Assembly (NCBI GenBank): GCA_943788195.1
Contig: CALSPH010000001.1
Location: 1,725,884-1,789,883 of the forward strand
Length of the DNA stretch: 64,000 bases
Direction: 5' to 3'
Source: an uncultured Bacteroidia bacterium
Lineage (GTDB): Bacteria; Bacteroidota; Bacteroidia; NS11-12g; UBA955
Position numbers and translations under genes: made by a program. Below the pieces are notes generated by a model that did no database searches, had not been told where the DNA came from, and was given only the letters and a program-made list of their open reading frames with translations. Positions 1 through 64,000 of the stretch are shown one piece after another; position 1 is the stretch's first letter; every line of letters begins with the position of its first letter.

Positions 1-2
1 AG

Positions 3-309
3 ATGTATACAGAAGCAGACTTGAAAGAAATGCATCAAATCCTTTTGGATGAATATGCTATCCAAGGCATTCCATTTCTGGCCACCTATTATTGCCCTCA
101 CCATTCAATTATCGAAAATTGTTTATGTAGAAGCCTAAGGGATTAATGATAGAACGCGCCTTGGCCAAGTACAACGCCAATCCAAACCAATGCTTTTTGA
201 TCGGGGACAACAAAGGGATGTTCAAGCTGCACATGCAGCTGGTGTTATGAATGCCTTTGAAATCCAATCGAATGATGACTGGGAGGCTATTGCGCATTCA
301 GTAGATTAA
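3..309 (+). pseudogene. GmhB-like HAD phosphatase, C-terminal part, two frameshifts
   Basis: The C-terminal part of a D-glycero-D-manno-heptose 1,7-bisphosphate phosphatase-like HAD protein. The first reading frame carries the zinc-loop pattern C-P-H-H...C-L-C-R, then breaks at about base 138, where one missing A would restore CRKPKGLMIERAL. The frame continues to FLIGDNK and breaks again at about 212, after which DVQAAHAAGV, the end of HAD motif III/IV, is read in another frame to the TAA at 307-309. Family knowledge assigns such enzymes to heptose or glycan precursor synthesis. The gene starts outside the window. Two one-base losses in an otherwise well-conserved sequence look like consensus errors or very recent decay. 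The 3' end overlaps the convergent cytochrome gene by about 20 bp. Confidence 0.6.
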
Positions 310-2086
310 GCTGTTTTTTAGCCTGTTTATGATCCGGCTCCAATCGGAGTACTTGTTTAAACTGTTCCATAGCCAAAGTTGGCTTGTTTTCACTTACTAG
401 AATCAAACCATAGTAATAGTATGCCTGGGCGTTCTTTTTTTGCTCCGTCATGATGTAATTAACATCAAGGAGTGCCTTTTTAGGCTGATTAAGCTTTAGC
501 AAAGCTTCCACTCGTGCTAATCGATACTCCATATGCTTTGATTTTAAACTAATCGCGCGCTGGTACCATAGCAGAGCAGATGTGTAACTTAATTCGTTAG
601 AGTAGCTCTGCGCTATTTGATATGCCGTAAAATGAGCAGCTACAGTCAAAGTGTCTATCTTATCTCCTATTCTTTTCACTTCATTAACTTTTGCTTGTTG
701 TACCAGTAATGCACGACTGCAGGGCTATAGTTAATAAGATCGAATCCAGCGGCCAAATCATCTGCTTTATCCATATAGAATTCTTTCGCATCAAATTTTT
801 CAAAATAAGTCAAATAAGCAAGCAGCTGCATTCATTGGTTTTTTCCCCTCCATTTATTGATTTTAATCCAACCACTTACCTGGAATGAGAACCACAGAGT
901 CTTTTCCTGGTTTACGGATATAATGATCGTGAATAGATACATGTGGAATGTCTTTAGCACCTTTTAGCGGCATATGACAATTAACACAATTATCTCCTAC
1001 CTTCATTCGCATTTTATCAGATTCAGAACAGGATGCATTCTTTCCTTCAGCATGACAGCCAACGCATGTAGAATTAAATTGACCAATATTGGTTTCTTTA
1101 ACGCTAATATGGGGATTATGGCAGCTGATGCAAGTAAAATTTAACTCGGGTTGTATTGACTCAGGTTATCAGAATTGGATTGGATAAAGCATTTACTTTG
1201 CTGAAACCGCTCTGCATGTGAGGCCATTATAAACGGATGATTATCATTGTCATATTTAGGCAGATAAACCTGCATCACTTCACTTAATGCCATGCCTGGT
1301 CTAAATCTGCGAACGACTTCCCACTCTTCAAGACCGCATTTCCTTGCAAATGGCACCTTTGACATAAATCTATTTGCAGTTTCCAAGGAAGCCGTTTGGG
1401 ATTCACGATGGTATAGTCCGCTCCTTTGGATACATCAACAGTTATCCCTATGTTTTTTTCTTTACATGGATACTACCGGGTCCATGGCAACGCTCACAGC
1501 TGATTCCGTTGGGAATGTCTAAGTACTTGTGGGTACTGGGCTTTGTCCATTATCGGTAGACTATTGTGGCAAGTCATACACTCTTGTTCAATCTTACGTG
1601 AAAACCGAATATTATTGGACTCATATCCGGGGGTAACCCCCATTTTTGTTCCTGAACATACCAAGTCATTGGGGCTTGATAAATGTACCCTTCGTCAGAC
1701 CAGAAATGAGAATTGGTGTGCTGTCCACTCCCAATTATATATTCGATTTTTTCTTCGCGATAATGAGTGGTGTCCTTGCTCTTGTATTCTGAATTCTGCG
1801 ATAAACATGTTTTCGCCTCTCCAAAAAAGAACGATAAAACAAATCTGAGAAAACTATCGTAAATTAATGCATTGCTAAAATCTGCTCCAGATTTTTGCCT
1901 TGTAGCCTTGCTGAAGCTAAGCCCCATGCCAGTATGTTGAAATGTATGCTGCTTGTCTGCATGACAATTTTCACATGTCACACTACCTACATAATCCGCT
2001 TCTCCATAAACATTAAGAAATGGAGAATCTTTTACTTTTTCTGTAGCATGTGTATTGCAGGCAATGATAATTATACTCCCTAGCAA
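287..2086 (-). pseudogene. multiheme cytochrome c with C-terminal TPRs, multiply frameshifted
   Basis: One long minus-strand gene can be pieced together across at least four frames. The 5' end encodes a hydrophobic leader ending IIIIAC (possible lipobox) followed by CENCH. After breaks near 1570 and 1390 come CISCH, CVGCH and CVNCH around 1135-960, all CxxCH c-type heme sites. The 3' end (679 down to 287) encodes about 130 residues of tetratricopeptide repeats (ALLWYQRAISLK, QAYYYYGLILVSENKPTLAMEQFKQVLRLEP). CxxCH multiheme plus TPR proteins are common envelope proteins of Bacteroidota, probably in periplasmic electron transfer; the exact role is unknown. Every segment is conserved and collinear, so indel errors rather than true decay are plausible. 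The exact start is uncertain. Confidence 0.6.
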
Positions 2087-2116
2087 GAGCTAATAAAATT
2101 GCTGCCTGAGCAACTT

Positions 2117-2424
2117 CTATCCGTTTGGAAATTGAGATTGCCAATCGAGCATTCCTCCTAATAGATTACGCACTTTTGAAAATCCTTGCGCGGTTAAAAA
2201 GGACTTAGCAGAACCGCTTCTTCCTCCAGATTTACAATGAATAATAAGCTCTTGGTCTTTCAATTCTTCAAATCTTCAATACGCTGTGGCAATGTGCCTA
2301 AAGGGATGAGTTTGCGCTCCAATGTTAAACTCCTCATGTTCCCATGTTTCTCGCACGTCAATAATATTTAGCTTTTCGCCATTATCAAGTCGTGTCTTCA
2401 TTCTAAAACGTTGATGTCGTCCAT
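2117..2424 (-). pseudogene. rhodanese-like sulfurtransferase domain protein, two frameshifts
   Basis: A single-domain rhodanese of about 100 residues. Reading from an ATG at 2424 gives MDDINVLE, then after a one-base slip KTRLDNGEKLNIIDVRETWEHEEF, and after another slip near 2275 the sequence ELKDQELIIHCKSGGRSGSA with the active-site loop C-K-S-G-G-R-S, ending GGMLDWQSQFPNG at a TAG. The DVRE motif and the CxxGxR catalytic loop define the family, which transfers sulfur or senses redox state. It lies just downstream of the broken T9SS gene and upstream of the cytochrome gene, on the same strand. Both slips remove otherwise perfect conservation, which fits sequence errors. Confidence 0.65.
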
Positions 2425-2463
2425 TATTTAATAATAATTTTACGTGTACTGCTGCCTTTGTGG

Positions 2464-4323
2464 TTAGATACGAGGGCAAATATAAATTCCTTTTTTGAAA
2501 AGTTGTAAACTGTGCTCCATTTTACCTTCCATGGATTGCATGATAAGTTTACCGGTTAGATTAAAAATTTGATACTGAATGGGTTCTTTATCCGTTAATA
2601 TTAACATTACCATTCGAGGGATTCGGATACACATTGAATTCTATAATAGCATCCAACTTATCCACTGATACGATAGGAATAATCGGCTTACCAATTAAAG
2701 GACGAATCATTAATGTTCCGTTAAAACCAGAGGGCAATGGGGCCCAATTTCCGACTAAATTATAATAAATATTAGTATTCAACTGGTCGTAGTTTTCATT
2801 CCCAGCCTACATTAATTTTAAAGTCCTGAATTCTGTTGCCATCCCACAAAGAATTCACCTGCAGGAAGTATGATTAGCGTGTCTAATTCAAAACGAGCAA
2901 ATCCGTTTCTACCATTCACGTAAGTAGGCACTGCTTCCAATTCATAAATCAAGGTATCCGCTTTTCCAGGGCCATTGGCAATATCTGCCCAAAACTGGAT
3001 CTTAATCGGCCGGTTCCCAACCTCCTCAAATGCTCGATTGAAATGAATGGTCAACCCCTTGTAGTGTATCTGTTTTGGCAAGGTTAAACCAACTACGGTG
3101 TAACCAGGCCCGCTTGGCAGTCCTGAGTAATCTAATGCATAACCTACTTCTGCAGAACCATCGTCATAGGCGTAGTAAATGGTGGAATCGGGTTATCTTT
3201 TCTACACTATTATTATTAAAGTTGTTATACACTTGTTGCTCAATGGAGTCATACGTAAGCGTACTGTTAGGCAGAAATGTGTATTTAGTAGTAATTATGG
3301 GTGTGTCACCCGTGAGACCCGCAAGTGAAAAACCATCAATAGTTTTTACCAAACTTGACTGAGGTGGAATATTAGAAGCATTGGTTGCCAGAAAACTATA
3401 AAAGAGGTATTCTGTTCGTCCTTAGCCTCAACATCATACAAAACTAAAGCAGTCGCATTTTGAGAATTGTTTCTCATATAAAACTCCCGGTTTGAACTGT
3501 AGACATATAAGCGGGTAGGATTCACCAAAAAATGATCATAGGGTAAGATGGAATAAGGTGCTAACAGACCCTTTAGGCTCCCGTGCAAAAGCGATTGCCC
3601 TTCGCGCGCCGCCTCATTAACGCTCCGATCTTCGTTCAATTCCACGTAGTCTAAATGAAAATAGGTTCATATTACCACTGTTTTTTCACATAGTTAATGA
3701 AACGAAATTGAAATGTATTAAAAAGGTAATCTGCATTATCAATGGCTATAAAATATTGCGTAAATATCGAAGCGACATTCCCTGTAATGTTTCCAACGGT
3801 GGTCCAATCACCAATTGCAATTTTTAAATTGGAGCAGTAAGGAATCCCCTGCTTCGGGCACATCCCCTAAACCACCTGTTTGCACGTAAAAACTCAAGTA
3901 AATACTATCGCTTATTGAATAATTGTTGAGATCTCTATCGTTACTAAGGTTTATGCATTGAGAGGTTAATGTATCCGATCTTGAAGAAGCAAATCGACTC
4001 AAGAAATTATAAGGCGTTCCGTTGGCGTCTAGGTGATCAAAAGTCGCCACGCCTCTAGTAATTTGATTATTTGTAAACGTATTATTAATAAACACATCAT
4101 CATCTTGCCAAAGCGAATCGATTGGATTAGGGCCATTGTAAGCAAAATCATCGAAAAAAGGCAGGTGTAAAGTGTCCGGGTAAGGTGCTTGCGATGGCGC
4201 TCATGTCAATACGAGCTTTTGCATGCACATTGCTATTTAAACTATTTTTACGGGTCCTTGTGCTAACGTTGTTAAAACACACGCCCCAAATAAAAAAATA
4301 GTCGTTATCGCTCTATTACCCAT
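2464..4323 (-). pseudogene. secreted T9SS type A sorting-domain protein, many frameshifts
   Basis: The start at 4323 gives a signal peptide (MGNRAITTIFLFGACVLTTLAQ). The body can be followed through at least six frames: GVATFDHLDANGTPYNFLSR, SDSIYLSFYVQTGGLGDVPEAGDSLLLQF, NATALVLYDVEAKDEQNTSF, GFARFELDTLIILPAGEFFVGW. Near 2640 the sequence FNVYPNPSNGNVNI marks the T9SS C-terminal sorting domain, ending in LFKKGIYICPRI at a TAA. The middle resembles the beta-sandwich 'F-D-G' repeats of T9SS cargo, but no catalytic domain is recognised. It is likely a cell-surface or secreted protein, and is broken as it stands. The last residues may also be out of frame, because most relatives end in 'I-Y-I-x-R/K'. 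Confidence 0.6.
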
Positions 4324-4443
4324 CTTTGCCTGTTGAATCTTGCAAGGCTTGTTTTGCATTTCTATCAATTTTATCCTTCGCCTAAGCGCCTTTTCATTCA
4401 TAAAACCTACTTTATACTCCCCAACCTTCAAGTTGTGAATTAT

Positions 4444-4993
4444 CTACACCTCTGATATAACGCTATCAATGTCAATATATTTTGAAACCAACAGATCTAT
4501 TTTACTCCCTTTTTCAATTAACTTACCACTGGCAATAGAATCGCCACCAAAAATATTGCTGTAAGATTACACCAGATCCAAAAAGAGAATATTTGGTATT
4601 AATATTTCCGACATCCAGACCTGTGTTTTTTAACAAAGCTCTTCCTAAGTTAATGGATTTATTCACTAGCTTAGGCATCCGAACTTTCGGTTTGGGGCAA
4701 TGCATTAATCGTCAAATACACTTTTCGGCCTTCCTTTACCATCCGTTTTGGATCTGGATCTTGATCAGTTATGGCAAATTTTTCAGCCTCCTCATCATAA
4801 ACTGAATCTTGAATAATTGGAATCAGTTTTAATCCATTCAATTGATCAAACGCTTCATGATAGTTAGGTTTCTAAGATCCGGTATTTCTATCGTATTGAG
4901 ATGACTTGTATACCATTTGATTCCTTTATCCACAGCAAAGAAAACCAGAATAGAAACAATAAGGGCTATGAATAGATTCTTTAGGAAACGCAT
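4444..4993 (-). pseudogene. PASTA-domain membrane protein, frameshifted
   Basis: The ATG at 4993 gives a short cytoplasmic end and one membrane helix (FIALIVSILVFFAV), followed by PASTA modules: IPDLRNL... with YHEAFDQLNGLKLIP in the next frame, then KVYLTINALP, then KVRMPKLVNKSINLGRALL and LDVGNINTKYSLFGSGVIL. A last segment VSKYIDIDSVISEV ends at a TAG. PASTA domains in Bacteroidota occur in small single-pass proteins beside cell-wall genes and are thought to bind peptidoglycan or lipid II. Frameshifts occur near 4865, 4700 and 4560. The gene is on the same strand as the SRP RNA just upstream. Confidence 0.6.
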
Positions 4994-5028
4994 TTAAAAA
5001 GCAAAGGTATCGTTTTAAAATAAAAAAT

Positions 5029-5120
5029 GGCAAGTAAAGTATCGCACCGCTACAACCGCCTACCCTTGCTGCCTTCCGACCCTGGGGGAGTTCAGCAGGA
5101 GCTGGTCGTACCTACTTGCC
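5029..5120 (-). ncRNA. ffs: signal recognition particle RNA (4.5S, small bacterial type)
   Basis: Read on the minus strand, the segment contains the conserved SRP apical domain CAGGGTCGGAAGGCAGCAAG with its GGAA-type tetraloop and asymmetric bulge, flanked by arms CCTGCTGAACTCCCCC and GGGTAGGCGG. The outermost ends GGCAAGTA (5113-5120 read on minus) and TACTTGCC (5029-5036) pair perfectly and close the helix, which sets the borders at about 92 nt. It scaffolds Ffh in co-translational membrane targeting. Unlike its neighbours in the first 5.4 kb, it shows no visible damage. Confidence 0.93.
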
Positions 5121-5254
5121 GCTGCAAAAGTACGTAATAGAACAAGAAAAGCAAATGCATTTTGGCTTATTTTAGGGCTAATATTCCCGAATTGATTTAT
5201 AATAATATTATGAAAATTGTAGTGATAAGCATTACTTTGTAAAAAAATAAAACA

Positions 5255-5660
5255 ATGGGAATTTTAAGTGGATTAAAAAAATTATTTGGTGGAGCAGAAG
5301 AGACTACTGAAAAAGCAGCAAATGAAGTTAAGGATGCAACGCAAGAAAAAAGCGGAGGCATTATGGATAAGGTAAAAGACTTGGCAGAAGACATCAAAGG
5401 ATAAAGCTGAAGATGTGCTAGACAAAGTTGAAGATGTTGCTGAAGATGCTTGGGATAAAACCAAAGAAGTTGCAAGCAACCTAAAAGAAAAGGCTGAAGA
5501 TGTAGTGGATAATCTTGATGAAAAAACTCAACCACTACAAGACAAAATGGCCAATGCAGTTGACATGGTGAAAGAAGTTGGGAAAGATGCTATTGATAAA
5601 GCAAAAGATTTGGTGGATGGAGATGATGATGACACAGAAACTGAAACAAAGGATGCCTAA
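5255..5660 (+). pseudogene. small amphipathic helical repeat protein, one frameshift
   Basis: The ATG at 5255 gives MGILSGLKKLFGGAEETTEK and runs 49 codons to a stop at 5402; the coding continues one frame over to 5660 as DKAEDVLDKVEDVAEDAWDK. Removing one G at 5399-5400 joins them into a protein of about 134 residues. The sequence is made of charged 11-residue-like repeats (K-AEDVxDKxxDxA), resembling LEA, YtxH or apolipoprotein-like helices, and ends in an acidic tail (DGDDDDTETETKDA). There is no signal peptide or enzyme motif. Such proteins are often stress-related, but the function here is unknown. It is followed by a strong terminator. Confidence 0.6.
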
Positions 5661-5681
5661 TAAAAATAATTGATTATTAAA

Positions 5682-5712
5682 GCCCTCCTTAATTTATTAG
5701 GGAGGGCTTTTT
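5682..5712 (+). terminator. rho-independent terminator
   Basis: GCCCTCC and GGAGGGC form a 7-bp stem over an AT-rich loop (5682-5707), followed by a run of T. It ends the small helical-protein transcript only a few bases before the rsmE start codon. Confidence 0.85.
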
Positions 5713-5715
5713 ATT

Positions 5716-6396
5716 ATGTTCTATACAACTAACTCGAAAACTGGCCTCCTTAGTTCCGAAGAATCAAGGCATTGCACTAAAGTGTTAAGAAAAAATGTGG
5801 GAGATTCTATTGAATTATTTGACGGTATGGGCACGTCTTATATTGCCATTCTTACTAAAGTGGGCAAAGAATGTACCTACCAAATTGAAAAAACGGAACG
5901 TCATAAGAGCCCCTACAAACCCGTACACATAGCAATAGCACCTCCAAAAAAGGCGGCTAGAATGGACTTTATGATTGAAAAGCTAGTTGAACTTGGGATA
6001 CAAAAGTTAACCTTTTTGTCAACACAGCATTCTGAAAGAAGCCGATTGAACCCTGAACGGATTAAGAAACAAGTAATCAGCGCATGCAAGCAAAGTAAGC
6101 AGTATTATTTGCCGGAAATTGATTACAACACTTCATTAAAGCAAATAATCGAATCATACACTAATTTGTATACATGCCATTGCAATCCAAACATAACCAA
6201 AACATCCATTCAAGAAATTAAAACGCCCGCACTTAATGCAATCTGGCTAATAGGGCCAGAAGGAGATTTTAGTATCCAAGAATTAGAAATGTTAAAAGAA
6301 TCAAAAGCAACTTTTATTGATTTAGGTGAACAAAGACTTCGTACAGAAACGGCTGCAATTTATGTTATGAGCGCTTTAAAGTACCTTACGGATTAA
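5716..6396 (+). CDS. rsmE: 16S rRNA (uracil1498-N3)-methyltransferase
   Basis: RsmE of 226 residues, usual length about 230-245. It methylates N3 of U1498 of 16S rRNA with S-adenosylmethionine. An N-terminal PUA-like part (SEESRHCTKVLRKNVGDSIELFDGMG) is followed by a SPOUT trefoil-knot domain with PKKAARMDFMIEKLVELGI, LIGPEGDFS and LGEQRLRTETAAIYVMSAL, the signature motifs of the family. The ATG at 5716 lies directly after the upstream terminator, so the transcript start must be very near or inside the hairpin region. The 3' end overlaps the convergent tryptophan dioxygenase gene by 11 bp. It is intact, unlike the genes before it. Confidence 0.93.
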   Translation: MFYTTNSKTGLLSSEESRHCTKVLRKNVGDSIELFDGMGTSYIAILTKVGKECTYQIEKTERHKSPYKPVHIAIAPPKKAARMDFMIEKLVELGIQKLTFLSTQHSERSRLNPERIKKQVISACKQSKQYYLPEIDYNTSLKQIIESYTNLYTCHCNPNITKTSIQEIKTPALNAIWLIGPEGDFSIQELEMLKESKATFIDLGEQRLRTETAAIYVMSALKYLTD

Positions 6397-7348
6397 TCTG
6401 CTCTAACACCCATTTCTTACCCCACTCCTCTTTTTCTTGATCTGTCCATAAGGATGGAAAAGCAATCACTTTTTGAAAACGTGGAGGTAAGTATTCCGTC
6501 CAATTGGTGCCACCTGTTGCAGCAACAGCTTGATTTTTTTGTTTTAAGTATTTAATCGCTGATTTAAAATGTGCGAGGCGCCAGTTTACATTTAAGTTAT
6601 AATCCAATAAACGCATATTATCGATTAAACTTTGGTTTGCTTTGCCCGCTTCTTTTAAGTTCAGAAAAAGTTGGTATAAATTGGTCTTTCTGTATTTAGT
6701 CACAAAACGCTCGAATCGAATATCATAGTATGCTTCAAACTGCTTTAAGGTCAAGGTTTTTTCACCGCTTTTCGTGTCAATTGCACCTTGTCTCCAGTAA
6801 AGTTTGTCCAGTAGTTCTAACAAGCTAAGTTTTGCGTCCTTGTTTCGATGGTCCACATGCAATAAATTCTCGATATTTGTTAAGCCAAGCTCTACAAAAC
6901 GATATTGAGCGCTTTGAAATCCACTTGCAGGCAACAAGGCCATCCTGAATTTCAAAAACTGTTCCCGCTCCATTCCATCTATCATAATATCAAAACTATG
7001 TGCAAGGCTTTCAACGTATCTATTAATACGAACAACGCGCTCATTGAGATAAGCTGCATCTAAATTTATTTTAAATGCAGCTTGCTTAAGCTCATGTAAA
7101 ATTAACTTTAGGAACAATTCAGAGTATTGATGATACGCAATAAATATCAATTCGTCAGGGTGATCTGTTTTGGGATGCTGCAAAGCCAGTAGGCTTTCCA
7201 AGTTGATATAATCCCAATAGGGCTCAAAATTCGCCTCTAATAAACCTTTGAGGTAATGTTCTAAATCTTGACCCGAATTGGCATATTTAACGCTTAATTG
7301 TTCAAGTAAATCATGAATATTTTTGTTGTCGCTAATGGATGGTTTCAT
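6386..7348 (-). CDS. kynA: tryptophan 2,3-dioxygenase
   Basis: A heme enzyme that opens the indole ring of tryptophan to N-formylkynurenine, first step of the kynurenine pathway. The 320 residues carry the family blocks HPDELIFIAYHQYSELFLKL (the distal-side histidine lies in this stretch), FLKFRMALLPASGFQSAQYR, WRLAHFKSAIKYL with the presumed proximal heme-ligand histidine, and ATGGTNWTEYLPPRFQKVI near the C-terminus, where the T-G-G-T loop binds the substrate amine. Its ATG overlaps the stop of rfbC by about 4 bp, indicating translational coupling in a two-gene unit, although the two enzymes have no obvious biochemical link. No other kynurenine gene is in view. Confidence 0.9.
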   Translation of the reverse strand: MKPSISDNKNIHDLLEQLSVKYANSGQDLEHYLKGLLEANFEPYWDYINLESLLALQHPKTDHPDELIFIAYHQYSELFLKLILHELKQAAFKINLDAAYLNERVVRINRYVESLAHSFDIMIDGMEREQFLKFRMALLPASGFQSAQYRFVELGLTNIENLLHVDHRNKDAKLSLLELLDKLYWRQGAIDTKSGEKTLTLKQFEAYYDIRFERFVTKYRKTNLYQLFLNLKEAGKANQSLIDNMRLLDYNLNVNWRLAHFKSAIKYLKQKNQAVAATGGTNWTEYLPPRFQKVIAFPSLWTDQEKEEWGKKWVLEQINP

Positions 7349-7893
7349 TTATTAAAAGGAGATTCAAATTGTTTAAATGGGATATAGTCTTTGTCTTTTT
7401 CGGAAAGAATTGGGTTTTCTATACCCCAATCAATCTGCAATTCAGGATCGTTATACATTAATCCCCCTTCATCATCTTTGCTATAATAGTTCGTGCATTT
7501 GTAACAAAATATGGTATCATCTTCTAAGGTTAAAAACCCATGTGCAAAACCGGGTGGTATCCAAAACTGGGTGTGATTTTCAGCGGATAACACAATTTGA
7601 TAGGACTTACCATACGTATTAGACCCTTTTCGAATGTCAACTGCTACATCCAGAACGCTGCCCTGGATTACGCGCACCAATTTGCCTTGTGCTTTGGGGT
7701 CCTTCTGAAAATGCAATCCACGTAAAATATTCTTAGCTGAAAAGCTTTGATTGTCTTGAACGAAATCAATAGTTCCGATATGTTCATTAATCACATCCTT
7801 CCGGAAGGATTCATAGAAGTACCCTCTATTGTCTTTAAATAACTTAGGCTGTATAACTAAAAGGCCTTCTATAGGTGTCTTCTCTACTTGCAT
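7345..7893 (-). CDS. rfbC: dTDP-4-dehydrorhamnose 3,5-epimerase
   Basis: RmlC-type cupin epimerase that converts dTDP-4-keto-6-deoxyglucose to the 4-keto-rhamnose form for cell-surface polysaccharide. Family features are PKLFKDNRGYFYESFRKD, LRGLHFQ with the catalytic histidine, GSVLDVAVDIRKGSNTYGK, FWIPPGFAHGFLTLEDD and the tyrosine-rich YKCTNYYS block. The start MQVEKTPIEGLLVIQP at 7893 is preferred over the upstream ATG at 7908 because family members begin about five residues before the conserved T-x-I-x-G/D-L. Length is about 182 residues, as usual. It overlaps the downstream dioxygenase start. Confidence 0.9.
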   Translation of the reverse strand: MQVEKTPIEGLLVIQPKLFKDNRGYFYESFRKDVINEHIGTIDFVQDNQSFSAKNILRGLHFQKDPKAQGKLVRVIQGSVLDVAVDIRKGSNTYGKSYQIVLSAENHTQFWIPPGFAHGFLTLEDDTIFCYKCTNYYSKDDEGGLMYNDPELQIDWGIENPILSEKDKDYIPFKQFESPFNK

Positions 7894-8037
7894 GTATAAC
7901 AAGGGCAAAAATGCAGATAATTATTGATTAACAAATCAAATAATTACAAAATAGATTACACATAAAAGGAAATACGTTAATAACTATGCACTTACTAATT
8001 GAATTAATGTTTAATTTTGCATAAAAATTCTACCATA

Positions 8038-8964
8038 ATGGAATCGAACCAAAAAGACAAAAAGAGCAAGATATTTTTATATGCAGTAATCGCAATACTA
8101 GCAATTACCAATGGCCTATTAGGTTATAAGCTGTATACAGGAAAAAAGGACAATGTGTTCCTCACCCAGCAAAACGAAACGTTGAATGAAGACCGGAAGT
8201 CTCTAGAAGAAGAATTAACTTCACTTTCCAATGAATTAGAGGCTACAAAATCTTCTGAAGCACAAAAAGATTCTGCAATTTCTGAACTTCAAACACAATT
8301 GGAGCGCAAAGTTGCCCAATTAAGAACTGCATTGAATGGTAAGAACCTGAGTAAAAAGGAGCTTACTAAGTTGCGTGCTGAAATCAGCTCACTTAGAGCG
8401 GAGAGCACCGCATTTCAAAATAAGATTAGAGCATTGGAGGATGAATTGGCAGTGACTACACAAAACTTAAACCAGACCACAACCAAGCTAACAGCTGAAA
8501 AACAAGTTACCGAAAAATTGAATACAACCATCGCTCAGAAAGAAGCGGTAATTGCAAAAGGAAAGCAATTGATAGCTGACCAGGTATCAGTTACAGGTAT
8601 AAAGATCAGAAAAAGCGGAAAGGAAGTAGAAACAAGCAAAACAAGAAGAACTGATGCTATTAAAGCTACTTTTAGAATTCAAGAAAATAAAATTGCTGAT
8701 GCCGGTGATAAGCCTCTTTATGTTAAAATAACTGGTCCAGATGGAGTTACGTTTGAACCATTGAATGGGTCAAATGGCGAATTCCAGTTAGCTGATGGTG
8801 GTGCTGCAAAATACAGTGTTATGAAAATCATTGACTACAAAAACACAGATCAGATTGTTGATGTGTATCATAAAAAAAGTACTGAATATGCAGAAGGAAT
8901 CTACACTGTAGAGGTTTTTGCAGATAAAGTATCCATTGGGAAATCATCTGTAACTTTAAGATAA
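8038..8964 (+). CDS. membrane-anchored coiled-coil protein
   Basis: Starting at the ATG at 8038 (MESNQKDKKSK), the protein has a short basic cytoplasmic end, one membrane helix (IFLYAVIAILAITNGLLGYKL, about residues 14-33), then about 150 residues of heptad-patterned coiled coil (LEEELTSLSNELEATK, LRAEISSLRAESTAFQNKIRALEDEL), and a C-terminal beta-rich domain of about 110 residues. The topology is type II, with the coiled coil and beta domain in the periplasm. Comparable proteins in Bacteroidota are uncharacterised; an envelope spacer or scaffold role is inference. An in-frame ATG at 8017 would add seven residues. A promoter region lies in the 130 bp before it. Confidence 0.75.
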   Translation: MESNQKDKKSKIFLYAVIAILAITNGLLGYKLYTGKKDNVFLTQQNETLNEDRKSLEEELTSLSNELEATKSSEAQKDSAISELQTQLERKVAQLRTALNGKNLSKKELTKLRAEISSLRAESTAFQNKIRALEDELAVTTQNLNQTTTKLTAEKQVTEKLNTTIAQKEAVIAKGKQLIADQVSVTGIKIRKSGKEVETSKTRRTDAIKATFRIQENKIADAGDKPLYVKITGPDGVTFEPLNGSNGEFQLADGGAAKYSVMKIIDYKNTDQIVDVYHKKSTEYAEGIYTVEVFADKVSIGKSSVTLR

Positions 8965-9101
8965 ACCATACAATTATTTGGATTAACCAGTTTTTGCTTG
9001 TATATTGCATCTTAATCTTAAACAATAAATAGCCTATACGCAACAACTCTACTTTTCAACTTTTTTATTAATTCTAACCTTAATAACCAAAAATAGAGTG
9101 T

Positions 9102-9677
9102 ATGGCAAATTTAAAAATCACAGATAGTCAACTTATTGAGCATTTCTTAGATGGAAATGATGCATGTTTTGAAACATTGCTTAATAGGCACAAAGACAAG
9201 ATTTATACTACCATTATCATGATTGTTAAGGACTCTTATGTTGCAGAAGACATATTTCAAGAGACTTTCATAAAAATAGTTAAAATGTTACGTTCTGGAA
9301 AATATACAGACGATGGAAGATTTGCCCAATATGCTGTGAGAATTGGTCGCAATATGTCCATTGACTATTTTAGAAGAACAAAAAACAGACCTACAATCAA
9401 TGGTGAGACAGGTGAAAGTATCCTTGATTCCATGAGTTTTGCCGACAATAAGCAGAAGGATATGGAAAAAGCAGAAGCTACCTCCACCATACGTAAACTG
9501 GTGGATGAGTTACCGGATGATCAAAAAGAAGTGTTGCTATTGAGGCACTATGGTGATATGTCATTTAAAGAAATTGCCGACTTAACGAAGGTTCCTTTGA
9601 ACACTGCTTTGGGTAGAATGCGATATGCATTGATTAACATGCGCAAACTCATCGAAAAGAAATCTTTGGTTTTATAA
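9102..9677 (+). CDS. ECF-type RNA polymerase sigma factor
   Basis: Sigma-70 family, extracytoplasmic-function type, 191 residues. Region 2 is seen in FETLLNRHKDKIYTTIIMIV...AEDIFQETFIKIVKML with RNMSIDYFRR, and region 4 in VDELPDDQKEVLLLRHYGDMSFKEIADLTKVPLNTALGRMRYAL. Regions 1.1 and 3 are absent, as expected of ECF factors. It directs RNA polymerase to a dedicated set of promoters. Downstream on the same strand are a 79-residue protein and a DUF4159 protein with short gaps, suggesting one operon. No classical zinc anti-sigma (H-x3-C-x2-C) is present nearby, so regulation of its activity is unclear. Confidence 0.92.
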   Translation: MANLKITDSQLIEHFLDGNDACFETLLNRHKDKIYTTIIMIVKDSYVAEDIFQETFIKIVKMLRSGKYTDDGRFAQYAVRIGRNMSIDYFRRTKNRPTINGETGESILDSMSFADNKQKDMEKAEATSTIRKLVDELPDDQKEVLLLRHYGDMSFKEIADLTKVPLNTALGRMRYALINMRKLIEKKSLVL

Positions 9678-9727
9678 AATAATATTGGGTAACTTGCGTT
9701 GTAAGTGTAATGAAATAATTTTAGCCT

Positions 9728-9967
9728 ATGAATCCAAAGTTTACTCAAGAAGACATTTTACAATACATTTATAAAGAAACCTCCCCTAAACGCTCTAAGA
9801 AAATAGAGGAGTTTATCAATAAAGACAGAGCTGCAAAGCTATTTTATTTGGAATCTAAAGACACCTTAAACAAATTAGATTCACTAAATGAAAGCCCTAA
9901 TGAAACTTCAATTCGCATCGTAATGGAATCTATTTCCAAATCGAGCCGTTTAGAAGAAACTCATTAA
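9728..9967 (+). CDS. small protein downstream of ECF sigma factor, possible regulator
   Basis: A 79-residue soluble protein (MNPKFTQEDILQYIYKETSP...SSRLEETH), charged and predicted helical, with no signal peptide or membrane segment. Its N-terminal part (FTQEDILQYIYKET) resembles the start of short anti-sigma-like proteins that follow ECF factors in Bacteroidota, where the first helix docks on the sigma factor, but the zinc-binding residues and the transmembrane segment of classical anti-sigma factors are missing. A partner role is inferred from position only. It begins 50 bp after the sigma gene and ends 11 bp before the DUF4159 gene. Confidence 0.7.
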   Translation: MNPKFTQEDILQYIYKETSPKRSKKIEEFINKDRAAKLFYLESKDTLNKLDSLNESPNETSIRIVMESISKSSRLEETH

Positions 9968-9978
9968 GTAAGCCCTCA

Positions 9979-10644
9979 TTGTTGATTCGTAATAGATTTT
10001 ATTGCATCGCATTGTGCCTTTTAAGCTTTAGCTTTATTGGCAGTGGATCGTATACGTATAAAATTGCCAAAGTGCAATATCGCGGAGGTGGGGATTGGTA
10101 TGCAAATCGTACTGCATTGCCCAACTTGGTCAAATTTTGCAATCAAAACATTAAAACTCACATCAATCCCAATGATGCTATTGTTGATATTGCCTCAGAT
10201 GAAATCTTTGATTACCCTTATATTTATTTAACAGGGCATGGAAATATCGTTTTTGATAACAAAGACGCCTCTAATCTTAGAAAATACTTAGAAGCTGGAG
10301 GTTTTATTCATATTGACGACAACTATGGGTTAGATAAATATGTAAGGCCTCAAATGAAAAAGGTCTTTCCTGATCTCAGTTTTGTCGAATTGCCATACTC
10401 CCATAAGATTTATAGCATAAAATACCCCTTCCCTAAAGGATTACCCAAAATTCATGAACACGATGGCAAACCAGCGCAAGGTTTTGGACTGATTTATAAA
10501 GGCAGATTGGTTTGCTTTTACTCATATGAGTCCGATTTGGGCAATGGATGGGAAAATCCTGAAGTGCATAACGATCCAGCGGAAAAACGTGCTCAAGCGC
10601 TTAAAATGGGTGCTAATATCATGCAGTATGCACTGACGTACTAG
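9979..10644 (+). CDS. DUF4159 domain-containing secreted protein
   Basis: A 221-residue protein with an N-terminal hydrophobic leader (FYCIALCLLSFSFIGSGSYT), then the DUF4159 pattern: VQYRGGGDWYANRTALPNLVKF, YPYIYLTGHGNIVF, LRKYLEAGGFIHIDDNYG, FPDLSFVELPYSHKIYSIKYPF. DUF4159 resembles the glutamine-amidotransferase-like domains found with MoxR and aerotolerance proteins. The biochemical role is unknown. The only plausible start that keeps the leader is TTG at 9979, 11 bp after the previous stop, so translation is probably coupled to the upstream gene. The C-terminus KMGANIMQYALTY is typical of the family. Confidence 0.85.
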   Translation: MLIRNRFYCIALCLLSFSFIGSGSYTYKIAKVQYRGGGDWYANRTALPNLVKFCNQNIKTHINPNDAIVDIASDEIFDYPYIYLTGHGNIVFDNKDASNLRKYLEAGGFIHIDDNYGLDKYVRPQMKKVFPDLSFVELPYSHKIYSIKYPFPKGLPKIHEHDGKPAQGFGLIYKGRLVCFYSYESDLGNGWENPEVHNDPAEKRAQALKMGANIMQYALTY

Positions 10645-10666
10645 TCTGTGAAGATAATAGCGTGTC

Positions 10667-12292
10667 CTAAACCTCCTTATCCAGCAGATTCGTCACTACA
10701 TGATAACGTGGGTCATCAATGGATGATTCTATAACATCGGCAAAGTCAGGGTTGTTCTTTAGCAATAAGTCTTTACACTCAGGACTCAAATGGGTCAGCT
10801 TTACTTCTTTACCCAATTCAAGATACTTGTCCGCAATACTGCGCAGTGCTTCAATACCTGAATGGTCACTCACTCTAGATTCTATAAAATCAATTTCAAC
10901 TTTCTTCGGATCCTCTTTTATATCAAATTTACTTTGGAAATTCTGGGTTGATCCAAAAAACAAAGGACCCCAGATCTCATACACTTTGGTTCCATCCTCT
11001 TTGATGCGCTTTCGAGCACGAATCATTGTTGCATTCTTCCAAGCAAAAACCAATGCTGAAATCAAGACCCCAACCAACACTGCTATGGCTAAATCTTGCC
11101 AAACCGTAATTGCAGAAACCACAATCAATACAATTGCATCTGACAATGGGATCTTGTTGAGCACGCGAAAACTACTCCATGCAAACGTGCCGATCACTAC
11201 CATAAACATTACGCCTACTAATGCAGCAATCGGGATCTGCTCAATTAAACCCGAACCAAACAAAATGAAACAAAGCAGTGCTATAGCTGCCACCATTCCG
11301 GATAATCGACCTCTCCCACCTGAATTCACGTTAATGATGGATTGACCAATCATTGCGCAACCGCCCATGCCTCCAAATAAACCATTCACAATATTTGCGC
11401 TTCCTTGTGCAATACATTCACGATTACCACTTCCTCTGGTTTCGGTTAAATCATCCACCAAATTTAGCGTCATTAAGGATTCGATAAGCCCCACTGCTGC
11501 AAGTAAACTCGCTGTTGAGATAATGGTTCCCCAGTGCCCTTTTATGCTATCGAATAATCCAAATATCTGAAATTGAAATGTGGGTAAACTTCCTTTTAAT
11601 CCGCTACCACCACCGTCTTTAATGAAAGAACCAACCGTACTCACATCACCGATTAAACCTTTACCGAAGATCGTGATAGCCGCTACTACTAATATAGCAG
11701 TTAAGGCTCCAGGTATTTTTTTGGTCAATTTGGGTAACAACCACATAATTGCCATGGCTAAGGCTACTAAACCCACCATAACATATAAATCGGATCCTTG
11801 CATCCAAGATTTACTGTCACCGGCCCCTGATTTAAAGAAATCCAATTGTGACAAGAAAATCACAATAGCCAGGCCATTTACAAATCCCATCATCACAGGA
11901 TGCGGAATAAGACGGACAAATTTACCCAACTTAAATACGCCAGCCATTATTTGAATAAAACCTACAATGAGCAATGTTATAAATAACCATTGAAGTCCTA
12001 AATTCGGAATAGGATTCGCTAAAGTTAGACCAATATCATTCCCTTGCTTAATCAAATGAACCATCACAATGGCCATGGCTCCCGTTGCTCCAGAAATCAT
12101 TCCCGGGCGACCACCAAACATGGAAGTGATTATGCCCATCATAAATGCGCCATATAAGCCCACCAATGGGTCAATTCCAGCAACAAAGGCAAAGGCTACT
12201 GCTTCTGGCACCAATGCCAATGCTACAGTTAAACCCGATAAAATGTCATCTTTGGGATTAAAAGTAAAATTCTTGAAAATGAACTTAGTCAT
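10667..12292 (-). CDS. SulP-family inorganic anion transporter
   Basis: A 541-residue SulP (SLC26-like) permease. The N-terminus DDILSGLTVALALVPEAVAFAFVAGIDPLVGLYGAF contains the sulfate-transporter signature; about 10-12 membrane helices follow (residues 15-400), including GGMGGCAMIGQSIINVNSGGRGRLSG. A cytoplasmic STAS domain spans about residues 430-525 (KVEIDFIESRVSDHSGIEALR). Substrates in the family are sulfate, bicarbonate or other anions; the specificity cannot be told here. It converges with the DUF4159 gene with only 22 bp between stops. No carbonic anhydrase or sulfate-assimilation gene is adjacent to narrow the substrate. Confidence 0.9.
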   Translation of the reverse strand: MTKFIFKNFTFNPKDDILSGLTVALALVPEAVAFAFVAGIDPLVGLYGAFMMGIITSMFGGRPGMISGATGAMAIVMVHLIKQGNDIGLTLANPIPNLGLQWLFITLLIVGFIQIMAGVFKLGKFVRLIPHPVMMGFVNGLAIVIFLSQLDFFKSGAGDSKSWMQGSDLYVMVGLVALAMAIMWLLPKLTKKIPGALTAILVVAAITIFGKGLIGDVSTVGSFIKDGGGSGLKGSLPTFQFQIFGLFDSIKGHWGTIISTASLLAAVGLIESLMTLNLVDDLTETRGSGNRECIAQGSANIVNGLFGGMGGCAMIGQSIINVNSGGRGRLSGMVAAIALLCFILFGSGLIEQIPIAALVGVMFMVVIGTFAWSSFRVLNKIPLSDAIVLIVVSAITVWQDLAIAVLVGVLISALVFAWKNATMIRARKRIKEDGTKVYEIWGPLFFGSTQNFQSKFDIKEDPKKVEIDFIESRVSDHSGIEALRSIADKYLELGKEVKLTHLSPECKDLLLKNNPDFADVIESSIDDPRYHVVTNLLDKEV

Positions 12293-12370
12293 AAGTGATT
12301 TTTTGAAGGTCGCAAATGTAGCCTAATCCTCGTAAGAATTCCCAGAAGTTCTAAAGATTTGACAGGTGCA

Positions 12371-12919
12371 TTAAATAGAATCCGCACTCCGCTTATAATG
12401 ATTTTGCACAATTTGATCCATGCATACGGTTGACTTTACCAGTGTAAACCATTGCTCCTCGGGCATATGGCCAAACAAACGCACACCACCTCCCAATAGA
12501 ACTGGCATAGTGGTAATAATCATTTCATCAATTAAATTTTTGGCTAGAAAGCTCTGAATCAACTGTCCTCCATCAATATACAGTTTAAGGTGATTTTTGC
12601 TATGGATGTGTGCAAGTACTGCCTTCAGCTCTCCTTTCACTAGATGAACCTTTCCTTTATATGCCTCAGACACTTCAGACAGGGTATTGCTCAATACATA
12701 AACCGGTTTTTCATAAGGCCAGTCCATATCAAAAGAGCATATCTTCTCGAAAGTCCGTCTCCCCATTAGCAAGGCATCCACACGATTCATAAAAGCGCCA
12801 TACCCCATGTCTTCCCCTTCGGTAACCTTTATTTTATTAAGCCAATCCAAACCTTCATTCCGGTCTGAGATATAGCCATCAATACTTGTCGCGATAAATA
12901 CTGAGTTCATTTTATTCAT
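12371..12919 (-). CDS. dihydrofolate reductase family protein (RibD C-terminal-like)
   Basis: About 182 residues of the RibD_C / DHFR-like reductase fold. Motifs are SVFIATSIDGYISDRNEGLDWL at the start, DALLMGRRTFEKICSFD (NADPH-binding region), KPVYVLSNTLSE, LKLYIDGGQLIQSFLAKNLIDEMIITTMPVLLGGG and RLFG. Members reduce pterin- or riboflavin-like substrates or act as general NADPH reductases; the actual substrate is unknown. The start MNKMNSVF at 12919 (or the second ATG at 12910) fits the family; an upstream ATG at 12985 would add unsupported residues. It stands alone between the SulP gene and a T9SS protein gene. Confidence 0.85.
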   Translation of the reverse strand: MNKMNSVFIATSIDGYISDRNEGLDWLNKIKVTEGEDMGYGAFMNRVDALLMGRRTFEKICSFDMDWPYEKPVYVLSNTLSEVSEAYKGKVHLVKGELKAVLAHIHSKNHLKLYIDGGQLIQSFLAKNLIDEMIITTMPVLLGGGVRLFGHMPEEQWFTLVKSTVCMDQIVQNHYKRSADSI

Positions 12920-13064
12920 TGCAGTACATTTATTCAAATATAAATTTAAATAATGCAATCGTATCGAATTGACTTTGAATTTCAACTTACTGCAGATTGT
13001 CTTTCTATATACTTAGGTTTTTATTTAGTTTTGGGGTAACATTGAGTACGGGCTAAATAAAAAT

Positions 13065-14126
13065 ATGATTAAGGTAATTACTTTCTGCATTTTAACTTTG
13101 ATGAGTCTACCTGCATTTACCTGCAACCTTTCGCAATTTACTTTAACCAGTTTTACTGGAAGTGGACCATACACTATTACCACTAGTCTCTGTTTTGGAC
13201 ATGGGTTTACTGGTGGATCTTCTGGCGGGGACCCTACAGGAAGATTTGCATTTTCTTTCTTTGGCAACTCCCCGCTTGTAATTAACTCATTCACTCCAGA
13301 TACAGTAACGGGTGCGTCCACGGGTGTTGGATTTAAGGGAGACACAACCGGCCCAGGCAGCTCGCCTTTATCTGGGCAACAGAATATTATATTCACTACC
13401 ACTACTACATCCGGAAGGCTTGGTTGCTCCAACCCCCCATCCTGCGGGTCTGCCAGGCAAACTTGTATTACATTTACCTTTGTAATGGATAGCATTCCGG
13501 ATTCCATAAGAGTAGTTGGAATAGAGGCGTCTGACAGTTTTACGATTGGAACAGGTTGCAATGGACAAAGTGATATGGTAATTGATTTTTCCTCTTTCCT
13601 TCCTGTGAATTGGTTGGGTGTTACAGGGGAACATTTACCTTCAAATAAGAATCTACTCGTATGGACTGTTGCACAAGAAGAAAACTGCAGTCATTATATT
13701 ATTAGAAGATCACTAGAGCTAAATCACCATCCTGAATGGAAACTTTTGAGTACCATTGACTGCGATAACCGTCTAGAGGTACACCAGCATAGTTATATAG
13801 ACAATAACCCTCCACCCGTAGGTTATTACCAAATTGTACAATACGATTATAATTCAGAAAACTCCAAATCATGGATCATTCCAATTTGGAAAAAAGAGGA
13901 ACAATTGACCCCATTTCCAAACCCATCAGATACATACTTTACACTAAATACGAAAGGTGTCAGTAGGTTAGAAATAATAAACTCATTGGGTAAAATTGTA
14001 GATGAGAAGGATTTGGGATCTGAAACACGAATGGAAATAGATGTGTCAGCTTATACTCCTGGAGTCTATTTTATTCGACTCTATTATGCGAATCGAGTCA
14101 GATTAGAAAAAGTATCTAAATTATAA
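13065..14126 (+). CDS. secreted protein with T9SS type A sorting domain
   Basis: A 353-residue protein with a Sec signal peptide (MIKVITFCILTLMSLPAFTC), a Gly/Ser/Thr-rich beta domain with six or more cysteines (about residues 20-185; for example CFGHGFTGGSSGGDPTGRF), a linker, a fibronectin-like middle (LLVWTVAQEENCSHYIIRRSLE) and the C-terminal sorting domain LTPFPNPSDTYFTL...GVYFIRLYYANRVRLEKVSKL. T9SS CTDs direct export across the outer membrane and attachment to the surface or release. The N-terminal domain is not recognised; the regular cysteines suggest a disulfide-stabilised extracellular module. It stands alone, with divergent spacing from the reductase gene. Confidence 0.82.
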   Translation: MIKVITFCILTLMSLPAFTCNLSQFTLTSFTGSGPYTITTSLCFGHGFTGGSSGGDPTGRFAFSFFGNSPLVINSFTPDTVTGASTGVGFKGDTTGPGSSPLSGQQNIIFTTTTTSGRLGCSNPPSCGSARQTCITFTFVMDSIPDSIRVVGIEASDSFTIGTGCNGQSDMVIDFSSFLPVNWLGVTGEHLPSNKNLLVWTVAQEENCSHYIIRRSLELNHHPEWKLLSTIDCDNRLEVHQHSYIDNNPPPVGYYQIVQYDYNSENSKSWIIPIWKKEEQLTPFPNPSDTYFTLNTKGVSRLEIINSLGKIVDEKDLGSETRMEIDVSAYTPGVYFIRLYYANRVRLEKVSKL

Positions 14127-14252
14127 ACTCCTATAGTATCATCTACTTATTGTGGTATTATTGAGTAATGCAATTGACCTCTTGAAATCTGAAGAAGGTT
14201 TTGTCTTTCATGCTGTTTTCATTGCTCATAACAATACTCTGACAAGCAATGT

Positions 14253-16256
14253 TTAAAAATTCATCAACTGAGGTTCAGCAGGTTTTACGTTTGGCGTTTT
14301 AGGCATAAATTCAATGTCCAAGTTTTCGATTTTTCCTGAAGGTGTAATTTTGAGAAGGACAGATTGATAAGGCTTAAACTCAACCTCAAGTTCCTGTAAA
14401 ATTCCATTCCATGCAATGTTAAATGTTCTTTTTTCGCTTGTTTTCATAAATGATTGGCCCGAAAAAACAGGATAAACCAAGTCTTTAGATTTGGATTGGG
14501 CAAGGAACAAGTAGGCATTCCCCTCCTTGTCTTTTTTACACCAATAAGCGGGCAAGCTATCGCTTTGCAGCAAAGGAGCATTTGGAACAACTTTAGAAAA
14601 ATGAGTTGAAACGTTATTTAATTCCTTTAAGTCATTCAATATTTTACCGTACTCATCAGATTTTGACTTTCCGGGTTGTGCTGGAGACCTTTTTAAACAA
14701 ACGGGTAATCCCTTTTTTGCTAAATGCAACACCCTTTTAAGAGCTCTTATGTCCATGTAGTTAACATCTATATACAATGAAGAGAATTGAGCATCTCCAA
14801 CAACCAGCTTCTTATTAATAAATTCTGCCTGATTTAGGAAATGGCGATTAATCCATATCGGATGATAGCCTTCTACTTCTTTAGGTAGATCGATAAAGCG
14901 CATTTCATATTCTCCCCATACCCAAACACGTTGTCTTTCTGGTGGGTATGCACCTTTCATTACTCCGTCTTCATAAGGTATATAAACAGCTACATCACTA
15001 TACGTTTTGCCCTTTTGCATAAAACCTGCTACTTTCTCCATATATGAATTGAATGCTGGAAGTTCTTCTGTTAAATTACCTCCTTTGCCAATATAGGTTG
15101 TGGCAAAAAAGTCAATACTGTCTGAACCTTTAGGGTTGTAGGGCATGCCATGATAAAAATGATGGTTAATGCCTTGAGCGAAAAGCGCATCTGCAACCAT
15201 TTTAAGATCAGCCATCTGTTCTTGTCTTAAGTAAGTTCCAGGGAAACCGTACATGCAGGTGAAGGTTTCACTAGACACAATAGGTTTGCTGGCTAAGCAT
15301 GCAGAAGAGCTAACTATTCTTGCATAGTTTGGATTGTTTAACATGGCTTCAGATTCTGGAATATCTACTAAACCATAGGTTGTCATTACATCTGTTGGTG
15401 AAGCCAAGCATTGAACCCTAGACCAGGTACCAAGATCTCTGCATTTTTCAACAAATGGTTTGTAAAACCCTTCTGAGACAAATTTATCAATTAAGAGCAT
15501 GTAATCGTACCGAACATCGGGGAAAGAATCCAAGCCTTCTTCCATATATGGTATAAGATCATACCCAAAATTTGCTTTAAAGGCTGAATCAAATCCGGGT
15601 GTCCATATTTTGTTTTTTCCGTTCATTTTTATTTCCCACGAATCTACAAACAATGCATTTTTAGTGCCTTTAAGCGCAGGTTTTAGTGCTTTCACCAAAC
15701 GTTGGGCATAAATTTCAAAGGCATCTTGATCTAAATGGTTAATGACGCGAAGGTTATCTGGATAAGCCCAGCTGTATGTTAAAAAGTGTTCAAAAGCAGT
15801 ATCTCCATAAATTTGAGTACCATTCTTTTTAGTAATATTATCTCCAGCAATAACCCAGGCACTGCCAAACGTAAAATCACAAGACAGCCCAATTGAATCT
15901 GAATAAGCCTTTGTGTAAACAACCATTTCCGACCACTCTGAACTAAGCCATTTTTGGGCACTGGTATCTTTAGGATAATATCGATTATACCTTCGGGCAT
16001 ACATTTCTTTATAGCGATGCAAAGGAAAAAGCCAGCAAATTTCTACTCCACCAAAGTTGTTTTCCTTAACCCAATCCAATTGATATTTGATGTCTGTCTT
16101 TTTTATTTCTGTAGCAAACCACCACCATCTTGTGCATGGTTTGGTGCTTGTGTAAAAAGGGTTTACAGAATCTTGAATTTTTGACTCTTTTATGGATTGA
16201 CAAGAGTTGATGATAAAGATGAAGGCCGCAATTTTTATTGAAATTATTAATTTCAT
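14253..16256 (-). CDS. GH106-like glycoside hydrolase lipoprotein
   Basis: A 667-residue lipoprotein (signal with lipobox IINSC, Cys19). The first mature segment, KPCTRWWWFATEIKKTDIKYQ and ENNFGGVEICW, matches the start of glycosyl hydrolase family 106-like proteins (alpha-L-rhamnosidase and relatives), in which a Trp-rich strand precedes a TIM barrel. Further barrel elements are LFVDSWEIKMNGKNKIWTPGFDSAF, VSSETFTCMYGFPGTYLRQEQM and INHHFYHGMPYNP. Family members release rhamnose from pectic or other glycans; substrate and activity here are inferred. The C-terminal sequence carries a beta-sandwich (ILQELEVEFKPYQSVLLKI). It is shorter than full-length GH106 enzymes (often about 1000 residues). 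The GH28 and GH37 genes lie within 6 kb. Confidence 0.7.
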   Translation of the reverse strand: MKLIISIKIAAFIFIINSCQSIKESKIQDSVNPFYTSTKPCTRWWWFATEIKKTDIKYQLDWVKENNFGGVEICWLFPLHRYKEMYARRYNRYYPKDTSAQKWLSSEWSEMVVYTKAYSDSIGLSCDFTFGSAWVIAGDNITKKNGTQIYGDTAFEHFLTYSWAYPDNLRVINHLDQDAFEIYAQRLVKALKPALKGTKNALFVDSWEIKMNGKNKIWTPGFDSAFKANFGYDLIPYMEEGLDSFPDVRYDYMLLIDKFVSEGFYKPFVEKCRDLGTWSRVQCLASPTDVMTTYGLVDIPESEAMLNNPNYARIVSSSACLASKPIVSSETFTCMYGFPGTYLRQEQMADLKMVADALFAQGINHHFYHGMPYNPKGSDSIDFFATTYIGKGGNLTEELPAFNSYMEKVAGFMQKGKTYSDVAVYIPYEDGVMKGAYPPERQRVWVWGEYEMRFIDLPKEVEGYHPIWINRHFLNQAEFINKKLVVGDAQFSSLYIDVNYMDIRALKRVLHLAKKGLPVCLKRSPAQPGKSKSDEYGKILNDLKELNNVSTHFSKVVPNAPLLQSDSLPAYWCKKDKEGNAYLFLAQSKSKDLVYPVFSGQSFMKTSEKRTFNIAWNGILQELEVEFKPYQSVLLKITPSGKIENLDIEFMPKTPNVKPAEPQLMNF

Positions 16257-16365
16257 GCAGTAAAATTACATTTATCCCTCGAACTTTAATGAGAATTAGG
16301 AAAGAAGGTTAAAATTCATTGGTTTTTAATATATACTTTTGTCCCAATGATTAAATTTTGATCAT

Positions 16366-17559
16366 ATGCGCAAAACCTTATTTCTAACTATTCTAATACT
16401 ATCTGTTGTTGTGGGTTGGTTTTTTGGCTATATCAATTTTCCTTTTATAGATCAATCGCAATCATTTTGGGTGGGTTTAATAGGCGGGATAGTAATCGTA
16501 TGGTTGGTAATTACAATTACCAATGCTAGAAGTAAATTATTCAATCAGAGCAGAAGTTCTCTAAAAGCAAAGTTGCTTTTACCTATCGTATTGACCACCC
16601 TCTTTATTGCAGTTCTTTTTTTATGGGCTAAAAATCGAAGTCTAAAGTCTAGCATCAGCAATTTTAATAAACAAATTCCATATGCAAGTTCAATTTCTAG
16701 CAGTCAACAAGTAGAATTTCTTGCAATTATGAATTCGCTACTTGATACTGTAGGAAATGAGCTAAAAAGTTCAAAAAACAACACTTTAAGTATTTCTACT
16801 ATTGGCAGAATTGCTGCTTTTAGCAACACGATTGGGTCTTACCAATTCATCTCTTCAGATACTGGAATTGTTAAAAAAGTGAGCCCTGTAAAAGGCTATC
16901 TCTTGCTAAGTTTAATTCATATGAATATGGATTCTTCATCGTTTACCCAAATCAAAAGGCAAGTATCATTTGCTGGAGCTGTGTTAAGAAATGTTAACTT
17001 GTCTGCTTATAATCTTCAAGGCATTAATCTAAAGGAAGCGAATCTGGAAGGAGCTGTATTAAACGGAACCAATATGTCAAAGTCCAATCTGTATGGTGCC
17101 AATTTTGCTAAAGCTCAAATGCAAAATATGAACCTAAGCCATTCGGTTTTGAAAAAAGCAAATTTGGATTGGTCAGATTTATCTGGTTCAATCCTTTTTA
17201 AGGCAAATATGGAAAAGGCAGTTTTAAGAAATGCTAAGCTCAATAGAACAGATTTAAGAGAAGCACTGCTTAATGATGCTAGGCTTCATTCAGCTATCCT
17301 TAATGATGCAGACTTAACTGGGTGTGAACTTAACAATGCTGTATTTAAAACAGCAAACTTATCAAATGCCAAATTAGTAAACGTAGCCTTACTACGCTCT
17401 GATTTTAGTTACACTATCTTAAGCAATACTCAAGTAGATAGTACATTGCTGGTAGACATAAAGAAATGGAAGATTTATGGGGAAGGTGAATTACTAAAGC
17501 GCTATGATATCACGTTTGATAATGGCCAATCTTGTTGGAGGCTCCAAGAAAAAGATTAA
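16366..17559 (+). CDS. membrane pentapeptide-repeat protein
   Basis: A 397-residue protein with three N-terminal membrane helices (about residues 4-24, 32-51 and 68-88), an extracytoplasmic region of about 110 residues, then a pentapeptide-repeat beta-helix from about residue 195 to 355 (repeating A-N/D-L-x-x: LSAYNLQGINLKEANLEGAVLNG). The repeats fold as a right-handed quadrilateral helix, usually for protein interaction. There are no catalytic residues. The combination of a membrane anchor and beta-helix is similar to ion-channel-associated pentapeptide proteins in other bacteria. A TACTTTTG -7 element (16334-16341) precedes it, but no well-spaced TTG is seen. The stop overlaps the convergent next gene by 4 bp. 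Confidence 0.82.
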   Translation: MRKTLFLTILILSVVVGWFFGYINFPFIDQSQSFWVGLIGGIVIVWLVITITNARSKLFNQSRSSLKAKLLLPIVLTTLFIAVLFLWAKNRSLKSSISNFNKQIPYASSISSSQQVEFLAIMNSLLDTVGNELKSSKNNTLSISTIGRIAAFSNTIGSYQFISSDTGIVKKVSPVKGYLLLSLIHMNMDSSSFTQIKRQVSFAGAVLRNVNLSAYNLQGINLKEANLEGAVLNGTNMSKSNLYGANFAKAQMQNMNLSHSVLKKANLDWSDLSGSILFKANMEKAVLRNAKLNRTDLREALLNDARLHSAILNDADLTGCELNNAVFKTANLSNAKLVNVALLRSDFSYTILSNTQVDSTLLVDIKKWKIYGEGELLKRYDITFDNGQSCWRLQEKD

Positions 17560-18500
17560 AAGCGCTTTTTTAATACATGGTTCAATTTATGGGCAAACCT
17601 GACCACAACCTCATCGTTTGAATGGAAGGGCTCCAATTCTATTCCCATAGACCAACTTAAATAGCTTTGTAGGTCATTCAGGTAGTTTGCAAATAGCTCG
17701 GGTGTGCATTGCTTAACTTCATCAAGTTGATGTTTTTTTTGAAGAACTAAGCCCAATTCCTGCCCTATAGCATTATTTATAATATCCACATAATTATCTT
17801 CAGGGTAGTTAGATGTGTCTTGCAATTGTTCAGGAGTAAATTTACCCGTTGTTAGCTCTGGCATATTTTTACGTTCATGAACATCCGCCACAAAGCTTGC
17901 CAGTTCTTTGGAAAAGAATGAGGTTATAATTGCTTGCGCAGCAATGTGGTTAAAGGTATTAATGTATCCTTTTTCGCCACTATCCTTTGTGTTTTTATAA
18001 GCTCGTTCTGTTTTATTAATATGCTGAGATAAGGCCAAGGCTAAATCATAGAATGCTACATCGCGGTACCCAAATATCCCTGCCTCTCTTCTGGCTAGAA
18101 GAAATACATTTTTTAAATTATTTCTGATTCTGATAGTATGTGGAGACCTCAAAGTAAGTTTCACTTTATCTAATAGGCCGCCATTCTTTGCTTTTATAAT
18201 TACAGCTTGCGACAAACCACTTTTTAATTCACACTTAGTTTCTGATTTCTTATTTTTTAGTTTCAATTGAACCATAGAATTGGAACCCATACACCCATTA
18301 TAGTTGTAATATTTAACCTGAACTTTTGACTTAAAATCATCTAATGAGTTGAATCGAGAAGCCAAAACGGGTTGAGCTAAAATAAGAGGCTCATATAGAG
18401 CGTTTCCGGTTTCTTTACCTACTTTTTTATTGGTGCTTTTATCACTACCTCTACAGGCAAGGCATAAAACTAAAATAAACAACAATAGAAGACGCACCAT
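17556..18500 (-). CDS. lipoprotein with DUF6973-like domain
   Basis: A 314-residue lipoprotein (leader MVRLLLLFILVLCLACRG, lipobox Cys16). The middle and C-terminal parts resemble DUF6973: ARREAGIFGYRDVAFYDLALAL, NTFNHIAAQAIITSFFSKELASFVADVHER and DNYVDIINNAIGQELG, with the H...HE...NN-x-x-G spacing typical of that domain. The N-terminal 100 residues are not recognised; paired cysteines (NGCMGS, KCELKS) may form a disulfide. Function is unknown. It is anchored on the periplasmic side of a membrane. It overlaps the convergent pentapeptide-repeat gene by 4 bp and diverges from the GH28 gene. Confidence 0.6.
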   Translation of the reverse strand: MVRLLLLFILVLCLACRGSDKSTNKKVGKETGNALYEPLILAQPVLASRFNSLDDFKSKVQVKYYNYNGCMGSNSMVQLKLKNKKSETKCELKSGLSQAVIIKAKNGGLLDKVKLTLRSPHTIRIRNNLKNVFLLARREAGIFGYRDVAFYDLALALSQHINKTERAYKNTKDSGEKGYINTFNHIAAQAIITSFFSKELASFVADVHERKNMPELTTGKFTPEQLQDTSNYPEDNYVDIINNAIGQELGLVLQKKHQLDEVKQCTPELFANYLNDLQSYLSWSMGIELEPFHSNDEVVVRFAHKLNHVLKKRF

Positions 18501-18623
18501 GCCTTAAAAATTTCTAACAAAGGTATTTTCAAAAATCATTGAATGCGAATCTAGCTCATAAAATTGATTTTGGAAAGCGCTATATTCGCATAGCATTTTA
18601 TCAAGAGAAAAAAGTAAATACCA

Positions 18624-20120
18624 ATGATGTTAAAAGCACTTTTCATTTTTAGTTTTCTTGTTTTGTTTTCAAATAACGGCAAGACGGATGATTACTCTAT
18701 ATTAACATTTGGTGCAAAAGCCAATGACACCATACTAAACACTCAAGCTATTCAAAAGGCTATTGACTTTGCTAGCGAAAATGGTGGAGGTAGGGTTATT
18801 ATACCCAAAGGGACATTTCTTTCTGGAACAATTATCCTAAAATCTGGGGTAGAATTGCATTTAAAAAAGGGAGCTGTACTTTTAGGTTCTACCGATATAT
18901 CACATTACAAAAAACTTAACCGCTGGAAAGCGCTTGTAATGGCGGACGGTGAAAAAAATATTGCTATAACGGGAAAAGGAATGATTAATGGACAAGGTGG
19001 TAAATTAGCAATGCATGTAGATAGCTTGTTTCACACCGGTAAATTAGATAGCAGTAGCTATAATTTTGCTGAGGGAAGACCTTATCATTGGTTAAGGCCA
19101 CAAATAATTGAGTTTAACCATTGCAACTGGGTTAAGGTAATTGATGTAACGATTAAAAATTCAGCTTGCTGGGTCCAAACCTATCAGTCTTGCAATCAGG
19201 TAACCGTGGACAATATAAAGGTAGAAAGCATGAGTTACTGGAATAACGATGGTATTGATATTGTTGATTGTAAAAACTTTAGATTAACAAATAGTTATTT
19301 TAATACTGCAGATGATGGCATTTGCCTAAAGTCAGTTGATTTTAGTATGAAAAATTATGGTGATAGTATTTATATTGCAAATTGCACGGTGAGGTCTAGT
19401 GCTAGTGCGGTTAAGTTTGGCACTGCCTTGGCAGGAAAGATTCAAAATGTAGTGATAAGGGATATTAAGGTCTATGATACCTACAGATCTGCCATTGCCA
19501 TTGAGACCGGGTATGGAGGTTTGATAGAGAATGTTTTGGTAGAAAACATACGGGCTAAGAATACTGGAAATGCGTTGTTTCTAAGAATTGCGAACTTGTA
19601 CGATAAAGGACAAGGGGACTTAAGAAACATTACGATTCGCAATTTAAAGGTGGATGTACCTTATAAGCAACCTGATTATAATTATGACTTAAGAGGGCCA
19701 GTGGTTCCTGGTTTTCACAATGTTTTTCCTTCATCCATTACAGGGCACCCAGGTCATTGCATAGAGAACGTAACTTTAGAAAATATTGAGATTAACTATC
19801 CAGGTAGAGGAATTGAAGCCTATGCGCACATGCCATTGTATCGAATACATGAGGTACCCGAATTAATTACAACCTATCCAGAATTTTCTATGTTTGGAGA
19901 GCTTCCTGCTTGGGGTCTTTATGTGCGCCATGTAAAAGGTCTAACCATGCGGAATGTTAGAGTCTGCATTAAAGAAGATGATTACAGAACTGCCATGGTA
20001 TTTGATGATGTAAAAAAGCTATCCATTCAAGACTTGACGGTTAAAGGGGATGCGAAAAAGAAACCGCTCTTTTTAAAAGATGTGCTCAATCCTGAATTGA
20101 CATCTATTGTAATTAAATAA
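18624..20120 (+). CDS. glycoside hydrolase family 28 (polygalacturonase-like)
   Basis: A 498-residue secreted right-handed beta-helix enzyme: signal peptide, then the pectinase start YSILTFGAKANDTILNTQAIQKAID and GGGRVIIPKGTFLSGTIILKS, and the GH28 catalytic core WNNDGIDIVDCKNFRLTNSYFNTADDGICLKS, which supplies the three acidic residues (D in NNDGID and the pair in ADD). The family hydrolyses alpha-1,4 linkages between galacturonic acid residues in pectin and rhamnogalacturonan. The usual G-x-G-x-S-x-G-x-x-H block is divergent (SSASAVKFGTALAG), so the substrate may differ from plain polygalacturonan. It lies in a loose cluster with GH106-like and GH37 genes; no SusCD pair is in view. Confidence 0.85.
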   Translation: MMLKALFIFSFLVLFSNNGKTDDYSILTFGAKANDTILNTQAIQKAIDFASENGGGRVIIPKGTFLSGTIILKSGVELHLKKGAVLLGSTDISHYKKLNRWKALVMADGEKNIAITGKGMINGQGGKLAMHVDSLFHTGKLDSSSYNFAEGRPYHWLRPQIIEFNHCNWVKVIDVTIKNSACWVQTYQSCNQVTVDNIKVESMSYWNNDGIDIVDCKNFRLTNSYFNTADDGICLKSVDFSMKNYGDSIYIANCTVRSSASAVKFGTALAGKIQNVVIRDIKVYDTYRSAIAIETGYGGLIENVLVENIRAKNTGNALFLRIANLYDKGQGDLRNITIRNLKVDVPYKQPDYNYDLRGPVVPGFHNVFPSSITGHPGHCIENVTLENIEINYPGRGIEAYAHMPLYRIHEVPELITTYPEFSMFGELPAWGLYVRHVKGLTMRNVRVCIKEDDYRTAMVFDDVKKLSIQDLTVKGDAKKKPLFLKDVLNPELTSIVIK

Positions 20121-20144
20121 GTAAACCCTCAACTTCCTAGCCAC

Positions 20145-20340
20145 TGAATAAGTAAACCCATTCTACTGCTGAATACTTGCTTCTGGTTTTGCGTTTAAGT
20201 TCACTGATCAGTGAACTTGCTATTTATCTCTTTGTCTTTTTTCATGTCATTTAGTTAAGGGTTAAGATTAATAAATCTCTCCCTTAATTATTAATTATTA
20301 CCTAAGATAAGTTTAATTTTATCTGAGGGCTTACAGACAG
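20145..20340 (-). mobile_element. IS3-family relic (5' end with OrfA start)
   Basis: On the minus strand, codons for SSLISELKRKTRSKYSAVE are readable, the counterpart of SSLISDLKRKTRKKYSSEE in the intact IS3 OrfA at 62 kb, and the AT-rich leader that follows (20230-20310) has the same layout as the leader of that IS. Sequence identity is clearly lower than between the IS3 copies elsewhere in this window, and the rest of the element is missing. It is a decayed end of a related but different IS3-family element. The 490-bp gap between the GH28 and GH37 genes otherwise holds no gene I can support. Confidence 0.7.
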
Positions 20341-20610
20341 CCAAACTATTGGAGAACAAACCATCGCAGATGCCATAATTGATAGATTAGTACTCGCCAC
20401 ACATAAAATAGATTTAGAAGGTGAATAGATGAGAAAAAAACTAACTATAAATAGACAAAATAACCTATTTTTACACCTCAAATGAATCATTTTAACAGCC
20501 TGTTTTACACTGCTCAATTTAATCAGGAATAGGTGGTTCACTTTTAACGGATTATCCACTTTTAAACAGGTAAGACAACCGAATAATCCCAATTATTGTA
20601 GAGTGAAAAA

Positions 20611-22047
20611 ATGCAAATTTCAATAACCTCTTTTCCAAGACTGCTGATCCTTTTTATTGGCTTATCCATTTTTGCAATGAATTGCAACAGCTCCGAATCG
20701 AGTCAAAAATACATCCCAAAATACCAAGACAAGTGGCAAGAAGTAGCCCAAATGATTCATAAAACATGGGGGAATTCCAGGGTGGATTCTAACGTAAAAC
20801 AAATGCCGGGAAGTTTGAAGTTGCCTTATGAATACTTTAGCATTCATGAAAATGTAAATGTCCTTTATTGCTGGGATACGTACTTTACAAATGCAGGCTT
20901 ATTGCAAATTGATAGTTTTGCACCCTTTGCTAAAAATGCCATTGATAACCAATTTTCCGAAATCGATCAACTGGGCTTTGTGCCTAACGCCAGTGAACCG
21001 TGGGGGTTAAATCGCTCGCAGATACCATACCTCTCTATGATGGTAAAAGAAGTGTATGAGAGTGGTTTGGCAAACAAAGAATGGCTATTAAGAGCTTATG
21101 AAAAATTAAAGCAAGATTATCTGTTTTGGACGGATACTTCTTCAAAAGCAATAGAAAATCACAACACACCAATTTCAGGCTTGCAAAGATTTTATCATCA
21201 TGCAACACGTGAAGAGCTGCTTGAGTTTTACAATGTATTGGCACCTCGTTTTGATTTATCGTATGACGTAACGGATGAGTTTAAGCTAAAAATGGGCGAG
21301 GCTTGGATGACAGAGGCCGAAGTAGGAATGGATTTTACGCCACGTTTCGAAAATAGATGCCACGAATTCATTGCCATTGATCTCAACGCAAACCTCTATG
21401 TATACGAAAAGAATTTTGATTGGATTACCAAAGAGTTAGCAATTGAAGAGGAAGTAGATTGGAATGCAAAAGCGTCCCGCAGAAAAGCTTTGATCACCCG
21501 ATATATGTGGGATGAAAATAGGGGTTTGTTTAGGGATTATGACTTTGTGAATCAGCGATTTTCAAAGGTTGCAAGTGTTGCTACCTTTTACCCACTTTGG
21601 GCTGGTTTAGCAACAAAAGAACAAGCCAAAAAACTGATTGCCAATTTACCCTTGTTCGAATATACATATGGACCAACCATTTGCGAAAAAAGTCAACAAG
21701 ATCGTTTGTATCAATGGGATTATCCCGCAGGTTGGCCTCCCATTTATATGCTTATGGTGAAGGCATTGGATAAATATGGGTATAAAAAAGAGGCACTACG
21801 AATGGCTGGTAAATATCTGGATATTGTAACGAAGAATTATTTAAAGCCAGAACCAGAAATGTATGCCTCAACAATTGGAGGAAAAGTAAAGGACAAAAAG
21901 CGTGATCCTGGTTTTGTATATGAAAAGTACGATGTTGTTGAAGGCACAATTTATGATACAGAATATGCCGCTCGGCCCTTTCATGGTTGGTCTTATGCCG
22001 TTTATATTTCGTGCCTGGAATATTATAACAGCCATTTGGAAAAGTAA
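20611..22047 (+). CDS. GH37 trehalase-like glycosidase, lipoprotein
   Basis: A 478-residue protein with a lipoprotein leader (FIGLSIFAMNCNSSE). The trehalase family blocks are visible: VNVLYCWDTYFTNAGLL (signature 1), FVPNASEPWGLNRSQIPYLS, TEAEVGMDFTPRF with the presumed general acid Asp, YQWDYPAGWPPIYML (signature 2) and PGFVYEKYDVVEG with the candidate catalytic Glu. GH37 enzymes invert alpha,alpha-trehalose to glucose; Bacteroidota members in glycan clusters are less well tested and may act on other alpha-glucosides. Placement after the GH28 gene suggests shared use of plant or algal material, but the two are separated by an IS relic, so co-transcription is doubtful. Confidence 0.82.
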   Translation: MQISITSFPRLLILFIGLSIFAMNCNSSESSQKYIPKYQDKWQEVAQMIHKTWGNSRVDSNVKQMPGSLKLPYEYFSIHENVNVLYCWDTYFTNAGLLQIDSFAPFAKNAIDNQFSEIDQLGFVPNASEPWGLNRSQIPYLSMMVKEVYESGLANKEWLLRAYEKLKQDYLFWTDTSSKAIENHNTPISGLQRFYHHATREELLEFYNVLAPRFDLSYDVTDEFKLKMGEAWMTEAEVGMDFTPRFENRCHEFIAIDLNANLYVYEKNFDWITKELAIEEEVDWNAKASRRKALITRYMWDENRGLFRDYDFVNQRFSKVASVATFYPLWAGLATKEQAKKLIANLPLFEYTYGPTICEKSQQDRLYQWDYPAGWPPIYMLMVKALDKYGYKKEALRMAGKYLDIVTKNYLKPEPEMYASTIGGKVKDKKRDPGFVYEKYDVVEGTIYDTEYAARPFHGWSYAVYISCLEYYNSHLEK

Positions 22048-22080
22048 ATTGAATGCTCAACATCATATCCGTAAAAGTTA

Positions 22081-22115
22081 AAAAGACAAGCACATTTAAA
22101 ATGAACTTGTCTTTT
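22081..22115. terminator. hairpin after the GH37 gene
   Basis: AAAAGACAAG (22081-22090) and CTTGTCTTTT (22106-22115) form a 10-bp perfect stem ending in T on either strand. It can end the GH37 transcript and, on the minus strand, lies just beyond the extra tRNA-Arg 3' fragment. Confidence 0.75.
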
Positions 22116-22118
22116 CTT

Positions 22119-22135
22119 GTGACCCCGGAGGGATT
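22119..22135 (-). repeat. orphan copy of the tRNA-Arg 3' end
   Basis: 17 bases (GTGACCCCGGAGGGATT on plus) identical to the 3' end of the intact tRNA-Arg at 22287-22303, including the T-stem and acceptor strand. It is followed, in tRNA reading direction, by its own terminator hairpin, exactly as the intact tRNA is. The rest of a tRNA is absent. Confidence 0.85.
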
Positions 22136-22246
22136 ATTATATGATCCATCCTTGTCCGAAGAATGGATAAATCCAGATTTGATATTCAAATCTTGGTTTT
22201 TTTATTGCTTTACTCGCATGTGTAAACTCTGCTCGTTTGAAATAAA

Positions 22247-22278
22247 AAATCCAGACACTATACTTAGTATCTGGATTT
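22247..22278 (-). terminator. terminator of tRNA-Arg
   Basis: A near-perfect 14-bp inverted repeat (AAATCCAGACACTA paired with TAGTATCTGGATTT) lies 9 bp beyond the tRNA-Arg 3' end, with T-rich sequence following on the minus strand. Confidence 0.75.
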
Positions 22279-22287
22279 ATCACTTAG

Positions 22288-22361
22288 TGACCCCGGAGGG
22301 ATTCAAACCCCCAACCCTCAGAGCCGAAATCTGATGCGCTATTCAGTTGCGCCACGGAGCC
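22288..22361 (-). tRNA. tRNA-Arg (anticodon TCG)
   Basis: The acceptor stem GGCTCCG pairs with CGGGGTC (with G-T wobbles), the D-arm is GCGC AACTGAATA GCGC, the anticodon arm TCAGA TTTCGGC TCTGA has TCG at positions 34-36, and the T-arm is GGGGG TTTGAAT CCCTC. It reads CGA-type arginine codons. CCA is not encoded. An orphan 3' fragment lies 150 bp further on. Confidence 0.93.
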
Positions 22362-22510
22362 AGTTTTTCTAGGCAATCGGTCCATTTAAATACCAAAAGT
22401 ATTCTTAGTATAACCGTGCTTTGAAGGGGCAAATTTAATACTTTGCTTTGAATTGTGGTGATTTATCTAAGTAAATTAACCACTCCTTAAAAGCTGCAAT
22501 GCTCGTGGCG

Positions 22511-25500
22511 TTAGTGATAAATAATTACTTTTTTAGTCTCTAACCGAACGCCAATTTGAATGGAAATAGAGTAAAATCCAACCGGTAGTTTTGAAAAATC
22601 TAATCTGGCGTTGTCGTTGGATAAATTCAATACAGGATTTACCCTTTTTCCTAAATTATTGTACACTTGAATAGAAGCCTTCTCTAAGCCCGTACCATCT
22701 AAAAACACAATACCATTGCTTGGGTTTGGAAAGCAAGTAATATCATCGCTTAATTCGGTATGAGCCATGCTTAATGGGTGATTAACAGTGAAACTAAAGC
22801 TAACACCATCTCCATGGTCGCTTTGCAATGTTTTATTATAACCGCCTCCCACTTTCAATATACGTACAAAACCTGAACCGTCATTATTTGCAAAAAAGCT
22901 TAAGCCATCATCATCCGCATCTTGAACCGTCAACTTATGACAACCTGAACCCAAACGAACCGTGTCTCTGTATAATTGATTAACGCCCAATGCACCTCGA
23001 TGATAGATCAATTGTCCCCAATCATCCGTAAGGGTAACTGAAGTTTCAGAGCCGGCTGCATTACCACGCATGAATAAAACGATATGATTCGGCACCATAT
23101 CCGGCATTACAAAATCACTTACTGCTAAATCATTGGCGGCATTTTGATCTGCCCTGCCATTGACTAATTTAATTGTTGCGTAAAAGCGATCATTCTCGCC
23201 TGAGGCGCTTAACCAAATTTCTTGCTCAACTGGTAATGGATGAACGGCTTCAGCTCCTGGTATTAAATTTCCATGCCATACATCCGTTTTAGAATAGGTT
23301 TTATCATTTACCCAGTATTCTACGGTTACATTGGTCAATGTGTCGCTACCCATGTTTTTAATCTTGATCGCAGGATTGACACAAGTTGGGTTTGTTTTCT
23401 GGTATTCCACACGATTGGATGGACTTACAATATCAGAAACTGAAGCATCCAATACACTTTCCCAATCCCCATAGGTCACCAATTGGTTATTAATAATATA
23501 ACGTGAATCGCCTTGACCTGCATCTATGGTATAATCTACGGTGATGCTATTTTTGCCTTTCGCAAGATCGGTAACGTTATACTCCGCAACATCCGTTGCC
23601 ATTCCAGGGCACCATCCTGCCCGGTCGTAAATCCATGTTCCACCTTGAGGGAATACTGGATTTTCAGCACATTCTTTCCATACCCGTTGGGTAAAAGTTT
23701 GATTGTCTACAATGATGGAGTGTTCCCTTGGAATAAACTCCCCTTGTTGTCCATGACCGGTTATGGCTGACCTTATTTTATAGTTTTCATTATTCACCGG
23801 CACTTGAACAGGTGGAAAATAATTTGTATTGGCTAATATTTGATTGTAATTGGCCGTTACAAATGAAGTTGGCCAAATTTGCTTGATATCCTTTACTTCT
23901 CTTTCAGGCGTTCCCTTAATAAACAAAAACTTGATATCCATTTCTTCTTGCCATTGCCCACCTCTACTCATAAACATGCGTTTCTTTCCTTTAAGAATGG
24001 GCGTGAAATCCGTCATATCAAAAACCCAGGTTTTGCCAGTGGGTCCCAAATCTAAATTAATCCCATATGGGGTTACAAAAGACATGATTTCTAAACTGGA
24101 TGGGTATCTGCGGTAATACGGCAAATTGGTGGTCAAATTAACCGTTCCATCAGTAGTATTTTGAGCCGAATCATACACTTGCCCATTTTCATCATAGAAA
24201 TAGGTTATGTCCTCAGCATTCCAGTACACATTTTGTTCAATAACCACAACAGAATCATCATAGATTGCTCCATAATTTGGTTTTACCTTAAATTTGCGAT
24301 GATAATTTTTAATTTTTGACATACTATCTAATACGGTCGTTGAGTTCACGGTTTGTGCATAATAGCCCTGGTAAAAAGATGCATATGGACGCATAGTGCT
24401 TTGTGGTTTAAACTGAGCAAATAAATCATCGCTAAAGATTGCTCTGCGTTGATCGTTTCCATACAATCTGGCGTCTGCTGCACCCGGTGCGTCATCAGCA
24501 AAAAGCTCCCCATTTAAATCATCAAAATTAACCTGAGATTTAAGGTTGAGTGATAGTGCTGCTGGTATAGCATCGCAATGCTTCACTTCATTTATTTGTC
24601 CTGTGGTAAGTGCCTTGTCCCATACCCTCAATTGTTCCATTTCACCCACAAAATAACGATTGTTAATTCCTCTGCTGATGCGTATTGGTGTACCTATGGT
24701 TGTATTAATCGATCGATTGGTTGAACTGGCAACCACTTCTTCTGTCCCATCCACGAACAACTTGATGTCCGTTACCTGAGTACCTTTAAATACGCAAGCA
24801 ACATGATGCCATTTATTATCGGTTAATAAGGTTGTACCAATGATATTTCCTCCATTCACTTCAACCCGCAATGCCCCATTGTCATTTACTCGAAATACCC
24901 ATTTTTCTCCAGCTCGATCTCTTCCCCAACTACAAATCTCCCCATTTACGGTTTTGCTTTTTATCCATACGTCAATGGTTCGTTCATTTGCACCTAATAT
25001 GCCTGGAAAAGATGTGGATTGAAGATAAGTTGCACCATCAAAATAAAGACTGGTTCCATTTTGTGCAGTAGCCACATCAATAGATCCCAATGCAAATGAG
25101 CGAAGCGCTAATGAGGCATCTGCCTTAGCACAACTCACTTCGAGTATGATGTTTGACGCTCCGTCCCAAAAAAATGAATCGTAAAACTGTAAGTGGGTTT
25201 CACCCAAGTTCAAGTATGCATCGTCATAGAACACTTCCTGCAATGGTATATTCAAAAAATTGGTTTTTAAGGATTGTCCTGTAGCCCCAAGTTTAATTCT
25301 TAAACCGGTGACACTACCTGCTGTTGTGCCAAACAAACCCAATCCTTTGATCATGCCAGCCGCTAAGCCGTTGCCATTTAATTCTGCCGCGGTATAAATA
25401 ACTTGGGTCTTACTCCCATTAGTAAATAGAAAATCTGAGTTTGGTGTATTCCCCTGCCCTATGGCTGCTGAATTTTCACTGAATACTTGCTGAACATTCA

Positions 25501-25891
25501 CCGTTTTTTTAACGCTTCTGAAGTAATCATATATAGGGTTGATTGCATAATTAAAATTAGTTCCGCTATAACTACTCACGCTGTGCTCTCCAACTGAACT
25601 TAAAAATGAATCGCGTCTTGTTGAGTCAGTGATATAGGTATTGCAACTATAATCCCATTCACCACATCCTAAATTCCTGCTAGAACCTGTTGAAACTCTT
25701 GCTCCCTTGCAGCGCATGTTATACAGCATTAATATTTTACGATAGGATTCATTTCCAGTTGGAAAATCAATCATGGTATCGCGCGTGGTGCTGTTATAGT
25801 TAAAGCTGGATACTACCGTGGTGTCTTGCGCATTTAAAGCGCCCATCGAACCAATAAATATTAAGGCAATTAATGGAATTCTAAAATTCAT
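22511..25891 (-). CDS. PNGase F-like protein with LamG domain and T9SS sorting domain
   Basis: An 1126-residue secreted protein. It has a signal peptide (IPLIALIFIGSMGALNAQ), an N-terminal segment with LGCGEWDYSCNTYI, and a LamG/concanavalin-type domain at about residues 280-440 (SLYFDGATYLQSTSF...DNKWHHVACVFKGTQ...FVGEMEQLRVWDKALT). A PNGase-F-related region follows at about 560-830, with WKECAENPVFPQGGTWIYDR and AGWCPG, the tell-tale C-terminal block of that family. The end is CFPNPSNGIVFLDG...KKVIIYH, a T9SS type A sorting domain. PNGase F releases N-glycans from proteins; whether this large relative keeps amidase activity is not shown. It is probably exported to the surface to act on glycoproteins. 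Confidence 0.8.
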   Translation of the reverse strand: MNFRIPLIALIFIGSMGALNAQDTTVVSSFNYNSTTRDTMIDFPTGNESYRKILMLYNMRCKGARVSTGSSRNLGCGEWDYSCNTYITDSTRRDSFLSSVGEHSVSSYSGTNFNYAINPIYDYFRSVKKTVNVQQVFSENSAAIGQGNTPNSDFLFTNGSKTQVIYTAAELNGNGLAAGMIKGLGLFGTTAGSVTGLRIKLGATGQSLKTNFLNIPLQEVFYDDAYLNLGETHLQFYDSFFWDGASNIILEVSCAKADASLALRSFALGSIDVATAQNGTSLYFDGATYLQSTSFPGILGANERTIDVWIKSKTVNGEICSWGRDRAGEKWVFRVNDNGALRVEVNGGNIIGTTLLTDNKWHHVACVFKGTQVTDIKLFVDGTEEVVASSTNRSINTTIGTPIRISRGINNRYFVGEMEQLRVWDKALTTGQINEVKHCDAIPAALSLNLKSQVNFDDLNGELFADDAPGAADARLYGNDQRRAIFSDDLFAQFKPQSTMRPYASFYQGYYAQTVNSTTVLDSMSKIKNYHRKFKVKPNYGAIYDDSVVVIEQNVYWNAEDITYFYDENGQVYDSAQNTTDGTVNLTTNLPYYRRYPSSLEIMSFVTPYGINLDLGPTGKTWVFDMTDFTPILKGKKRMFMSRGGQWQEEMDIKFLFIKGTPEREVKDIKQIWPTSFVTANYNQILANTNYFPPVQVPVNNENYKIRSAITGHGQQGEFIPREHSIIVDNQTFTQRVWKECAENPVFPQGGTWIYDRAGWCPGMATDVAEYNVTDLAKGKNSITVDYTIDAGQGDSRYIINNQLVTYGDWESVLDASVSDIVSPSNRVEYQKTNPTCVNPAIKIKNMGSDTLTNVTVEYWVNDKTYSKTDVWHGNLIPGAEAVHPLPVEQEIWLSASGENDRFYATIKLVNGRADQNAANDLAVSDFVMPDMVPNHIVLFMRGNAAGSETSVTLTDDWGQLIYHRGALGVNQLYRDTVRLGSGCHKLTVQDADDDGLSFFANNDGSGFVRILKVGGGYNKTLQSDHGDGVSFSFTVNHPLSMAHTELSDDITCFPNPSNGIVFLDGTGLEKASIQVYNNLGKRVNPVLNLSNDNARLDFSKLPVGFYSISIQIGVRLETKKVIIYH

Positions 25892-26101
25892 GATGCGAAT
25901 CTAAAGAATTGGAGCTATTCTGCCATACTTTAAGAGTAAAATATCAAGGTACTATTGAGTAAAATGATATCACCAGCTAACTAGGCAAATAATATAGTCG
26001 CTTTCGCAGCTGTTATTATGCTATAAGAAATATTTAAGAGGCAAACCCTAAAACAACAAATGCCTTTGCAAATTCAAAATATTAGAGCATGATCAATGGG
26101 T

Positions 26102-26968
26102 TTATTCTTCAATTACTTCCATAAACAATCTAAACCCCACTTCAGGATTTCCACCTTCATATTCTTGAAATTGGTTAATGTAGCACTCAGAAATAAAGCT
26201 ATTCCAACTACCTCCTTTTGCTTTTCCTTTTTCAGATATCATTTCTGCAACATTTCCAATCATATCATAAATACCTATTGAGTTTTTCGGGTACTGTCCT
26301 ACTTTAGTCATGTACAATGCCTTATCAGCTCCATAATGCACCACATTTCCTTCAGCTGCAATTACACTATACTTGATATTTGTCATGTACTTTAATTCTA
26401 TATTGTACCCTTTGTCGCCATACCAAGGCAATTTACCATCTGGCAAACACATTGAAGCTATTATCCATTCTTTTTCAGTTGGCAACCTAAACTTAACCTT
26501 ATTAAAGGTTCTTTTTTTGGTTGCATTATATTCTTTAGTAAACCATTTGCAATATTCTAACGCTGAATTGTAATCAATATTCACTACAGGGTATTCATTG
26601 TAAGCAGGATGACTGTGATAATGTTTCTCTAAGGGACTATTATACGAATACGGATAAAATGTAATCCATTTTGTAGAGTCGAAAATACACTTGTTATATA
26701 ACGCTAGATTATTTTTTCTCAAGTAACTTAGAAATCTCCTATAATTGGAATTTGTAACTTCGTATTTTGAGCAGTATACATGTGCGAATTGCATGGTCTC
26801 CAATATATTTGTTGCATTGGTATCATCTCCTACATGCATTTTGCCCTCGGAAATTTTAACAAAACCCTTATCAAAAGATTTAATTTCTTTTTTTCCAATA
26901 AAGCTTAAAATTGGAATGGCTATTAGACATAGAAGTATGAACCTTAGTGATATTTTTAGTTTTCTCAT
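26102..26968 (-). CDS. SUMF1/FGE-fold (formylglycine-generating-enzyme-like) protein
   Basis: A 288-residue protein with a signal peptide or anchor (FILLCLIAIPILSFIG). The SUMF1 fold is recognised by YCSKYEVTNSNYRRFLSYL, YPVVNIDYNSALEYCKWFTKEYN, FRLPTEKEWIIAS, VGQYPKNSIGIYDMIGNVAEM, KGGSWNSF and EVGFRLFME. In Bacteroidota this fold occurs in GldK/PorK-like gliding/T9SS lipoproteins and in many small secreted proteins; the catalytic cysteine pair of true FGE is not evident, so an enzymatic role is unlikely. It lies alone between the PNGase-like gene and the small three-gene unit. Confidence 0.78.
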   Translation of the reverse strand: MRKLKISLRFILLCLIAIPILSFIGKKEIKSFDKGFVKISEGKMHVGDDTNATNILETMQFAHVYCSKYEVTNSNYRRFLSYLRKNNLALYNKCIFDSTKWITFYPYSYNSPLEKHYHSHPAYNEYPVVNIDYNSALEYCKWFTKEYNATKKRTFNKVKFRLPTEKEWIIASMCLPDGKLPWYGDKGYNIELKYMTNIKYSVIAAEGNVVHYGADKALYMTKVGQYPKNSIGIYDMIGNVAEMISEKGKAKGGSWNSFISECYINQFQEYEGGNPEVGFRLFMEVIEE

Positions 26969-27190
26969 AATGATTGGTTACTTATATTAATACGTTTTAT
27001 TCAATCCTTTATTGTAATGCCACTAAGATTGAAGTAGTCTTTTTCCTCCTAAAGTTTTTCAGGTTTCTCAATGTACTTCAATTTCTAAGGCAAATAAATC
27101 TAAACCAATTTTATGCTTAATGATGGATTTCTTACCATTCAAAAACATTCATTTTTTCTACCTATAATACCTATAAATAACCTAAAACAA

Positions 27191-27219
27191 CAAAAACCCC
27201 TTGCTATTGCAAGAGGTTT
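27191..27219 (-). terminator. terminator of the small-gene operon
   Basis: AAACCCCTTGC and GCAAGAGGTTT form an 11-base stem with one mismatch around TATT; on the minus strand it is followed by a T run. It lies about 75 bp beyond the last of the three small genes. The rest of the 325-bp gap (26969-27294) shows nothing else I can support. Confidence 0.7.
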
Positions 27220-27294
27220 GAGTAGTCACAAAGCTCCTAATGTGGAACTTTTCTTCTTTATTATTTCGATTATTCGCTGCTGTCTGTTATTTAA

Positions 27295-27492
27295 CTATTC
27301 TTCTTCTTGTACTGCTTTTTTAGGGTCATTATTGTAGTGCCAACAGTGTTTTCCTTTTTCATTTCCCTTTTCATAATGTCCTGTTTTGTGTTGGAAGTGA
27401 TGTTTGTACATTTTTGCTTTTGCCAATGACAATCCTCCTACTGTTAAAGCAGCTGTAATTATTACTATTGCTATGTTCTTTTTGCTTTTCAT
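27295..27492 (-). CDS. small His/Lys-rich periplasmic protein
   Basis: 65 residues: a signal peptide (NIAIVIITAALTVGGLSLAKA) and a mature part of about 40 residues rich in His, Lys and Gly (MYKHHFQHKTGHYEKGNEKGKHCWHYNND) with an acidic tail. Several histidines and one cysteine suggest metal binding, which is inference. It is the last of three small minus-strand genes with short gaps, and the stop codon of the second gene is 17 bp upstream of its start. The length is below usual gene-calling limits, but signal peptide, position and terminator support it. Confidence 0.6.
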   Translation of the reverse strand: MKSKKNIAIVIITAALTVGGLSLAKAKMYKHHFQHKTGHYEKGNEKGKHCWHYNNDPKKAVQEEE

Positions 27493-27509
27493 GGTGTTTC
27501 TTTTTTTTG

Positions 27510-27602
27510 TTAGTACTTGTAAAAATGATTCTTGCCAAAGTTTTCTTTAAATTTTGCATAGTCGTCATCTCCCATGTTTCTTACCTTATCCGCATAAGCC
27601 AT
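27510..27602 (-). CDS. 30-residue ORF, possibly the shifted 3' part of its neighbour
   Basis: Starts ATG at 27602, one base after the stop of the preceding small gene (TAA-A-ATG), and encodes MAYADKVRNMGDDDYAKFKE with C-terminal NFGKNHFYKY. It has the look of a real, hydrophilic, helical segment. It could be translated by termination-reinitiation, or it could be the second half of the preceding membrane protein, reached by slippage on the A run (GGAAAAAATCG) just before that stop or broken by an indel. Joined in this way, the product would be about 80 residues. Confidence 0.5.
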   Translation of the reverse strand: MAYADKVRNMGDDDYAKFKENFGKNHFYKY

Positions 27603-27603
27603 T

Positions 27604-27762
27604 TTACGATTTTTTCCACTGTTCCTTTTTCCACCTGCCTTTTCCAGAGAGTTTGAATATGGCACCTACTATAAGCAGAATGATAATTAGTTTAGTTGCC
27701 ATAAAGAATAAAATCCCAAAGAGCAAGCCGATTAAAATTGATCTAAAAATTGAATGTTTCAT
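27604..27762 (-). CDS. small single-span membrane protein
   Basis: 52 residues: MKHSIFRSILIGLLFGILFF continuing as MATKLIIILLIVGAIFKLSG, with a basic cytoplasmic tail (KGRWKKEQWKKS). It has one long or two short membrane helices. The ATG at 27762 sits only three bases from the inverted repeat of the IS4 element, so the native promoter and leader have been displaced and any expression must start within the IS. No family is recognised. Confidence 0.55.
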   Translation of the reverse strand: MKHSIFRSILIGLLFGILFFMATKLIIILLIVGAIFKLSGKGRWKKEQWKKS

Positions 27763-27765
27763 TTC

Positions 27766-29097
27766 AATAGTGTCCTAAACGATTTTAAATAACTCAAATA
27801 GTCTTATTTCTATTGGGTTTCGCTTACTGTTTCGTCATTTTTAAAATAGTACCCCCTGTATTTCCTTTTGAGGTGGTGGATGTTTGTTCTCAAAAGGTTG
27901 ATCAAGCCATTTGATTAAATCTACTTTTACAAATAAATTAAGCCTTATAAATGCGACCAGATTTGATAAATACCATTTGTGTTTTGCTATTGCTTTTAAT
28001 GCCTTTAGGACAAGTATGGTTATAAGTGCAGTCCATATTTGGATCATTACGGCATTTTCACTAGTGCCAATAAAGGACTTAATGTGTAAGAGTTGCTTTA
28101 TCTCTCTAAAAAATATTTCCACTTGCCATCTAGCCTTATAAAGCTCACTTATCGTGTTTGCTGTCCAAGACATTTGATTTGTAATTACCTCTATTACCTG
28201 CTGGTTTTCATCATCCCATATGGCCACTCTTCTTAGCTTCTTTGAGTATTTCTTTTTAGATTGTAAACCAGTGAGCTTAATGATTTCATCTTTTAGGATA
28301 TGCTCCTGTTTTCCTACTGGCAGATCGTTTTCTTTAATTGTAATAAATTGGATGTTTTCTTTATGCCTAATTACAAAAAATACTCCTTTGCTGTCCCAGA
28401 CATCCAACAAAGAAAGATCATTGTTGAAACGGTCAGCTACAATCACACTCCCTTTCAATAATGGGATATCATATGCCCCTTTATTATCTGCAGTTTTGCC
28501 ATCAGTAATATTCACATATGCCGGTAAATTACCATCATAATCTAATAGTGTATGCATTTTTATTGCTCCTTTCGAGGTTTTGTATTTTGCCCAATCAAAC
28601 AAGCTAAGACAAAGACTAATTGTAGTAGCATCTAATAATAAGATCTTTGATTTTATTCTAAACTTTACACGCTTTAAAGATGCTTGCTGTCCTAAACTAT
28701 CTAACAAACAATAGTAGTAATCTCTAAAGAGTTCCCAGCTACGATGTTTGTTTTGATAACTTAGAGTAGATTTAGATGGAGCTTTAATCATACCCAAATG
28801 GGATAAGTTGCCTGTGGCTGAACGAAGACCATTGCTTATATCCCGAACAGACTGGCTTTTTGCAAACTGGCAAAATAACATAGAGACTAAATGAGACCAA
28901 CTAGTAAAACCCTTTTGATGCTTATCACTTTCGTGAGTATTTACTAGTGTTTTAAACTTTGAGCGATCTAATCTGGATATTATTTGAGAGAATAAGGTTA
29001 AATTTGTCATCGAGAAAGGTTTTTTTTGTTATGCAACTCAAAGATAATTTGAGATACAGAATTCCTTTCTCTTTTTTTTAACGTTTAGGACGCTATT
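27766..29097 (-). mobile_element. IS4-family insertion sequence, complete
   Basis: About 1332 bp, bounded by near-perfect terminal inverted repeats: AATAGTGTCCTAAACG at 27766 and, on the other strand, AATAGCGTCCTAAACG ending at 29097. One intact transposase gene lies inside. No clear target-site duplication is seen in the flanks, so either the duplication has decayed or the borders were rearranged. The left border abuts the start codon of the small membrane protein and the right border supplies the stop codon of the gene at 29093-29458. Confidence 0.85.
27841..29010 (-). CDS. IS4-family transposase
   Basis: A 389-residue DDE transposase. An N-terminal domain (LTLFSQIISRLDRSKF, GFTSWSHLVSMLFCQFAKSQSVRDI) precedes the RNase-H-like core with LLLDATTISLCL (first Asp), SVIVADRFNNDLSLLD (second Asp), and YKARWQVEIFFREIKQLLHIK, the Y-x2-R-x3-E-x6-K signature of the IS4 family with the catalytic Glu. 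Length and motifs are complete, so it is probably active or recently active. Confidence 0.92.
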   Translation of the reverse strand: MTNLTLFSQIISRLDRSKFKTLVNTHESDKHQKGFTSWSHLVSMLFCQFAKSQSVRDISNGLRSATGNLSHLGMIKAPSKSTLSYQNKHRSWELFRDYYYCLLDSLGQQASLKRVKFRIKSKILLLDATTISLCLSLFDWAKYKTSKGAIKMHTLLDYDGNLPAYVNITDGKTADNKGAYDIPLLKGSVIVADRFNNDLSLLDVWDSKGVFFVIRHKENIQFITIKENDLPVGKQEHILKDEIIKLTGLQSKKKYSKKLRRVAIWDDENQQVIEVITNQMSWTANTISELYKARWQVEIFFREIKQLLHIKSFIGTSENAVMIQIWTALITILVLKALKAIAKHKWYLSNLVAFIRLNLFVKVDLIKWLDQPFENKHPPPQKEIQGVLF

Positions 29098-29458
29098 GGT
29101 AATTTATAGGCATTAACTCTACTTGTTTGAAATTTTGAACTATTGAACTTGTATCCATATACAAACTGAATCCATTGTATTGTGGGTCATTTCGTTCAGA
29201 GTCTGGAATTATTCTTTTTTCTACTTCTTCAGTATTTAGTGGATAACAGTAATACCCAGATGGTTTGGGTTTGTTAGGTTTGGAAACAATTATTCGTTCT
29301 CCTTTTAGAATAATTGCTTTGTCACCACCAGTATATGGAGCCATATAATGAGTCAAATAGGAAATTGGGGTGTCTCGAAGTGATTCAAAGACTTCTCCAC
29401 CAGTTGGGTAATTTGAGTTCCCATTAAAAATTCTATTTGCTAATTTCTTAATGTTCAT
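29093..29458 (-). CDS. hypothetical protein ending in the IS4 border
   Basis: 121 residues, MNIKKLANRIFNGNSNYPTG through FKQVELMPINYQ, hydrophilic with no signal peptide. I do not recognise a family. The TAG stop at 29093-29095 lies within the IS4 inverted repeat, so the native C-terminus may have been lost and the present end created by insertion. A start at 29458 is the only reasonable ATG. It could be the N-terminal part of a longer accessory protein. Confidence 0.5.
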   Translation of the reverse strand: MNIKKLANRIFNGNSNYPTGGEVFESLRDTPISYLTHYMAPYTGGDKAIILKGERIIVSKPNKPKPSGYYCYPLNTEEVEKRIIPDSERNDPQYNGFSLYMDTSSIVQNFKQVELMPINYQ

Positions 29459-29498
29459 TTTGTGTTTTATTCCACATTGGGCACAACTACTGGCTATC

Positions 29499-29526
29499 CT
29501 CCACGTCCATTTTGTTGGACGTGGAG
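29499..29526. repeat. perfect 11-bp inverted repeat
   Basis: CTCCACGTCCA and TGGACGTGGAG flank a 6-base loop. There is no T run, so it is not a clear terminator. It lies in the 340-bp gap between the gene at 29093-29458 and the Fic gene; the only other structure in that gap is repeat copy A. Confidence 0.7.
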
Positions 29527-29680
29527 AATATTTGCCCTATACGCAAAAGAAATGTAAAGATTATATGCAGAATGTCAAATACTTACAATTAATAAAAAAG
29601 GCTGTTGTTACTTTTAAGTATTTGAAAAGTAATTATAAGTAATTAAAAACGACATATATTTCAGTTAATGGTTTAGGTTA

Positions 29681-29790
29681 GGAAGTTCCTTTGCTGGTGC
29701 GAACTTGTAGTTCGTACCAAAAATGTTTCTTTTTTAAGTAAGCAGTCCGAACTGCGTTAAGCTAAGTTAGAACTAGCAAGGAAAACAGTG
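29681..29790. repeat. dispersed hairpin repeat, copy A
   Basis: About 110 bp. Within it, GGTGCGAACTTGTAGTTCGTACC is an internal palindrome, and the outer arms TTCCTTTGCTGG... and ...AACTAGCAAGGAA can pair, so the whole element folds into one long imperfect hairpin. Copies B (31006) and C (32677) share the core CCGAACT...AAGTT-x-GAACTAGC. It sits downstream of the Fic gene in the minus-strand reading direction. Confidence 0.8.
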
Positions 29791-29800
29791 TTGTGCCTTG

Positions 29801-30754
29801 TTATTTTAATAAATAGATTGTTTTGTTTTTCTCCCCTCTTTTTTCAAATAAACCTAGTTCAATCCCTTTCTTTAAATCTCTGCTTGCTGTCGCTGAAGAA
29901 ATGTCTTTAAATATATTCATATAATCTTTTCTTGTAAATTCTGTTTTATTTAATGAAGCATAATATTCCAATCTATCTCTTTCGTTTAATGTTCGATTGT
30001 TGAAATCCAGTAATTCATTTATTGAAATGTCAATAACGTTTAGCATGTATTCAATGAATTTTGTTGATTTTCCAGATTTATCACTTTCAGCTAGGGCTTT
30101 GTAATATTTTTCTTGGTCGTTACTGATTAAAGTTTCAAATGGTAAAAACTCAAATACTGGATATTTTCCCATTAAAATTAAAGTTTGCCATAATCTTCCC
30201 ATTCTTCCGTTTCCATCCATAAATGGATGTATAAATTCCATTTCGTAATGAAAGACACAACTCTTTATTAACTCAATTTCATCAGAGTTTTTTAAATATT
30301 GAAAAAGGTCTTTCATTAAGTATGGGACATTGTCAAAAGGTGGTGCTAAATGTTCAACTTTTGAACCTTTTACTATTCCGACACCTTGAGTTCTATATTT
30401 TCCAGCATTTTCTATTAGATTTCCCATTAAGCTTTTATGTGCTTTCAAAAAGGACTTTTCATTAGAAGGATCGTATCCTTTTAGGTTTTCATAGATTTTA
30501 ATAGCATTTAAAACTTCAAGAACATCTTTTTTTGGGCCGATTACTTTTTTGTTTTCAAGAAGTGCTGTTATTTGTTCTTCTGAAAGTGTGTTCCCTTCTA
30601 TTTTTAAAGAAGAATGAATAGTTTTGATTCTATTCTGTTTTCTTAACTTGGGAGAAGGTTTATTTAATAAGTTGGCATTTACTTCTCCTAATTTCTCTGA
30701 AATTGAAGTAATTAATTGTAAAATGGAAGATGTTATTTCGTAAGGTGGTTTCAT
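29801..30754 (-). CDS. Fic-family protein with C-terminal winged helix
   Basis: About 317 residues from MKPPYEITSSIL. The Fic core motif is complete, HPFMDGNGRMGRL (H-P-F-x-x-G-N-G-R-x-x-R), placing it among proteins that transfer AMP or related groups onto target hydroxyls. An inhibitory helix motif S-L-K-I-E-G-N lies N-terminal (class II arrangement), so the enzyme is probably self-inhibited. The C-terminal 80 residues (FTRKDYMNIFKDISSATASRDLKKGIELGLF) form a winged-helix DNA-binding domain. The start at 30754 is preferred to 30793 because the leader DNA is an operator-like palindrome. It stands alone between repeat copies A and B, a typical accessory gene. Confidence 0.88.
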   Translation of the reverse strand: MKPPYEITSSILQLITSISEKLGEVNANLLNKPSPKLRKQNRIKTIHSSLKIEGNTLSEEQITALLENKKVIGPKKDVLEVLNAIKIYENLKGYDPSNEKSFLKAHKSLMGNLIENAGKYRTQGVGIVKGSKVEHLAPPFDNVPYLMKDLFQYLKNSDEIELIKSCVFHYEMEFIHPFMDGNGRMGRLWQTLILMGKYPVFEFLPFETLISNDQEKYYKALAESDKSGKSTKFIEYMLNVIDISINELLDFNNRTLNERDRLEYYASLNKTEFTRKDYMNIFKDISSATASRDLKKGIELGLFEKRGEKNKTIYLLK

Positions 30755-30757
30755 CTT

Positions 30758-30791
30758 GATAGTGTCATATGATACTATCAAAGATACTATC
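30758..30791. promoter_or_regulatory. operator-like repeats before the Fic gene
   Basis: Three copies of GATAGTRTC-type half-sites: GATAGTGTC (30758-30766) and GATACTATC (30771-30779) form a near-perfect palindrome around ATAT, and a second GATACTATC follows at 30783-30791. They lie immediately before the start codon at 30754. The Fic protein's winged helix is the obvious candidate binder (autoregulation); this is inference. Confidence 0.6.
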
Positions 30792-30815
30792 ATTTATCTT
30801 AATCGAAAAGAATTT

Positions 30816-30925
30816 CTCGAGGTTCTACCTCGGGGTCAAGAGGAAAGTTTGAAAACCTAAGGTTTTCATAAAACTAAAAATAAGTTTTTTCCGCTTGATA
30901 CCTCGATGGCTCTGCCTCGGGGTAG
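30816..30925. repeat. imperfect long inverted repeat
   Basis: Arms CTCGAGGTTCTACCTCGGGG with TCAAGAGGAAAG, and CTTTTTTCCGCTTGATACC with TCGATGGCTCTGCCTCGGGG, can pair imperfectly; the centre carries a small palindrome GAAAACCTAAGGTTTTC. It contains no ORF of note. It looks like a degenerate MITE or repeat unit between the Fic gene and repeat copy B. Confidence 0.55.
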
Positions 30926-31005
30926 TTCATTTTCTGTAAAGAATGTGATTTTATTGGGTGCATGAGTCCACCTGAACAGCGTATTCCTGCCTTTGTAAGT
31001 GAGAG

Positions 31006-31077
31006 TTTGCTGTTTGTATCAAATCTTTTTAAAGTAAACAGTCCGAACTACGTTGCACTAAGTTCGAACTAGCCGGG
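31006..31077. repeat. dispersed hairpin repeat, copy B (internally deleted)
   Basis: TTTGCTG...TATCAAA...CTTTTTAAAGTAAACAGTCCGAACT...GCACTAAGTTCGAACTAGC matches copies A and C but lacks about 25 bp of the first palindrome. It lies between the Fic gene and the terminator of the next gene. Confidence 0.75.
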
Positions 31078-31104
31078 GGTTGATGGTTACTAAATTAACC
31101 CATT

Positions 31105-31136
31105 AAAAAAAAGGTCATCAGTTTACTGATGACCTT
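31105..31136 (-). terminator. terminator of the coiled-coil protein gene
   Basis: AAGGTCATCAG and CTGATGACCTT (31111-31136) form an 11-bp perfect stem around TTTA, followed on the minus strand by eight T residues. Confidence 0.9.
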
Positions 31137-31156
31137 CAACTAACTTTTGGTGCTTA

Positions 31157-32530
31157 TCAGGAAGTAATTAATAATTTTTCGATTTCCTGAGCGGAATCTG
31201 CTTTTTTTAGTGCTTTTTCCAAATCCTTGTTTTTTTGATCAAACAACTCAATGGTTCTGGTATTTAGCTTATTCGCTTTTATAAGGATTGCATTTTGATC
31301 TTCTATTTCCTTTGTGTTTTTCAGCTGATCCAAATAATGGTCTAGCAAAGTTTTATAAGCCTCGTAAAGCGCCTTTCTTTTTGTTTTATAAACATTACTG
31401 CCCATGGCCGAAGTGGCAATAGGATCTATTACCCTAAATCTGGATTCTATGGCTTTCCTGTTTTTACCCAATTCTGCCATTAGTTTTTTGTTCTGGGCAA
31501 TTGCTTTGTTTCTCTTTTCTTTGGCAATTCTTTCAGCTTCTATTCTTGCTAGACGTTCTTTTTCTTTACGTTCTTTTTCTAAACGTTCTTTTTCCTTACG
31601 CTCAGCCTCTAATTTTGCTAAACGTTCTCTTTCCAGTCTTTCTGCTCTGGTTTCTTGTTTATCCAATAATTTAATTCTGAAGGCTGACCATTCATACTTG
31701 TTTTTTGGATAGGATAAATCTCCCGGCAAGGCATCTCCCAAATTGGTATTTGTAAAATGTTTATTAAACGGTTCGTACAATCCAGGGTTAGCATCACTTC
31801 TCACTTTAAATGGCAAATCGAGCAGAGCTTCGGTATTTCCCGCAGCTGTATATTCTTTTATTTTAGCATAAGTCGCTAATTGTTCTGGATCAGCTTCAAT
31901 CTTCTTTTGAATATCACCGGTTTGTGTATTTCTTACAATATACTTAACCAAAAACCCATGATCATAAGTCATGATCATCTCCGTATTACCTTCAATCAAT
32001 TTAATAATGCCATCCAAATAACCTTCTGAATTAGATTTTCCATTTAAGCTTACTCCTGACATCTTAAGACTAAAAGCACCAGTAACTACGTTATTGGTAA
32101 AGTTTAATTGAATAGTTTCCTTTTTTCCATTGCTGTAAGCATCTATTCTCCATGCACCATTAGGATTTCCCTTAGAGTAATTTGCTAAACACGTAGTTTT
32201 TATTGTTTCGCCTCGGTTATTTATATTTAAAACAGATTTCCAAAGTCCATTTTTTAGATTATTGCTGTAGTTACCATTAATTGACAAATTTATTGTAACT
32301 CCATTATTAGCAACCTTTCCGGCATAAGTAAACTTACCTTTTCGGATTCGCTTATAATCATCATTTTCATAATATCCATAGGTGGCTTTTCCTGTTAACA
32401 TGTGATACGGAACCTCAGCTTCATGACACTTTAAGCCATAGTTTCCGCTATAAGATTTTAACGTTTGTCCATTTGCTATTTGAGTGAATGCAAATACAGA
32501 TAGAGCTATTGATAGTAGTTTTGTTTTCAT
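31157..32530 (-). CDS. secreted protein with MORN-like repeats and charged coiled coil
   Basis: 457 residues from MKTKLLSIALSVFAFTQIANG, a clear signal peptide; the upstream ATG at 32599 is rejected. Residues about 25-190 contain repeated short beta segments (NLKNGLWKSVLNINNRG, KGNPNGAWRIDAYSNGK, EGYLDGIIKLIEGN) similar to MORN or 'antitoxin-component YwqK-like' repeats. A highly charged single helix follows at about 285-345 (ERERLAKLEAERKEKERLEK), then a helical C-terminal region. No enzyme motif is present. The function is unknown; it lies between repeat copies B and C and has its own terminator. Confidence 0.75.
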   Translation of the reverse strand: MKTKLLSIALSVFAFTQIANGQTLKSYSGNYGLKCHEAEVPYHMLTGKATYGYYENDDYKRIRKGKFTYAGKVANNGVTINLSINGNYSNNLKNGLWKSVLNINNRGETIKTTCLANYSKGNPNGAWRIDAYSNGKKETIQLNFTNNVVTGAFSLKMSGVSLNGKSNSEGYLDGIIKLIEGNTEMIMTYDHGFLVKYIVRNTQTGDIQKKIEADPEQLATYAKIKEYTAAGNTEALLDLPFKVRSDANPGLYEPFNKHFTNTNLGDALPGDLSYPKNKYEWSAFRIKLLDKQETRAERLERERLAKLEAERKEKERLEKERKEKERLARIEAERIAKEKRNKAIAQNKKLMAELGKNRKAIESRFRVIDPIATSAMGSNVYKTKRKALYEAYKTLLDHYLDQLKNTKEIEDQNAILIKANKLNTRTIELFDQKNKDLEKALKKADSAQEIEKLLITS

Positions 32531-32676
32531 TCTGTTTATATTTTTTCTTGTGCAAACTAAGAGGTTTTTTTGAAATAAAAAATATTTTTCTTGCACCACT
32601 ATTGATGCTTATGTTTTTAACATCACATTCGGCAACTGGTTTGTTAAATTTATTATAAGTAACGAGCTAACCATGT

Positions 32677-32758
32677 AAGTTCCTTTGCTGGTGTGAACTT
32701 GTAGTTCGTACCAAAATATAGTTGTCCGAATTGTGTTGCACTAAGTTCGAACTAGCGG
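32677..32758. repeat. dispersed hairpin repeat, copy C
   Basis: AGTTCCTTTGCTGGTGTGAACTTG and TAGTTCGTACCAAAA match copy A with one difference in the palindrome, then TTGTCCGAATTGTG and GCACTAAGTTCGAACTAGC match copy B. It lies just downstream of the nuclease gene on the minus strand. Confidence 0.8.
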
Positions 32759-32781
32759 GGTGCTATGCATTATACACATTG

Positions 32782-33642
32782 TTATCTTGCGTTTTCTTTT
32801 TCTATTTCAATTCTCGTTTCTTTTAACCTGTGAATTACTCCATTTTCTAATGAAGATGAATTTAAATCGGTCTCAAATATTCCTGCAAATCTGTAAAGTC
32901 TAAATCCAAGATTATCTATACTTCTTGGAAATGTTATCCGCTTCACTAAATTTGAAGTTACTGCTTTAAACCATTCTTCATATTTATCTGGATTCTTACA
33001 CTTTTCAGTTATTACTTTTCCGTCTTTGCTGATTTGATTATCCCATTCTTCATTTTCGTAAAATTTTGGAAACCATAAATTGTGATTTGGATAAACTTTA
33101 CTTTTAAACCAAGCTTGCTGGACAGATATATAATTTTGCCCTAAGCAATTACAAGCATCTACTATTTTTCTAAAAGCTGGACGTTCTTCAACGTCTAAAT
33201 ATCCTTTCTCACGGTAATAATTCGGATTAAACTCTTTATCTAAATCCCATGATTCCCATTCTTTTTTTTTCTCTAAAATTTCAATCTTAGCGGTTATTTC
33301 CAAAATCAAATTAGCAATTTGGTTGTTTATTGAGTCTAAATCTTCCGTAATTTCAATCCGACTTATATGATGGTCTGTTGCTTGTATTATATCAGTTTCT
33401 CTGTCAATATCTAAATCGACTTGCTTGTTATGAAAAGGCTCATCAATTTCAATATGTAACTGTATTTGTGGAAAATACATATCTGTCAAAGCATGACCTT
33501 CTGGACGATTCACATATTGCTGTGTTACAAATTTTATATCTGTTCGATTTAACATATGGTAAATTCGAGTTACGACATAATTTTCGTAATTCTTCTTATT
33601 TGTCTTCGCTATTTGACGAATTATGTAATCTCTTTTTGTCAT
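32782..33642 (-). CDS. AbaSI/PvuRts1I-like modification-dependent endonuclease
   Basis: 286 residues from MTKRDYIIRQIAKTNKKNYE. The N-terminal half resembles the Vsr-like nuclease domain of AbaSI/PvuRts1I enzymes: YVVTRIYHMLNRTDIKFVTQ, RPEGHALTDMYFPQIQLHIEI and DEPFHNKQVDLDIDRETDI, with the acidic residues and histidine spaced as in that family. The C-terminal half (NLVKRITFPRSIDNLGFRLY, RFAGIFETDLN) fits the SRA-like base-flipping domain that recognises 5-hydroxymethyl- or glucosyl-cytosine. The role would be cleaving modified phage DNA without a partner methyltransferase, and none is adjacent. Assignment rests on remembered family sequence, not on a search. The longer start at 33729 falls in a repeat and is rejected. 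Confidence 0.68.
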   Translation of the reverse strand: MTKRDYIIRQIAKTNKKNYENYVVTRIYHMLNRTDIKFVTQQYVNRPEGHALTDMYFPQIQLHIEIDEPFHNKQVDLDIDRETDIIQATDHHISRIEITEDLDSINNQIANLILEITAKIEILEKKKEWESWDLDKEFNPNYYREKGYLDVEERPAFRKIVDACNCLGQNYISVQQAWFKSKVYPNHNLWFPKFYENEEWDNQISKDGKVITEKCKNPDKYEEWFKAVTSNLVKRITFPRSIDNLGFRLYRFAGIFETDLNSSSLENGVIHRLKETRIEIEKENAR

Positions 33643-33701
33643 TTTATTAATGAAAGTTAACGGTCTAGTACATGAGAAATAGAGTATTAGAAAACAATGA
33701 A

Positions 33702-33723
33702 CCTGCCCGTCCGGCAGGCGGGC
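33702..33723. repeat. GC-rich palindromic repeat
   Basis: CCTGCCCGTCCGGCAGGCGGG is a compact imperfect palindrome, much more GC-rich than its surroundings, of the kind found as REP-like elements in Bacteroidota genomes. It overlaps the false upstream start of the nuclease gene. Confidence 0.6.
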
Positions 33724-33779
33724 TTTCAAGTTTGCACTGAGCCAAAACGTTGTATTTTGTTTTTAATTTATTCATTCTT

Positions 33780-33868
33780 AAAAGCCAAATCTACGATTTG
33801 GCGGTGTTGTAAATAGCACTGAACTTTCGTTAACCACCGAACGCCCTATTTGCTATATACATCTTAAT
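33780..33868. repeat. hairpin-forming intergenic element upstream of the nuclease gene
   Basis: GCCAAAT-CTACG-ATTTGGC (33784-33802) is a small hairpin; it is followed by CACTGAACTTTCGTTAACCA and CCGAACGCCCTATTTGC. It differs in sequence from repeat copies A-C but occupies the same kind of position at the end of the cassette-like series. The rest of the 430-bp gap up to 34072 is AT-rich with no supportable gene and probably includes the left end of the IS110 remnant. Confidence 0.5.
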
Positions 33869-34072
33869 ATTGCAATATATTATATTAGCCATTAAATAAA
33901 AAGAACCAAAGAGAGGAATAAGGTTATTATATACGCAGAATCTACAGACTTAGTCAACATTGAAAACCCCCTCTCTTATCTACCTTTATTTCGCACAGTT
34001 GTTAGCGGCAAATTGACCTCGTTTCTAAGTAGTAGAAAGTAAAGTAGTTGGCTCTTTAAAATATTAAATATT

Positions 34073-34590
34073 ATGAACGAAAGTACAAAATTTTACGGAA
34101 TTGACATCAGTAAAGATGTGTTTGATGTTACGGATCAAAATGATATCCATCATCAATTCAGCAATGACTACAAGGGTTTTAAAAAGTTCAACAAGCTATT
34201 GGACAAAAATAGTCACTGTGTGATGGAGGCAACAGGCTATTACCATTATAAACTGGCCTATTTTCTTCAAGAGAATGAGGTGCTGGTCTCAGTTGAAAAT
34301 CCATTGTCAGTAAAGCGGTTTATTCAGATGAAATTATCAAAAATAAAAACGGATAAGAGTGATTCTAAAATGATTTGCAAGTATGCAGAAAGTGTAGAAC
34401 TGAGGTTGTGGGAAGGCGAAAGTAAAGATCAGCAAGAGTGCTTGCAAATGACGCGTATCCTGAGTGTTTACACAAAGCAGAGCACCATGTTAAAAAACAA
34501 GATACATGGTGAGGAGGTTTGGTAGAGCCAAGCAAGGTGGTTTTAAAGTCGCTAAAACGCAGTTTAAAAATGATAGAAAAGGAACCTCTA
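34073..34590 (+). pseudogene. IS110-family transposase, truncated and frameshifted
   Basis: The N-terminal DEDD domain of an IS110 transposase: FYGIDISKDVFDVTD (first acidic residue), NSHCVMEATGYYHYKLAYFL (E), and KIKTDKSDSKMICKYAE (D-x-x-D). The frame breaks near 34520 (HGEEVW then stop), continues one frame over as EPSKVVLKSLKRSLKMIEKE, and stops matching at about 34590. The C-terminal Ser-containing domain (transposase_20) is missing. It is an inactive fragment left in a pile of mobile-element debris. Confidence 0.82.
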
Positions 34591-34840
34591 GTAGATCATA
34601 GTAAATTTATTTATAGTCTTTCTAAAAAACGTAATTTTCACTCCTATGCAGGATTCATTGATAACCATCGAATTGAATGCGTTATTGACTTTTCATGTCA
34701 AGATGATTCATTGTTTGGGTATTTTACATACACGTATGGGAACAATGATACTTTCAAGCTAAGAGGTACTTGTGAAAACGTCAATACGCGACACGGTGGA
34801 CCATGGTTACATTTTGATGTTTTTGATAATAGGCATGGAT
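34591..34840 (+). pseudogene. C-terminal fragment of an unidentified gene
   Basis: In the frame entered after the IS110 break, the sequence changes to VDHSKFIYSLSKKRNFHSYA, GFIDNHRIECVIDFSCQDDS, LFGYFTYTYGNNDTFKLRGT and WLHFDVFDNRHG, ending at the border of the IS3 fragment at 34836. It looks like the end of a soluble beta-rich protein of Bacteroidota, unrelated to IS110, joined by recombination. No family is recognised. Confidence 0.45.
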
Positions 34841-35020
34841 AATAATGCGGATCTTTTCTTCTGATGAATACTTCTTTCTTGTCTTTCGTTTTAAGTCACT
34901 GATTAATGAACTTGTGCTTTTTTTGTTCGTCATTTAGATTTCTTTTAAGGTTATAAATTTATTAAAACCTCTATATTAAATAATTAACCTAATTAGTGCA
35001 CTTTTTGCTGACGGTATACA
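34836..35020 (-). mobile_element. IS3 left-end fragment (terminus at 35020)
   Basis: 185 bp that I read as identical to 62233-62417, the leader and first codons of OrfA in the intact IS3 element. It includes the terminal TGTATACCGTCAGC on the minus strand, ending at 35020. The rest of the element is missing. It provides the last seven codons and stop of the endonuclease gene. Confidence 0.9.
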
Positions 35021-35843
35021 TACTTGTATCCACCAATGTCGGCATCCAAGTCAAGCCAATACTATCACCCCATAGATATTCAGCTAATTCAGGATGGTCA
35101 ATAAAAGGATTGCGGTTGTGCTGGTAAAAGCTATCGATGATGTTATTCCTATTACGTTCCCAGTTGCTAACTGTATCAATCCTATTCCAATGAAGAAGTG
35201 TATTTAAGCGAGCTTGTAAGGGACTTTGGTCAGCATTATTAAGTAATGTATTAGTCAACTCTAAATCAGGCTCAGAGCCTTCTCCTTCGTATCTGACAGC
35301 CATATAAAATATCATTCTAGCTACATCGCCCTTAACTGCGTCAGGTGGTTCAAACGTCCAGAAATTGGCATCACGTTTAGACCCTGTATTAAAGCCATTA
35401 TCTATTACATCTACACAAGTAATACAAGTATCAAAATTCCTATTATTCCTTGTGGAGTTGACACTAACATCGCAAGGTCTTAGGTGATGTACATCTGTTC
35501 CTGCACCATTGCTTGTACCAAAGTCTCCTCTAGATTTTGCCCAAACGTGTTCCCTACTCCAGCCAGCAGCACTGTTGTATTCTTGTGCAGCATCTACACT
35601 TCTCCCTGAATATAGTAGGATTACATTATTTGCATTTGCTGTATCTCTATCCGTATGCTTTAGTATGTCCCACACATCTGTCGATGATGAGGTATACGTA
35701 AATTCTGTATGATTTTTGATTATTTGGTTCAGTTCATACTTCAATGAATCATCAGACTTTTTATGAGCAGATAGATAGTAAGTACTATCCTGTGCAGAAA
35801 GTAAGTTTGAGATAAGGAGTAAAGCGAATACAATAAATTTCAA
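34989..35843 (-). CDS. endonuclease I family nuclease, C-terminus altered by IS
   Basis: 284 residues with signal peptide (FIVFALLLISNLLSAQ). The endonuclease I (EndA/NucM, His-Me finger) motifs are present: YSAAGW-type segment NSAAGWSREHVWAKS with the catalytic His, GTDVHHLRPCDVSVNSTRNN, and further down DAVKGDVARMIFYMAVRY. Non-specific extracellular DNases of this family degrade environmental DNA. The coding sequence runs into the terminal repeat of an IS3 fragment, which supplies the final residues VSKKCTN and the stop, so any native C-terminal (for example T9SS) tail has been cut off. The catalytic domain appears whole. Flanked by inverted IS3 ends. Confidence 0.82.
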   Translation of the reverse strand: MKFIVFALLLISNLLSAQDSTYYLSAHKKSDDSLKYELNQIIKNHTEFTYTSSSTDVWDILKHTDRDTANANNVILLYSGRSVDAAQEYNSAAGWSREHVWAKSRGDFGTSNGAGTDVHHLRPCDVSVNSTRNNRNFDTCITCVDVIDNGFNTGSKRDANFWTFEPPDAVKGDVARMIFYMAVRYEGEGSEPDLELTNTLLNNADQSPLQARLNTLLHWNRIDTVSNWERNRNNIIDSFYQHNRNPFIDHPELAEYLWGDSIGLTWMPTLVDTSMYTVSKKCTN

Positions 35844-35892
35844 GATGTAAATTTACTATTAAATCTATTCTATTACCAAATGACTAGCTGAC

Positions 35893-35996
35893 TGTATACC
35901 GTCAGCAAAAAGTGCACTAATTAGGTTAATTATTTAATATAGAGGTTTTAATAAATTTATAACCTTAAAAGAAATCTAAATGACGAACAAAAAAAG
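35893..35996 (+). mobile_element. IS3 left-end fragment (terminus at 35893), inverted relative to 34836-35020
   Basis: 104 bp from TGTATACCGTCAGC at 35893 to 35996 that match the IS3 left end, in opposite orientation to the fragment at 34836-35020. The two termini face each other across 872 bp containing the endonuclease gene. The element is cut off at a run of A, where recombinase coding sequence begins. Confidence 0.9.
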
Positions 35997-36345
35997 AGAC
36001 ATTAGATAGTCGATTCGCATTTGGAGAGATTGATAATGAATTATACAATCGTTTCATTGGTGCTGTAACATCTGAATTGATAGAAATTGAAGAAAAATTA
36101 GAAGATTTTAAAATAAAAATATCGAACCTAGATAAAAAGGTTTCTGAATTGATCGAATTCAGTAAAAACCTTAGTAATATATGGGTATCTGGAGAATATG
36201 AGACTAAATTATCTGTTCAAAAATTACTATTTCCAGAGGGGATAGTCATAGACCCTGAAGACAGAACATATCGAACCTCAAACCTCAACCCAATATTTGG
36301 GTTAATTCATTCATTTACAGGTGGTAATGATAGTGGAAATAAAAA
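35997..36345 (+). pseudogene. serine site-specific recombinase, C-terminal remnant
   Basis: From the IS3 border the frame reads TLDSRFAFGEIDNELYNRF, IGAVTSELIEIEEKLEDF, then a coiled coil and NLSNIWVSGEYETKLSVQKL, LFPEGIVIDPEDRTYRTSNL and NPIFGLIHSF. This matches the C-terminal end of large serine recombinases of Bacteroidota (coiled coil and 'LQ-L-FPEGI ... RT-N-x-IF-LI' ending). The catalytic and zinc domains are lost. It sits directly before a tRNA-Met, a common integration target, and was probably the integrase of an element now deleted. Confidence 0.7.
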
Positions 36346-36373
36346 ACGGACCGGTAGAAATACCGATCCGTCT
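36340..36373 (-). terminator. terminator downstream of tRNA-Met
   Basis: ACGGACCGGTA (36346-36356) and TACCGATCCGT (36361-36371) form an 11-base stem with one wobble/mismatch, followed on the minus strand by a T run. It belongs to the foreign 3' half of the tRNA-Met locus. Confidence 0.8.
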
Positions 36374-36378
36374 TGTGT

Positions 36379-36452
36379 AGTAGCGGGAAGGACTCGAACT
36401 GCCGACCTTAGGGTTATGAATCCTGCGCTCTAACCATCTGAGCTACCTCGCC
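36379..36452 (-). tRNA. tRNA-Met (CAT), 3' end mismatched, probably chimeric
   Basis: The 5' half is that of an elongator tRNA-Met: GGCGAGG-TA-GCTC AGATGGTTA GAGC-G-CAGGA-TTCATAA-CCCTA with anticodon CAT. The 3' half does not fit: the T-stem GGCAG faces CCTTC and the acceptor strand GGCGAGG faces CCGCTAC, with only 3 and 4 of the pairs possible. The final 12 bases therefore seem to come from another tRNA gene, whose acceptor would start GTAGCGG. It may be non-functional. A serine-recombinase remnant lies next to the junction. Confidence 0.7.
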
Positions 36453-36500
36453 ATAAAGGGCTGCAAATATAAATGCTTTTCATTTTTCCGCAACCCTTTT

Positions 36501-37898
36501 TTAAGATAATAAATATTCCTCGCCTACTTCGGGTATCACTGCTTCTACATCATTAAACTGTCCAGTTACAATCTCCTTTAAAGCCCGCATACTGCTTTCA
36601 TCTCCATGCACAAAGAATAATTTTTTCAAATCATTGAGTCCCATACCTTCGTAATAGGTCATCAATCCATCTGTATCTGCATGCGCACTAAATGCATCTG
36701 TTCTGGCTATACTCGCTTTCACATTCTTTTCTTTTTTATTAATCCGTATGGTGGGTAGACCTTCTAATAATTTTGCTCCTAATGTTCCTTCAGCACAATA
36801 CCCTGCGATAAGAATCTTATTGCTGCTTATCTCAACGTTGTTCCGAATATGTTTTTGAATGCGACCACCTTCTAACATACCGGCCGCTGAAACAATTACG
36901 CACGGTTCTTCGGTTTGACTGATATAATCACTTTGTGCAGGTGCACTCAATGTTTTTAAGTTATCAAAGTCAAACAAATCGCCATGCCTGGCATAAAAAT
37001 CTTGGGCATCTTGGTTCAGGTCTTTTAAGCACTCTTTGTAAACTCGTGTACTTCGAATCGCCAGTGGACTATCTGAATAAATGGATAACCATTCGGGGAT
37101 TTTACCTTCGCGATACAATTGATGAAAGCTAAAGAGGATGGCTTGCGTTCTACCCACCGAAAAGGCCGGTATGACCAACTTGCCTCTATTTCGTATGCAC
37201 GTTTCTTCTACGTGCTTTAAAAGGGCCTCTTTCCTGCTTTGCTCAAAGGTATGATACCTGCCGCCATAGGTTGATTCGGATAAAAAATAATCTAAACCCG
37301 GTATGGGCTCTGGGTCTCGCACCAATGCAGAATTATAGTTCCCTAAATCGCCTGAAAACCCAATTCGCTTGGTTTCCCCTTCATCTTTAACGGTTAACTT
37401 TATAGAAGCTGCACCTGGTATGTGCCCCGCATGGTAATATTCGAATTGAATCCCCTTAGCAATTTCAACTTCCTCATGGTAATCAACAATCACTACTTTT
37501 CGCGTAGCCAGTTCAATATGGTTTTCCGCATAAAGCACCTCCGACTTTCTCCCATTTTTTCCCTTCTTTTTTGAATCAGATCGTTGAATATTTAAGGAGT
37601 CACTCCATAAATCATAAATCAATGTGGCAGTGGCTTGTGTACAATATATTTTCCCTTCAAATCCTTGACGTACCAGATTGGGGATATTTCCACTGTGGTC
37701 GATATGCGCATGCGAAAGAATCAAGGCATCGATGGCTGCTGGGTTGAATTTGAAGTTTAAATTGCTTCTCGGATATCCGTTTTCATCCTTTTCATAATCC
37801 AGCCCGCAATCCATCAAAAGATTGAAGCCATTGATATTAAATAAATGCATGCTGCCGGTAACTTGTTTGGCAGCGCCATATGGGGTGTAACTTATCAT
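36501..37898 (-). CDS. MBL-fold beta-CASP metallohydrolase (RNA-processing type)
   Basis: 465 residues. The metallo-beta-lactamase core has the zinc ligands in LILSHAHIDHSGNIP and YHAGHIPGAASI, RIGFSGDLGNY, and the beta-CASP insert follows with VSAAGMLEGGRIQKHI and DAFSAHADTDGLMTYY. The last block is the RMMBL (RNA-metabolising MBL) segment (KKLFFVHGDESSMRAL). Relatives are CPSF73-like and YsgB-type nucleases. A role in RNA decay or processing is likely; substrate is not known. Transcribed away from the damaged tRNA-Met, with 49 bp between the stop and the tRNA's 5' side. Confidence 0.9.
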   Translation of the reverse strand: MISYTPYGAAKQVTGSMHLFNINGFNLLMDCGLDYEKDENGYPRSNLNFKFNPAAIDALILSHAHIDHSGNIPNLVRQGFEGKIYCTQATATLIYDLWSDSLNIQRSDSKKKGKNGRKSEVLYAENHIELATRKVVIVDYHEEVEIAKGIQFEYYHAGHIPGAASIKLTVKDEGETKRIGFSGDLGNYNSALVRDPEPIPGLDYFLSESTYGGRYHTFEQSRKEALLKHVEETCIRNRGKLVIPAFSVGRTQAILFSFHQLYREGKIPEWLSIYSDSPLAIRSTRVYKECLKDLNQDAQDFYARHGDLFDFDNLKTLSAPAQSDYISQTEEPCVIVSAAGMLEGGRIQKHIRNNVEISSNKILIAGYCAEGTLGAKLLEGLPTIRINKKEKNVKASIARTDAFSAHADTDGLMTYYEGMGLNDLKKLFFVHGDESSMRALKEIVTGQFNDVEAVIPEVGEEYLLS

Positions 37899-37974
37899 AA
37901 AAGATTAATGAACAAATGTAAGGCAAGCAAAGCCTGTGCAATGCACAAGTAATGAACCGTGTTTAGTTGCTGGC

Positions 37975-39903
37975 CTATTGAATGATAAGTTTTTGGGTGA
38001 ACATCCCGTGCTCTGTGCTGATATGAGCGACAAACAAGCCTTTTTGGGGTATGTTAAACGTTTGATTGGCAACTACAGTTTGTTGTAGAATTACGCTACC
38101 ATTTATATTATAAAGGGTAATTAATCCACTACTTTTTGATTTCAATGAACCATCAGATGGGTTGGGATAAATCAAGGGCTGATTTGGTCTGTTCAATTTC
38201 TTCACATCCAATTGGTAATAATCATCTGAATCTGCGCATTTAGGAAAAGTTGTCTTTCGTTTATATGCTGGAATCGTTTTCTCAAAGGCATTTAAAGGCT
38301 CACCAAATGGAATGCTATCTTTGGTTAAAAATGTGGTTAACGCCCACCAACCTCCGGTCCTACGTAATACTTCTTCATAAAACTGATGGTCCATAGATAC
38401 GCTGCGCTGTAATGAACTTGTTGTGAACTTGGGTTCATTATTTCCTTTCACCCAGTTTCCATACTGATGATGACCCTTATCCTGTAACACATAGAGTCCT
38501 TTTAGGAAAGCTGTATTGGTAATTTCATTTCCTGTAAAAACTTGGCTGTCGCTTCCGTTTGGAGCAGACATGAATATACCATAGCTCTGCAACCAATTGC
38601 GATGAAAAATATTAAAGGGTCCATTTTTTCCATGCGAATCATCAATCACGATTTGCTGTGCAATATTGGCTTCAAACACATTGGCAAAAGGGTAATTCCC
38701 ATGCAACACGATATCTCCTGCAGCGTCAGAAGGAAAGCTCGATTGCTCCCAGTATGGATCAAAAGAATAATTGGCAAAAATTACATTATTGTTGGCTCCG
38801 CTTTGCAGCAAGATACTGTGACGTAGGTTATGGAGCACATTGTCGACCACGTTGTTTCTACATGAACCCGATTGAAGTACTATACCGTATGCCTTGCCTC
38901 CGCCTCCATAGTTATTGCCAAAGCGAATTAGGTTTCGTTTAAATAATGAATAACTGGTATTTCTAACATCGATGTGAGCAAAATTGCATCCCTTACTCTC
39001 TATTCCTATGATTTCACATGCAGTTGCATTGTCCACGCGTATGTTAGCGGTTTGAGTAGTTGTGGTATCTAGGCGATTTATGGATAAACACTTTACACCA
39101 CTTCCATAGACGGTATTATAAATGAACACTTTGGTACTATCCTTTTTATAATTATTCACCAACCTATAATAGTCGGACCCATCATAGGGGTCATCCAAGT
39201 TAGAGAAGCCATTTGATAATTGATAAAACTGAGTATCGCCTATTATAGGTCCATTATCATAAAGAAAATGCGCAGGGATTTTCTTTATGAAACCTGTTTC
39301 TCTTATATACCCTTTAGCCCAAGTATTATGAATTAAATCATCCTCGTTCTGTTTAACAACGCTGATTGTATAATTCTTATCGTAACGCCAACCTTCTTGG
39401 TATGGATTAATCTCGGCTGTATCTAGAGGTAAATAAAGGTCTCCCTTTCTTACATCTTTCAGAATAGACAAGGTATCAACAGGCTGCATAGATAGTCCTT
39501 CATTTAAAGGACTTATTGAAATACAGGGTTTACCTTCTCCTGTATTACAATTAATAATGGTTTGTCCCACTCCTGCGCCAATCAGATTAACTCCGCTCAT
39601 TAATTTAATGGGTGATTCGATCAAGTAAGTGCCGGATGGTAAAATTAAGTAACCCCGCCTTTCATCACTATCCTTATAAGCTTCACTTGCTAATTGGATA
39701 TAATGATTAATGGTGTCGGATACATCCATACTTCCAGTGGTATCTAGTGATGAGTAAGGAATTCGAGAATAAAAACCAGCTCGTTCAGAATCTACATTCA
39801 TATTCAAATACTGCCCAAATACATATGTATCAGGGATTTTTACCTGAGCGTTTATTGAATAACATAGGCAAATGGTTATGAAAAAAAAGAAAGGCTTTTT
39901 CAC
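37975..39903 (-). CDS. secreted beta-helix (pectate-lyase-3-like) protein with T9SS domain
   Basis: 642 residues. Signal peptide (FFFITICLCYSINAQ); N-terminal pectate-lyase-superfamily pattern DVSDTINHYIQLASEAYKDS, GYLILPSGTYLIESPIKL, MSGVNLIGAGVGQTIINC; a right-handed beta-helix in the middle with repeated N-x-x-x-N turns (GGKAYGIVLQSGSCRNNVVD, NVLHNLRHSILLQSGANNNV); C-terminal T9SS type A domain (PLIYPNPSDGSLKSKSSG...GMFTQKLIIQ). It probably binds or cleaves a polysaccharide at the cell surface; no catalytic residues are assigned. It stands alone, convergent in position with the MBL gene on the same strand. Confidence 0.82.
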   Translation of the reverse strand: MKKPFFFFITICLCYSINAQVKIPDTYVFGQYLNMNVDSERAGFYSRIPYSSLDTTGSMDVSDTINHYIQLASEAYKDSDERRGYLILPSGTYLIESPIKLMSGVNLIGAGVGQTIINCNTGEGKPCISISPLNEGLSMQPVDTLSILKDVRKGDLYLPLDTAEINPYQEGWRYDKNYTISVVKQNEDDLIHNTWAKGYIRETGFIKKIPAHFLYDNGPIIGDTQFYQLSNGFSNLDDPYDGSDYYRLVNNYKKDSTKVFIYNTVYGSGVKCLSINRLDTTTTQTANIRVDNATACEIIGIESKGCNFAHIDVRNTSYSLFKRNLIRFGNNYGGGGKAYGIVLQSGSCRNNVVDNVLHNLRHSILLQSGANNNVIFANYSFDPYWEQSSFPSDAAGDIVLHGNYPFANVFEANIAQQIVIDDSHGKNGPFNIFHRNWLQSYGIFMSAPNGSDSQVFTGNEITNTAFLKGLYVLQDKGHHQYGNWVKGNNEPKFTTSSLQRSVSMDHQFYEEVLRRTGGWWALTTFLTKDSIPFGEPLNAFEKTIPAYKRKTTFPKCADSDDYYQLDVKKLNRPNQPLIYPNPSDGSLKSKSSGLITLYNINGSVILQQTVVANQTFNIPQKGLFVAHISTEHGMFTQKLIIQ

Positions 39904-39974
39904 CTTTCAAATATAATAATTATTGGTATGGATAGGTTATAAATCTTATTCACTTTTAAATGCCATATCTTGGG

Positions 39975-40004
39975 TTGCATAAATTAATTATATTCTTACC
40001 TTTG
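39975..40004 (+). promoter_or_regulatory. Bacteroidota-type promoter of rpsA
   Basis: TTG (39975-39977), 19 bases, then TACCTTTG (39997-40004): the -33/-7 consensus of the Bacteroidota primary sigma factor with ideal spacing, about 40 bp upstream of the start codon. Confidence 0.82.
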
Positions 40005-40028
40005 CAGCCCTTTTAAACAAAAGGGAAA

Positions 40029-40034
40029 AGGAGG
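40029..40034 (+). promoter_or_regulatory. strong Shine-Dalgarno sequence of rpsA
   Basis: AGGAGG lies 8 bases before the TTG start at 40043 and fixes that start. Strong Shine-Dalgarno sequences are rare in this phylum, and few if any other genes in this window show one. Confidence 0.85.
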
Positions 40035-40042
40035 ACAAATAT

Positions 40043-42376
40043 TTGACAACAGAAGAAAACAAAAACGAAATCGAAAAAGAGGAAGTAGTTCCTACAGCAG
40101 AAACTGAAACACGAGACGTTACAGAAACTCCTGAAAACACTACAGAAACCGAAGCTAAAACTGAAGAGCCGGTGGAAGAAAAAACAGAAGTAGAAGCTAC
40201 AGATGAAGTAGTTGAAGCTAAGGCTCCAGCCAAAAAAGCCAAAGAAGAAGCAGAACCTGCTTCAGAAGCACATGACGACTTTGACTGGGACATGGACAAC
40301 GAAGGTTTTACAACCTACGATCCAAAAGAAATGTCTGAGATGAGCAAATTCTATGATCAGACTTTCAATAATCTAGAAGAAAACCAATTAGTAAAAGGAA
40401 CTATCGTTTCTGTCAATGCTAAAGATGTGGTGGTGAATGTTGGATTTAAATCGGATGGAATTGTAGGTACAAGTGAGTTCTCAAATCCAGATGAGTTAAA
40501 AATTGGAGATGAGGTTGAACTATTAGTAGTAAAAAAGGAAGATGACCAAGGTCAGCTTATTCTTTCTAGAAGAAAAGCACGTCAAGAACATGCTTGGAAT
40601 GATATAGTGAAGGCTTTGGATGAAAGTATTACGGTTACTGGACACGTTAAATCAAGAACCAAAGGGGGTCTTGTGGTTGACATTTACGGAATCGACACCT
40701 TCTTACCAGGTTCACAAATTGATATTAAGCCGATCCGTGACTACGATATTTACGTAGGTAAGGATATGGAATTCAAAGTTGTTAAAATCAATGAGCAATT
40801 TAAAAATGTGGTTATATCACATAAAGCGCTAATTGAAGATGACATTGAAGCGCAAAAATCAGAAATCCTATCCAAAATGGAGAAAGGACAAGTACTTGAA
40901 GGTGTTGTGAAAAACATGACCACTTTTGGTGTATTTGTTGATCTTGGTGGAGTGGATGGTTTATTGCACATTACAGATATATCTTGGAGCAGAATTAGTC
41001 ATCCAGAAGAAGTATTGGAGCTGGACCAAAAATTAAACGTGGTTGTTTTGGACTTTGATGATGAAAAGAACAGAATTTCTCTAGGATTGAAACAATTGGA
41101 AGAGCATCCTTGGTCTAAATTAGATGCAAAGGTAAATGAAGGTACTAAAATCAAAGGTAAGGTAGTAACCTTAACTGATTACGGTGCATTTATTGAAGTT
41201 ATTCCTGGTGTTGAAGGATTGGTTCACGTTTCAGAAATGAGCTGGAGTCAACATTTAAGAAACCCATCTGAGTTTATGTCAGTTGGAGAAGAAGTAGATG
41301 CAGTTATTCTTGCACTCGACCGAGAAGAGCACAAAATGTCATTGGGTATCAAGCAATTGGTGCCAGATCCATGGGCTGTAATAGGAGAAACTTTCAAAGT
41401 AGGTACAAAACATACAGGTGTTGTTAAAAACTTAACCAATTACGGTGTGTTTGTAGAACTTCAAGAAGGTGTAGATGGTCTACTTCACGTTTCTGATCTT
41501 TCATGGAACAAAAAAATCAATCACCCTGCAGAATTCGTTAAGAAGGATGAAGAGTTAGAAGTGGTTGTTTTAGATGTTGACATGGAGAACAGAAGGTTAA
41601 GCTTAGGTCATAAACAACTTGAAGAAAACCCTTGGGAAACTTTTGAAACGGTATTTACTATCAACTCTAAACATCAAGCTACCGTTAATGAGGTGAATGA
41701 CAAAGGTTGTGTAGTAACTTTGGATTATGGTGTTGAAGGATTTGTTCCAAAACGTCATACGAAAAAAGAAGACAATTCAAACGTTGTTGTTGATGAAGTG
41801 CTTGAACTTGAAGTAATTGAATTTAGCAAGGAGAACCGAAGAGTTGTTCTTTCTCATACCAACCTTTGGAAAGAAGAAGAAAAACTTAAGGATCAAGAAG
41901 CTGCTAAAACGAAAGTTGCAGGCAAGAAACGTACATCTAAAGCAATCAAGAACATGAATGCAAATGTAGAGCGATCTACACTTGGTGAAATGGGCGGAGG
42001 TTTAGCTGAGCTTAAAGCAATGATGGAGAAGGCTGAAAATGTGGTTGAGCCCAAAGCAGAGAAGAAAGCTGAAAAGAAAGCTGAAAAGAAAGCTGAAAAG
42101 AAAGCTGAACCAAAAGCGGAGAAGAAAGAAGCCAAGAAACCAGCGGCTAAAAAGCCAGCTGCTAAAAAGGGAACTAAATCTGATGGCGATGACTTGAAAG
42201 TGATCAATAAAATTGGTCCAGCAATGGAGAAACGTCTTATTGCATTGGGAATCAGCTCTTTTGCAGACTTAGCTGGATTATCTGATGAGGATATTGCCAA
42301 ACACGAAGAAAAAGATAGCATGACTAGCCTAGAGCAATGGCATGCATGGATTGAAGAAGCAAAAGGCCTCATTTAA
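40043..42376 (+). CDS. rpsA: 30S ribosomal protein S1 with C-terminal helix-hairpin-helix extension
   Basis: 777 residues. An acidic N-terminal extension (residues 1-110, EETKTE-rich) precedes six S1 OB-fold repeats at about residues 115-610: NQLVKGTIVSVNAKDVVVNV, ESITVTGHVKSRTKGGLVVD, GQVLEGVVKNMTTFGVFVDL, GTKIKGKVVTLTDYGAFIEV, GTKHTGVVKNLTNYGVFVEL, NSKHQATVNEVNDKGCVVTL. A Lys/Ala/Glu repeat linker (AEKKAEKKAEKKAEKK) follows, and the end is a helix-hairpin-helix module (DDLKVINKIGPAMEKRLIAL, GISSFADLAGLSDEDIAKHE) not found in standard S1. S1 binds mRNA for translation initiation. The TTG start with strong Shine-Dalgarno and a consensus promoter are clear. A terminator follows. Confidence 0.95.
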   Translation: MTTEENKNEIEKEEVVPTAETETRDVTETPENTTETEAKTEEPVEEKTEVEATDEVVEAKAPAKKAKEEAEPASEAHDDFDWDMDNEGFTTYDPKEMSEMSKFYDQTFNNLEENQLVKGTIVSVNAKDVVVNVGFKSDGIVGTSEFSNPDELKIGDEVELLVVKKEDDQGQLILSRRKARQEHAWNDIVKALDESITVTGHVKSRTKGGLVVDIYGIDTFLPGSQIDIKPIRDYDIYVGKDMEFKVVKINEQFKNVVISHKALIEDDIEAQKSEILSKMEKGQVLEGVVKNMTTFGVFVDLGGVDGLLHITDISWSRISHPEEVLELDQKLNVVVLDFDDEKNRISLGLKQLEEHPWSKLDAKVNEGTKIKGKVVTLTDYGAFIEVIPGVEGLVHVSEMSWSQHLRNPSEFMSVGEEVDAVILALDREEHKMSLGIKQLVPDPWAVIGETFKVGTKHTGVVKNLTNYGVFVELQEGVDGLLHVSDLSWNKKINHPAEFVKKDEELEVVVLDVDMENRRLSLGHKQLEENPWETFETVFTINSKHQATVNEVNDKGCVVTLDYGVEGFVPKRHTKKEDNSNVVVDEVLELEVIEFSKENRRVVLSHTNLWKEEEKLKDQEAAKTKVAGKKRTSKAIKNMNANVERSTLGEMGGGLAELKAMMEKAENVVEPKAEKKAEKKAEKKAEKKAEPKAEKKEAKKPAAKKPAAKKGTKSDGDDLKVINKIGPAMEKRLIALGISSFADLAGLSDEDIAKHEEKDSMTSLEQWHAWIEEAKGLI

Positions 42377-42393
42377 TTCATATAATTAACCCT

Positions 42394-42431
42394 AAAAAAA
42401 GCCATCGGTCTTACGACTGATGGCTTTTTTT
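42394..42431. terminator. bidirectional terminator between rpsA and the next gene
   Basis: GCCATCGGTC and GACTGATGGC (42401-42424) form a 10-base stem with one wobble, with A7 before and T7 after, so it can end transcripts from both sides. Confidence 0.9.
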
Positions 42432-42451
42432 GTTTCTATTCTATTTAGATC

Positions 42452-44773
42452 TTAGAAAAGCGTTATGCCTACTCGTAATCTAAGATTGAAAATTCCATAT
42501 ACCTTATTCCAGTTCTTATGACGATATCCGAAGCTTTTTGTGCTTTCTTGAAATTCAAATATTTTAGGATCTGAGATATCGGTGACTCCCTGATAATTAT
42601 AATCAATCGTTCGGTACCCTGCACCCATTAAATAATAGAAGGCGAAGTAATAGTGCTTCCTGCGGTCTGCAATGCGATAACCCCACTGCAAAGCACCTCC
42701 ATAGCGCGTAACATCTGGGTTAATATCCACAAAGCCCTGGAAATTATCGGATAATCGTGTACCAATGGCCGTATCACGGTTTAGATTGAGCTTGCCATAA
42801 AATCCTTGGAATCCGAAGATCATACCATCACTGATTGGAAAGAGTAAGCTGTAGCTATAGTCCCTCCCATTATTAATCTACCAACTCTTTTTTTCATCAA
42901 TGTCATTATCTCTTGCATAATTACCGAAAATTTGTTTGCTCTTATGCCCATTGTGATTATTCACTCTGAATTGATGAATCGTTTTTCCCAAACGCAGACC
43001 AGCCGCCACGGGGAACGTGTTCCACAGCAAATTTGCAGGATTAGTTGAAATTGCTAACCCAAATGGAGGCCCATAACGTTTTCTTCGATTCTTTTTATCC
43101 CGCTTGGCTTTTTCCTTTGCTGCGATAGCGGCTTGCTCTTTTTTCTCTTTTTCATACTTCTTCACCATATCGTCTTCACCAAGAAATTTGTAATACCTAA
43201 CCAACTTCTCATTGTCCTGTGCCGTTAAGCTTTCTGGATGCTTTTCGATTAATTCAATTGCTTTCCTCAAGTCCATCTTCTCTTTCTGTTGAAGTGCGAT
43301 ATCACCATAAACGAAACCATATTTTTTTGATTCAAAACCATAGTTATACCCTTTTCTAGCCTTCTCCAGGGCTTCTGTTTGAGCTTTTAACACTAATAAG
43401 GCCTCGATGGCTTCTATTTGAACCGCTTCATTTTTGGTTGTTTTGGTCATTATATCTTGAATGGACGCTTTAGCATATGCAATATTATCTAACTTTAGTG
43501 CATCCGAAAAATTTGCAAATTCTTTAGCAGCCTTTGCATTGTAGTATAAATCTAAATCCTTATTGCCCAGCCTTTGATGAGCATAAGCCAAGTAATTAAA
43601 TACATTTTCTCGTGTATCCGGATCGGCACTTCCCGCCTTTTCAAACAGTTTCCCATAAGCTATCATTTTAGTTGCTTCATAATTACTTAAAGCGCTGTAG
43701 TTGCCCTTATTGCCTAAATATTCGATGTTCTTATCTAAAATATTCATATAGTTGGCTTTGTAGTTTTTCTCAATATTATTGATATGCTTCTTTAAACTAT
43801 TTAATGTGGTGGTGCTATAAACGGGCATTAAATAAAAGGCCCATTCGATATAGTTTTCCATTTCAATATTGAGTTTCTTATCGTCATTTTTCAAGATTGC
43901 GTTGTGGTATGAATTCGTGTATTTTTCAATTTTAGATGAAGTGAGGTAATTGCCAAACGAGAGCAAGTTTGCGCTTTTGTAATATAACCCCAAATAGAAT
44001 GCTGCCATGGTATCAATGCCGCGCTTGATTAATCGATTTCTATTTGAATTGTATTCGTTTTGCTGAAATGCATCTTTAGTATATGCCGTTACACGTCTGA
44101 AGTAATTCCAAGAAGCCGTTTTCATTGAAGATTCAGAGCTATATTGACTTTTAAATTTGTTTGCAAGTGTTTCAAACCATAAATCATTTTCATAAATGGT
44201 ACCCGATTGATCGATATACTGCAGTAATCCAATATCTTTTGCAAAAATCAGTGTATAGGCCAATCTTCCCTTTTCATATACCTTAACAATCAGTGAAAAG
44301 TAGTCCATTCCATTTTTCGCTTTTACTTTTTTAAAACTGCTTTTGGACGTTTGGGTTACAAAGCTTGATGTTGGTTTATTGAATTTATGCTCAGTTGTTG
44401 ACCAGGCTTCCTCTGGCATGGAAAACCATGTCTTACTATCCGTGCCTACAAGCGACACAAAATAACTTGTACTCTCTAATTCGTAATGTTTCAGTTCAAT
44501 ATCTTGTCCATTCACAGCAAATAAAAACGCTACGGACTTTTTGTACTCCTTAATGGCAAGCGAATTTTTACTTTCGAAACGAATTGAATTGGTGCGATTA
44601 CCAAAGGTGTCAAACACATTCGTATGGCTCACTTTAAGTATACTTCCAGAGGCATTTTTTAACGTGATTTGATTGTGTAATTTGGGAAAAAGATAATCAT
44701 TGGCTGAGTATGCGGCATGGTTAAATTGGCCCATACAAAACATCAATAATGCAAATAATATGTTGACTTTCAT
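42452..44773 (-). pseudogene. large envelope protein interrupted by an in-frame amber stop
   Basis: The ATG at 44773 opens a frame that runs 631 codons to a TAG at 42878-42880 (DIDEKKSW-stop), then continues in the same frame without any gap for 142 more codons to 42452 (INNGRDYSYSLLFPISDGMI ... IFNLRLRVGITLF). The signal peptide is MKVNILFALLMFCMGQFNHA. The first part is helical and TPR-like, with a basic stretch (KEKAKRDKKNRRKRYGPPFG). The second part consists of alternating strands ending in F, like an outer-membrane beta-barrel. The two parts are best explained as one protein of about 773 residues with a single nonsense change, for example TGG to TAG. The family is unknown. Confidence 0.7.
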
Positions 44774-44862
44774 AGCGTTAGGTAAATTGATTCATTCAAA
44801 TTAAACGAAATAATTACAAGAATGCAATACGTACTACTACTTATTTAGGTGACCAATATCCA

Positions 44863-44893
44863 TTGAAAAATTCACTTTTTTTGACTACTTTTG
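44863..44893 (+). promoter_or_regulatory. Bacteroidota-type promoter of the leucine dehydrogenase gene
   Basis: TTG (44863-44865), 20 bases, TACTTTTG (44886-44893): matches the -33/-7 consensus of the phylum, 20 bp before the start codon. Confidence 0.78.
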
Positions 44894-44912
44894 CACCTCA
44901 AAATTCAAGCAT

Positions 44913-46013
44913 ATGATTAGCTCAGTTTCCGATAGTATTACAACTTCTTTTGATCTGTTTAGCGATTTAGAAAATAACGATCACGAACAAATACTTTTTT
45001 GCCAAGACAAATCAAGTGGTTTAAAGGCTTTGATAGCAATTCATAACACCGTTTTAGGCCCAGGCCTAGGAGGCACAAGAATGTGGACCTATGCTAAGGA
45101 AGCAGATGCAGTGAGAGATGTCTTGCGCCTTTCAAGAGGCATGACTTATAAAGCTTCTATCAGTGGATTGAACCTTGGTGGTGCAAAGGCAGTTATCATT
45201 GGAGATCCAAAAAAGGATAAATCAGAAGCGATGATGCGCAAGTTTGGTCGATTTATAGAAAGCCTTAACGGCAAATATATTACAGCTGAAGATGTAGGTA
45301 CCACCATGAAAGATATGGAGTATGTGGCCATGGAAACAGATCACGTTGTAGGACTTCCTGAAGTTCGCGGTGGTGGCGGTGATCCTTCTCCCGTGACTGC
45401 TTATGGCGTGTATATGGGAATGAAAGCTGCCGCTAAGAAAGCTTACGGTTCTGAAAGCTTAGAAGGGAAAAGTATAGCGATACAAGGCGTTGGCAAAGTA
45501 GGATTGCATCTTGTTGAATATGTGCATGCTGAAGGTGCTAAAATTTATGTTACAGATATTTTTGATACAGGTGTAAAAGTTGCTGTTGAGAAGTTTGGTG
45601 CTATTAGCGTACCAACAGAAGATATCTTTAGTCTTGACGTAGACATTTTCGCACCATGTGCTTTGGGTGCAATAATCAATACAGAAACTTTGGGTAAATT
45701 AAAGTGTAATATCATTGCAGGAGCGGCCAACAATCAGCTGGAAAACGAACAAGAGCATGGCGATCTTTGCAAATCTAATAACATCCTTTATGCTCCTGAC
45801 TTTTTAATTAATGCAGGTGGTTTAATCAATGTATTTAGTGAGTACAATGGATACATAAGAGAAGTAGCCATGGCTCAAACTGAAGATATATATAACACTA
45901 CTTTGAACATTTTCGACCATGCCGAAAAGAACAATGTAAATACTCAAATGGCTGCTATTCAACTGGCCGAGAAGAGAGTAAATGACATATTAAAAATGCA
46001 ATCTACGTATTAG
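44913..46013 (+). CDS. Leu/Val/Phe-type NAD-dependent amino acid dehydrogenase
   Basis: 366 residues, full length for leucine dehydrogenase. N-terminal substrate domain: HNTVLGPGLGGTRMW, YKASISGLNLGGAKAVIIGD (the lysine of this block is catalytic in the family), then EDVGTTMKDMEYVAMETDHV and the NAD-binding Rossmann part KSIAIQGVGKVGLHLVEYVH. The enzyme oxidatively deaminates branched-chain amino acids or, in reverse, makes them from 2-oxo acids. A consensus promoter precedes it, and a terminator-like hairpin lies just after its stop. Confidence 0.88.
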   Translation: MISSVSDSITTSFDLFSDLENNDHEQILFCQDKSSGLKALIAIHNTVLGPGLGGTRMWTYAKEADAVRDVLRLSRGMTYKASISGLNLGGAKAVIIGDPKKDKSEAMMRKFGRFIESLNGKYITAEDVGTTMKDMEYVAMETDHVVGLPEVRGGGGDPSPVTAYGVYMGMKAAAKKAYGSESLEGKSIAIQGVGKVGLHLVEYVHAEGAKIYVTDIFDTGVKVAVEKFGAISVPTEDIFSLDVDIFAPCALGAIINTETLGKLKCNIIAGAANNQLENEQEHGDLCKSNNILYAPDFLINAGGLINVFSEYNGYIREVAMAQTEDIYNTTLNIFDHAEKNNVNTQMAAIQLAEKRVNDILKMQSTY

Positions 46014-46016
46014 ATT

Positions 46017-47495
46017 GTGTTAAAATTGACACAAATAACTGAAAAAGCAAGGCTTCTCATTTCATTGAGCCTTGCTTTTTTTTTGCTCCTGATGCTATTC
46101 CTCCAAAGCAATGGATTAGTTGAAGGAGGTCAAGACAGCTACAACCATTTTCTAATTTCGAAATTTGCGTTTAAATACCCCCATTTATTATTAGACCAAT
46201 GGGGCAAACCGATTTACACCATACTAGCACACCCATTCAATGTTATTAGCCTCTCTGCGGGTGTTTGGTTCAATATTGGATGTGTATTACTCGCAGGTAT
46301 TTTTAGTGCCTTAGCTGCCGGCAAATTAGGGATCAGCAATTATTGGATTAGTTTTTGGCTAGTCATCTTTACACCTATCAGTTTAGGGAACACCCTATCA
46401 ACGTTAACGGAACCCTTAAACATGCTATTTCTTAGTGCGGGTTTTTATTTATGGCTGTCTAACAAAAAAGTTGCCACAGTTGTGCTCTTCTCTTTCTTGC
46501 CATGGATTCGCACTGAAGGTTTCGTTATGTTGGTGCCTTTTTTGGTCTATTTGATCTGGCAAAAGCATTATAAGCTACTTCCACTGCTTCTATCCGCTAC
46601 CCTGCTGTTCAATCTTCTTGGCTGGTGGCAAACGGGCGAGCCGTTTTGGTTCATCACCAATAACCCCTACTTTCTAGTTGAATCTGAGGCAGAACGTTTT
46701 TCGCCTGGTCCTGGAAGTTTCCTCTATTACATCAAAGCAAATTCGACCATCTTTGGCAATATTCTTGGTTTCATTGGGTGTATTGGTGCTGTTTTAATCG
46801 GATACTTCTATCTGTTAAAAAACAGGACTGAACTGCGCTTTCCATTTTGGGTTATTTGCGGAATTTTTGTGGCGTATTACTTTGCGCATAGTTTTATCAT
46901 GTGGAAAGGAATGATGGGCACACATGGAATGACCCGTGTAATGATGGTGATCGTTCCATGCATTGCAATCTGTTTCAATTTCTTAATCAGTGAAGTGTTT
47001 AATAAGATTGGATCTAAATCTAAACCCATTGCTTTGGCTGCTGTAGTCATTCTTATAATGGCAAACACCTTTTCGAGTTATAAAGCGGTGGGTTATCCAA
47101 CCCATTTTTGGAATATAAATAAGATCTCGGTAAAGCAAATCGACAACTTTGAAAATTTGACTCGCGCGCATGACTTGATCGAAGAGAAAGGCTGGGAAAA
47201 TCGTGTCATTTACCATCAAATTCCTATCTATAACGCGCTATACAATAAAGATCCATTCGCCAAGCCACTATCGAAAGAATGGAAAACAGAAAATATTTGG
47301 AGCATTGACCATGAGAATAATTGGGCCCCGAAAAACTCCATTCTACTTTGGGATGGTTATCATGCGCAAAGAGAAGGTAATATGCTGTATTCTCAAATTA
47401 TGGAAATGAATGATTATAGACTCATTCAGTCTTTTCGTTTATCAGACACTGCTATATCAGATAACGATATGCTTCTATTCGAGAAAATCAGATAG
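46017..47495 (+). CDS. multi-span membrane protein, glycosyltransferase (GT-C) like
   Basis: 492 residues from GTG at 46017, three bases after the preceding stop. About 10-11 membrane helices; the first loop carries GGQDSYNHFLISKFAFKYP, reminiscent of the acidic D-x-Y/H motif of GT-C (PMT/ArnT/oligosaccharyltransferase-like) enzymes, followed by DQWGKPIYTILAHPF. The C-terminal part is soluble (about residues 380-492). The function is probably transfer of a lipid-linked sugar in the periplasm. The first helix is encoded by DNA that also forms a strong terminator hairpin (46047-46084); a later start at the ATG 46092 would lose part of that helix. The 3' end overlaps the convergent gene by 8 bp. 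Confidence 0.72.
   Translation: MLKLTQITEKARLLISLSLAFFLLLMLFLQSNGLVEGGQDSYNHFLISKFAFKYPHLLLDQWGKPIYTILAHPFNVISLSAGVWFNIGCVLLAGIFSALAAGKLGISNYWISFWLVIFTPISLGNTLSTLTEPLNMLFLSAGFYLWLSNKKVATVVLFSFLPWIRTEGFVMLVPFLVYLIWQKHYKLLPLLLSATLLFNLLGWWQTGEPFWFITNNPYFLVESEAERFSPGPGSFLYYIKANSTIFGNILGFIGCIGAVLIGYFYLLKNRTELRFPFWVICGIFVAYYFAHSFIMWKGMMGTHGMTRVMMVIVPCIAICFNFLISEVFNKIGSKSKPIALAAVVILIMANTFSSYKAVGYPTHFWNINKISVKQIDNFENLTRAHDLIEEKGWENRVIYHQIPIYNALYNKDPFAKPLSKEWKTENIWSIDHENNWAPKNSILLWDGYHAQREGNMLYSQIMEMNDYRLIQSFRLSDTAISDNDMLLFEKIR
46047..46084 (+). terminator. terminator of the leucine dehydrogenase gene, overlapping the next ORF
   Basis: GCAAGGCT (46047-46054) and AGCCTTGC (46068-46075) form an 8-bp perfect stem extended by A/T pairs, followed by nine T. 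It starts 34 bp after the dehydrogenase stop and lies inside the first codons of the following ORF, so that ORF is either transcribed by read-through or begins downstream. Confidence 0.85.
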
Positions 47496-48717
47496 TTTGG
47501 TCTGGAAGTTTATTGCTAAGTCCTAAGGCATGGCAATAAAAAAGCACAAAAACCACTATAGTAGATTGGCGTTCTAATATGGATTCAAATTGCATTGAAA
47601 CCATAAAAACAATGAAAAGACTAACCAGCAAAGGGTTTCTGTATTTTCGATATAGCATTGGAATCAGCAATACGGCTAATAGTAATATTGGGCTAAGGAA
47701 CCCACTTTGAATCCCGTTTTCTAAAAATTGATGATGCGGCTTTTTGCGGTTTACTCTTTGCAATCGCGTATCATTTTCTATGTAAGCAGCCTGAACAGCG
47801 GTGTCCACATCTCCTATTCCCACGCCCATCACCCAATTGGAAGTAAAAACATCTAAACCGTTGTTAAATGCATCTACTCGCATGCTTACGCTATGCCAAT
47901 TGCGATCTCGCTCCGTTTGAAGCACATTAATGTCATCTAAAGTAAGGGTGATACGGTTTCTAAAACTTTCTGAAAAACGATACCCCAGACCCAATGCGCT
48001 GAACATGAGAATTACACCTGCAATTAGAATCCAATACTTCTTGGTTTGTAAAATATAATAGATAAGCAATACGCTGAATCCAATGTAAAGACAGAGTAAA
48101 CCGGTACGCACTGACATTACATGCAAACAATAGATTCCAATTAGGCCCGCAATAGCATACAAATAGTGATAATAGTGATTTGACCAATAGTAAAACAATA
48201 CGCGATAAATGCAGATTAAAATGGCAATAGCCAACATAATACTGAATTCAATATGGTAGATATGCGACATGACTGGGATTGGTTTGTTTTGCAGCACCAA
48301 AAAGTCCAACGCTTCTTTGTTCTTGTAATAATTGATGACGCTTAAAACCGCAACAGTATTAACCATCCAGATAAATAGTAATTCAAAAGAAATTCGCCAT
48401 CTATTGGTACTGCGTTGCACAGAATTGTATACCAAGGGGATGAAAAAGATGGGCAGCTTCAATATAGTTTTGCTTAAACCCGTATCAAATTGACTGGAGT
48501 ACACTAATGAAACTGCGCTAAGCAATCCATAAATAAAAAATAGGATTAAAAACTTGGGCTGTATCCCTTTGAGTTTTTGGGTTAAATAATAATAGATGCT
48601 ATATGCAATCAAACCTGCAGAAAGGATGCTGGTAATTGCCTTAGATATAGGTAGAAAAAAAACAAGCATACAAAAGAGTATGCTTGATATAGGATAAAGG
48701 TGATGGTTTTTTATCAC
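47488..48717 (-). CDS. O-antigen ligase family membrane protein (Wzy/WaaL-like)
   Basis: 409 residues with about 10-11 membrane helices. The Wzy_C-type region is recognised by AFNNGLDVFTSNWVMGVGIGDVDT, then KKPHHQFLENGIQSGFLSPILLL, the 'H-N-x-x-L-x-x-x-x-E-x-G' pattern of O-antigen ligases and polymerases (here H-x-Q-F-L-E-N-G). It would join or polymerise lipid-linked surface glycans on the periplasmic side. It converges with the GT-C-like gene, suggesting both serve surface glycosylation. Confidence 0.82.
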   Translation of the reverse strand: MIKNHHLYPISSILFCMLVFFLPISKAITSILSAGLIAYSIYYYLTQKLKGIQPKFLILFFIYGLLSAVSLVYSSQFDTGLSKTILKLPIFFIPLVYNSVQRSTNRWRISFELLFIWMVNTVAVLSVINYYKNKEALDFLVLQNKPIPVMSHIYHIEFSIMLAIAILICIYRVLFYYWSNHYYHYLYAIAGLIGIYCLHVMSVRTGLLCLYIGFSVLLIYYILQTKKYWILIAGVILMFSALGLGYRFSESFRNRITLTLDDINVLQTERDRNWHSVSMRVDAFNNGLDVFTSNWVMGVGIGDVDTAVQAAYIENDTRLQRVNRKKPHHQFLENGIQSGFLSPILLLAVLLIPMLYRKYRNPLLVSLFIVFMVSMQFESILERQSTIVVFVLFYCHALGLSNKLPDQTI

Positions 48718-48728
48718 CGTTAGGGTAT

Positions 48729-49652
48729 TTATTTTGTGTATGAAACTTTTACTTTCGCATCCGAAGCTGAGCTTAGATTAAGCGCAGTTAAGACCGAATT
48801 GGTGACCTGTATGCCTTCGGCTGTTTCACCATTGATTACTCGCACGAAAGTAGCCTTGTTGTTGGCGGGATTGACAATCATTAAAATTGTTCCAACCTTA
48901 ACACCTTTCATTTGAGCCAGGTTTTTACTTTGATCTATTCCAATTTCAGAGATCTTATCAATGGATTTAGTTTCCGTCACTTCTTCGCCATACAAGGAAG
49001 TGTCAATGGTGTAGTCTTCTTTTTTAACTGGGTTAACCTGCTCACTTGTTTTAGGAACAGAAGCATCATACCCAGCATCTACTTTGGCAATGCCAGCATT
49101 TGGATCGGTTTTAACAACTGCATCACTCACCTTATTCGGATTAACTTGCAGACCCGTTCCTTCACCAGACATTTTTGCTGTTCCTTCTGATATCGGTGCT
49201 TTCCAAATCTTCAATTCCATTCCAGTAGATATTGAATTGGATGTTAAATTATTCCATTTTTTTATATCCTCCACATCAACCCCATTCTTTTTTGAGATAG
49301 AATACAATGTTTCATTCTCACCTACGATATGTACAGTTTGAACCAATGCAGGTTTGATGTCTACTCGTTCAATAACTTCAACTTCGGTTTGTGTTTTTTT
49401 CACCGCAGTGCCTGGAATCATAATGGTTGCTCCTTTTTGCAATCCTGCAGCAAGCCCATCATTGGCTGTTTTAATATCGTCTACAGAAGTATTGTATTTT
49501 TTTGATAAAGAATATAATGTTTCCTTAGCTTCCACTTTGTATAAAATATATCGTTTACCGTTTACTGTTTTTTGACCAATTGAATCCTTGACATTTGCCA
49601 TAGCAAACCCCGCAATTCCGAATACAACTAATCCTACTACTAACTTTTTCAT
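48729..49652 (-). CDS. LysM-repeat secreted protein with RlpA-like C-terminal domain
   Basis: About 307 residues from MKKLVVGLVVFGIAGFAMA (signal peptide); the upstream ATG at 49688 is rejected. Two LysM modules follow: YKVEAKETLYSLSKKYNTSV with LQKGATIMIP, and HIVGENETLYSISKKNGVDV with STGMELKIW. The C-terminal part (GVKVGTILMIVNPANNKATF, VRVINGETAEGIQVTNSVLT) resembles the double-psi beta-barrel of RlpA-like proteins. LysM binds peptidoglycan, so this is a periplasmic cell-wall protein, perhaps a divisome or anchoring factor. Divergent from the NfeD gene and 11 bp downstream of the O-antigen ligase gene's ATG on the same strand, so the two may be one unit. Confidence 0.85.
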   Translation of the reverse strand: MKKLVVGLVVFGIAGFAMANVKDSIGQKTVNGKRYILYKVEAKETLYSLSKKYNTSVDDIKTANDGLAAGLQKGATIMIPGTAVKKTQTEVEVIERVDIKPALVQTVHIVGENETLYSISKKNGVDVEDIKKWNNLTSNSISTGMELKIWKAPISEGTAKMSGEGTGLQVNPNKVSDAVVKTDPNAGIAKVDAGYDASVPKTSEQVNPVKKEDYTIDTSLYGEEVTETKSIDKISEIGIDQSKNLAQMKGVKVGTILMIVNPANNKATFVRVINGETAEGIQVTNSVLTALNLSSASDAKVKVSYTK

Positions 49653-49805
49653 ACTTAACAAACCTGATTTCATACAAAGAAACTTCAATAATTATTCCAA
49701 TGCAAAGCCTGCTCGTCTTATTAATCCACATTTCCGACAAAAAGTGTATCTAAATATAGATTCAAATCGTGGAGCTCTTAATGATCCATCGTATGTTTGT
49801 GTGCT

Positions 49806-51164
49806 ATGAATTCATCGATTATTCGAATCTTTCTAATTTGCTTGGCTTCATTCAGTTCAAGCTGGTCTTCAGCACAAAGTGATAAAGTTCTTGTTATTCC
49901 TGTTCGCCAAGAGATTTCACCCAGCTCTTCGCGGTTACTGAGTAAAGGACTTGCGGTTGCAATGAATGATTCCTTCGATCTTGTGATTCTAGACATGAAC
50001 ACGTATGGCGGACTACTTGCCGATGCAGATAGTATGCGAACCGCCATATTGAACTTTAAGAAACCGGTTTGGGTTTTTATCAATAAAAATGCTGCAAGTG
50101 CAGGTGCATTGATATCATTGGCATGTGACCGCATTTATATGCAATCGGGGTCAAATATTGGTGCTGCAACCGTGGTAGATCAAGATGGTGAAAAAGCACC
50201 TGACAAATACCAATCCTACATGCGAGGCTTGATGCGAAGTACCGCAGAAGCCAAAGGCAAGCGTGGTGACACCTTCATTCGTAACCCCGGAATAGCTGAG
50301 GCAATGGTAGATCAGGACATTGAAATTAAAGGGGTGAGTAAATCGGGTGAAGTAGTTACATTAACCACGCAGGAAGCCATCCATTACGGTTTCTGCGATG
50401 GAATTTTCGAAGATATCAAATCGATTTTGGCTGATCAAAAAATGGCGGGAGCAATAATTACCGAATACAAGCCGAGTACCATTGATAAATTAATCGGCTG
50501 GCTCTTAAGTCCAGCTGTAAGAGGTATACTCATAGCAGGCATCGTGCTTGGCCTATATTTTGAGATTCAATCACCAGGCTTGGGAGTCCCATCCATGGCT
50601 GCTTTGGGTGCTGCTATTCTCTATTTTGCCCCTGCATATCTCGAAGGTTTAGCAGAGAATTGGGAAATCTTGTTGTTTGTTATTGGGCTTATTTTGATTT
50701 TATTGGAACTGCTCGTTATCCCAGGCTTTGGCGTAGCAGGCATATCGGGTATAATAATTACAGTCGGAAGTCTAATTCTTGCGATGCTCCGTAACGTGCA
50801 ATTGGATTTCTCCTTAGTGGGTTTTGAAGAAGCCTTTCTTACGATCGCGATCCTTTTTATTATTACCATCGTGGTTGTTTTGCTATTCCTGTTCATGCCC
50901 AGCAAAACAAAAAATCAGCTTTTCTCTCGACTCGTTTTAGAAACTACTTTGGAAGATGCACGTGTGGGTGGTTTATCAGGTTCTAATCTTGAACAACTGA
51001 TTGGCCAATTTGGTGTAGTTGTTTTTGAATGTAAACCTGAAGGAAAAATAAAAATCGGCAATCAGATCTATGTTGCAACTGCTTTCCATGAAGTCCTTGA
51101 AAAAGGTCAAGGTATAAAAGTGATGGCAATTGAGCAAGGCAAAATTTTGATTGACCACCATTAA
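49806..51164 (+). CDS. NfeD-family membrane serine protease, ClpP-fold
   Basis: About 452 residues from MNSSIIRIFLICLASFSSSW (signal peptide). ClpP-like N-terminal half: DSFDLVILDMNTYGGLLADA, KPVWVFINKNAASAGALISL with the catalytic Ser in A-S-A-G and candidate Lys in the YMQSGSNIGAAT/PDKYQSYM region. Four or five membrane helices at about residues 230-365, then a C-terminal OB-fold (GVVVFECKPEGKIKIGNQIY). NfeD proteins act with SPFH proteins in membrane quality control; none is adjacent here. The ATG at 49806 is preferred to the TTG at 49797 because it opens directly into the signal peptide. Confidence 0.87.
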   Translation: MNSSIIRIFLICLASFSSSWSSAQSDKVLVIPVRQEISPSSSRLLSKGLAVAMNDSFDLVILDMNTYGGLLADADSMRTAILNFKKPVWVFINKNAASAGALISLACDRIYMQSGSNIGAATVVDQDGEKAPDKYQSYMRGLMRSTAEAKGKRGDTFIRNPGIAEAMVDQDIEIKGVSKSGEVVTLTTQEAIHYGFCDGIFEDIKSILADQKMAGAIITEYKPSTIDKLIGWLLSPAVRGILIAGIVLGLYFEIQSPGLGVPSMAALGAAILYFAPAYLEGLAENWEILLFVIGLILILLELLVIPGFGVAGISGIIITVGSLILAMLRNVQLDFSLVGFEEAFLTIAILFIITIVVVLLFLFMPSKTKNQLFSRLVLETTLEDARVGGLSGSNLEQLIGQFGVVVFECKPEGKIKIGNQIYVATAFHEVLEKGQGIKVMAIEQGKILIDHH

Positions 51165-51205
51165 GGGAATATAAATCTTATTCTTACATTTGCCCACGCA
51201 ATTCA

Positions 51206-51290
51206 GGAGAGTTGTCTGAGTGGTCTAAGGTGCTACCTTGGAAAGGTAGTGTACAGCAATGTACCGGGGGTTCGAATCCCCCACTCTCCG
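51206..51290 (+). tRNA. tRNA-Ser (anticodon GGA)
   Basis: 85 nt with long variable arm. Acceptor GGAGAGT pairs with ACTCTCC, anticodon arm CTACC-TTGGAAA-GGTAG with GGA, variable arm GTGTACAGCAATGTACC, T-arm GGGGG-TTCGAAT-CCCCC. A -7-like TACATTTG (51185-51192) lies upstream. Integration-type repeats lie 60-80 bp downstream. Confidence 0.95.
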
Positions 51291-51348
51291 CTTTATAAAA
51301 TCATAACACACTGATAACGATTGTATTATGTGTTTTCATTAGCGAATT

Positions 51349-51370
51349 GGTCCCACATTAGTCCCACAAT
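51349..51370 (+). repeat. pair of GTCCCACA repeats downstream of tRNA-Ser
   Basis: GGTCCCACATTA and AGTCCCACAATT: two copies of GTCCCACA separated by 11 bases (start to start). Similar repeats lie beyond the tmRNA 3' fragment at 63.5 kb. Likely binding arms of a tyrosine integrase. Confidence 0.6.
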
Positions 51371-51474
51371 TTATCTTAGTTTATATACTCACTTACATTC
51401 GACCTCATACAATCTAATTCAATCATATTTTCCAATTAAGCATGTAAGGGCAATTTTTGACAAAGCTTGCAAAC

Positions 51475-51540
51475 CGTAAAAAACGTAAAAAACGTAAAAA
51501 ACGTAAAAAAACGTAAAATACGTAAAATACGTAAATACGT
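51475..51540. repeat. A-tract tandem repeat (CGTAAAAAA)n
   Basis: Seven or eight units of CGTAAA with 1-4 extra A or TA, unit length 7-10 bp, in 66 bp. Periodic A-tracts at near helical spacing are expected to bend the DNA. The 580-bp stretch from tRNA-Ser to the next gene otherwise holds only the integration repeats and no gene I can support. Confidence 0.85.
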
Positions 51541-51871
51541 TTAATGAACTTGATGAGACCCTGACATAATAACGCCAGTGCTAATTCCTCGCTGGTTTTA
51601 TCTACACTAAAAACGTTTTAACGGTTAAACACCTTCTATTTGTTTCAAAGGGATAATACAAAAATCCTTAGGGTAGAAGTCTCTACTCATAAAGTTACTA
51701 AAAAGATAAAAGAAATAAACGCAATTAAGAATTATTACTGAATGCCAGTTTGTACGCTATTTTTATTAATTGTAGCTTTGAAAGCTGCGCATATAAGAAA
51801 AATAAACTCCATGTCAATAGTATGGACAAAGAGTTTATCTACTATTTGTGTGCCATTCGAAAACTATAACT

Positions 51872-52706
51872 ATGAATAAAATAAATTTGATATCGTTAGT
51901 AATAGTATTGACGTTTATTTCTTGCGATAATTCTAATAAGCAAGCAAAAGAAGAGTGGTTAAAATTGATGAAAGAAGCTGACTTACTTCAAAAAGAAAAT
52001 GAGTTGCTAAAAAAAGAGTTAGAACTTAATGAGAGAAAATCTAAAGTTCAAGACACAATAGCTGAAAGCTCAACAAATGTTCCAATTGAATCAAAAGCAA
52101 ACTTAGATATTGAAAGGAATCTAGCAAAAGGAGAAAATAAGAAGTTTCTAATTCGGGTAGACAGACTATCTAATGGAGAATTAATCTATCGTTCATGGAG
52201 GTAAGCCGAAAACTATAGATGATGAACCTGACTTGAAATTAGAAAATGGTATAATAGAAAAACAAGGTTCCGGTGGAGGTTATCATTTCATATTTAGCAA
52301 TGGAGAATGGAAATACATAGTTGAGGATAACCAAATGGGAACTGAAGAATCTATTGGGCTTTTTCTAAGATTGCTACAAAATGATAAGGAAAAGCTATAT
52401 TCAAAACTCAAGGACATTACAATTAGTGATTCAGAAAAAGACTCCTATTCTAAATTGGATTTAATAGGCAGATGGTGGACACCTCACTATGCTGTGAGAA
52501 AGATAGAGTTCTTTGATAACGATAGATTTAAATTTAATGATGGAAACGATAATATAACGAATGGGAACTTCACTTTCTCCAATAGAAAAGTGACTCTAAT
52601 ATTTGACTCCAATGAAGAAAACATTGTGATGAATCTTGGAGGCGGTAAAAATGATTATAGTTTTACTCTAGTAGGAGACGGAGAAAATTTTGTTAATGAA
52701 CGATGA
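51872..52706 (+). pseudogene. lipoprotein of unknown function, one frameshift
   Basis: The ATG at 51872 gives MNKINLISLVIVLTFISCDN, a lipoprotein leader (Cys after IS), then a coiled coil (EADLLQKENELLKKELELNE). The frame ends at 52202 (IYRSWR-stop), while HGGKPKTIDDEPDLKLENG continues one frame over to 52706. One extra T near 52192 explains this. The second half holds a lipocalin-like or 'DUF4488-like' beta pattern (LIGRWWTPHYAVRKIEFFDN, ITNGNFTFSNRKVTLIFDSN). Total about 277 residues. The family is not known. It lies in the accessory stretch after tRNA-Ser. Confidence 0.6.
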
Positions 52707-52737
52707 AATAAAAAACAGCCACACAACACGGTATATG

Positions 52738-53190
52738 TCAAATAGGGCTCGCCCCATTGTCTGTTGAAGTAAAGTATTTATGTTCTCTTTTAACTGCATC
52801 TAAATAGGTATAGATGAGTTTGCCATCACTTAAAGAAACCATAGCAGCAGTTGAATTATTTGTTGCCCATCGATACCATTCTAATTGACTTGTACTAGTT
52901 CCATTATACTTTAGTATGGAGCTTGCTTCATCCACATGTACATCTCCATTCGGAGCTACAGTCATCAATTCAACTCCCCTCATACTTCGGTCCAAAAGAC
53001 TCCAGTTTGTTGCCTTATCTGTACTTTTAAATAATCCTTGGCCTGTGAGAGCATAAAGGTTGCCGCTGGCATCTTCTTTTAAATCTACAATTGTTTTGCC
53101 TGTTTCCGGTAAGGGTAACTTAGTCCAATTCTGTGCTTGCATCATAGTAGCAAGTAAACACACATTACATAATAGTATTAATTTTTTCAT
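52738..53190 (-). pseudogene. truncated secreted beta-propeller-like protein
   Basis: About 150 residues from MKKLILLCNVCLLATMMQAQ (signal peptide). BNR/sialidase-like or 'two-component regulator propeller' blades: TIVDLKEDASGNLYALTGQG, LFKSTDKATNWSLLDRSMRG, VELMTVAPNGDVHVDEASSI, YFTSTDNGASPI-stop. Such proteins normally span 400-700 residues and end in a T9SS domain; here only the first blades remain. The 3' end is cut at the border with the lipoprotein gene, suggesting a deletion. Confidence 0.65.
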
Positions 53191-53424
53191 AACGTTTATT
53201 TTGATACGAAAATGTGCCATTACAAGTACTTGTGATATACGTAGATTTACGTATTTGTGGCTAAAAAACACCTATTTGGCAATGATAAATCATTTAATAG
53301 CACAAGGGGTGCAATCTTGCACATGCCGAAATACCATTCACATTCTCAAGTCTGCTTTTTACAAGTTCTTTCCCAAAAAGTACAATTCTAGTACGACATT
53401 TGAATCTACCTTTGTTAAAAGATT

Positions 53425-54366
53425 ATGAAAAATCAAAAGAAAATTAATACAAGACGACAATTCTTAATTAATACCACATTAGCCACCCTCGGTTTTGGCT
53501 TATTACCTAAACTGGGGGAAGCAAAATCAGAACAAACTCAAGCAGATTGCGATAAAACTACCTTAGACTATTATGGCGAAGGCCCTTTCTATACATCGAA
53601 TCCTCCTGAGATTGCCAATGCTAAACTGGCAAAAGATACTGAAGCAGGAACTAAAATTATCATTTCAGGACGGGTAAAGAATTTGGATTGCACTGAATTT
53701 ATTCCAAACACGGTCATTGATGTATGGCATGCCAACGATGCAGGATCGTACGATAACAGCGGTTATAACCTGCGGGGCAAGACTAAATCCAATGCACAAG
53801 GATTTTATACGTTTGAATCCATCAAACCGGGTAAATATTTAAATGGTGCTAAGTATAGACCCTCCCATATTCATTTTAAGATCACCCCACCGGGTTATCC
53901 AACAATAACCACCCAATTGTATTTTGAAGGGGACACAGATATTCCAGGAGATGCTGCTGCATCTGTGAAAACTGGGACTTATGATGCCAGCCATCGAATT
54001 ATAAAACTCACCAAAAATACGGAAGGTAATTATGAAGGTACTTGGGATATTGTTTTGGATGGCAAAGGAATTACTGGAATCAATGACTTGCACATCAACA
54101 AGGGGATGATTTATAAGGCTACTCCAAACCCTTTTAAAAAGAAAGTCTGTATATCTTATGGAGTATTTGAAGAATCTAATATTGAATTACTGGTGTTTGA
54201 TTCGGCTGGTAAAACTGTAGCTACCTTGAAAAAGGAGAAGTTAGGAAAAGAGAAATATGAAGCAGACTGGAAGCCTCAGAAAGGGTTACCCAATGGGATG
54301 TATTTTATCGCCCTAAAAATAAATGACCTTCAAGTGCATTATACCAAGGTTGTGAAACAAGGGTAA
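53425..54366 (+). CDS. intradiol ring-cleavage dioxygenase with Tat signal and T9SS sorting domain
   Basis: 313 residues. The N-terminus NTRRQFLINTTLATLGFG is a twin-arginine signal. The catalytic domain (about residues 40-215) has GEGPFYTSNPPEIANAK, IPNTVIDVWHANDAGSYDNS, YNLRGKTKSNAQGFYTFESI, and YRPSHIHFKITPPGYPTITT, giving the iron ligands Tyr, Tyr, His and His of intradiol (catechol/protocatechuate 3,4-type) dioxygenases. Residues about 230-313 (YKATPNPFKKKVCISYG ... NGMYFIALKINDLQVHYTKV) form a T9SS type A sorting domain. Extracellular cleavage of catechol-like aromatics, such as lignin- or algal-phenol-derived compounds, is inferred. Tat plus T9SS is unusual. Confidence 0.85.
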   Translation: MKNQKKINTRRQFLINTTLATLGFGLLPKLGEAKSEQTQADCDKTTLDYYGEGPFYTSNPPEIANAKLAKDTEAGTKIIISGRVKNLDCTEFIPNTVIDVWHANDAGSYDNSGYNLRGKTKSNAQGFYTFESIKPGKYLNGAKYRPSHIHFKITPPGYPTITTQLYFEGDTDIPGDAAASVKTGTYDASHRIIKLTKNTEGNYEGTWDIVLDGKGITGINDLHINKGMIYKATPNPFKKKVCISYGVFEESNIELLVFDSAGKTVATLKKEKLGKEKYEADWKPQKGLPNGMYFIALKINDLQVHYTKVVKQG

Positions 54367-54409
54367 ACTATCTCATAGAAGGTTAATTGATTTTAATTAC
54401 TTTCGTTAC

Positions 54410-56845
54410 ATGCGCACAATAAGTATTATACTATTAATTGTTACTCTCTTTTGCATACAGCCTTGCTTAGAAGCACAAAATTGGGATCAGGTATTAAAAA
54501 CAACCTCTAATCCAAGACAAAATTCAGATTACTATGGTTTTAAGGTTTCCATAAGCGGAGATTATGCAGTAGTAGGAGCCCCATATCACGATTACGACCC
54601 GTATAACATCAATTTCTTGAATGGAGCCGGAGCCGTTTTTATATTAAAAAAAGATGCAGCGGGTAACTGGGCAGAGCATCAAAAGATCGTTGCTCCAGAT
54701 CGCGTTGCTTGGGATTTATTTGGCTACGAAGTTAGAATTCAAGACGATGCAATAATCATTGGAGCCATAGGCAATGACAGAGATGCAAATAACAATTTCT
54801 TATCATGGAGCATTGGTGCAGTGTATATATTTAGAAAGTTGTCTGATGGAAAATTTTATCATGAACAGAAATTGGTGCCTGCTGATACCAAAGGAAGTTA
54901 CCATTTTGGCATTTCAGCAGATATTGATGGGAAATATGCTATAATCGGCAAAAACTGGGATGATTATGATAACCAAAACATAGATTATATGAATGATGCA
55001 GGGTCTGCTTATATTTATGAAAGAAATAATAAAGGCAAGTGGGTATTACATAAAAAAATAACTCCTTCGGATAGAGATAGCTTCGATTATTTTGGTCGTT
55101 CAGTTTCCATTAGTGGTAACCATGCAGTTATAGGTAGCTTTGGCAGTAAGTACCCCATAAGTAAAACAAACAGCAAGTGGAGAGCAGGTGCAGCTTATAT
55201 TTTTACCAATTTTAATGGGGTTTGGGGAGAAAATCAGAAACTGACCGCTCCAACCAGACGGGTTAATGATATATTTGGCTTTAATGTTTCTATGGATGAC
55301 AGTATGGTTCTAATCGGTGCTTATGGGGATGACTATGATGCGTACGAAAATAATTGGATTGGCAACGCTGGTGCTACCCATTTATTTACATTGAATGGTT
55401 TTGTCTGGAAACACAGCCAAAAAATAGTAGCCATAGACCGCACGCGCAACAGCTACTTTGGCTACAGCGTTAATGTAAATGAAAACACATTGGCAGTTGG
55501 GGCATTCTTTCATCAAAACGACCTTAATTTTCAAAATCCATTTAGAGGTGCAGGTGCTGGATATATTTTTAAGAAAGAAGTCAATAATCAATACGCTCAA
55601 TCTTCAAAACTGGTAGCTAAATCAAGAGACACCCTGGATTATTTTGGCCGCAGTATTGCTACCACTGATGATTTTGCCATTGTTGGAGCTCATCTGGAGG
55701 ATGATGATAAAAACAATCAGAACAAAAGGATTAATACAGGCTCAGCTTATATATTTAAATCATGTAACAGCAAATCTGAAATAAGTGTAAATGCTTGTAG
55801 TATATATCATTCTCCAAGTGGTAATTTTACTTGGACCCAAAGCGGCACCTATCAAGATATTATCAAAAACTACCGTGGTTGTGACAGCATGATTACTATA
55901 ACGCTCAAAATATCACAACCAGATACGCAGCGGATCAATGCGGTTGCCTGTGGCTCATATATTTCACCCAGTGGCAAATATTCTTGGACACAAACCGGAC
56001 AATACATAGATTATGTACAGAGCCCTGGTGTTTGTGATAGTGTAAAATTAATAGATTTAATCGTCAAAAAACATACGTACAAATCTATGAGTGTCAGTCA
56101 TTGCGGGGCATATGCCTCTCCGAGCGGCAAATACGTTTGGAATTCAGATGGAGTATATCAAGATATCATACCCAATTTTGAGGGTTGCGATAGTGTATTA
56201 ACTATTATTCTTAAGATAACAGAACCTACGTATGCTACACATCATGTAAACGCTTGCCAAAAATTCGTTGCATTCAGTGGTTCTACCACCTGGAACAGTT
56301 CTGGAATTTACCATGATACAGTTACGAATAATGCGGGTTGCGACAGTATAATAACCGTAATATTAACTTTAAACCACCCGGATACAGGAGTAATCAATTT
56401 TGGAAATCAACTCATAGCCAAAGCGAATGATGGTTTGTATCAATGGTTAGATTGCAACTTAAACTTTGCTCAAGTAGATGGAGCAGAAGGCCAAAGTTTT
56501 TATGCTAAAACAAACGGTTCTTATGCCTTAGATGTTGCGGATAATGGATGCAGGGATACAACTTCATGTTATCGTCTCTATCGCGTTTCGGCTGCTCATA
56601 TTAAGCAATCGCAATTATCAATTTATCCTAACCCGAGCGATGGTATATTCAAAATTAAGAATCCAAAAGGCTCATCAATCCAAGCGGAGATATACAACGC
56701 TGTAGGTATAAAAATAAAAAATGTATCCTTGCCGAAACTCAGTACATCTGAATTAAATTTATCGGATCAAGCAGACGGCATGTATTTTCTTCAATTAGTT
56801 GATAAACAAGGAAATAAGGTTCATTTCAGTCTCATCAAAATATAA
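54410..56845 (+). CDS. FG-GAP beta-propeller T9SS protein with Cys-rich repeats
   Basis: 811 residues. Signal peptide (IILLIVTLFCIQPCLEAQ). Residues about 30-450 contain seven FG-GAP-like blades: YGFKVSISGDYAVVGAPYHDYD, FGYEVRIQDDAIIIGAIGND, YFGRSVSISGNHAVIGSFGS, FGFNVSMDDSMVLIGAYGDD and others. About 455-690 hold four repeats of the kind A-C-x-x-Y-x-S-P-S-G-x-Y-x-W...GCDS-x-x-T-I-x-L-x-I. The end is a T9SS type A domain (LSIYPNPSDGIFKIKNPKGS ... FSLIKI). It is a large adhesive surface protein by likeness. It follows the dioxygenase by 43 bp on the same strand and may be co-transcribed. Confidence 0.85.
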   Translation: MRTISIILLIVTLFCIQPCLEAQNWDQVLKTTSNPRQNSDYYGFKVSISGDYAVVGAPYHDYDPYNINFLNGAGAVFILKKDAAGNWAEHQKIVAPDRVAWDLFGYEVRIQDDAIIIGAIGNDRDANNNFLSWSIGAVYIFRKLSDGKFYHEQKLVPADTKGSYHFGISADIDGKYAIIGKNWDDYDNQNIDYMNDAGSAYIYERNNKGKWVLHKKITPSDRDSFDYFGRSVSISGNHAVIGSFGSKYPISKTNSKWRAGAAYIFTNFNGVWGENQKLTAPTRRVNDIFGFNVSMDDSMVLIGAYGDDYDAYENNWIGNAGATHLFTLNGFVWKHSQKIVAIDRTRNSYFGYSVNVNENTLAVGAFFHQNDLNFQNPFRGAGAGYIFKKEVNNQYAQSSKLVAKSRDTLDYFGRSIATTDDFAIVGAHLEDDDKNNQNKRINTGSAYIFKSCNSKSEISVNACSIYHSPSGNFTWTQSGTYQDIIKNYRGCDSMITITLKISQPDTQRINAVACGSYISPSGKYSWTQTGQYIDYVQSPGVCDSVKLIDLIVKKHTYKSMSVSHCGAYASPSGKYVWNSDGVYQDIIPNFEGCDSVLTIILKITEPTYATHHVNACQKFVAFSGSTTWNSSGIYHDTVTNNAGCDSIITVILTLNHPDTGVINFGNQLIAKANDGLYQWLDCNLNFAQVDGAEGQSFYAKTNGSYALDVADNGCRDTTSCYRLYRVSAAHIKQSQLSIYPNPSDGIFKIKNPKGSSIQAEIYNAVGIKIKNVSLPKLSTSELNLSDQADGMYFLQLVDKQGNKVHFSLIKI

Positions 56846-57083
56846 ATAATTAAAATTTCAGCTCACACTATAAAAGGGCATTTCTTTAACTACATAAATT
56901 CTTAGAATTACAGTTGTACTCCGAAAAGGTTCAGCGCTTGAAATAAACTAGTTAAAGAGAAATTCAAGAGCAATTGTTCCAAATACATTTTCTTTAAAAT
57001 TTCCAACACTCTAATTGTAATTCAAACTCTCTTTTGGAGCAAATTGAAACTGAAATGTCAGACCTACCCAAAGGTTAATAAAA

Positions 57084-57279
57084 ATTTTCACGGATCGGTT
57101 TGTTGATATTTGATTCATTGGGACGTGCCGTAGCCACACCAAAAAACGAGCAATTGAAAAAAGAGAAATACGAAGACGTATGGAAGCCAGAAAAAGACAT
57201 TCCTAACGGGTATTACTTCATTGCATTAAAAATCAATGACTTACAGGTGCATTATGAAAAAGTACAGCGATTAAAGTAA
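57084..57279 (+). pseudogene. orphan T9SS sorting domain of a lost dioxygenase paralogue
   Basis: Readable on plus as GLLIFDSLGRAVATPKNEQL, KKEKYEDVWKPEKDIPNGYY, FIALKINDLQVHYEKVQRLK then stop. It aligns closely with the C-terminal tail of the dioxygenase at 53425-54366 (LLVFDSAGKTVATLKKEKLG ... NGMYFIALKINDLQVHYTKV). No start codon or catalytic domain precedes it. It is the remnant of a deleted paralogue, not an active gene. The 240 bp before it (56846-57083) show nothing else. Confidence 0.8.
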
Positions 57280-57311
57280 AGCGCTTTAAAAAAACAGGGC
57301 ACCAACATTTA

Positions 57312-58295
57312 TTAAATTCTATTCACTTTTTGAGTGAACACCTGTCCATCCTTTTGAACATGAATAATATAAACGCCTGCCGGCTGTTTACTCAAATCAA
57401 CGCGCAACGATTGGACTGGAAAGGAATTGCTGTAGATTAACTTACCCGAAAGTGAATACACTTTAATGCCATCCATTTTCGACTCACCAATAGAAGTGAC
57501 CATTATTGAATGATCCGTTGGATTTGGAAAAACATTGAATAAATTTTGTGCTTTGGAAGGCTTAGAAATACTGGTCATATTACATCCCCCCAATTCCTTC
57601 ACCTCTGCATGACTTACTGCTCTATTGTATATTTTTACCTCATCTATCTTTCCTTTGTAACTTGTTGAATTATCAAATCGAGCACCGATTTTTACTCCTG
57701 TTTTTGCCCCATAATCAGTATACGAATTATCAAATACTGAATCGATTAATATACAATTTACATACAGTTTCATTCCCTTATCAAATCGCATAAAAACTAA
57801 GTGATACCATTTCGAAGTATCCGGAGTAACACCCGTGGCAGCTCTTGAAACTTTATTCCCATGGACCACGGAACCACCTGCATAATACCCGTGCAATAAA
57901 TAAGGAGGTAAAGTAGAACTTGAATTATTGCAGTATTGAATCCCTTGATCACCCCCTGATCCGCCCACACCAAGCATGGTTGAACAATCTCCATTTGGCG
58001 GAATTCCATCTGTTTTAGTCCATAAAGAATAGGTGAATTCCTTTAGTAAAAAACTGTCAATCGAAATATCAACATTATCATTTATACCATCAAAATACAT
58101 TGCTGAGGAGTCTGCACCTACTCTTCCTTTGGTATAAACAGCTCCGTTTTTAGTTCCGTGTGAATGTGAGGCCGCCTGATTCTGAGTGTTATTATTAAAA
58201 TTGTAATATGCAATCAGACCACTGTCTAAATTAACTTGGCTAAATCCTAAATAGGTAAGTGAGAAACTTAGAAATAAAACAAATATTTTTTTCAT
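57312..58295 (-). CDS. LamG-domain protein with T9SS sorting domain
   Basis: 327 residues. Signal peptide (MKKIFVLFLSFSLTYLGFSQ). A concanavalin-like LamG-3 domain at about 25-235: GLIAYYNFNNNTQNQAASHS, SSAMYFDGINDNVDISIDSF, FTYSLWTKTDGIPPNGDCST, WYHLVFMRFDKGMKLYVNCI, YKGKIDEVKIYNRAVSHAEV. The T9SS type A domain follows (LFNVFPNPTDHSIMVTSIGE ... VFTQKVNRI). It probably binds a carbohydrate at the cell surface. Convergent with the orphan sorting domain; together with the FG-GAP and M28 genes this is a run of T9SS cargo. Confidence 0.85.
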   Translation of the reverse strand: MKKIFVLFLSFSLTYLGFSQVNLDSGLIAYYNFNNNTQNQAASHSHGTKNGAVYTKGRVGADSSAMYFDGINDNVDISIDSFLLKEFTYSLWTKTDGIPPNGDCSTMLGVGGSGGDQGIQYCNNSSSTLPPYLLHGYYAGGSVVHGNKVSRAATGVTPDTSKWYHLVFMRFDKGMKLYVNCILIDSVFDNSYTDYGAKTGVKIGARFDNSTSYKGKIDEVKIYNRAVSHAEVKELGGCNMTSISKPSKAQNLFNVFPNPTDHSIMVTSIGESKMDGIKVYSLSGKLIYSNSFPVQSLRVDLSKQPAGVYIIHVQKDGQVFTQKVNRI

Positions 58296-58341
58296 AGACG
58301 TAAAAGTACATTATTCCTTAAGATGACCCTCACAAAAGATT

Positions 58342-60072
58342 TCAATTTGCAAATATCATTTGCTTGGCAGAATGCACCTTACCATCAATTACTAAACTAT
58401 ACGTATAAACTCCACGTTTACCATACGGATAAGTAAAAACCACCTCATTCATTTCATTCTCCAGACCGATGGACATTAGCTTCACTTCCTTTCCTTGAAC
58501 ATCTCTAATAAGGATATAGGCCGTTTTATATTGGATTGTCCCATCTGACTTTACTGACAAAGTAGTCGCTAAATCAAACGGATTGGGTTGATTTTGTAAT
58601 AACATCAATCCACGATTTTCTTGTTGTAATTTTTGAATGTAGGTAGGGTTCGCAGTAATTTCTCTTGAAAAAAGGCTTTCTACTCCATTGCCATCCACCG
58701 AAGCTACACTGACAATGTAGATGGATCGATCGGGTGGGTAAAAGGTATCCAGCAATTGATTGGTGGTATAAACCGAATCCCAATCATTGGTTTCTGAACG
58801 CACAGCCACTCGATAGGTTTGGTATTGAGTCTGATCTGTTATTTCTACAATCAATCTGCGCCCATGGAATACGCTCAGGTTTAAATCCGGTGTTTTGGGT
58901 CCCAATGCCGCCATGCTGGCTCCAACCCCATTAATGACCGCATTTCTTGCCAAATAATTAAAGTCCACAAAAAAGCTATCTATAATGTTATCGTTATCGG
59001 TATCCACTCCAAGAATGTCATCGCTGGTGTGCTGACGGTCTGTATAATCAGGGTCGGTTACATCAACATTACCGTGCTCATTAGCCGAAGTAAACCGCAT
59101 GCTTGCAAAGCCATTGCGCCTAAAAGGGATATGATCCCCTCCTCTCCCTTGCCGATCCTCTAAAGTCATAATGGTTAACTGCATCGGCACTTTTACATTG
59201 GGCAATAGCTCTTCCAGATATTGCAGTTTTAAGAACCGGGCCAACTGCTTCCATTTCGAATTAAAGCCCCCAAATGAGAATAAGCGCACTTGTGTGCTAT
59301 CAACATCATCTTCGCATGGACATGAAGGTTCTGAGGATGTTTTACCACAAATCACTCCGCCAATCACATCGTTATTCAACACCGCTTTTATCTTTATTTT
59401 TTGATCAAAACTATATCGAGCAAATGCATTGGCTCCCAAGAGGCCTTGCTCCTCCCCAGTAGTTGCCATAAACACTATGGTATTCTTGTAGGTGTACTTG
59501 CTCATTACCCGCGCCAATTCAATCACAAGAGCGGTTCCTGTGGCATTATCCTCAACTCCTTCCGCTTTGCAGTTGATATCACATCCCGTTCCACAACGGC
59601 TGTCTAAGTGTCCCTCAATTACAATTACTTCCTTACTGCTGGTATCCGAACCAGGTAATACGCCCAAAACATTGCGATGTTGTCCCATTCCGCAAATGTC
59701 TTGATCAAATTGCAGGTATGCAGGAATCAATCGATTCTCATTAGCCACACCAAATGCACCAAATTTAGCATGCACCCATCTTCTGGCAGCACCCATCCCA
59801 GTAACATTCGAAACTGTATCTGCACCCGTATTGCGATTCTGAAATGAAGCCAGTTTTATGATGTAATTCTTTAAGCTATCTGCATTAACTCGCTGATTTA
59901 TTTCAGCAGCAATAACATGAGGGTCATTCACCACATTTGAGGGTTGGTAATTAGCCGGGCTGTAATTCCCTTTTAGAATTTGATCTGCTTCAATATTAAT
60001 TACTTGGATATTGGTTTGCGCCTGTAAACCGATAAAACTTGGTAGTAACAGGAATAAAAATAGTTTCTTCAT
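58342..60072 (-). CDS. M28-family metallopeptidase with T9SS-type C-terminal domain
   Basis: 576 residues, signal peptide (LFLFLLLPSFIGLQAQ). M28 zinc site: VIVIEGHLDSRCGTGC (His, Asp), EGVEDNATGTALVIELARVM (Asp), MATTGEEQGLLGANAFARYS (catalytic Glu and ligand Glu), AVLNNDVIGG and the final His near GRGGDHIPFRRNG. Aminopeptidases of this family remove N-terminal residues from peptides outside the cell. The C-terminal segment (QNQPNPFDLATTLSVKSDGT ... DGKVHSAKQMIFAN) has the 'QNxPNPF' start of a T9SS type A domain. It is preceded by no obvious operon partner. Confidence 0.85.
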   Translation of the reverse strand: MKKLFLFLLLPSFIGLQAQTNIQVINIEADQILKGNYSPANYQPSNVVNDPHVIAAEINQRVNADSLKNYIIKLASFQNRNTGADTVSNVTGMGAARRWVHAKFGAFGVANENRLIPAYLQFDQDICGMGQHRNVLGVLPGSDTSSKEVIVIEGHLDSRCGTGCDINCKAEGVEDNATGTALVIELARVMSKYTYKNTIVFMATTGEEQGLLGANAFARYSFDQKIKIKAVLNNDVIGGVICGKTSSEPSCPCEDDVDSTQVRLFSFGGFNSKWKQLARFLKLQYLEELLPNVKVPMQLTIMTLEDRQGRGGDHIPFRRNGFASMRFTSANEHGNVDVTDPDYTDRQHTSDDILGVDTDNDNIIDSFFVDFNYLARNAVINGVGASMAALGPKTPDLNLSVFHGRRLIVEITDQTQYQTYRVAVRSETNDWDSVYTTNQLLDTFYPPDRSIYIVSVASVDGNGVESLFSREITANPTYIQKLQQENRGLMLLQNQPNPFDLATTLSVKSDGTIQYKTAYILIRDVQGKEVKLMSIGLENEMNEVVFTYPYGKRGVYTYSLVIDGKVHSAKQMIFAN

Positions 60073-60134
60073 GATCTACTCCAAAACTAAAGATAATTTC
60101 TTAATTCATTTGGACTTTCATCACCCATCTAAAC

Positions 60135-60338
60135 TTAAATCAGCTGCGTGGTTATTTTAGTCTCAGTTATCAGTGTTTTATGCACCGGGCATTTGTCCGC
60201 AATTTCCAGCAATCTCGTTTTTTGGATCTCATCCAATTCGCCTACCAATTCAATTTTACGCTGAAAGACATCAATTTTACCTGCAGATTTACCCTCCTCT
60301 TGCAAGTCATCCGCATAGTCCTTTCTTAATATAACCAC
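60135..60338 (-). pseudogene. OsmC-family protein, C-terminal remnant
   Basis: Only the last 60 or so residues survive: RKDYADDLQEEGKSAGKIDV, FQRKIELVGELDEIQKTRLL, EIADKCPVHKTLITETKITT. The D-K-C-P-V-H motif with the redox cysteine is intact, but the N-terminal half with the other cysteine is gone, replaced by integrase sequence at the junction near 60335. OsmC proteins reduce organic hydroperoxides; this fragment is inactive. Confidence 0.82.
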
Positions 60339-60933
60339 GGTTTAAAGCAATTCTAACCACTCTAGATATTCTTTGAAAATGCTTAGCACATGTTGTGTTA
60401 CTGTTATTAAATTCTGTCTTTAAAAACCCTTCAAATCCATCAATAAAATCGTAATTCAGTTCATAGAGGTAGATATCATTTCGTTTGTATCTTTTTTTTA
60501 TGTACTGTCCAATTCGTAATTGACTATTCCTATATTTAACTATAGTAGGTTGAGAATAGCTTTTTCCTTTTAGTACAATCATTTTTTGAATATGCTCCTC
60601 CATTAATTCATTAAAGGTCATTGCTTTTGTTGCACCATTGACAAGTTTGTCTTTAATTGAAAAGGAGTTAAATGGTTCTCCAGAAATTAACATTTCATTA
60701 TAGATCTTCAAAGTTCTTGCTTTTAGAGCTCCTAATGTTCCGTTTATTGAATCAGATTCATTGTTTAATCCTTTAACCTTTTGTCCTTTTGAGTCCCAAG
60801 CAGAGAGAAGTACGTATTGTCCAATTGAGTATTCGGTCCTAACACCATCTAATTGAAGTCTTAGGTAGATGGGTGATTTTCGGTCTTGATTTTTTTGACT
60901 GGGTCTGACCCAGAATGACATTTTTAAGCTCAT
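60307..60933 (-). pseudogene. tyrosine integrase, C-terminally truncated
   Basis: 208 residues containing the arm-type-binding and core-binding (SAM-like) domains of Bacteroidota tyrosine recombinases: MSFWVRPSQKNQDRKSPIYL, RLQLDGVRTEYSIGQYVLLS, FNELMEEHIQKMIVLKGKSYS, CAKHFQRISRVVRIALNRGY. The frame then ends at the OsmC junction (IKKGLCG-stop), so the catalytic domain with R-H-R-Y is missing. An IS3 element lies 3 bp upstream of the ATG. It is the relic of an integrative element. Confidence 0.85.
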
Positions 60934-60993
60934 ATTTGTATGTCTTCAGCGAAATTTGCACTTTTGAGTTAAAAACGTAAGATAGAGTTGGTG

Positions 60994-61968
60994 CTAATTT
61001 AGGTTAAATTTATGATACTGTTTTTTTCTAGCTTTTAATGTTTTGATTTTGGTTTGATTTCTTTGTTTGAGTTTGAGTTGCCCTTTTCCATAATAGACCT
61101 CAGCAGGCGTTAGGTTTTGTAAGGATTCATGGTATCGCTTATAGTTGTAATACTCCACAAACTCTTTTAGTTTTCTTTCCAGTTGTTCAGGACTAAAATA
61201 GTTGTCTAGTTTTACCACATTTTTCATGGATCTGTGATAACGCTCTATTTTGCCTTGGGTCTGAGGATGCAAGGGTCTACCTCTAACATGTTTCATCTTT
61301 TTTACTTGAAGGTACGCTGCAAGCTCATGGGATATATAACAAGATCCGTTATCTGATAAAAGCCTAGGTCTGTTACTCTCAGGTACTTCGGTAGCCAATA
61401 TTGCCTCATCCAAGGTATTCTTAACATCTTCTGCCTTCATGGTTGAGCACAACTTCCAGTTAACAATAAACCTAGAGTAATCGTCCAGTACTGTTGAGAG
61501 GTAATACCACCCCCAACCATAGATTTTGAAGTAAGTGAAGTCAGTCTGCCACATTTGATTGACCTGTGTTGTTTTATCATGAAAACTGTCTGAGGCACTC
61601 ATTATTCTAAAAGATGGAACGGAGATAAGTCCATTGCTTTTTAGGATACGATATACACTCGACTCACTGATATAATAGCTATAGGTATCAGTAATGTACC
61701 AAGCGACTTCTCTAGGAGACAGTTCTGGCTTCTCTAAGGCTATCTCAACTACCTTATCACGGTCTAATTCATTAATCCTGTTCCATGAACCTTGTCTTTT
61801 ACTGGGCTTGCGCGCAAGACCTTCATAGCCCTGTTTGCTGTAAGCGCTGTACCAGTTGTAGAAGGTAGTTTTATTAATTTTGAGTTCCCTTAAGGTTCGG
61901 ATAACCCCTAAATCGGATTGTTCTACAAGTTGAATCAACTCGTATTTTTCTTGCTGACTGTAATGCAT
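60994..61968 (-). CDS. IS3 OrfB (DDE integrase-core transposase)
   Basis: 324 residues. Helix-turn-helix start (MHYSQQEKYELIQLVEQSDL, INKTTFYNWYSAYSKQGYEG) followed by the rve catalytic core: MWQTDFTYFKIYGWG (first Asp), LLSDNGSCYISHELA (second Asp), QTQGKIERYHRSMKNV (Glu). The DDE triad and spacing are intact. It is expressed as an OrfAB fusion by -1 frameshifting and probably also weakly alone from its ATG. Confidence 0.93.
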   Translation of the reverse strand: MHYSQQEKYELIQLVEQSDLGVIRTLRELKINKTTFYNWYSAYSKQGYEGLARKPSKRQGSWNRINELDRDKVVEIALEKPELSPREVAWYITDTYSYYISESSVYRILKSNGLISVPSFRIMSASDSFHDKTTQVNQMWQTDFTYFKIYGWGWYYLSTVLDDYSRFIVNWKLCSTMKAEDVKNTLDEAILATEVPESNRPRLLSDNGSCYISHELAAYLQVKKMKHVRGRPLHPQTQGKIERYHRSMKNVVKLDNYFSPEQLERKLKEFVEYYNYKRYHESLQNLTPAEVYYGKGQLKLKQRNQTKIKTLKARKKQYHKFNLN

Positions 61969-61982
61969 ATACTTCTTCTTTA

Positions 61983-62330
61983 CTAGTCGTCTCCATTTAC
62001 GTTTTTTTTCAAAGTTCTCACCTCTAAGGAGAGTTCAGCTACAAGCTCCTTCAAGCAATGGTTCTCTCCTTTGAGCTCTTGAACTTCAGAAGTATTAGCC
62101 TCACGCATTGTATCGCCTGCTAATCTGCGTTTTCCTGCTTCCATGAAGTCCTTACTCCATTTGTAATAGTTGGCCTGGCTTATGCCTTCTTTTCTGCATA
62201 ACTCCGCTATGGAGTCCTCTCCCCGAATGCCTTGGATAATAATGCGGATCTTTTCTTCTGATGAATACTTCTTTCTTGTCTTTCGTTTTAAGTCACTGAT
62301 TAATGAACTTGTGCTTTTTTTGTTCGTCAT
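61983..62330 (-). CDS. IS3 OrfA (helix-turn-helix protein)
   Basis: 115 residues: KKYSSEEKIRIIIQGIRGED, SIAELCRKEGISQANYYKWS is the transposase-8 type helix-turn-helix, followed by a leucine zipper (VQELKGENHCLKELVAELSL). It binds the IS ends and represses transposition. Its stop lies 14 bp before the orfB ATG, and the frame of orfB is open across the junction. Confidence 0.93.
   Translation of the reverse strand: MTNKKSTSSLISDLKRKTRKKYSSEEKIRIIIQGIRGEDSIAELCRKEGISQANYYKWSKDFMEAGKRRLAGDTMREANTSEVQELKGENHCLKELVAELSLEVRTLKKNVNGDD
62001..62007 (-). promoter_or_regulatory. -1 ribosomal frameshift site A-AAA-AAC
   Basis: Within a run of eight A near the end of orfA, the 0-frame codons AAA-AAC form the canonical slippery heptamer. 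Slipping back one base gives CGT-AAA-TGG..., open through to orfB without a stop, producing the OrfAB transposase. Confidence 0.85.
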
Positions 62331-62562
62331 TTAGATTTCTTTTAAGGTTATAAATTTATTAAAACCTCTATATTAAATAATTAACCTAATTAGTGCACTT
62401 TTTGCTGACGGTATACATTCAAAGCAAAAATCAAATAACCAATAAAACTAGAGTCGCTTAAGGATTCACCTTTTTTTGCATTAAAGAAGTAGCCCAAAAT
62501 AGGCTGATAAATCCAAATACCATTATTGTAATCTTCAACTTTTTAAATTTTCTGCATTAAGC

Positions 62563-62604
62563 ATTAACATTCATTAATATACATGAATATAAATGAATGT
62601 TAAC
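62563..62604. repeat. 12-bp inverted repeat with AT-rich centre
   Basis: TTAACATTCATT and AATGAATGTTAA flank AATATACATGAATATA, itself partly symmetric. It could be an operator or element end upstream of nothing obvious. The flanking 250 bp (62418-62674) contain no supportable gene. Confidence 0.65.
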
Positions 62605-62674
62605 TCAAGCAAATTATTCAGCTCTTTTAAGTACAACATCCATAATTAATGCAAATTAACTAGACTATACCTAA

Positions 62675-63118
62675 TCATTTACTACTTAAAAAAGAAATCA
62701 TCTTTATACAGTTCCATGCATAATCCACAGCAGCGACACTCCAACTAGAGCATGCTTTTTTGAAGTCTGCGCGAGCCTTTTCCCAAATTGAACTATCACT
62801 TTTGTAATGAGGAATACAAACATACTCTTCAAATACAGTATCAGTTCTTTTCAGTATCATCAATGTAGCGCAAGGTATACTATCGTTATCACGGTAAAGT
62901 GCTTTGAATGTAGCTTTTCTTTTAAAACTAGAGTAGTCGACACTCCATTCTCCAACATCTTTTAAACTATATCCTTTCTTCATATCAAGTCCAGATTCAA
63001 CTTGTATTTTATACCCTTTTGTAAGGTAGTTGTATTCTGTTTCTGTAGTTTGCCCTATTGCGGTAACGGATAAAGTAAGTATTAAGCCAAATAATGTAAT
63101 GAGTCTAAATTTTTTCAT
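62675..63118 (-). CDS. secreted protein of unknown function
   Basis: About 147 residues from MKKFRLITLFGLILTLSVTA (signal peptide); the upstream ATG at 63172 is rejected because it precedes a normal leader. The mature part (GYSLKDVGEWSVDYSSFKRK, ATFKALYRDNDSIPCATLMI, KACSSWSVAAVDYAWNCIKM) is rich in beta strands with three cysteines. No family is recognised. It lies within the accessory stretch between the IS3 element and the tmRNA-derived site. Confidence 0.65.
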   Translation of the reverse strand: MKKFRLITLFGLILTLSVTAIGQTTETEYNYLTKGYKIQVESGLDMKKGYSLKDVGEWSVDYSSFKRKATFKALYRDNDSIPCATLMILKRTDTVFEEYVCIPHYKSDSSIWEKARADFKKACSSWSVAAVDYAWNCIKMISFLSSK

Positions 63119-63473
63119 ATTGCAAATATATAAAGTTTGTTGTAAAATGCGTTTCAATGCAAATTTACACATTGTGGTAGAGCGATATTATTGTTTTTAT
63201 GGCTTTTTCAATTTTACTTGATGCTGAGAAATCATCACCAAGTAAATGATATGAATTTTCATATAGGAAATGAATGGTTAATTCTAAAGTAAACTTATCC
63301 GAAAGCGTCTTTTTGAATTCTACTCCAGCAAAATTTAATTCAGCATGTCAAACAAAATTTAGCATCTCACATATGCTCTTCCCCAAAAGAGATTTTTACA
63401 TGAAAATTCTTCATTCAAATTGCATAGCATTAAATTAAATTTATTAATGCTCAACATGCAAATTCAAAAAAAG

Positions 63474-63506
63474 GTGGGACAAATGTGGGACAAATGTGGG
63501 ACAAAT
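63474..63506. repeat. three perfect 11-bp direct repeats GTGGGACAAAT
   Basis: Three tandem copies at 63474, 63485 and 63496. Read on minus they are ATTTGTCCCAC, the same core as the pair downstream of tRNA-Ser, and they also lie downstream (in RNA direction) of an RNA 3' end. Probable integrase arm sites. Confidence 0.8.
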
Positions 63507-63515
63507 TTGAAATAA

Positions 63516-63554
63516 AAAAGGGTAATTAGCTGATTATTAACTGATTACCCTTTT
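63516..63554 (-). terminator. terminator after the tmRNA-type 3' end
   Basis: AAAAGGGTAATT (63516-63527) and GATTACCCTTTT (63543-63554) form a 12-base stem; on minus it is followed by T6. Its place, 5 bp after the tmRNA-like end, is that of a natural ssrA terminator. Confidence 0.8.
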
Positions 63555-63559
63555 AAAAG

Positions 63560-63582
63560 TGGAGCTGCGGGGAGTCGAACTA
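63560..63582 (-). repeat. tmRNA (ssrA) 3'-end fragment, likely attachment site
   Basis: On minus, AGTTCGACTCCCCGCAGCTC and CA form the T-arm and acceptor end of tmRNA (G-T-T-C-G-A-x-T-C...GCAGCTCCA). Upstream of it there is no tmRNA body, so this is a displaced 3' end. The 570-bp gap 63119-63687 otherwise holds only this site, its terminator and the direct repeats. Confidence 0.75.
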
Positions 63583-63693
63583 CTTGAGCTAAAGTACACA
63601 TAATCAATTACATATAAAAATTATGTACTATTATATGAAACAATACATGTAAATTTATTTGTAAATACTGGAAATTATAAAATATTTATGATT

Positions 63694-63918
63694 ATGAATA
63701 ATGAAAATAAGATTTTGCTGGAAAGAGCAATAAACAACACTGTAATACTTGATGATAAATTGGATAGATTAGAAACTGAAATTAGATCTTTAAGAGCGGG
63801 GCAAGTTACCCTAGTTCAACGACAAGAAACTTTAAATATGAATCTAGGGTTGATTTATAATCTTTTAACCAGTGAAGAAAATGACCCGCTCCAAAACTTG
63901 GGAAACCCTGATATGTAA
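63694..63918 (+). CDS. small coiled-coil protein of unknown function
   Basis: About 74 residues from MNNENKILLERAINNTVILD, followed by DKLDRLETEIRSLRAGQVTL and a short acidic tail (LLTSEENDPLQNLGNPDM). Hydrophilic and helical with heptad spacing, no signal peptide. An alternative ATG at 63688 adds two residues. It resembles small accessory proteins of mobile elements. The remaining 80 bp of the window show nothing. Confidence 0.5.
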   Translation: MNNENKILLERAINNTVILDDKLDRLETEIRSLRAGQVTLVQRQETLNMNLGLIYNLLTSEENDPLQNLGNPDM

Positions 63919-64000
63919 TTAGTTTAAAATTAACTTAGTATTAGACTATAAACTCTTTTCCTGCATAGAGCACCGCATTAAACGTTCGGCATGTTTCCTT

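Follow-up and report, generated by a model that had tools for sequence, protein, structure and literature searches.

In the genome of an uncultured Bacteroidia bacterium, a stretch of 64,000 nucleotides (hereafter the window) carries single genes on the minus strand, each followed by a hairpin-forming repeat, which raises the question of what assembled genes and repeats in this layout. From the letters alone, the sequence-only reading had proposed an integron-like or MITE-mobilised cassette array with three related repeats (A, B and C) and an unrelated fourth hairpin. The features of the region are compiled in Table 1. The AbaSI-like nuclease prediction is supported by matches to Pfam PF21598 (1.1e-35) and PF18491 (4.6e-30) and to PADLOC mREase_II (3.6e-90), and the protein is predicted to be a phage-DNA-cutting enzyme. 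The coiled-coil protein, initially described as a MORN protein, had no match in Pfam, NCBIfam or PADLOC.

Table 1. Coordinates of genes, repeats, sites and cassette borders in the window
Feature	Position	Strand	Description
IS4-family transposase	27841..29010	-	bounds the array; NF033592 2.5e-74
121-aa ORF	29093..29458	-	without family match
Possible cassette 5' end	29477..29487	-	GTT-GTGCCCA-A upstream of 121-aa ORF; relaxed pattern, low confidence
Repeat A	29683-29777	+	3' of minus-strand Fic gene (stop 29801)
Site A	29683..29800	-	R'' C-AAGGCAC-AAC (29800-29790) immediately behind Fic stop; repeat A; R' unrecognisable
Fic-domain protein	29801..30793	-	330 aa; third cassette; Pfam PF02661 6.5e-20; PADLOC SoFic 9.8e-46
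Site B	30967..31096	-	repeat B; worn R'' (AAC 31088-31086), worn R' (GTT 30977-30975); ends set by eye, letters checked, low confidence
Repeat B	30985-31073	+	3' of minus-strand coiled-coil gene (stop 31157)
Coiled-coil protein	31157..32527	-	456 aa, secreted-looking; second cassette; 5' border CGTT-ACTTATA-A at 32664; 3' border worn
Site C	32653..32791	-	R'' C-GCAAGAT-AAC (32791-32781); 117-bp core with repeat C; R' CGTT-ACTTATA-A (32664-32653)
Repeat C	32677-32756	+	3' of minus-strand nuclease gene (stop 32782)
Nuclease cassette	32781..33661	-	GTT-AACTTTC-A (33661) to C-GCAAGAT-AAC (32791-32781)
Predicted PvuRts1I/AbaSI-like modification-dependent endonuclease	32782..33642	-	286 aa; SRA domain; Pfam and PADLOC
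Site D (attC-like)	33651..33873	-	R'-type end CGTT-AACTTTC-A at 33662-33651 = nuclease cassette 5' end; R'' end worn, AAG for AAC, about 33863-33873 (letters checked)
Truncated IS110-family transposase	34073..34525	+	other end of the array; PF01548 1.5e-19

Presence of a repeat in the same orientation behind each of the three minus-strand genes was confirmed by two approaches: a 33-letter pattern of the repeat core (up to three mismatches) matched three times in the window as compared to 0.00 times in 100 shuffles, and the intergenic regions holding A, B and C aligned pairwise by BLAST with E = 6e-14, 1e-13 and 1e-9 over 88–95 columns. Of the two palindromic blocks said to be kept, the left one is eroded in B, though intact in A and C. 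Likewise, copy A folds better than dinucleotide shuffles (z -2.8 and -2.0), whereas B and C fold no better. As to their distribution, the pattern occurs exactly three times in the 2.53-Mb genome. No copy was detected outside this 3.1-kb stretch by pattern or by BLAST, where a search using copy A as query (E up to 10) returned, as the other 12 of 15 matches, fragments of 14–23 bp. The repeat was also missing from 107 relatives of the order (one mismatch allowed), from plasmids and from viral contigs, and the exact pattern yielded in the public genome collection only one chance match within a gene, which we take to be nuoN-like; these genome sets included no second genome of the window's genus. 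Thus, the repeats could not be compared directly with active sites. Transcription terminators were considered for the hairpins and rejected, as by eye no T-run follows them and Rfam had no match over 29.0–34.6 kb up to E = 1.

A rule for cassettes was derived from 41 stretches located 3' of a gene for a XerA-like recombinase. Here, a cassette starts with GTT-N7-A and ends with C-N7'-AAC, where the cassette-specific N7' is N7 in reverse complement. The fixed letters A and C accompany 82 of 161 exact N7 pairs, the next class comprising 15, and strict pairs number 92 as compared to 8 in reversed strings. In 83 of the 92 strict pairs, the longest ORF runs in the direction of the recombinase gene. 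The units are arranged in tandem, are mostly single-gene and share this direction. Site cores measure 114–121 bp in 45 of 71 contiguous sites. Covariation of the arms at offset 4 was computed to involve 647 paired cells as compared to 454 ± 16 after shuffling (highest of 500 shuffles, 510), and a site appears to fold as one imperfect palindrome. Strict cassettes are lacking in 18 of the 41 stretches, 13 of which are shorter than 4 kb while 5 span 7.6–18 kb; one of the 18, L042, has a nuclease unit whose ends agree at 6/7 positions with G for the right-hand C. Near-identical units of about 1.45 kb (96.5–97.7% identity) are found with different neighbours in three families, as seen in stretches L097, L099 and L111, and duplicate units exist inside L097 and L078. 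The expected swapping of genes at constant borders is seen in the arrays of relatives, but no swap of the window's own genes was observed.

Sites of this type are also recognisable in the window. An end-to-end alignment links site D to two sites of L081 (identity of 96% across 141 columns and 88% across 138) and to one of L090 (91% across 140 columns), the R' end of D falling at the same place as in the aligned sites. Its best L081 match and its L090 match, which come from two other genera, are the sites ending the first unit behind the recombinase; the units that end at the first L081 site and at the L090 site have 7/7 and 6/7 matching N7 positions, respectively. The fourth hairpin thus belongs to the same system, though its sequence differs, and is not, as believed, unrelated. 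On its R'' side, site C shares 90% identity across 29 bp with one site of L091, and the borders of the nuclease cassette were placed via these homologies to L081/L090 and L091. Altogether, attC-like sites lie behind the window genes, D and C being recognised through homology and A and B through the core they have in common with C. The repeats represent the inner parts of these sites. The GAACT blocks, taken for the cores, belong to this inner part, and the exchange point lies elsewhere. In view of these alignments of D and C, a reading as IS605-type paired hairpin ends was dropped.

A search of the 41 recombinase stretches for relatives of the four window proteins turned up one for the nuclease but none for the other three. 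For the nuclease, sampling of 394 other genomes of the phylum revealed a single relative, located between two sites and 1.7 kb from a recombinase. As two of the four hairpin borders match recombinase-linked sites, the genes were likely captured and moved singly. The N7 ends match at 5/7 positions in the nuclease cassette, with both fixed letters, at 4/7 in the coiled-coil cassette, with one fixed letter off, and at 1/7 in the Fic cassette; 21 of 8820 random GTT × AAC pairs of the region score as well as the nuclease ends. Cassettes obeying the exact rule were not found in the window, where none of 11 exact N7 pairs on either strand carries the A/C letters. The 121-aa ORF may belong to a fourth cassette that the IS4 element has truncated. 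Taken together, the data argue strongly that the region at 29.7–33.9 kb is a worn, integrase-less cassette array of three genes, each with an attC-like site, whose units were likely captured one at a time by a recombinase in the manner of integrons.

A platform of this kind is present in the same genome, which encodes a recombinase with six cassettes 1.5 Mb from the window. In this platform, N7 matches amount to 7, 6, 6, 6, 7 and 7 of 7, although 2/30 mismatched pairings also reach 6/7, and the right-hand letter is C in 4/6 units. The platform's own sites show no site-length match to repeats A–C. The recombinase type is present in 112 of 395 sampled genomes (E <= 1e-60). For a representative from genome G210, the closest solved structures both by sequence and by fold are those of archaeal XerA (5hxy, 4a8e); the score for NF040815 (site-specific tyrosine recombinase/integron integrase) is 216.7 bits against a cut-off of 220. 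At the N-terminus, this protein and others in the same alignment have an additional domain of about 80 residues, modelled as beta-beta-alpha-beta-beta-alpha-beta, which the recombinase of the window's genome lacks. The G210 model has a pLDDT of 82 and a pTM of only 0.47, and nearly all of the 50 Foldseek matches listed for it are tyrosine recombinases or their relatives.

The definition of integrons rests on IntI and GTTRRRY-type sites, and the ends of one integron cassette are complementary. The cassette system resembles integrons and their integrase-less remnants (CALINs) in its tandem one-gene cassettes that all point the same way, an imperfect palindrome after each gene, a GTT-starting exchange core, complementary ends of a cassette, the occurrence of arrays without integrase and, in complete arrays, a tyrosine recombinase at the head. 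CALINs are common, and there are reports of integrons from Bacteroidota (PMC8618304); among PMC8618304, PMC9668308, PMC8138268, PMC8352920 and PMC8876359, two state that integrons have been detected in Bacteroidota, the passages concerned giving no integrase type. Nevertheless, that the window holds a canonical, merely diverged CALIN left by an IntI-type integrase is improbable. IntI scores over the curated cut-off in only 1 of 390 genomes of the class, and the absence of an integron integrase noted from the window extends to the whole genome, where nothing exceeds the TIGR02249 cut-off. The insert region spanning 70 aa in IntI4 comprises 27 aa in the G210 recombinase, which hence misses the IntI insert; in the recombinase of the window's genome, two TIGR02249 pieces skip model positions 178–236. 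Most sites depart from the attC consensus: among 56 non-redundant sites preselected for [CT]AAC and GTT[AG], GTTRRRY is matched by R' in 3, RYYYAAC is matched by R'' in 5, and no site matches both. Conversely, 14 IntI loci do not follow the fixed-letter rule (7/100 pairs). The 10-bp cassette-specific complementarity with A on the left and C on the right, and the position of the cassettes 3' of the recombinase gene, running in its direction, likewise set the arrays apart from IntI integrons. Thus, going by sequence comparison, the system likely differs from integrons in its recombinase and in its DNA code.

It is also highly improbable that the region is an accessory island assembled by homologous recombination or IS elements, with the repeats as crossover points and no dedicated recombinase. 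The IS4 and IS110 elements at the ends, the decayed copies and the unpaired ends of the Fic cassette would suit such an island, but recombinase-linked arrays show the same border rule, the same constant orientation and the same build of the sites, and a platform resides in the same genome. Finally, MITEs or REP-like elements that are intergenic by chance can hardly account for the repeats: short, hairpin-forming and intergenic, with transposase genes at both sides, they look the part, but they lack dispersed copies in the genome and in the genome sets searched and keep a constant gene side and direction, and cassette sites in other genomes resemble D and C. Of the original alternatives, the integron-like one is supported by the recombinase-linked sites, by the units moved between arrays of relatives and by the genome's own platform.

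How might a recombinase-driven cassette array operate? The recombinase may act on a folded single strand of the circular cassette, in which the ten terminal base pairs would be complete, make its cut at G|TT or just beside it, and place the circle next to the recombinase gene. Once an array is complete, each site would join the ends of two different cassettes and could pair only partly, which should make capture easier than loss; as only the free circle would fold completely, capture may be close to one-way. The latter idea is softened by in-array N7 pairing, which at 3.20/7 slightly exceeds chance (2.58 ± 0.18/7). The window's array would be a satellite of a non-IntI integron-like system that probably belongs to the class Bacteroidia, formed by off-site insertion or severed by rearrangement or IS elements, and subsequently decayed. 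We consider evenly balanced the broader proposal that Bacteroidia own an integron of their own, in which a XerA-like recombinase and a private 10-bp lock per cassette (GTT-N7 ... N7'-AAC, with fixed A.C mismatches) provide near one-way capture, stock single genes including anti-phage enzymes and seed satellite arrays like the one in the window. If true, a second recombinase lineage would run a cassette economy where IntI is nearly absent (112/395 versus 1/390 genomes), single-gene capture would have arisen or been re-tooled more than once, and single defence genes would have a means of passing between Bacteroidia. The rule would, in addition, offer a simple text search for cassettes in any genome.

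Among the titles and abstract openings listed from the open-access literature, none deals with Bacteroidota cassette arrays that follow a XerA-like recombinase. Archaeal XerA and NF040815 proteins come closest to the recombinase, the differences being the extra N-terminal domain (G210 type) and the position at the head of cassette arrays. In pdif (XerCD) modules on plasmids, Xer-type recombinases likewise move small gene modules, using double-stranded 28-bp dif-like frames in place of the sites of about 140 bp found here behind each gene. As in integrons and CALINs, a group II intron and IS110-family elements occur in or beside some arrays. Separately, the truncated IS110-family transposase of the window shares 66% identity over 149 aa with two IS110-family copies in L087.

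Four ORFs, all on the minus strand, lie between the IS4 and IS110 transposase genes that bound the array (Table): one of 121 aa, one for a Fic protein, one for a coiled-coil protein that looks secreted, and one for a nuclease. In agreement with the sequence-only reading, which had described single same-strand genes each accompanied by a repeat copy, the stop codons of the Fic, coiled-coil and nuclease ORFs are followed by the same-orientation repeats A, B and C, respectively. Pairwise BLAST of the intergenic regions showed homology of A, B and C over 88–95 columns, and their core pattern had no match in 100 shuffles. The two palindromic blocks said to be kept are not both present in B, from which the left palindrome is gone. 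The proposed search of the whole genome and of relatives recovered no copy beyond A–C: a fourth copy is absent from the window's genome, neither 69 family relatives (up to three mismatches) nor 107 order relatives (up to one mismatch) contained the core, and the exact pattern gave nothing in the genome collection except one hit within a nuoN-like gene that is attributed to chance. The space from the 121-aa ORF to repeat A holds two further strong palindromes (Table), perhaps remnants of another site or of a gene-less cassette. GTGCCCA and GTGCCTT (Table) have five of seven letters in common, despite these ends being expected to belong to different cassettes.

Table. Coordinates of features in the window and at the G210 locus
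Feature	Position	Remark
IS4 transposase	27841-29010	one bound of array
GTGCCCA	29477-29487	possible 5' end of 121-aa ORF unit
Palindrome	29495-29530	strong
Palindrome	29575-29625	strong
GTGCCTT	29790-29800	complement of Fic cassette-end arm
PvuRts1I/AbaSI-like nuclease with SRA domain (predicted)		minus strand
22-bp palindromic stretch in site D	33702-33723	CCTGCCCGTCCGGCAGGCGGGC
Truncated IS110 transposase	34073-34525	other bound of array
Duplicated 186-bp stretch	34836-35021 and 62233-62418	100% identity, 27.4 kb apart
Group II intron reverse transcriptase (RT)	L042:4345-5625	beside G210 array

A relative of the nuclease (59% identity) was found in one genome, G210, among 394 other genomes of the phylum sampled. 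It is flanked by two copies of another ~130-bp repeat and lies 1.7 kb from the gene of a 391-aa tyrosine recombinase, and a group II intron RT is in the vicinity. An L079 stretch is 68% identical to DNA overlapping this RT; both are reminiscent of IIC-attC introns. Relatives of the recombinase occur in 112 of 395 genomes of the class (E ≤ 1e-60), which we infer to be Bacteroidia since the named relatives among the 120 matches listed are Flavobacteriia (among them Yeosuana, Cellulophaga, Lutibacter, Snuella and Tamlana). Among the matches listed, at least 15 on the minus strand end within 250 bp of the contig start on the 3' side, as if assembly breaks at repeats there. Forty further recombinase loci were taken, chosen by eye for downstream room, some of which turned out short. 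At L079, inspection by eye revealed that each unit opens with some ten bases that are reverse-complementary to those immediately preceding the next site.

We took 41 stretches 3' of XerA-like recombinase genes (432.5 kb in all) and counted GTT...AAC pairs 250–4000 bp apart whose next seven bases (N7 and N7') are exact reverse complements. This gave 161 pairs as compared to 40–119 for 13 other cores; in 82 of them the letter that came next was A at the left end and C at the right end, the runner-up letter class reaching 15. A fuller pattern, with at most one mismatch, returned 92 pairs versus 8 in reversed strings. At least one such pair is present in 23 of the 41 stretches, and 13 of the 18 stretches without are shorter than 4 kb. 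In 83 of the 92 units (median length 929 bp) the longest ORF has the same orientation as the recombinase gene, and the core measures 114–121 bp in 45 of 71 contiguous sites.

In 56 non-redundant attC-like sites, A follows AAC and C precedes GTT in 55 cases each, and the arms covary at offset four (647 paired cells versus 454 ± 16; highest of 500 shuffles, 510). The cassette-end arm (R'') matches the start arm (R') of the next cassette at a mean of only 3.2 of 7 positions, slightly above the shuffled 2.6, so that the ten-base outer stem would be complete only in the circular cassette. If so, capture of a cassette may be easier than its loss.

Swapping of genes at constant repeat borders, for which a test had been proposed, was not seen in the window itself and is evident in relatives. 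A ~1.45-kb unit is 96.5–97.7% identical in L097, L099 and L111, from genomes of three families, with different DNA on both sides; the alignments stop within ~25 bp of the C/GTTAGTGGCAA border and the next CGTT, some being extended for a few bases where the site arms are alike. A second unit is present twice in L097 (99.4% identical), and L078 holds a tandem pair of one unit (99.7% identical).

IntI, the classical integron integrase, exceeded the curated cut-off in 1 of 390 genomes of the class versus 105 of 395 across the phylum, with G144 the only genome of the window's class among the phylum matches listed, and none passed this cut-off in the window's genome. In PMC8138268, integron integrases are described as having a specific insertion within their catalytic domain; a region of 70 residues in IntI4 corresponds to 27 in the G210 recombinase, which we read as this insertion probably missing. 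In IntI integrons, recombination takes place within GTTRRRY (PMC8876359); 3 of the 56 sites fit. The present system would work like an integron; the near-absence of IntI from the class, the probable lack of the insertion and the rarity of GTTRRRY place it outside the IntI integrons as defined. The fixed letters were not seen at 14 canonical IntI loci of other classes (7 of 100 pairs).

Hairpin D had been called unrelated; it aligns end to end with cassette sites, two at L081 and one at L090. One of the L081 sites terminates the first unit downstream of the recombinase gene (N7 match 7 of 7), and the L090 site closes a unit starting 114 bp after the recombinase match (6 of 7; right-hand letter A, not C). 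All three have a gap at the 22-bp palindromic stretch of D. The R' end of D, GTT-AACTTTC-A, starts 19 bp before the nuclease ATG, and C-GCAAGAT-AAC-A overlaps the nuclease stop, its flank being 90% identical over 29 bp to an L091 site. These two ends match at 5 of 7 positions with both fixed letters present, equalled by 21 of 8820 random pairs of the region. Between 29.4 and 34.1 kb, CGTT[AG]-N6-A occurs on the minus strand only twice, at the starts of the nuclease and coiled-coil units, and two of eight C-N7-AACA occurrences lie at the nuclease and Fic stops. The ends of the coiled-coil unit match at 4 of 7 and those of the Fic unit at 1 of 7 positions, and no exact N7 pair carrying the fixed letters exists in the window. 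Our reading is that the imperfect ends reflect decay after contact with the recombinase was lost.

A related recombinase without N-terminal extension (330.7 bits to the family alignment) is encoded at C1:233.7 kb of the window's genome, ~1.5 Mb from the array on the same contig. Behind it lie six units with one main forward ORF apiece. With borders chosen by eye, their N7 matches are 7, 6, 6, 6, 7 and 7 of 7, as compared to 1–6 for mismatched pairings (6 reached in 2 of 30); all six have A as the left-hand letter, and four have C as the right-hand one. None of these sites gave a site-length match to repeats A–D.

In profile scans of 72 cassette ORFs, in which one ORF may match many defence profiles, hits of single ORFs include type I restriction, BrxHI-, GajB-, reverse-transcriptase-helicase- and further defence-related models (25 of 108 listed); other ORFs are putative hydrolases, cyclases and nucleotidyltransferases (25 of 61 families listed). 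As for the phage-defence genes suspected in the window, at least one and perhaps two, the predicted nuclease is the clear defence candidate, and the Fic protein also scores on PADLOC Fic models. Finally, 3' of the recombinase at L087 (genome G164), a 1236-bp repeat in two 100% identical copies holds an IS110-family gene, whose protein is 66% identical to the window's IS110 fragment; the first copy lies between two cassettes, and both start at an R''-like ATAAC.
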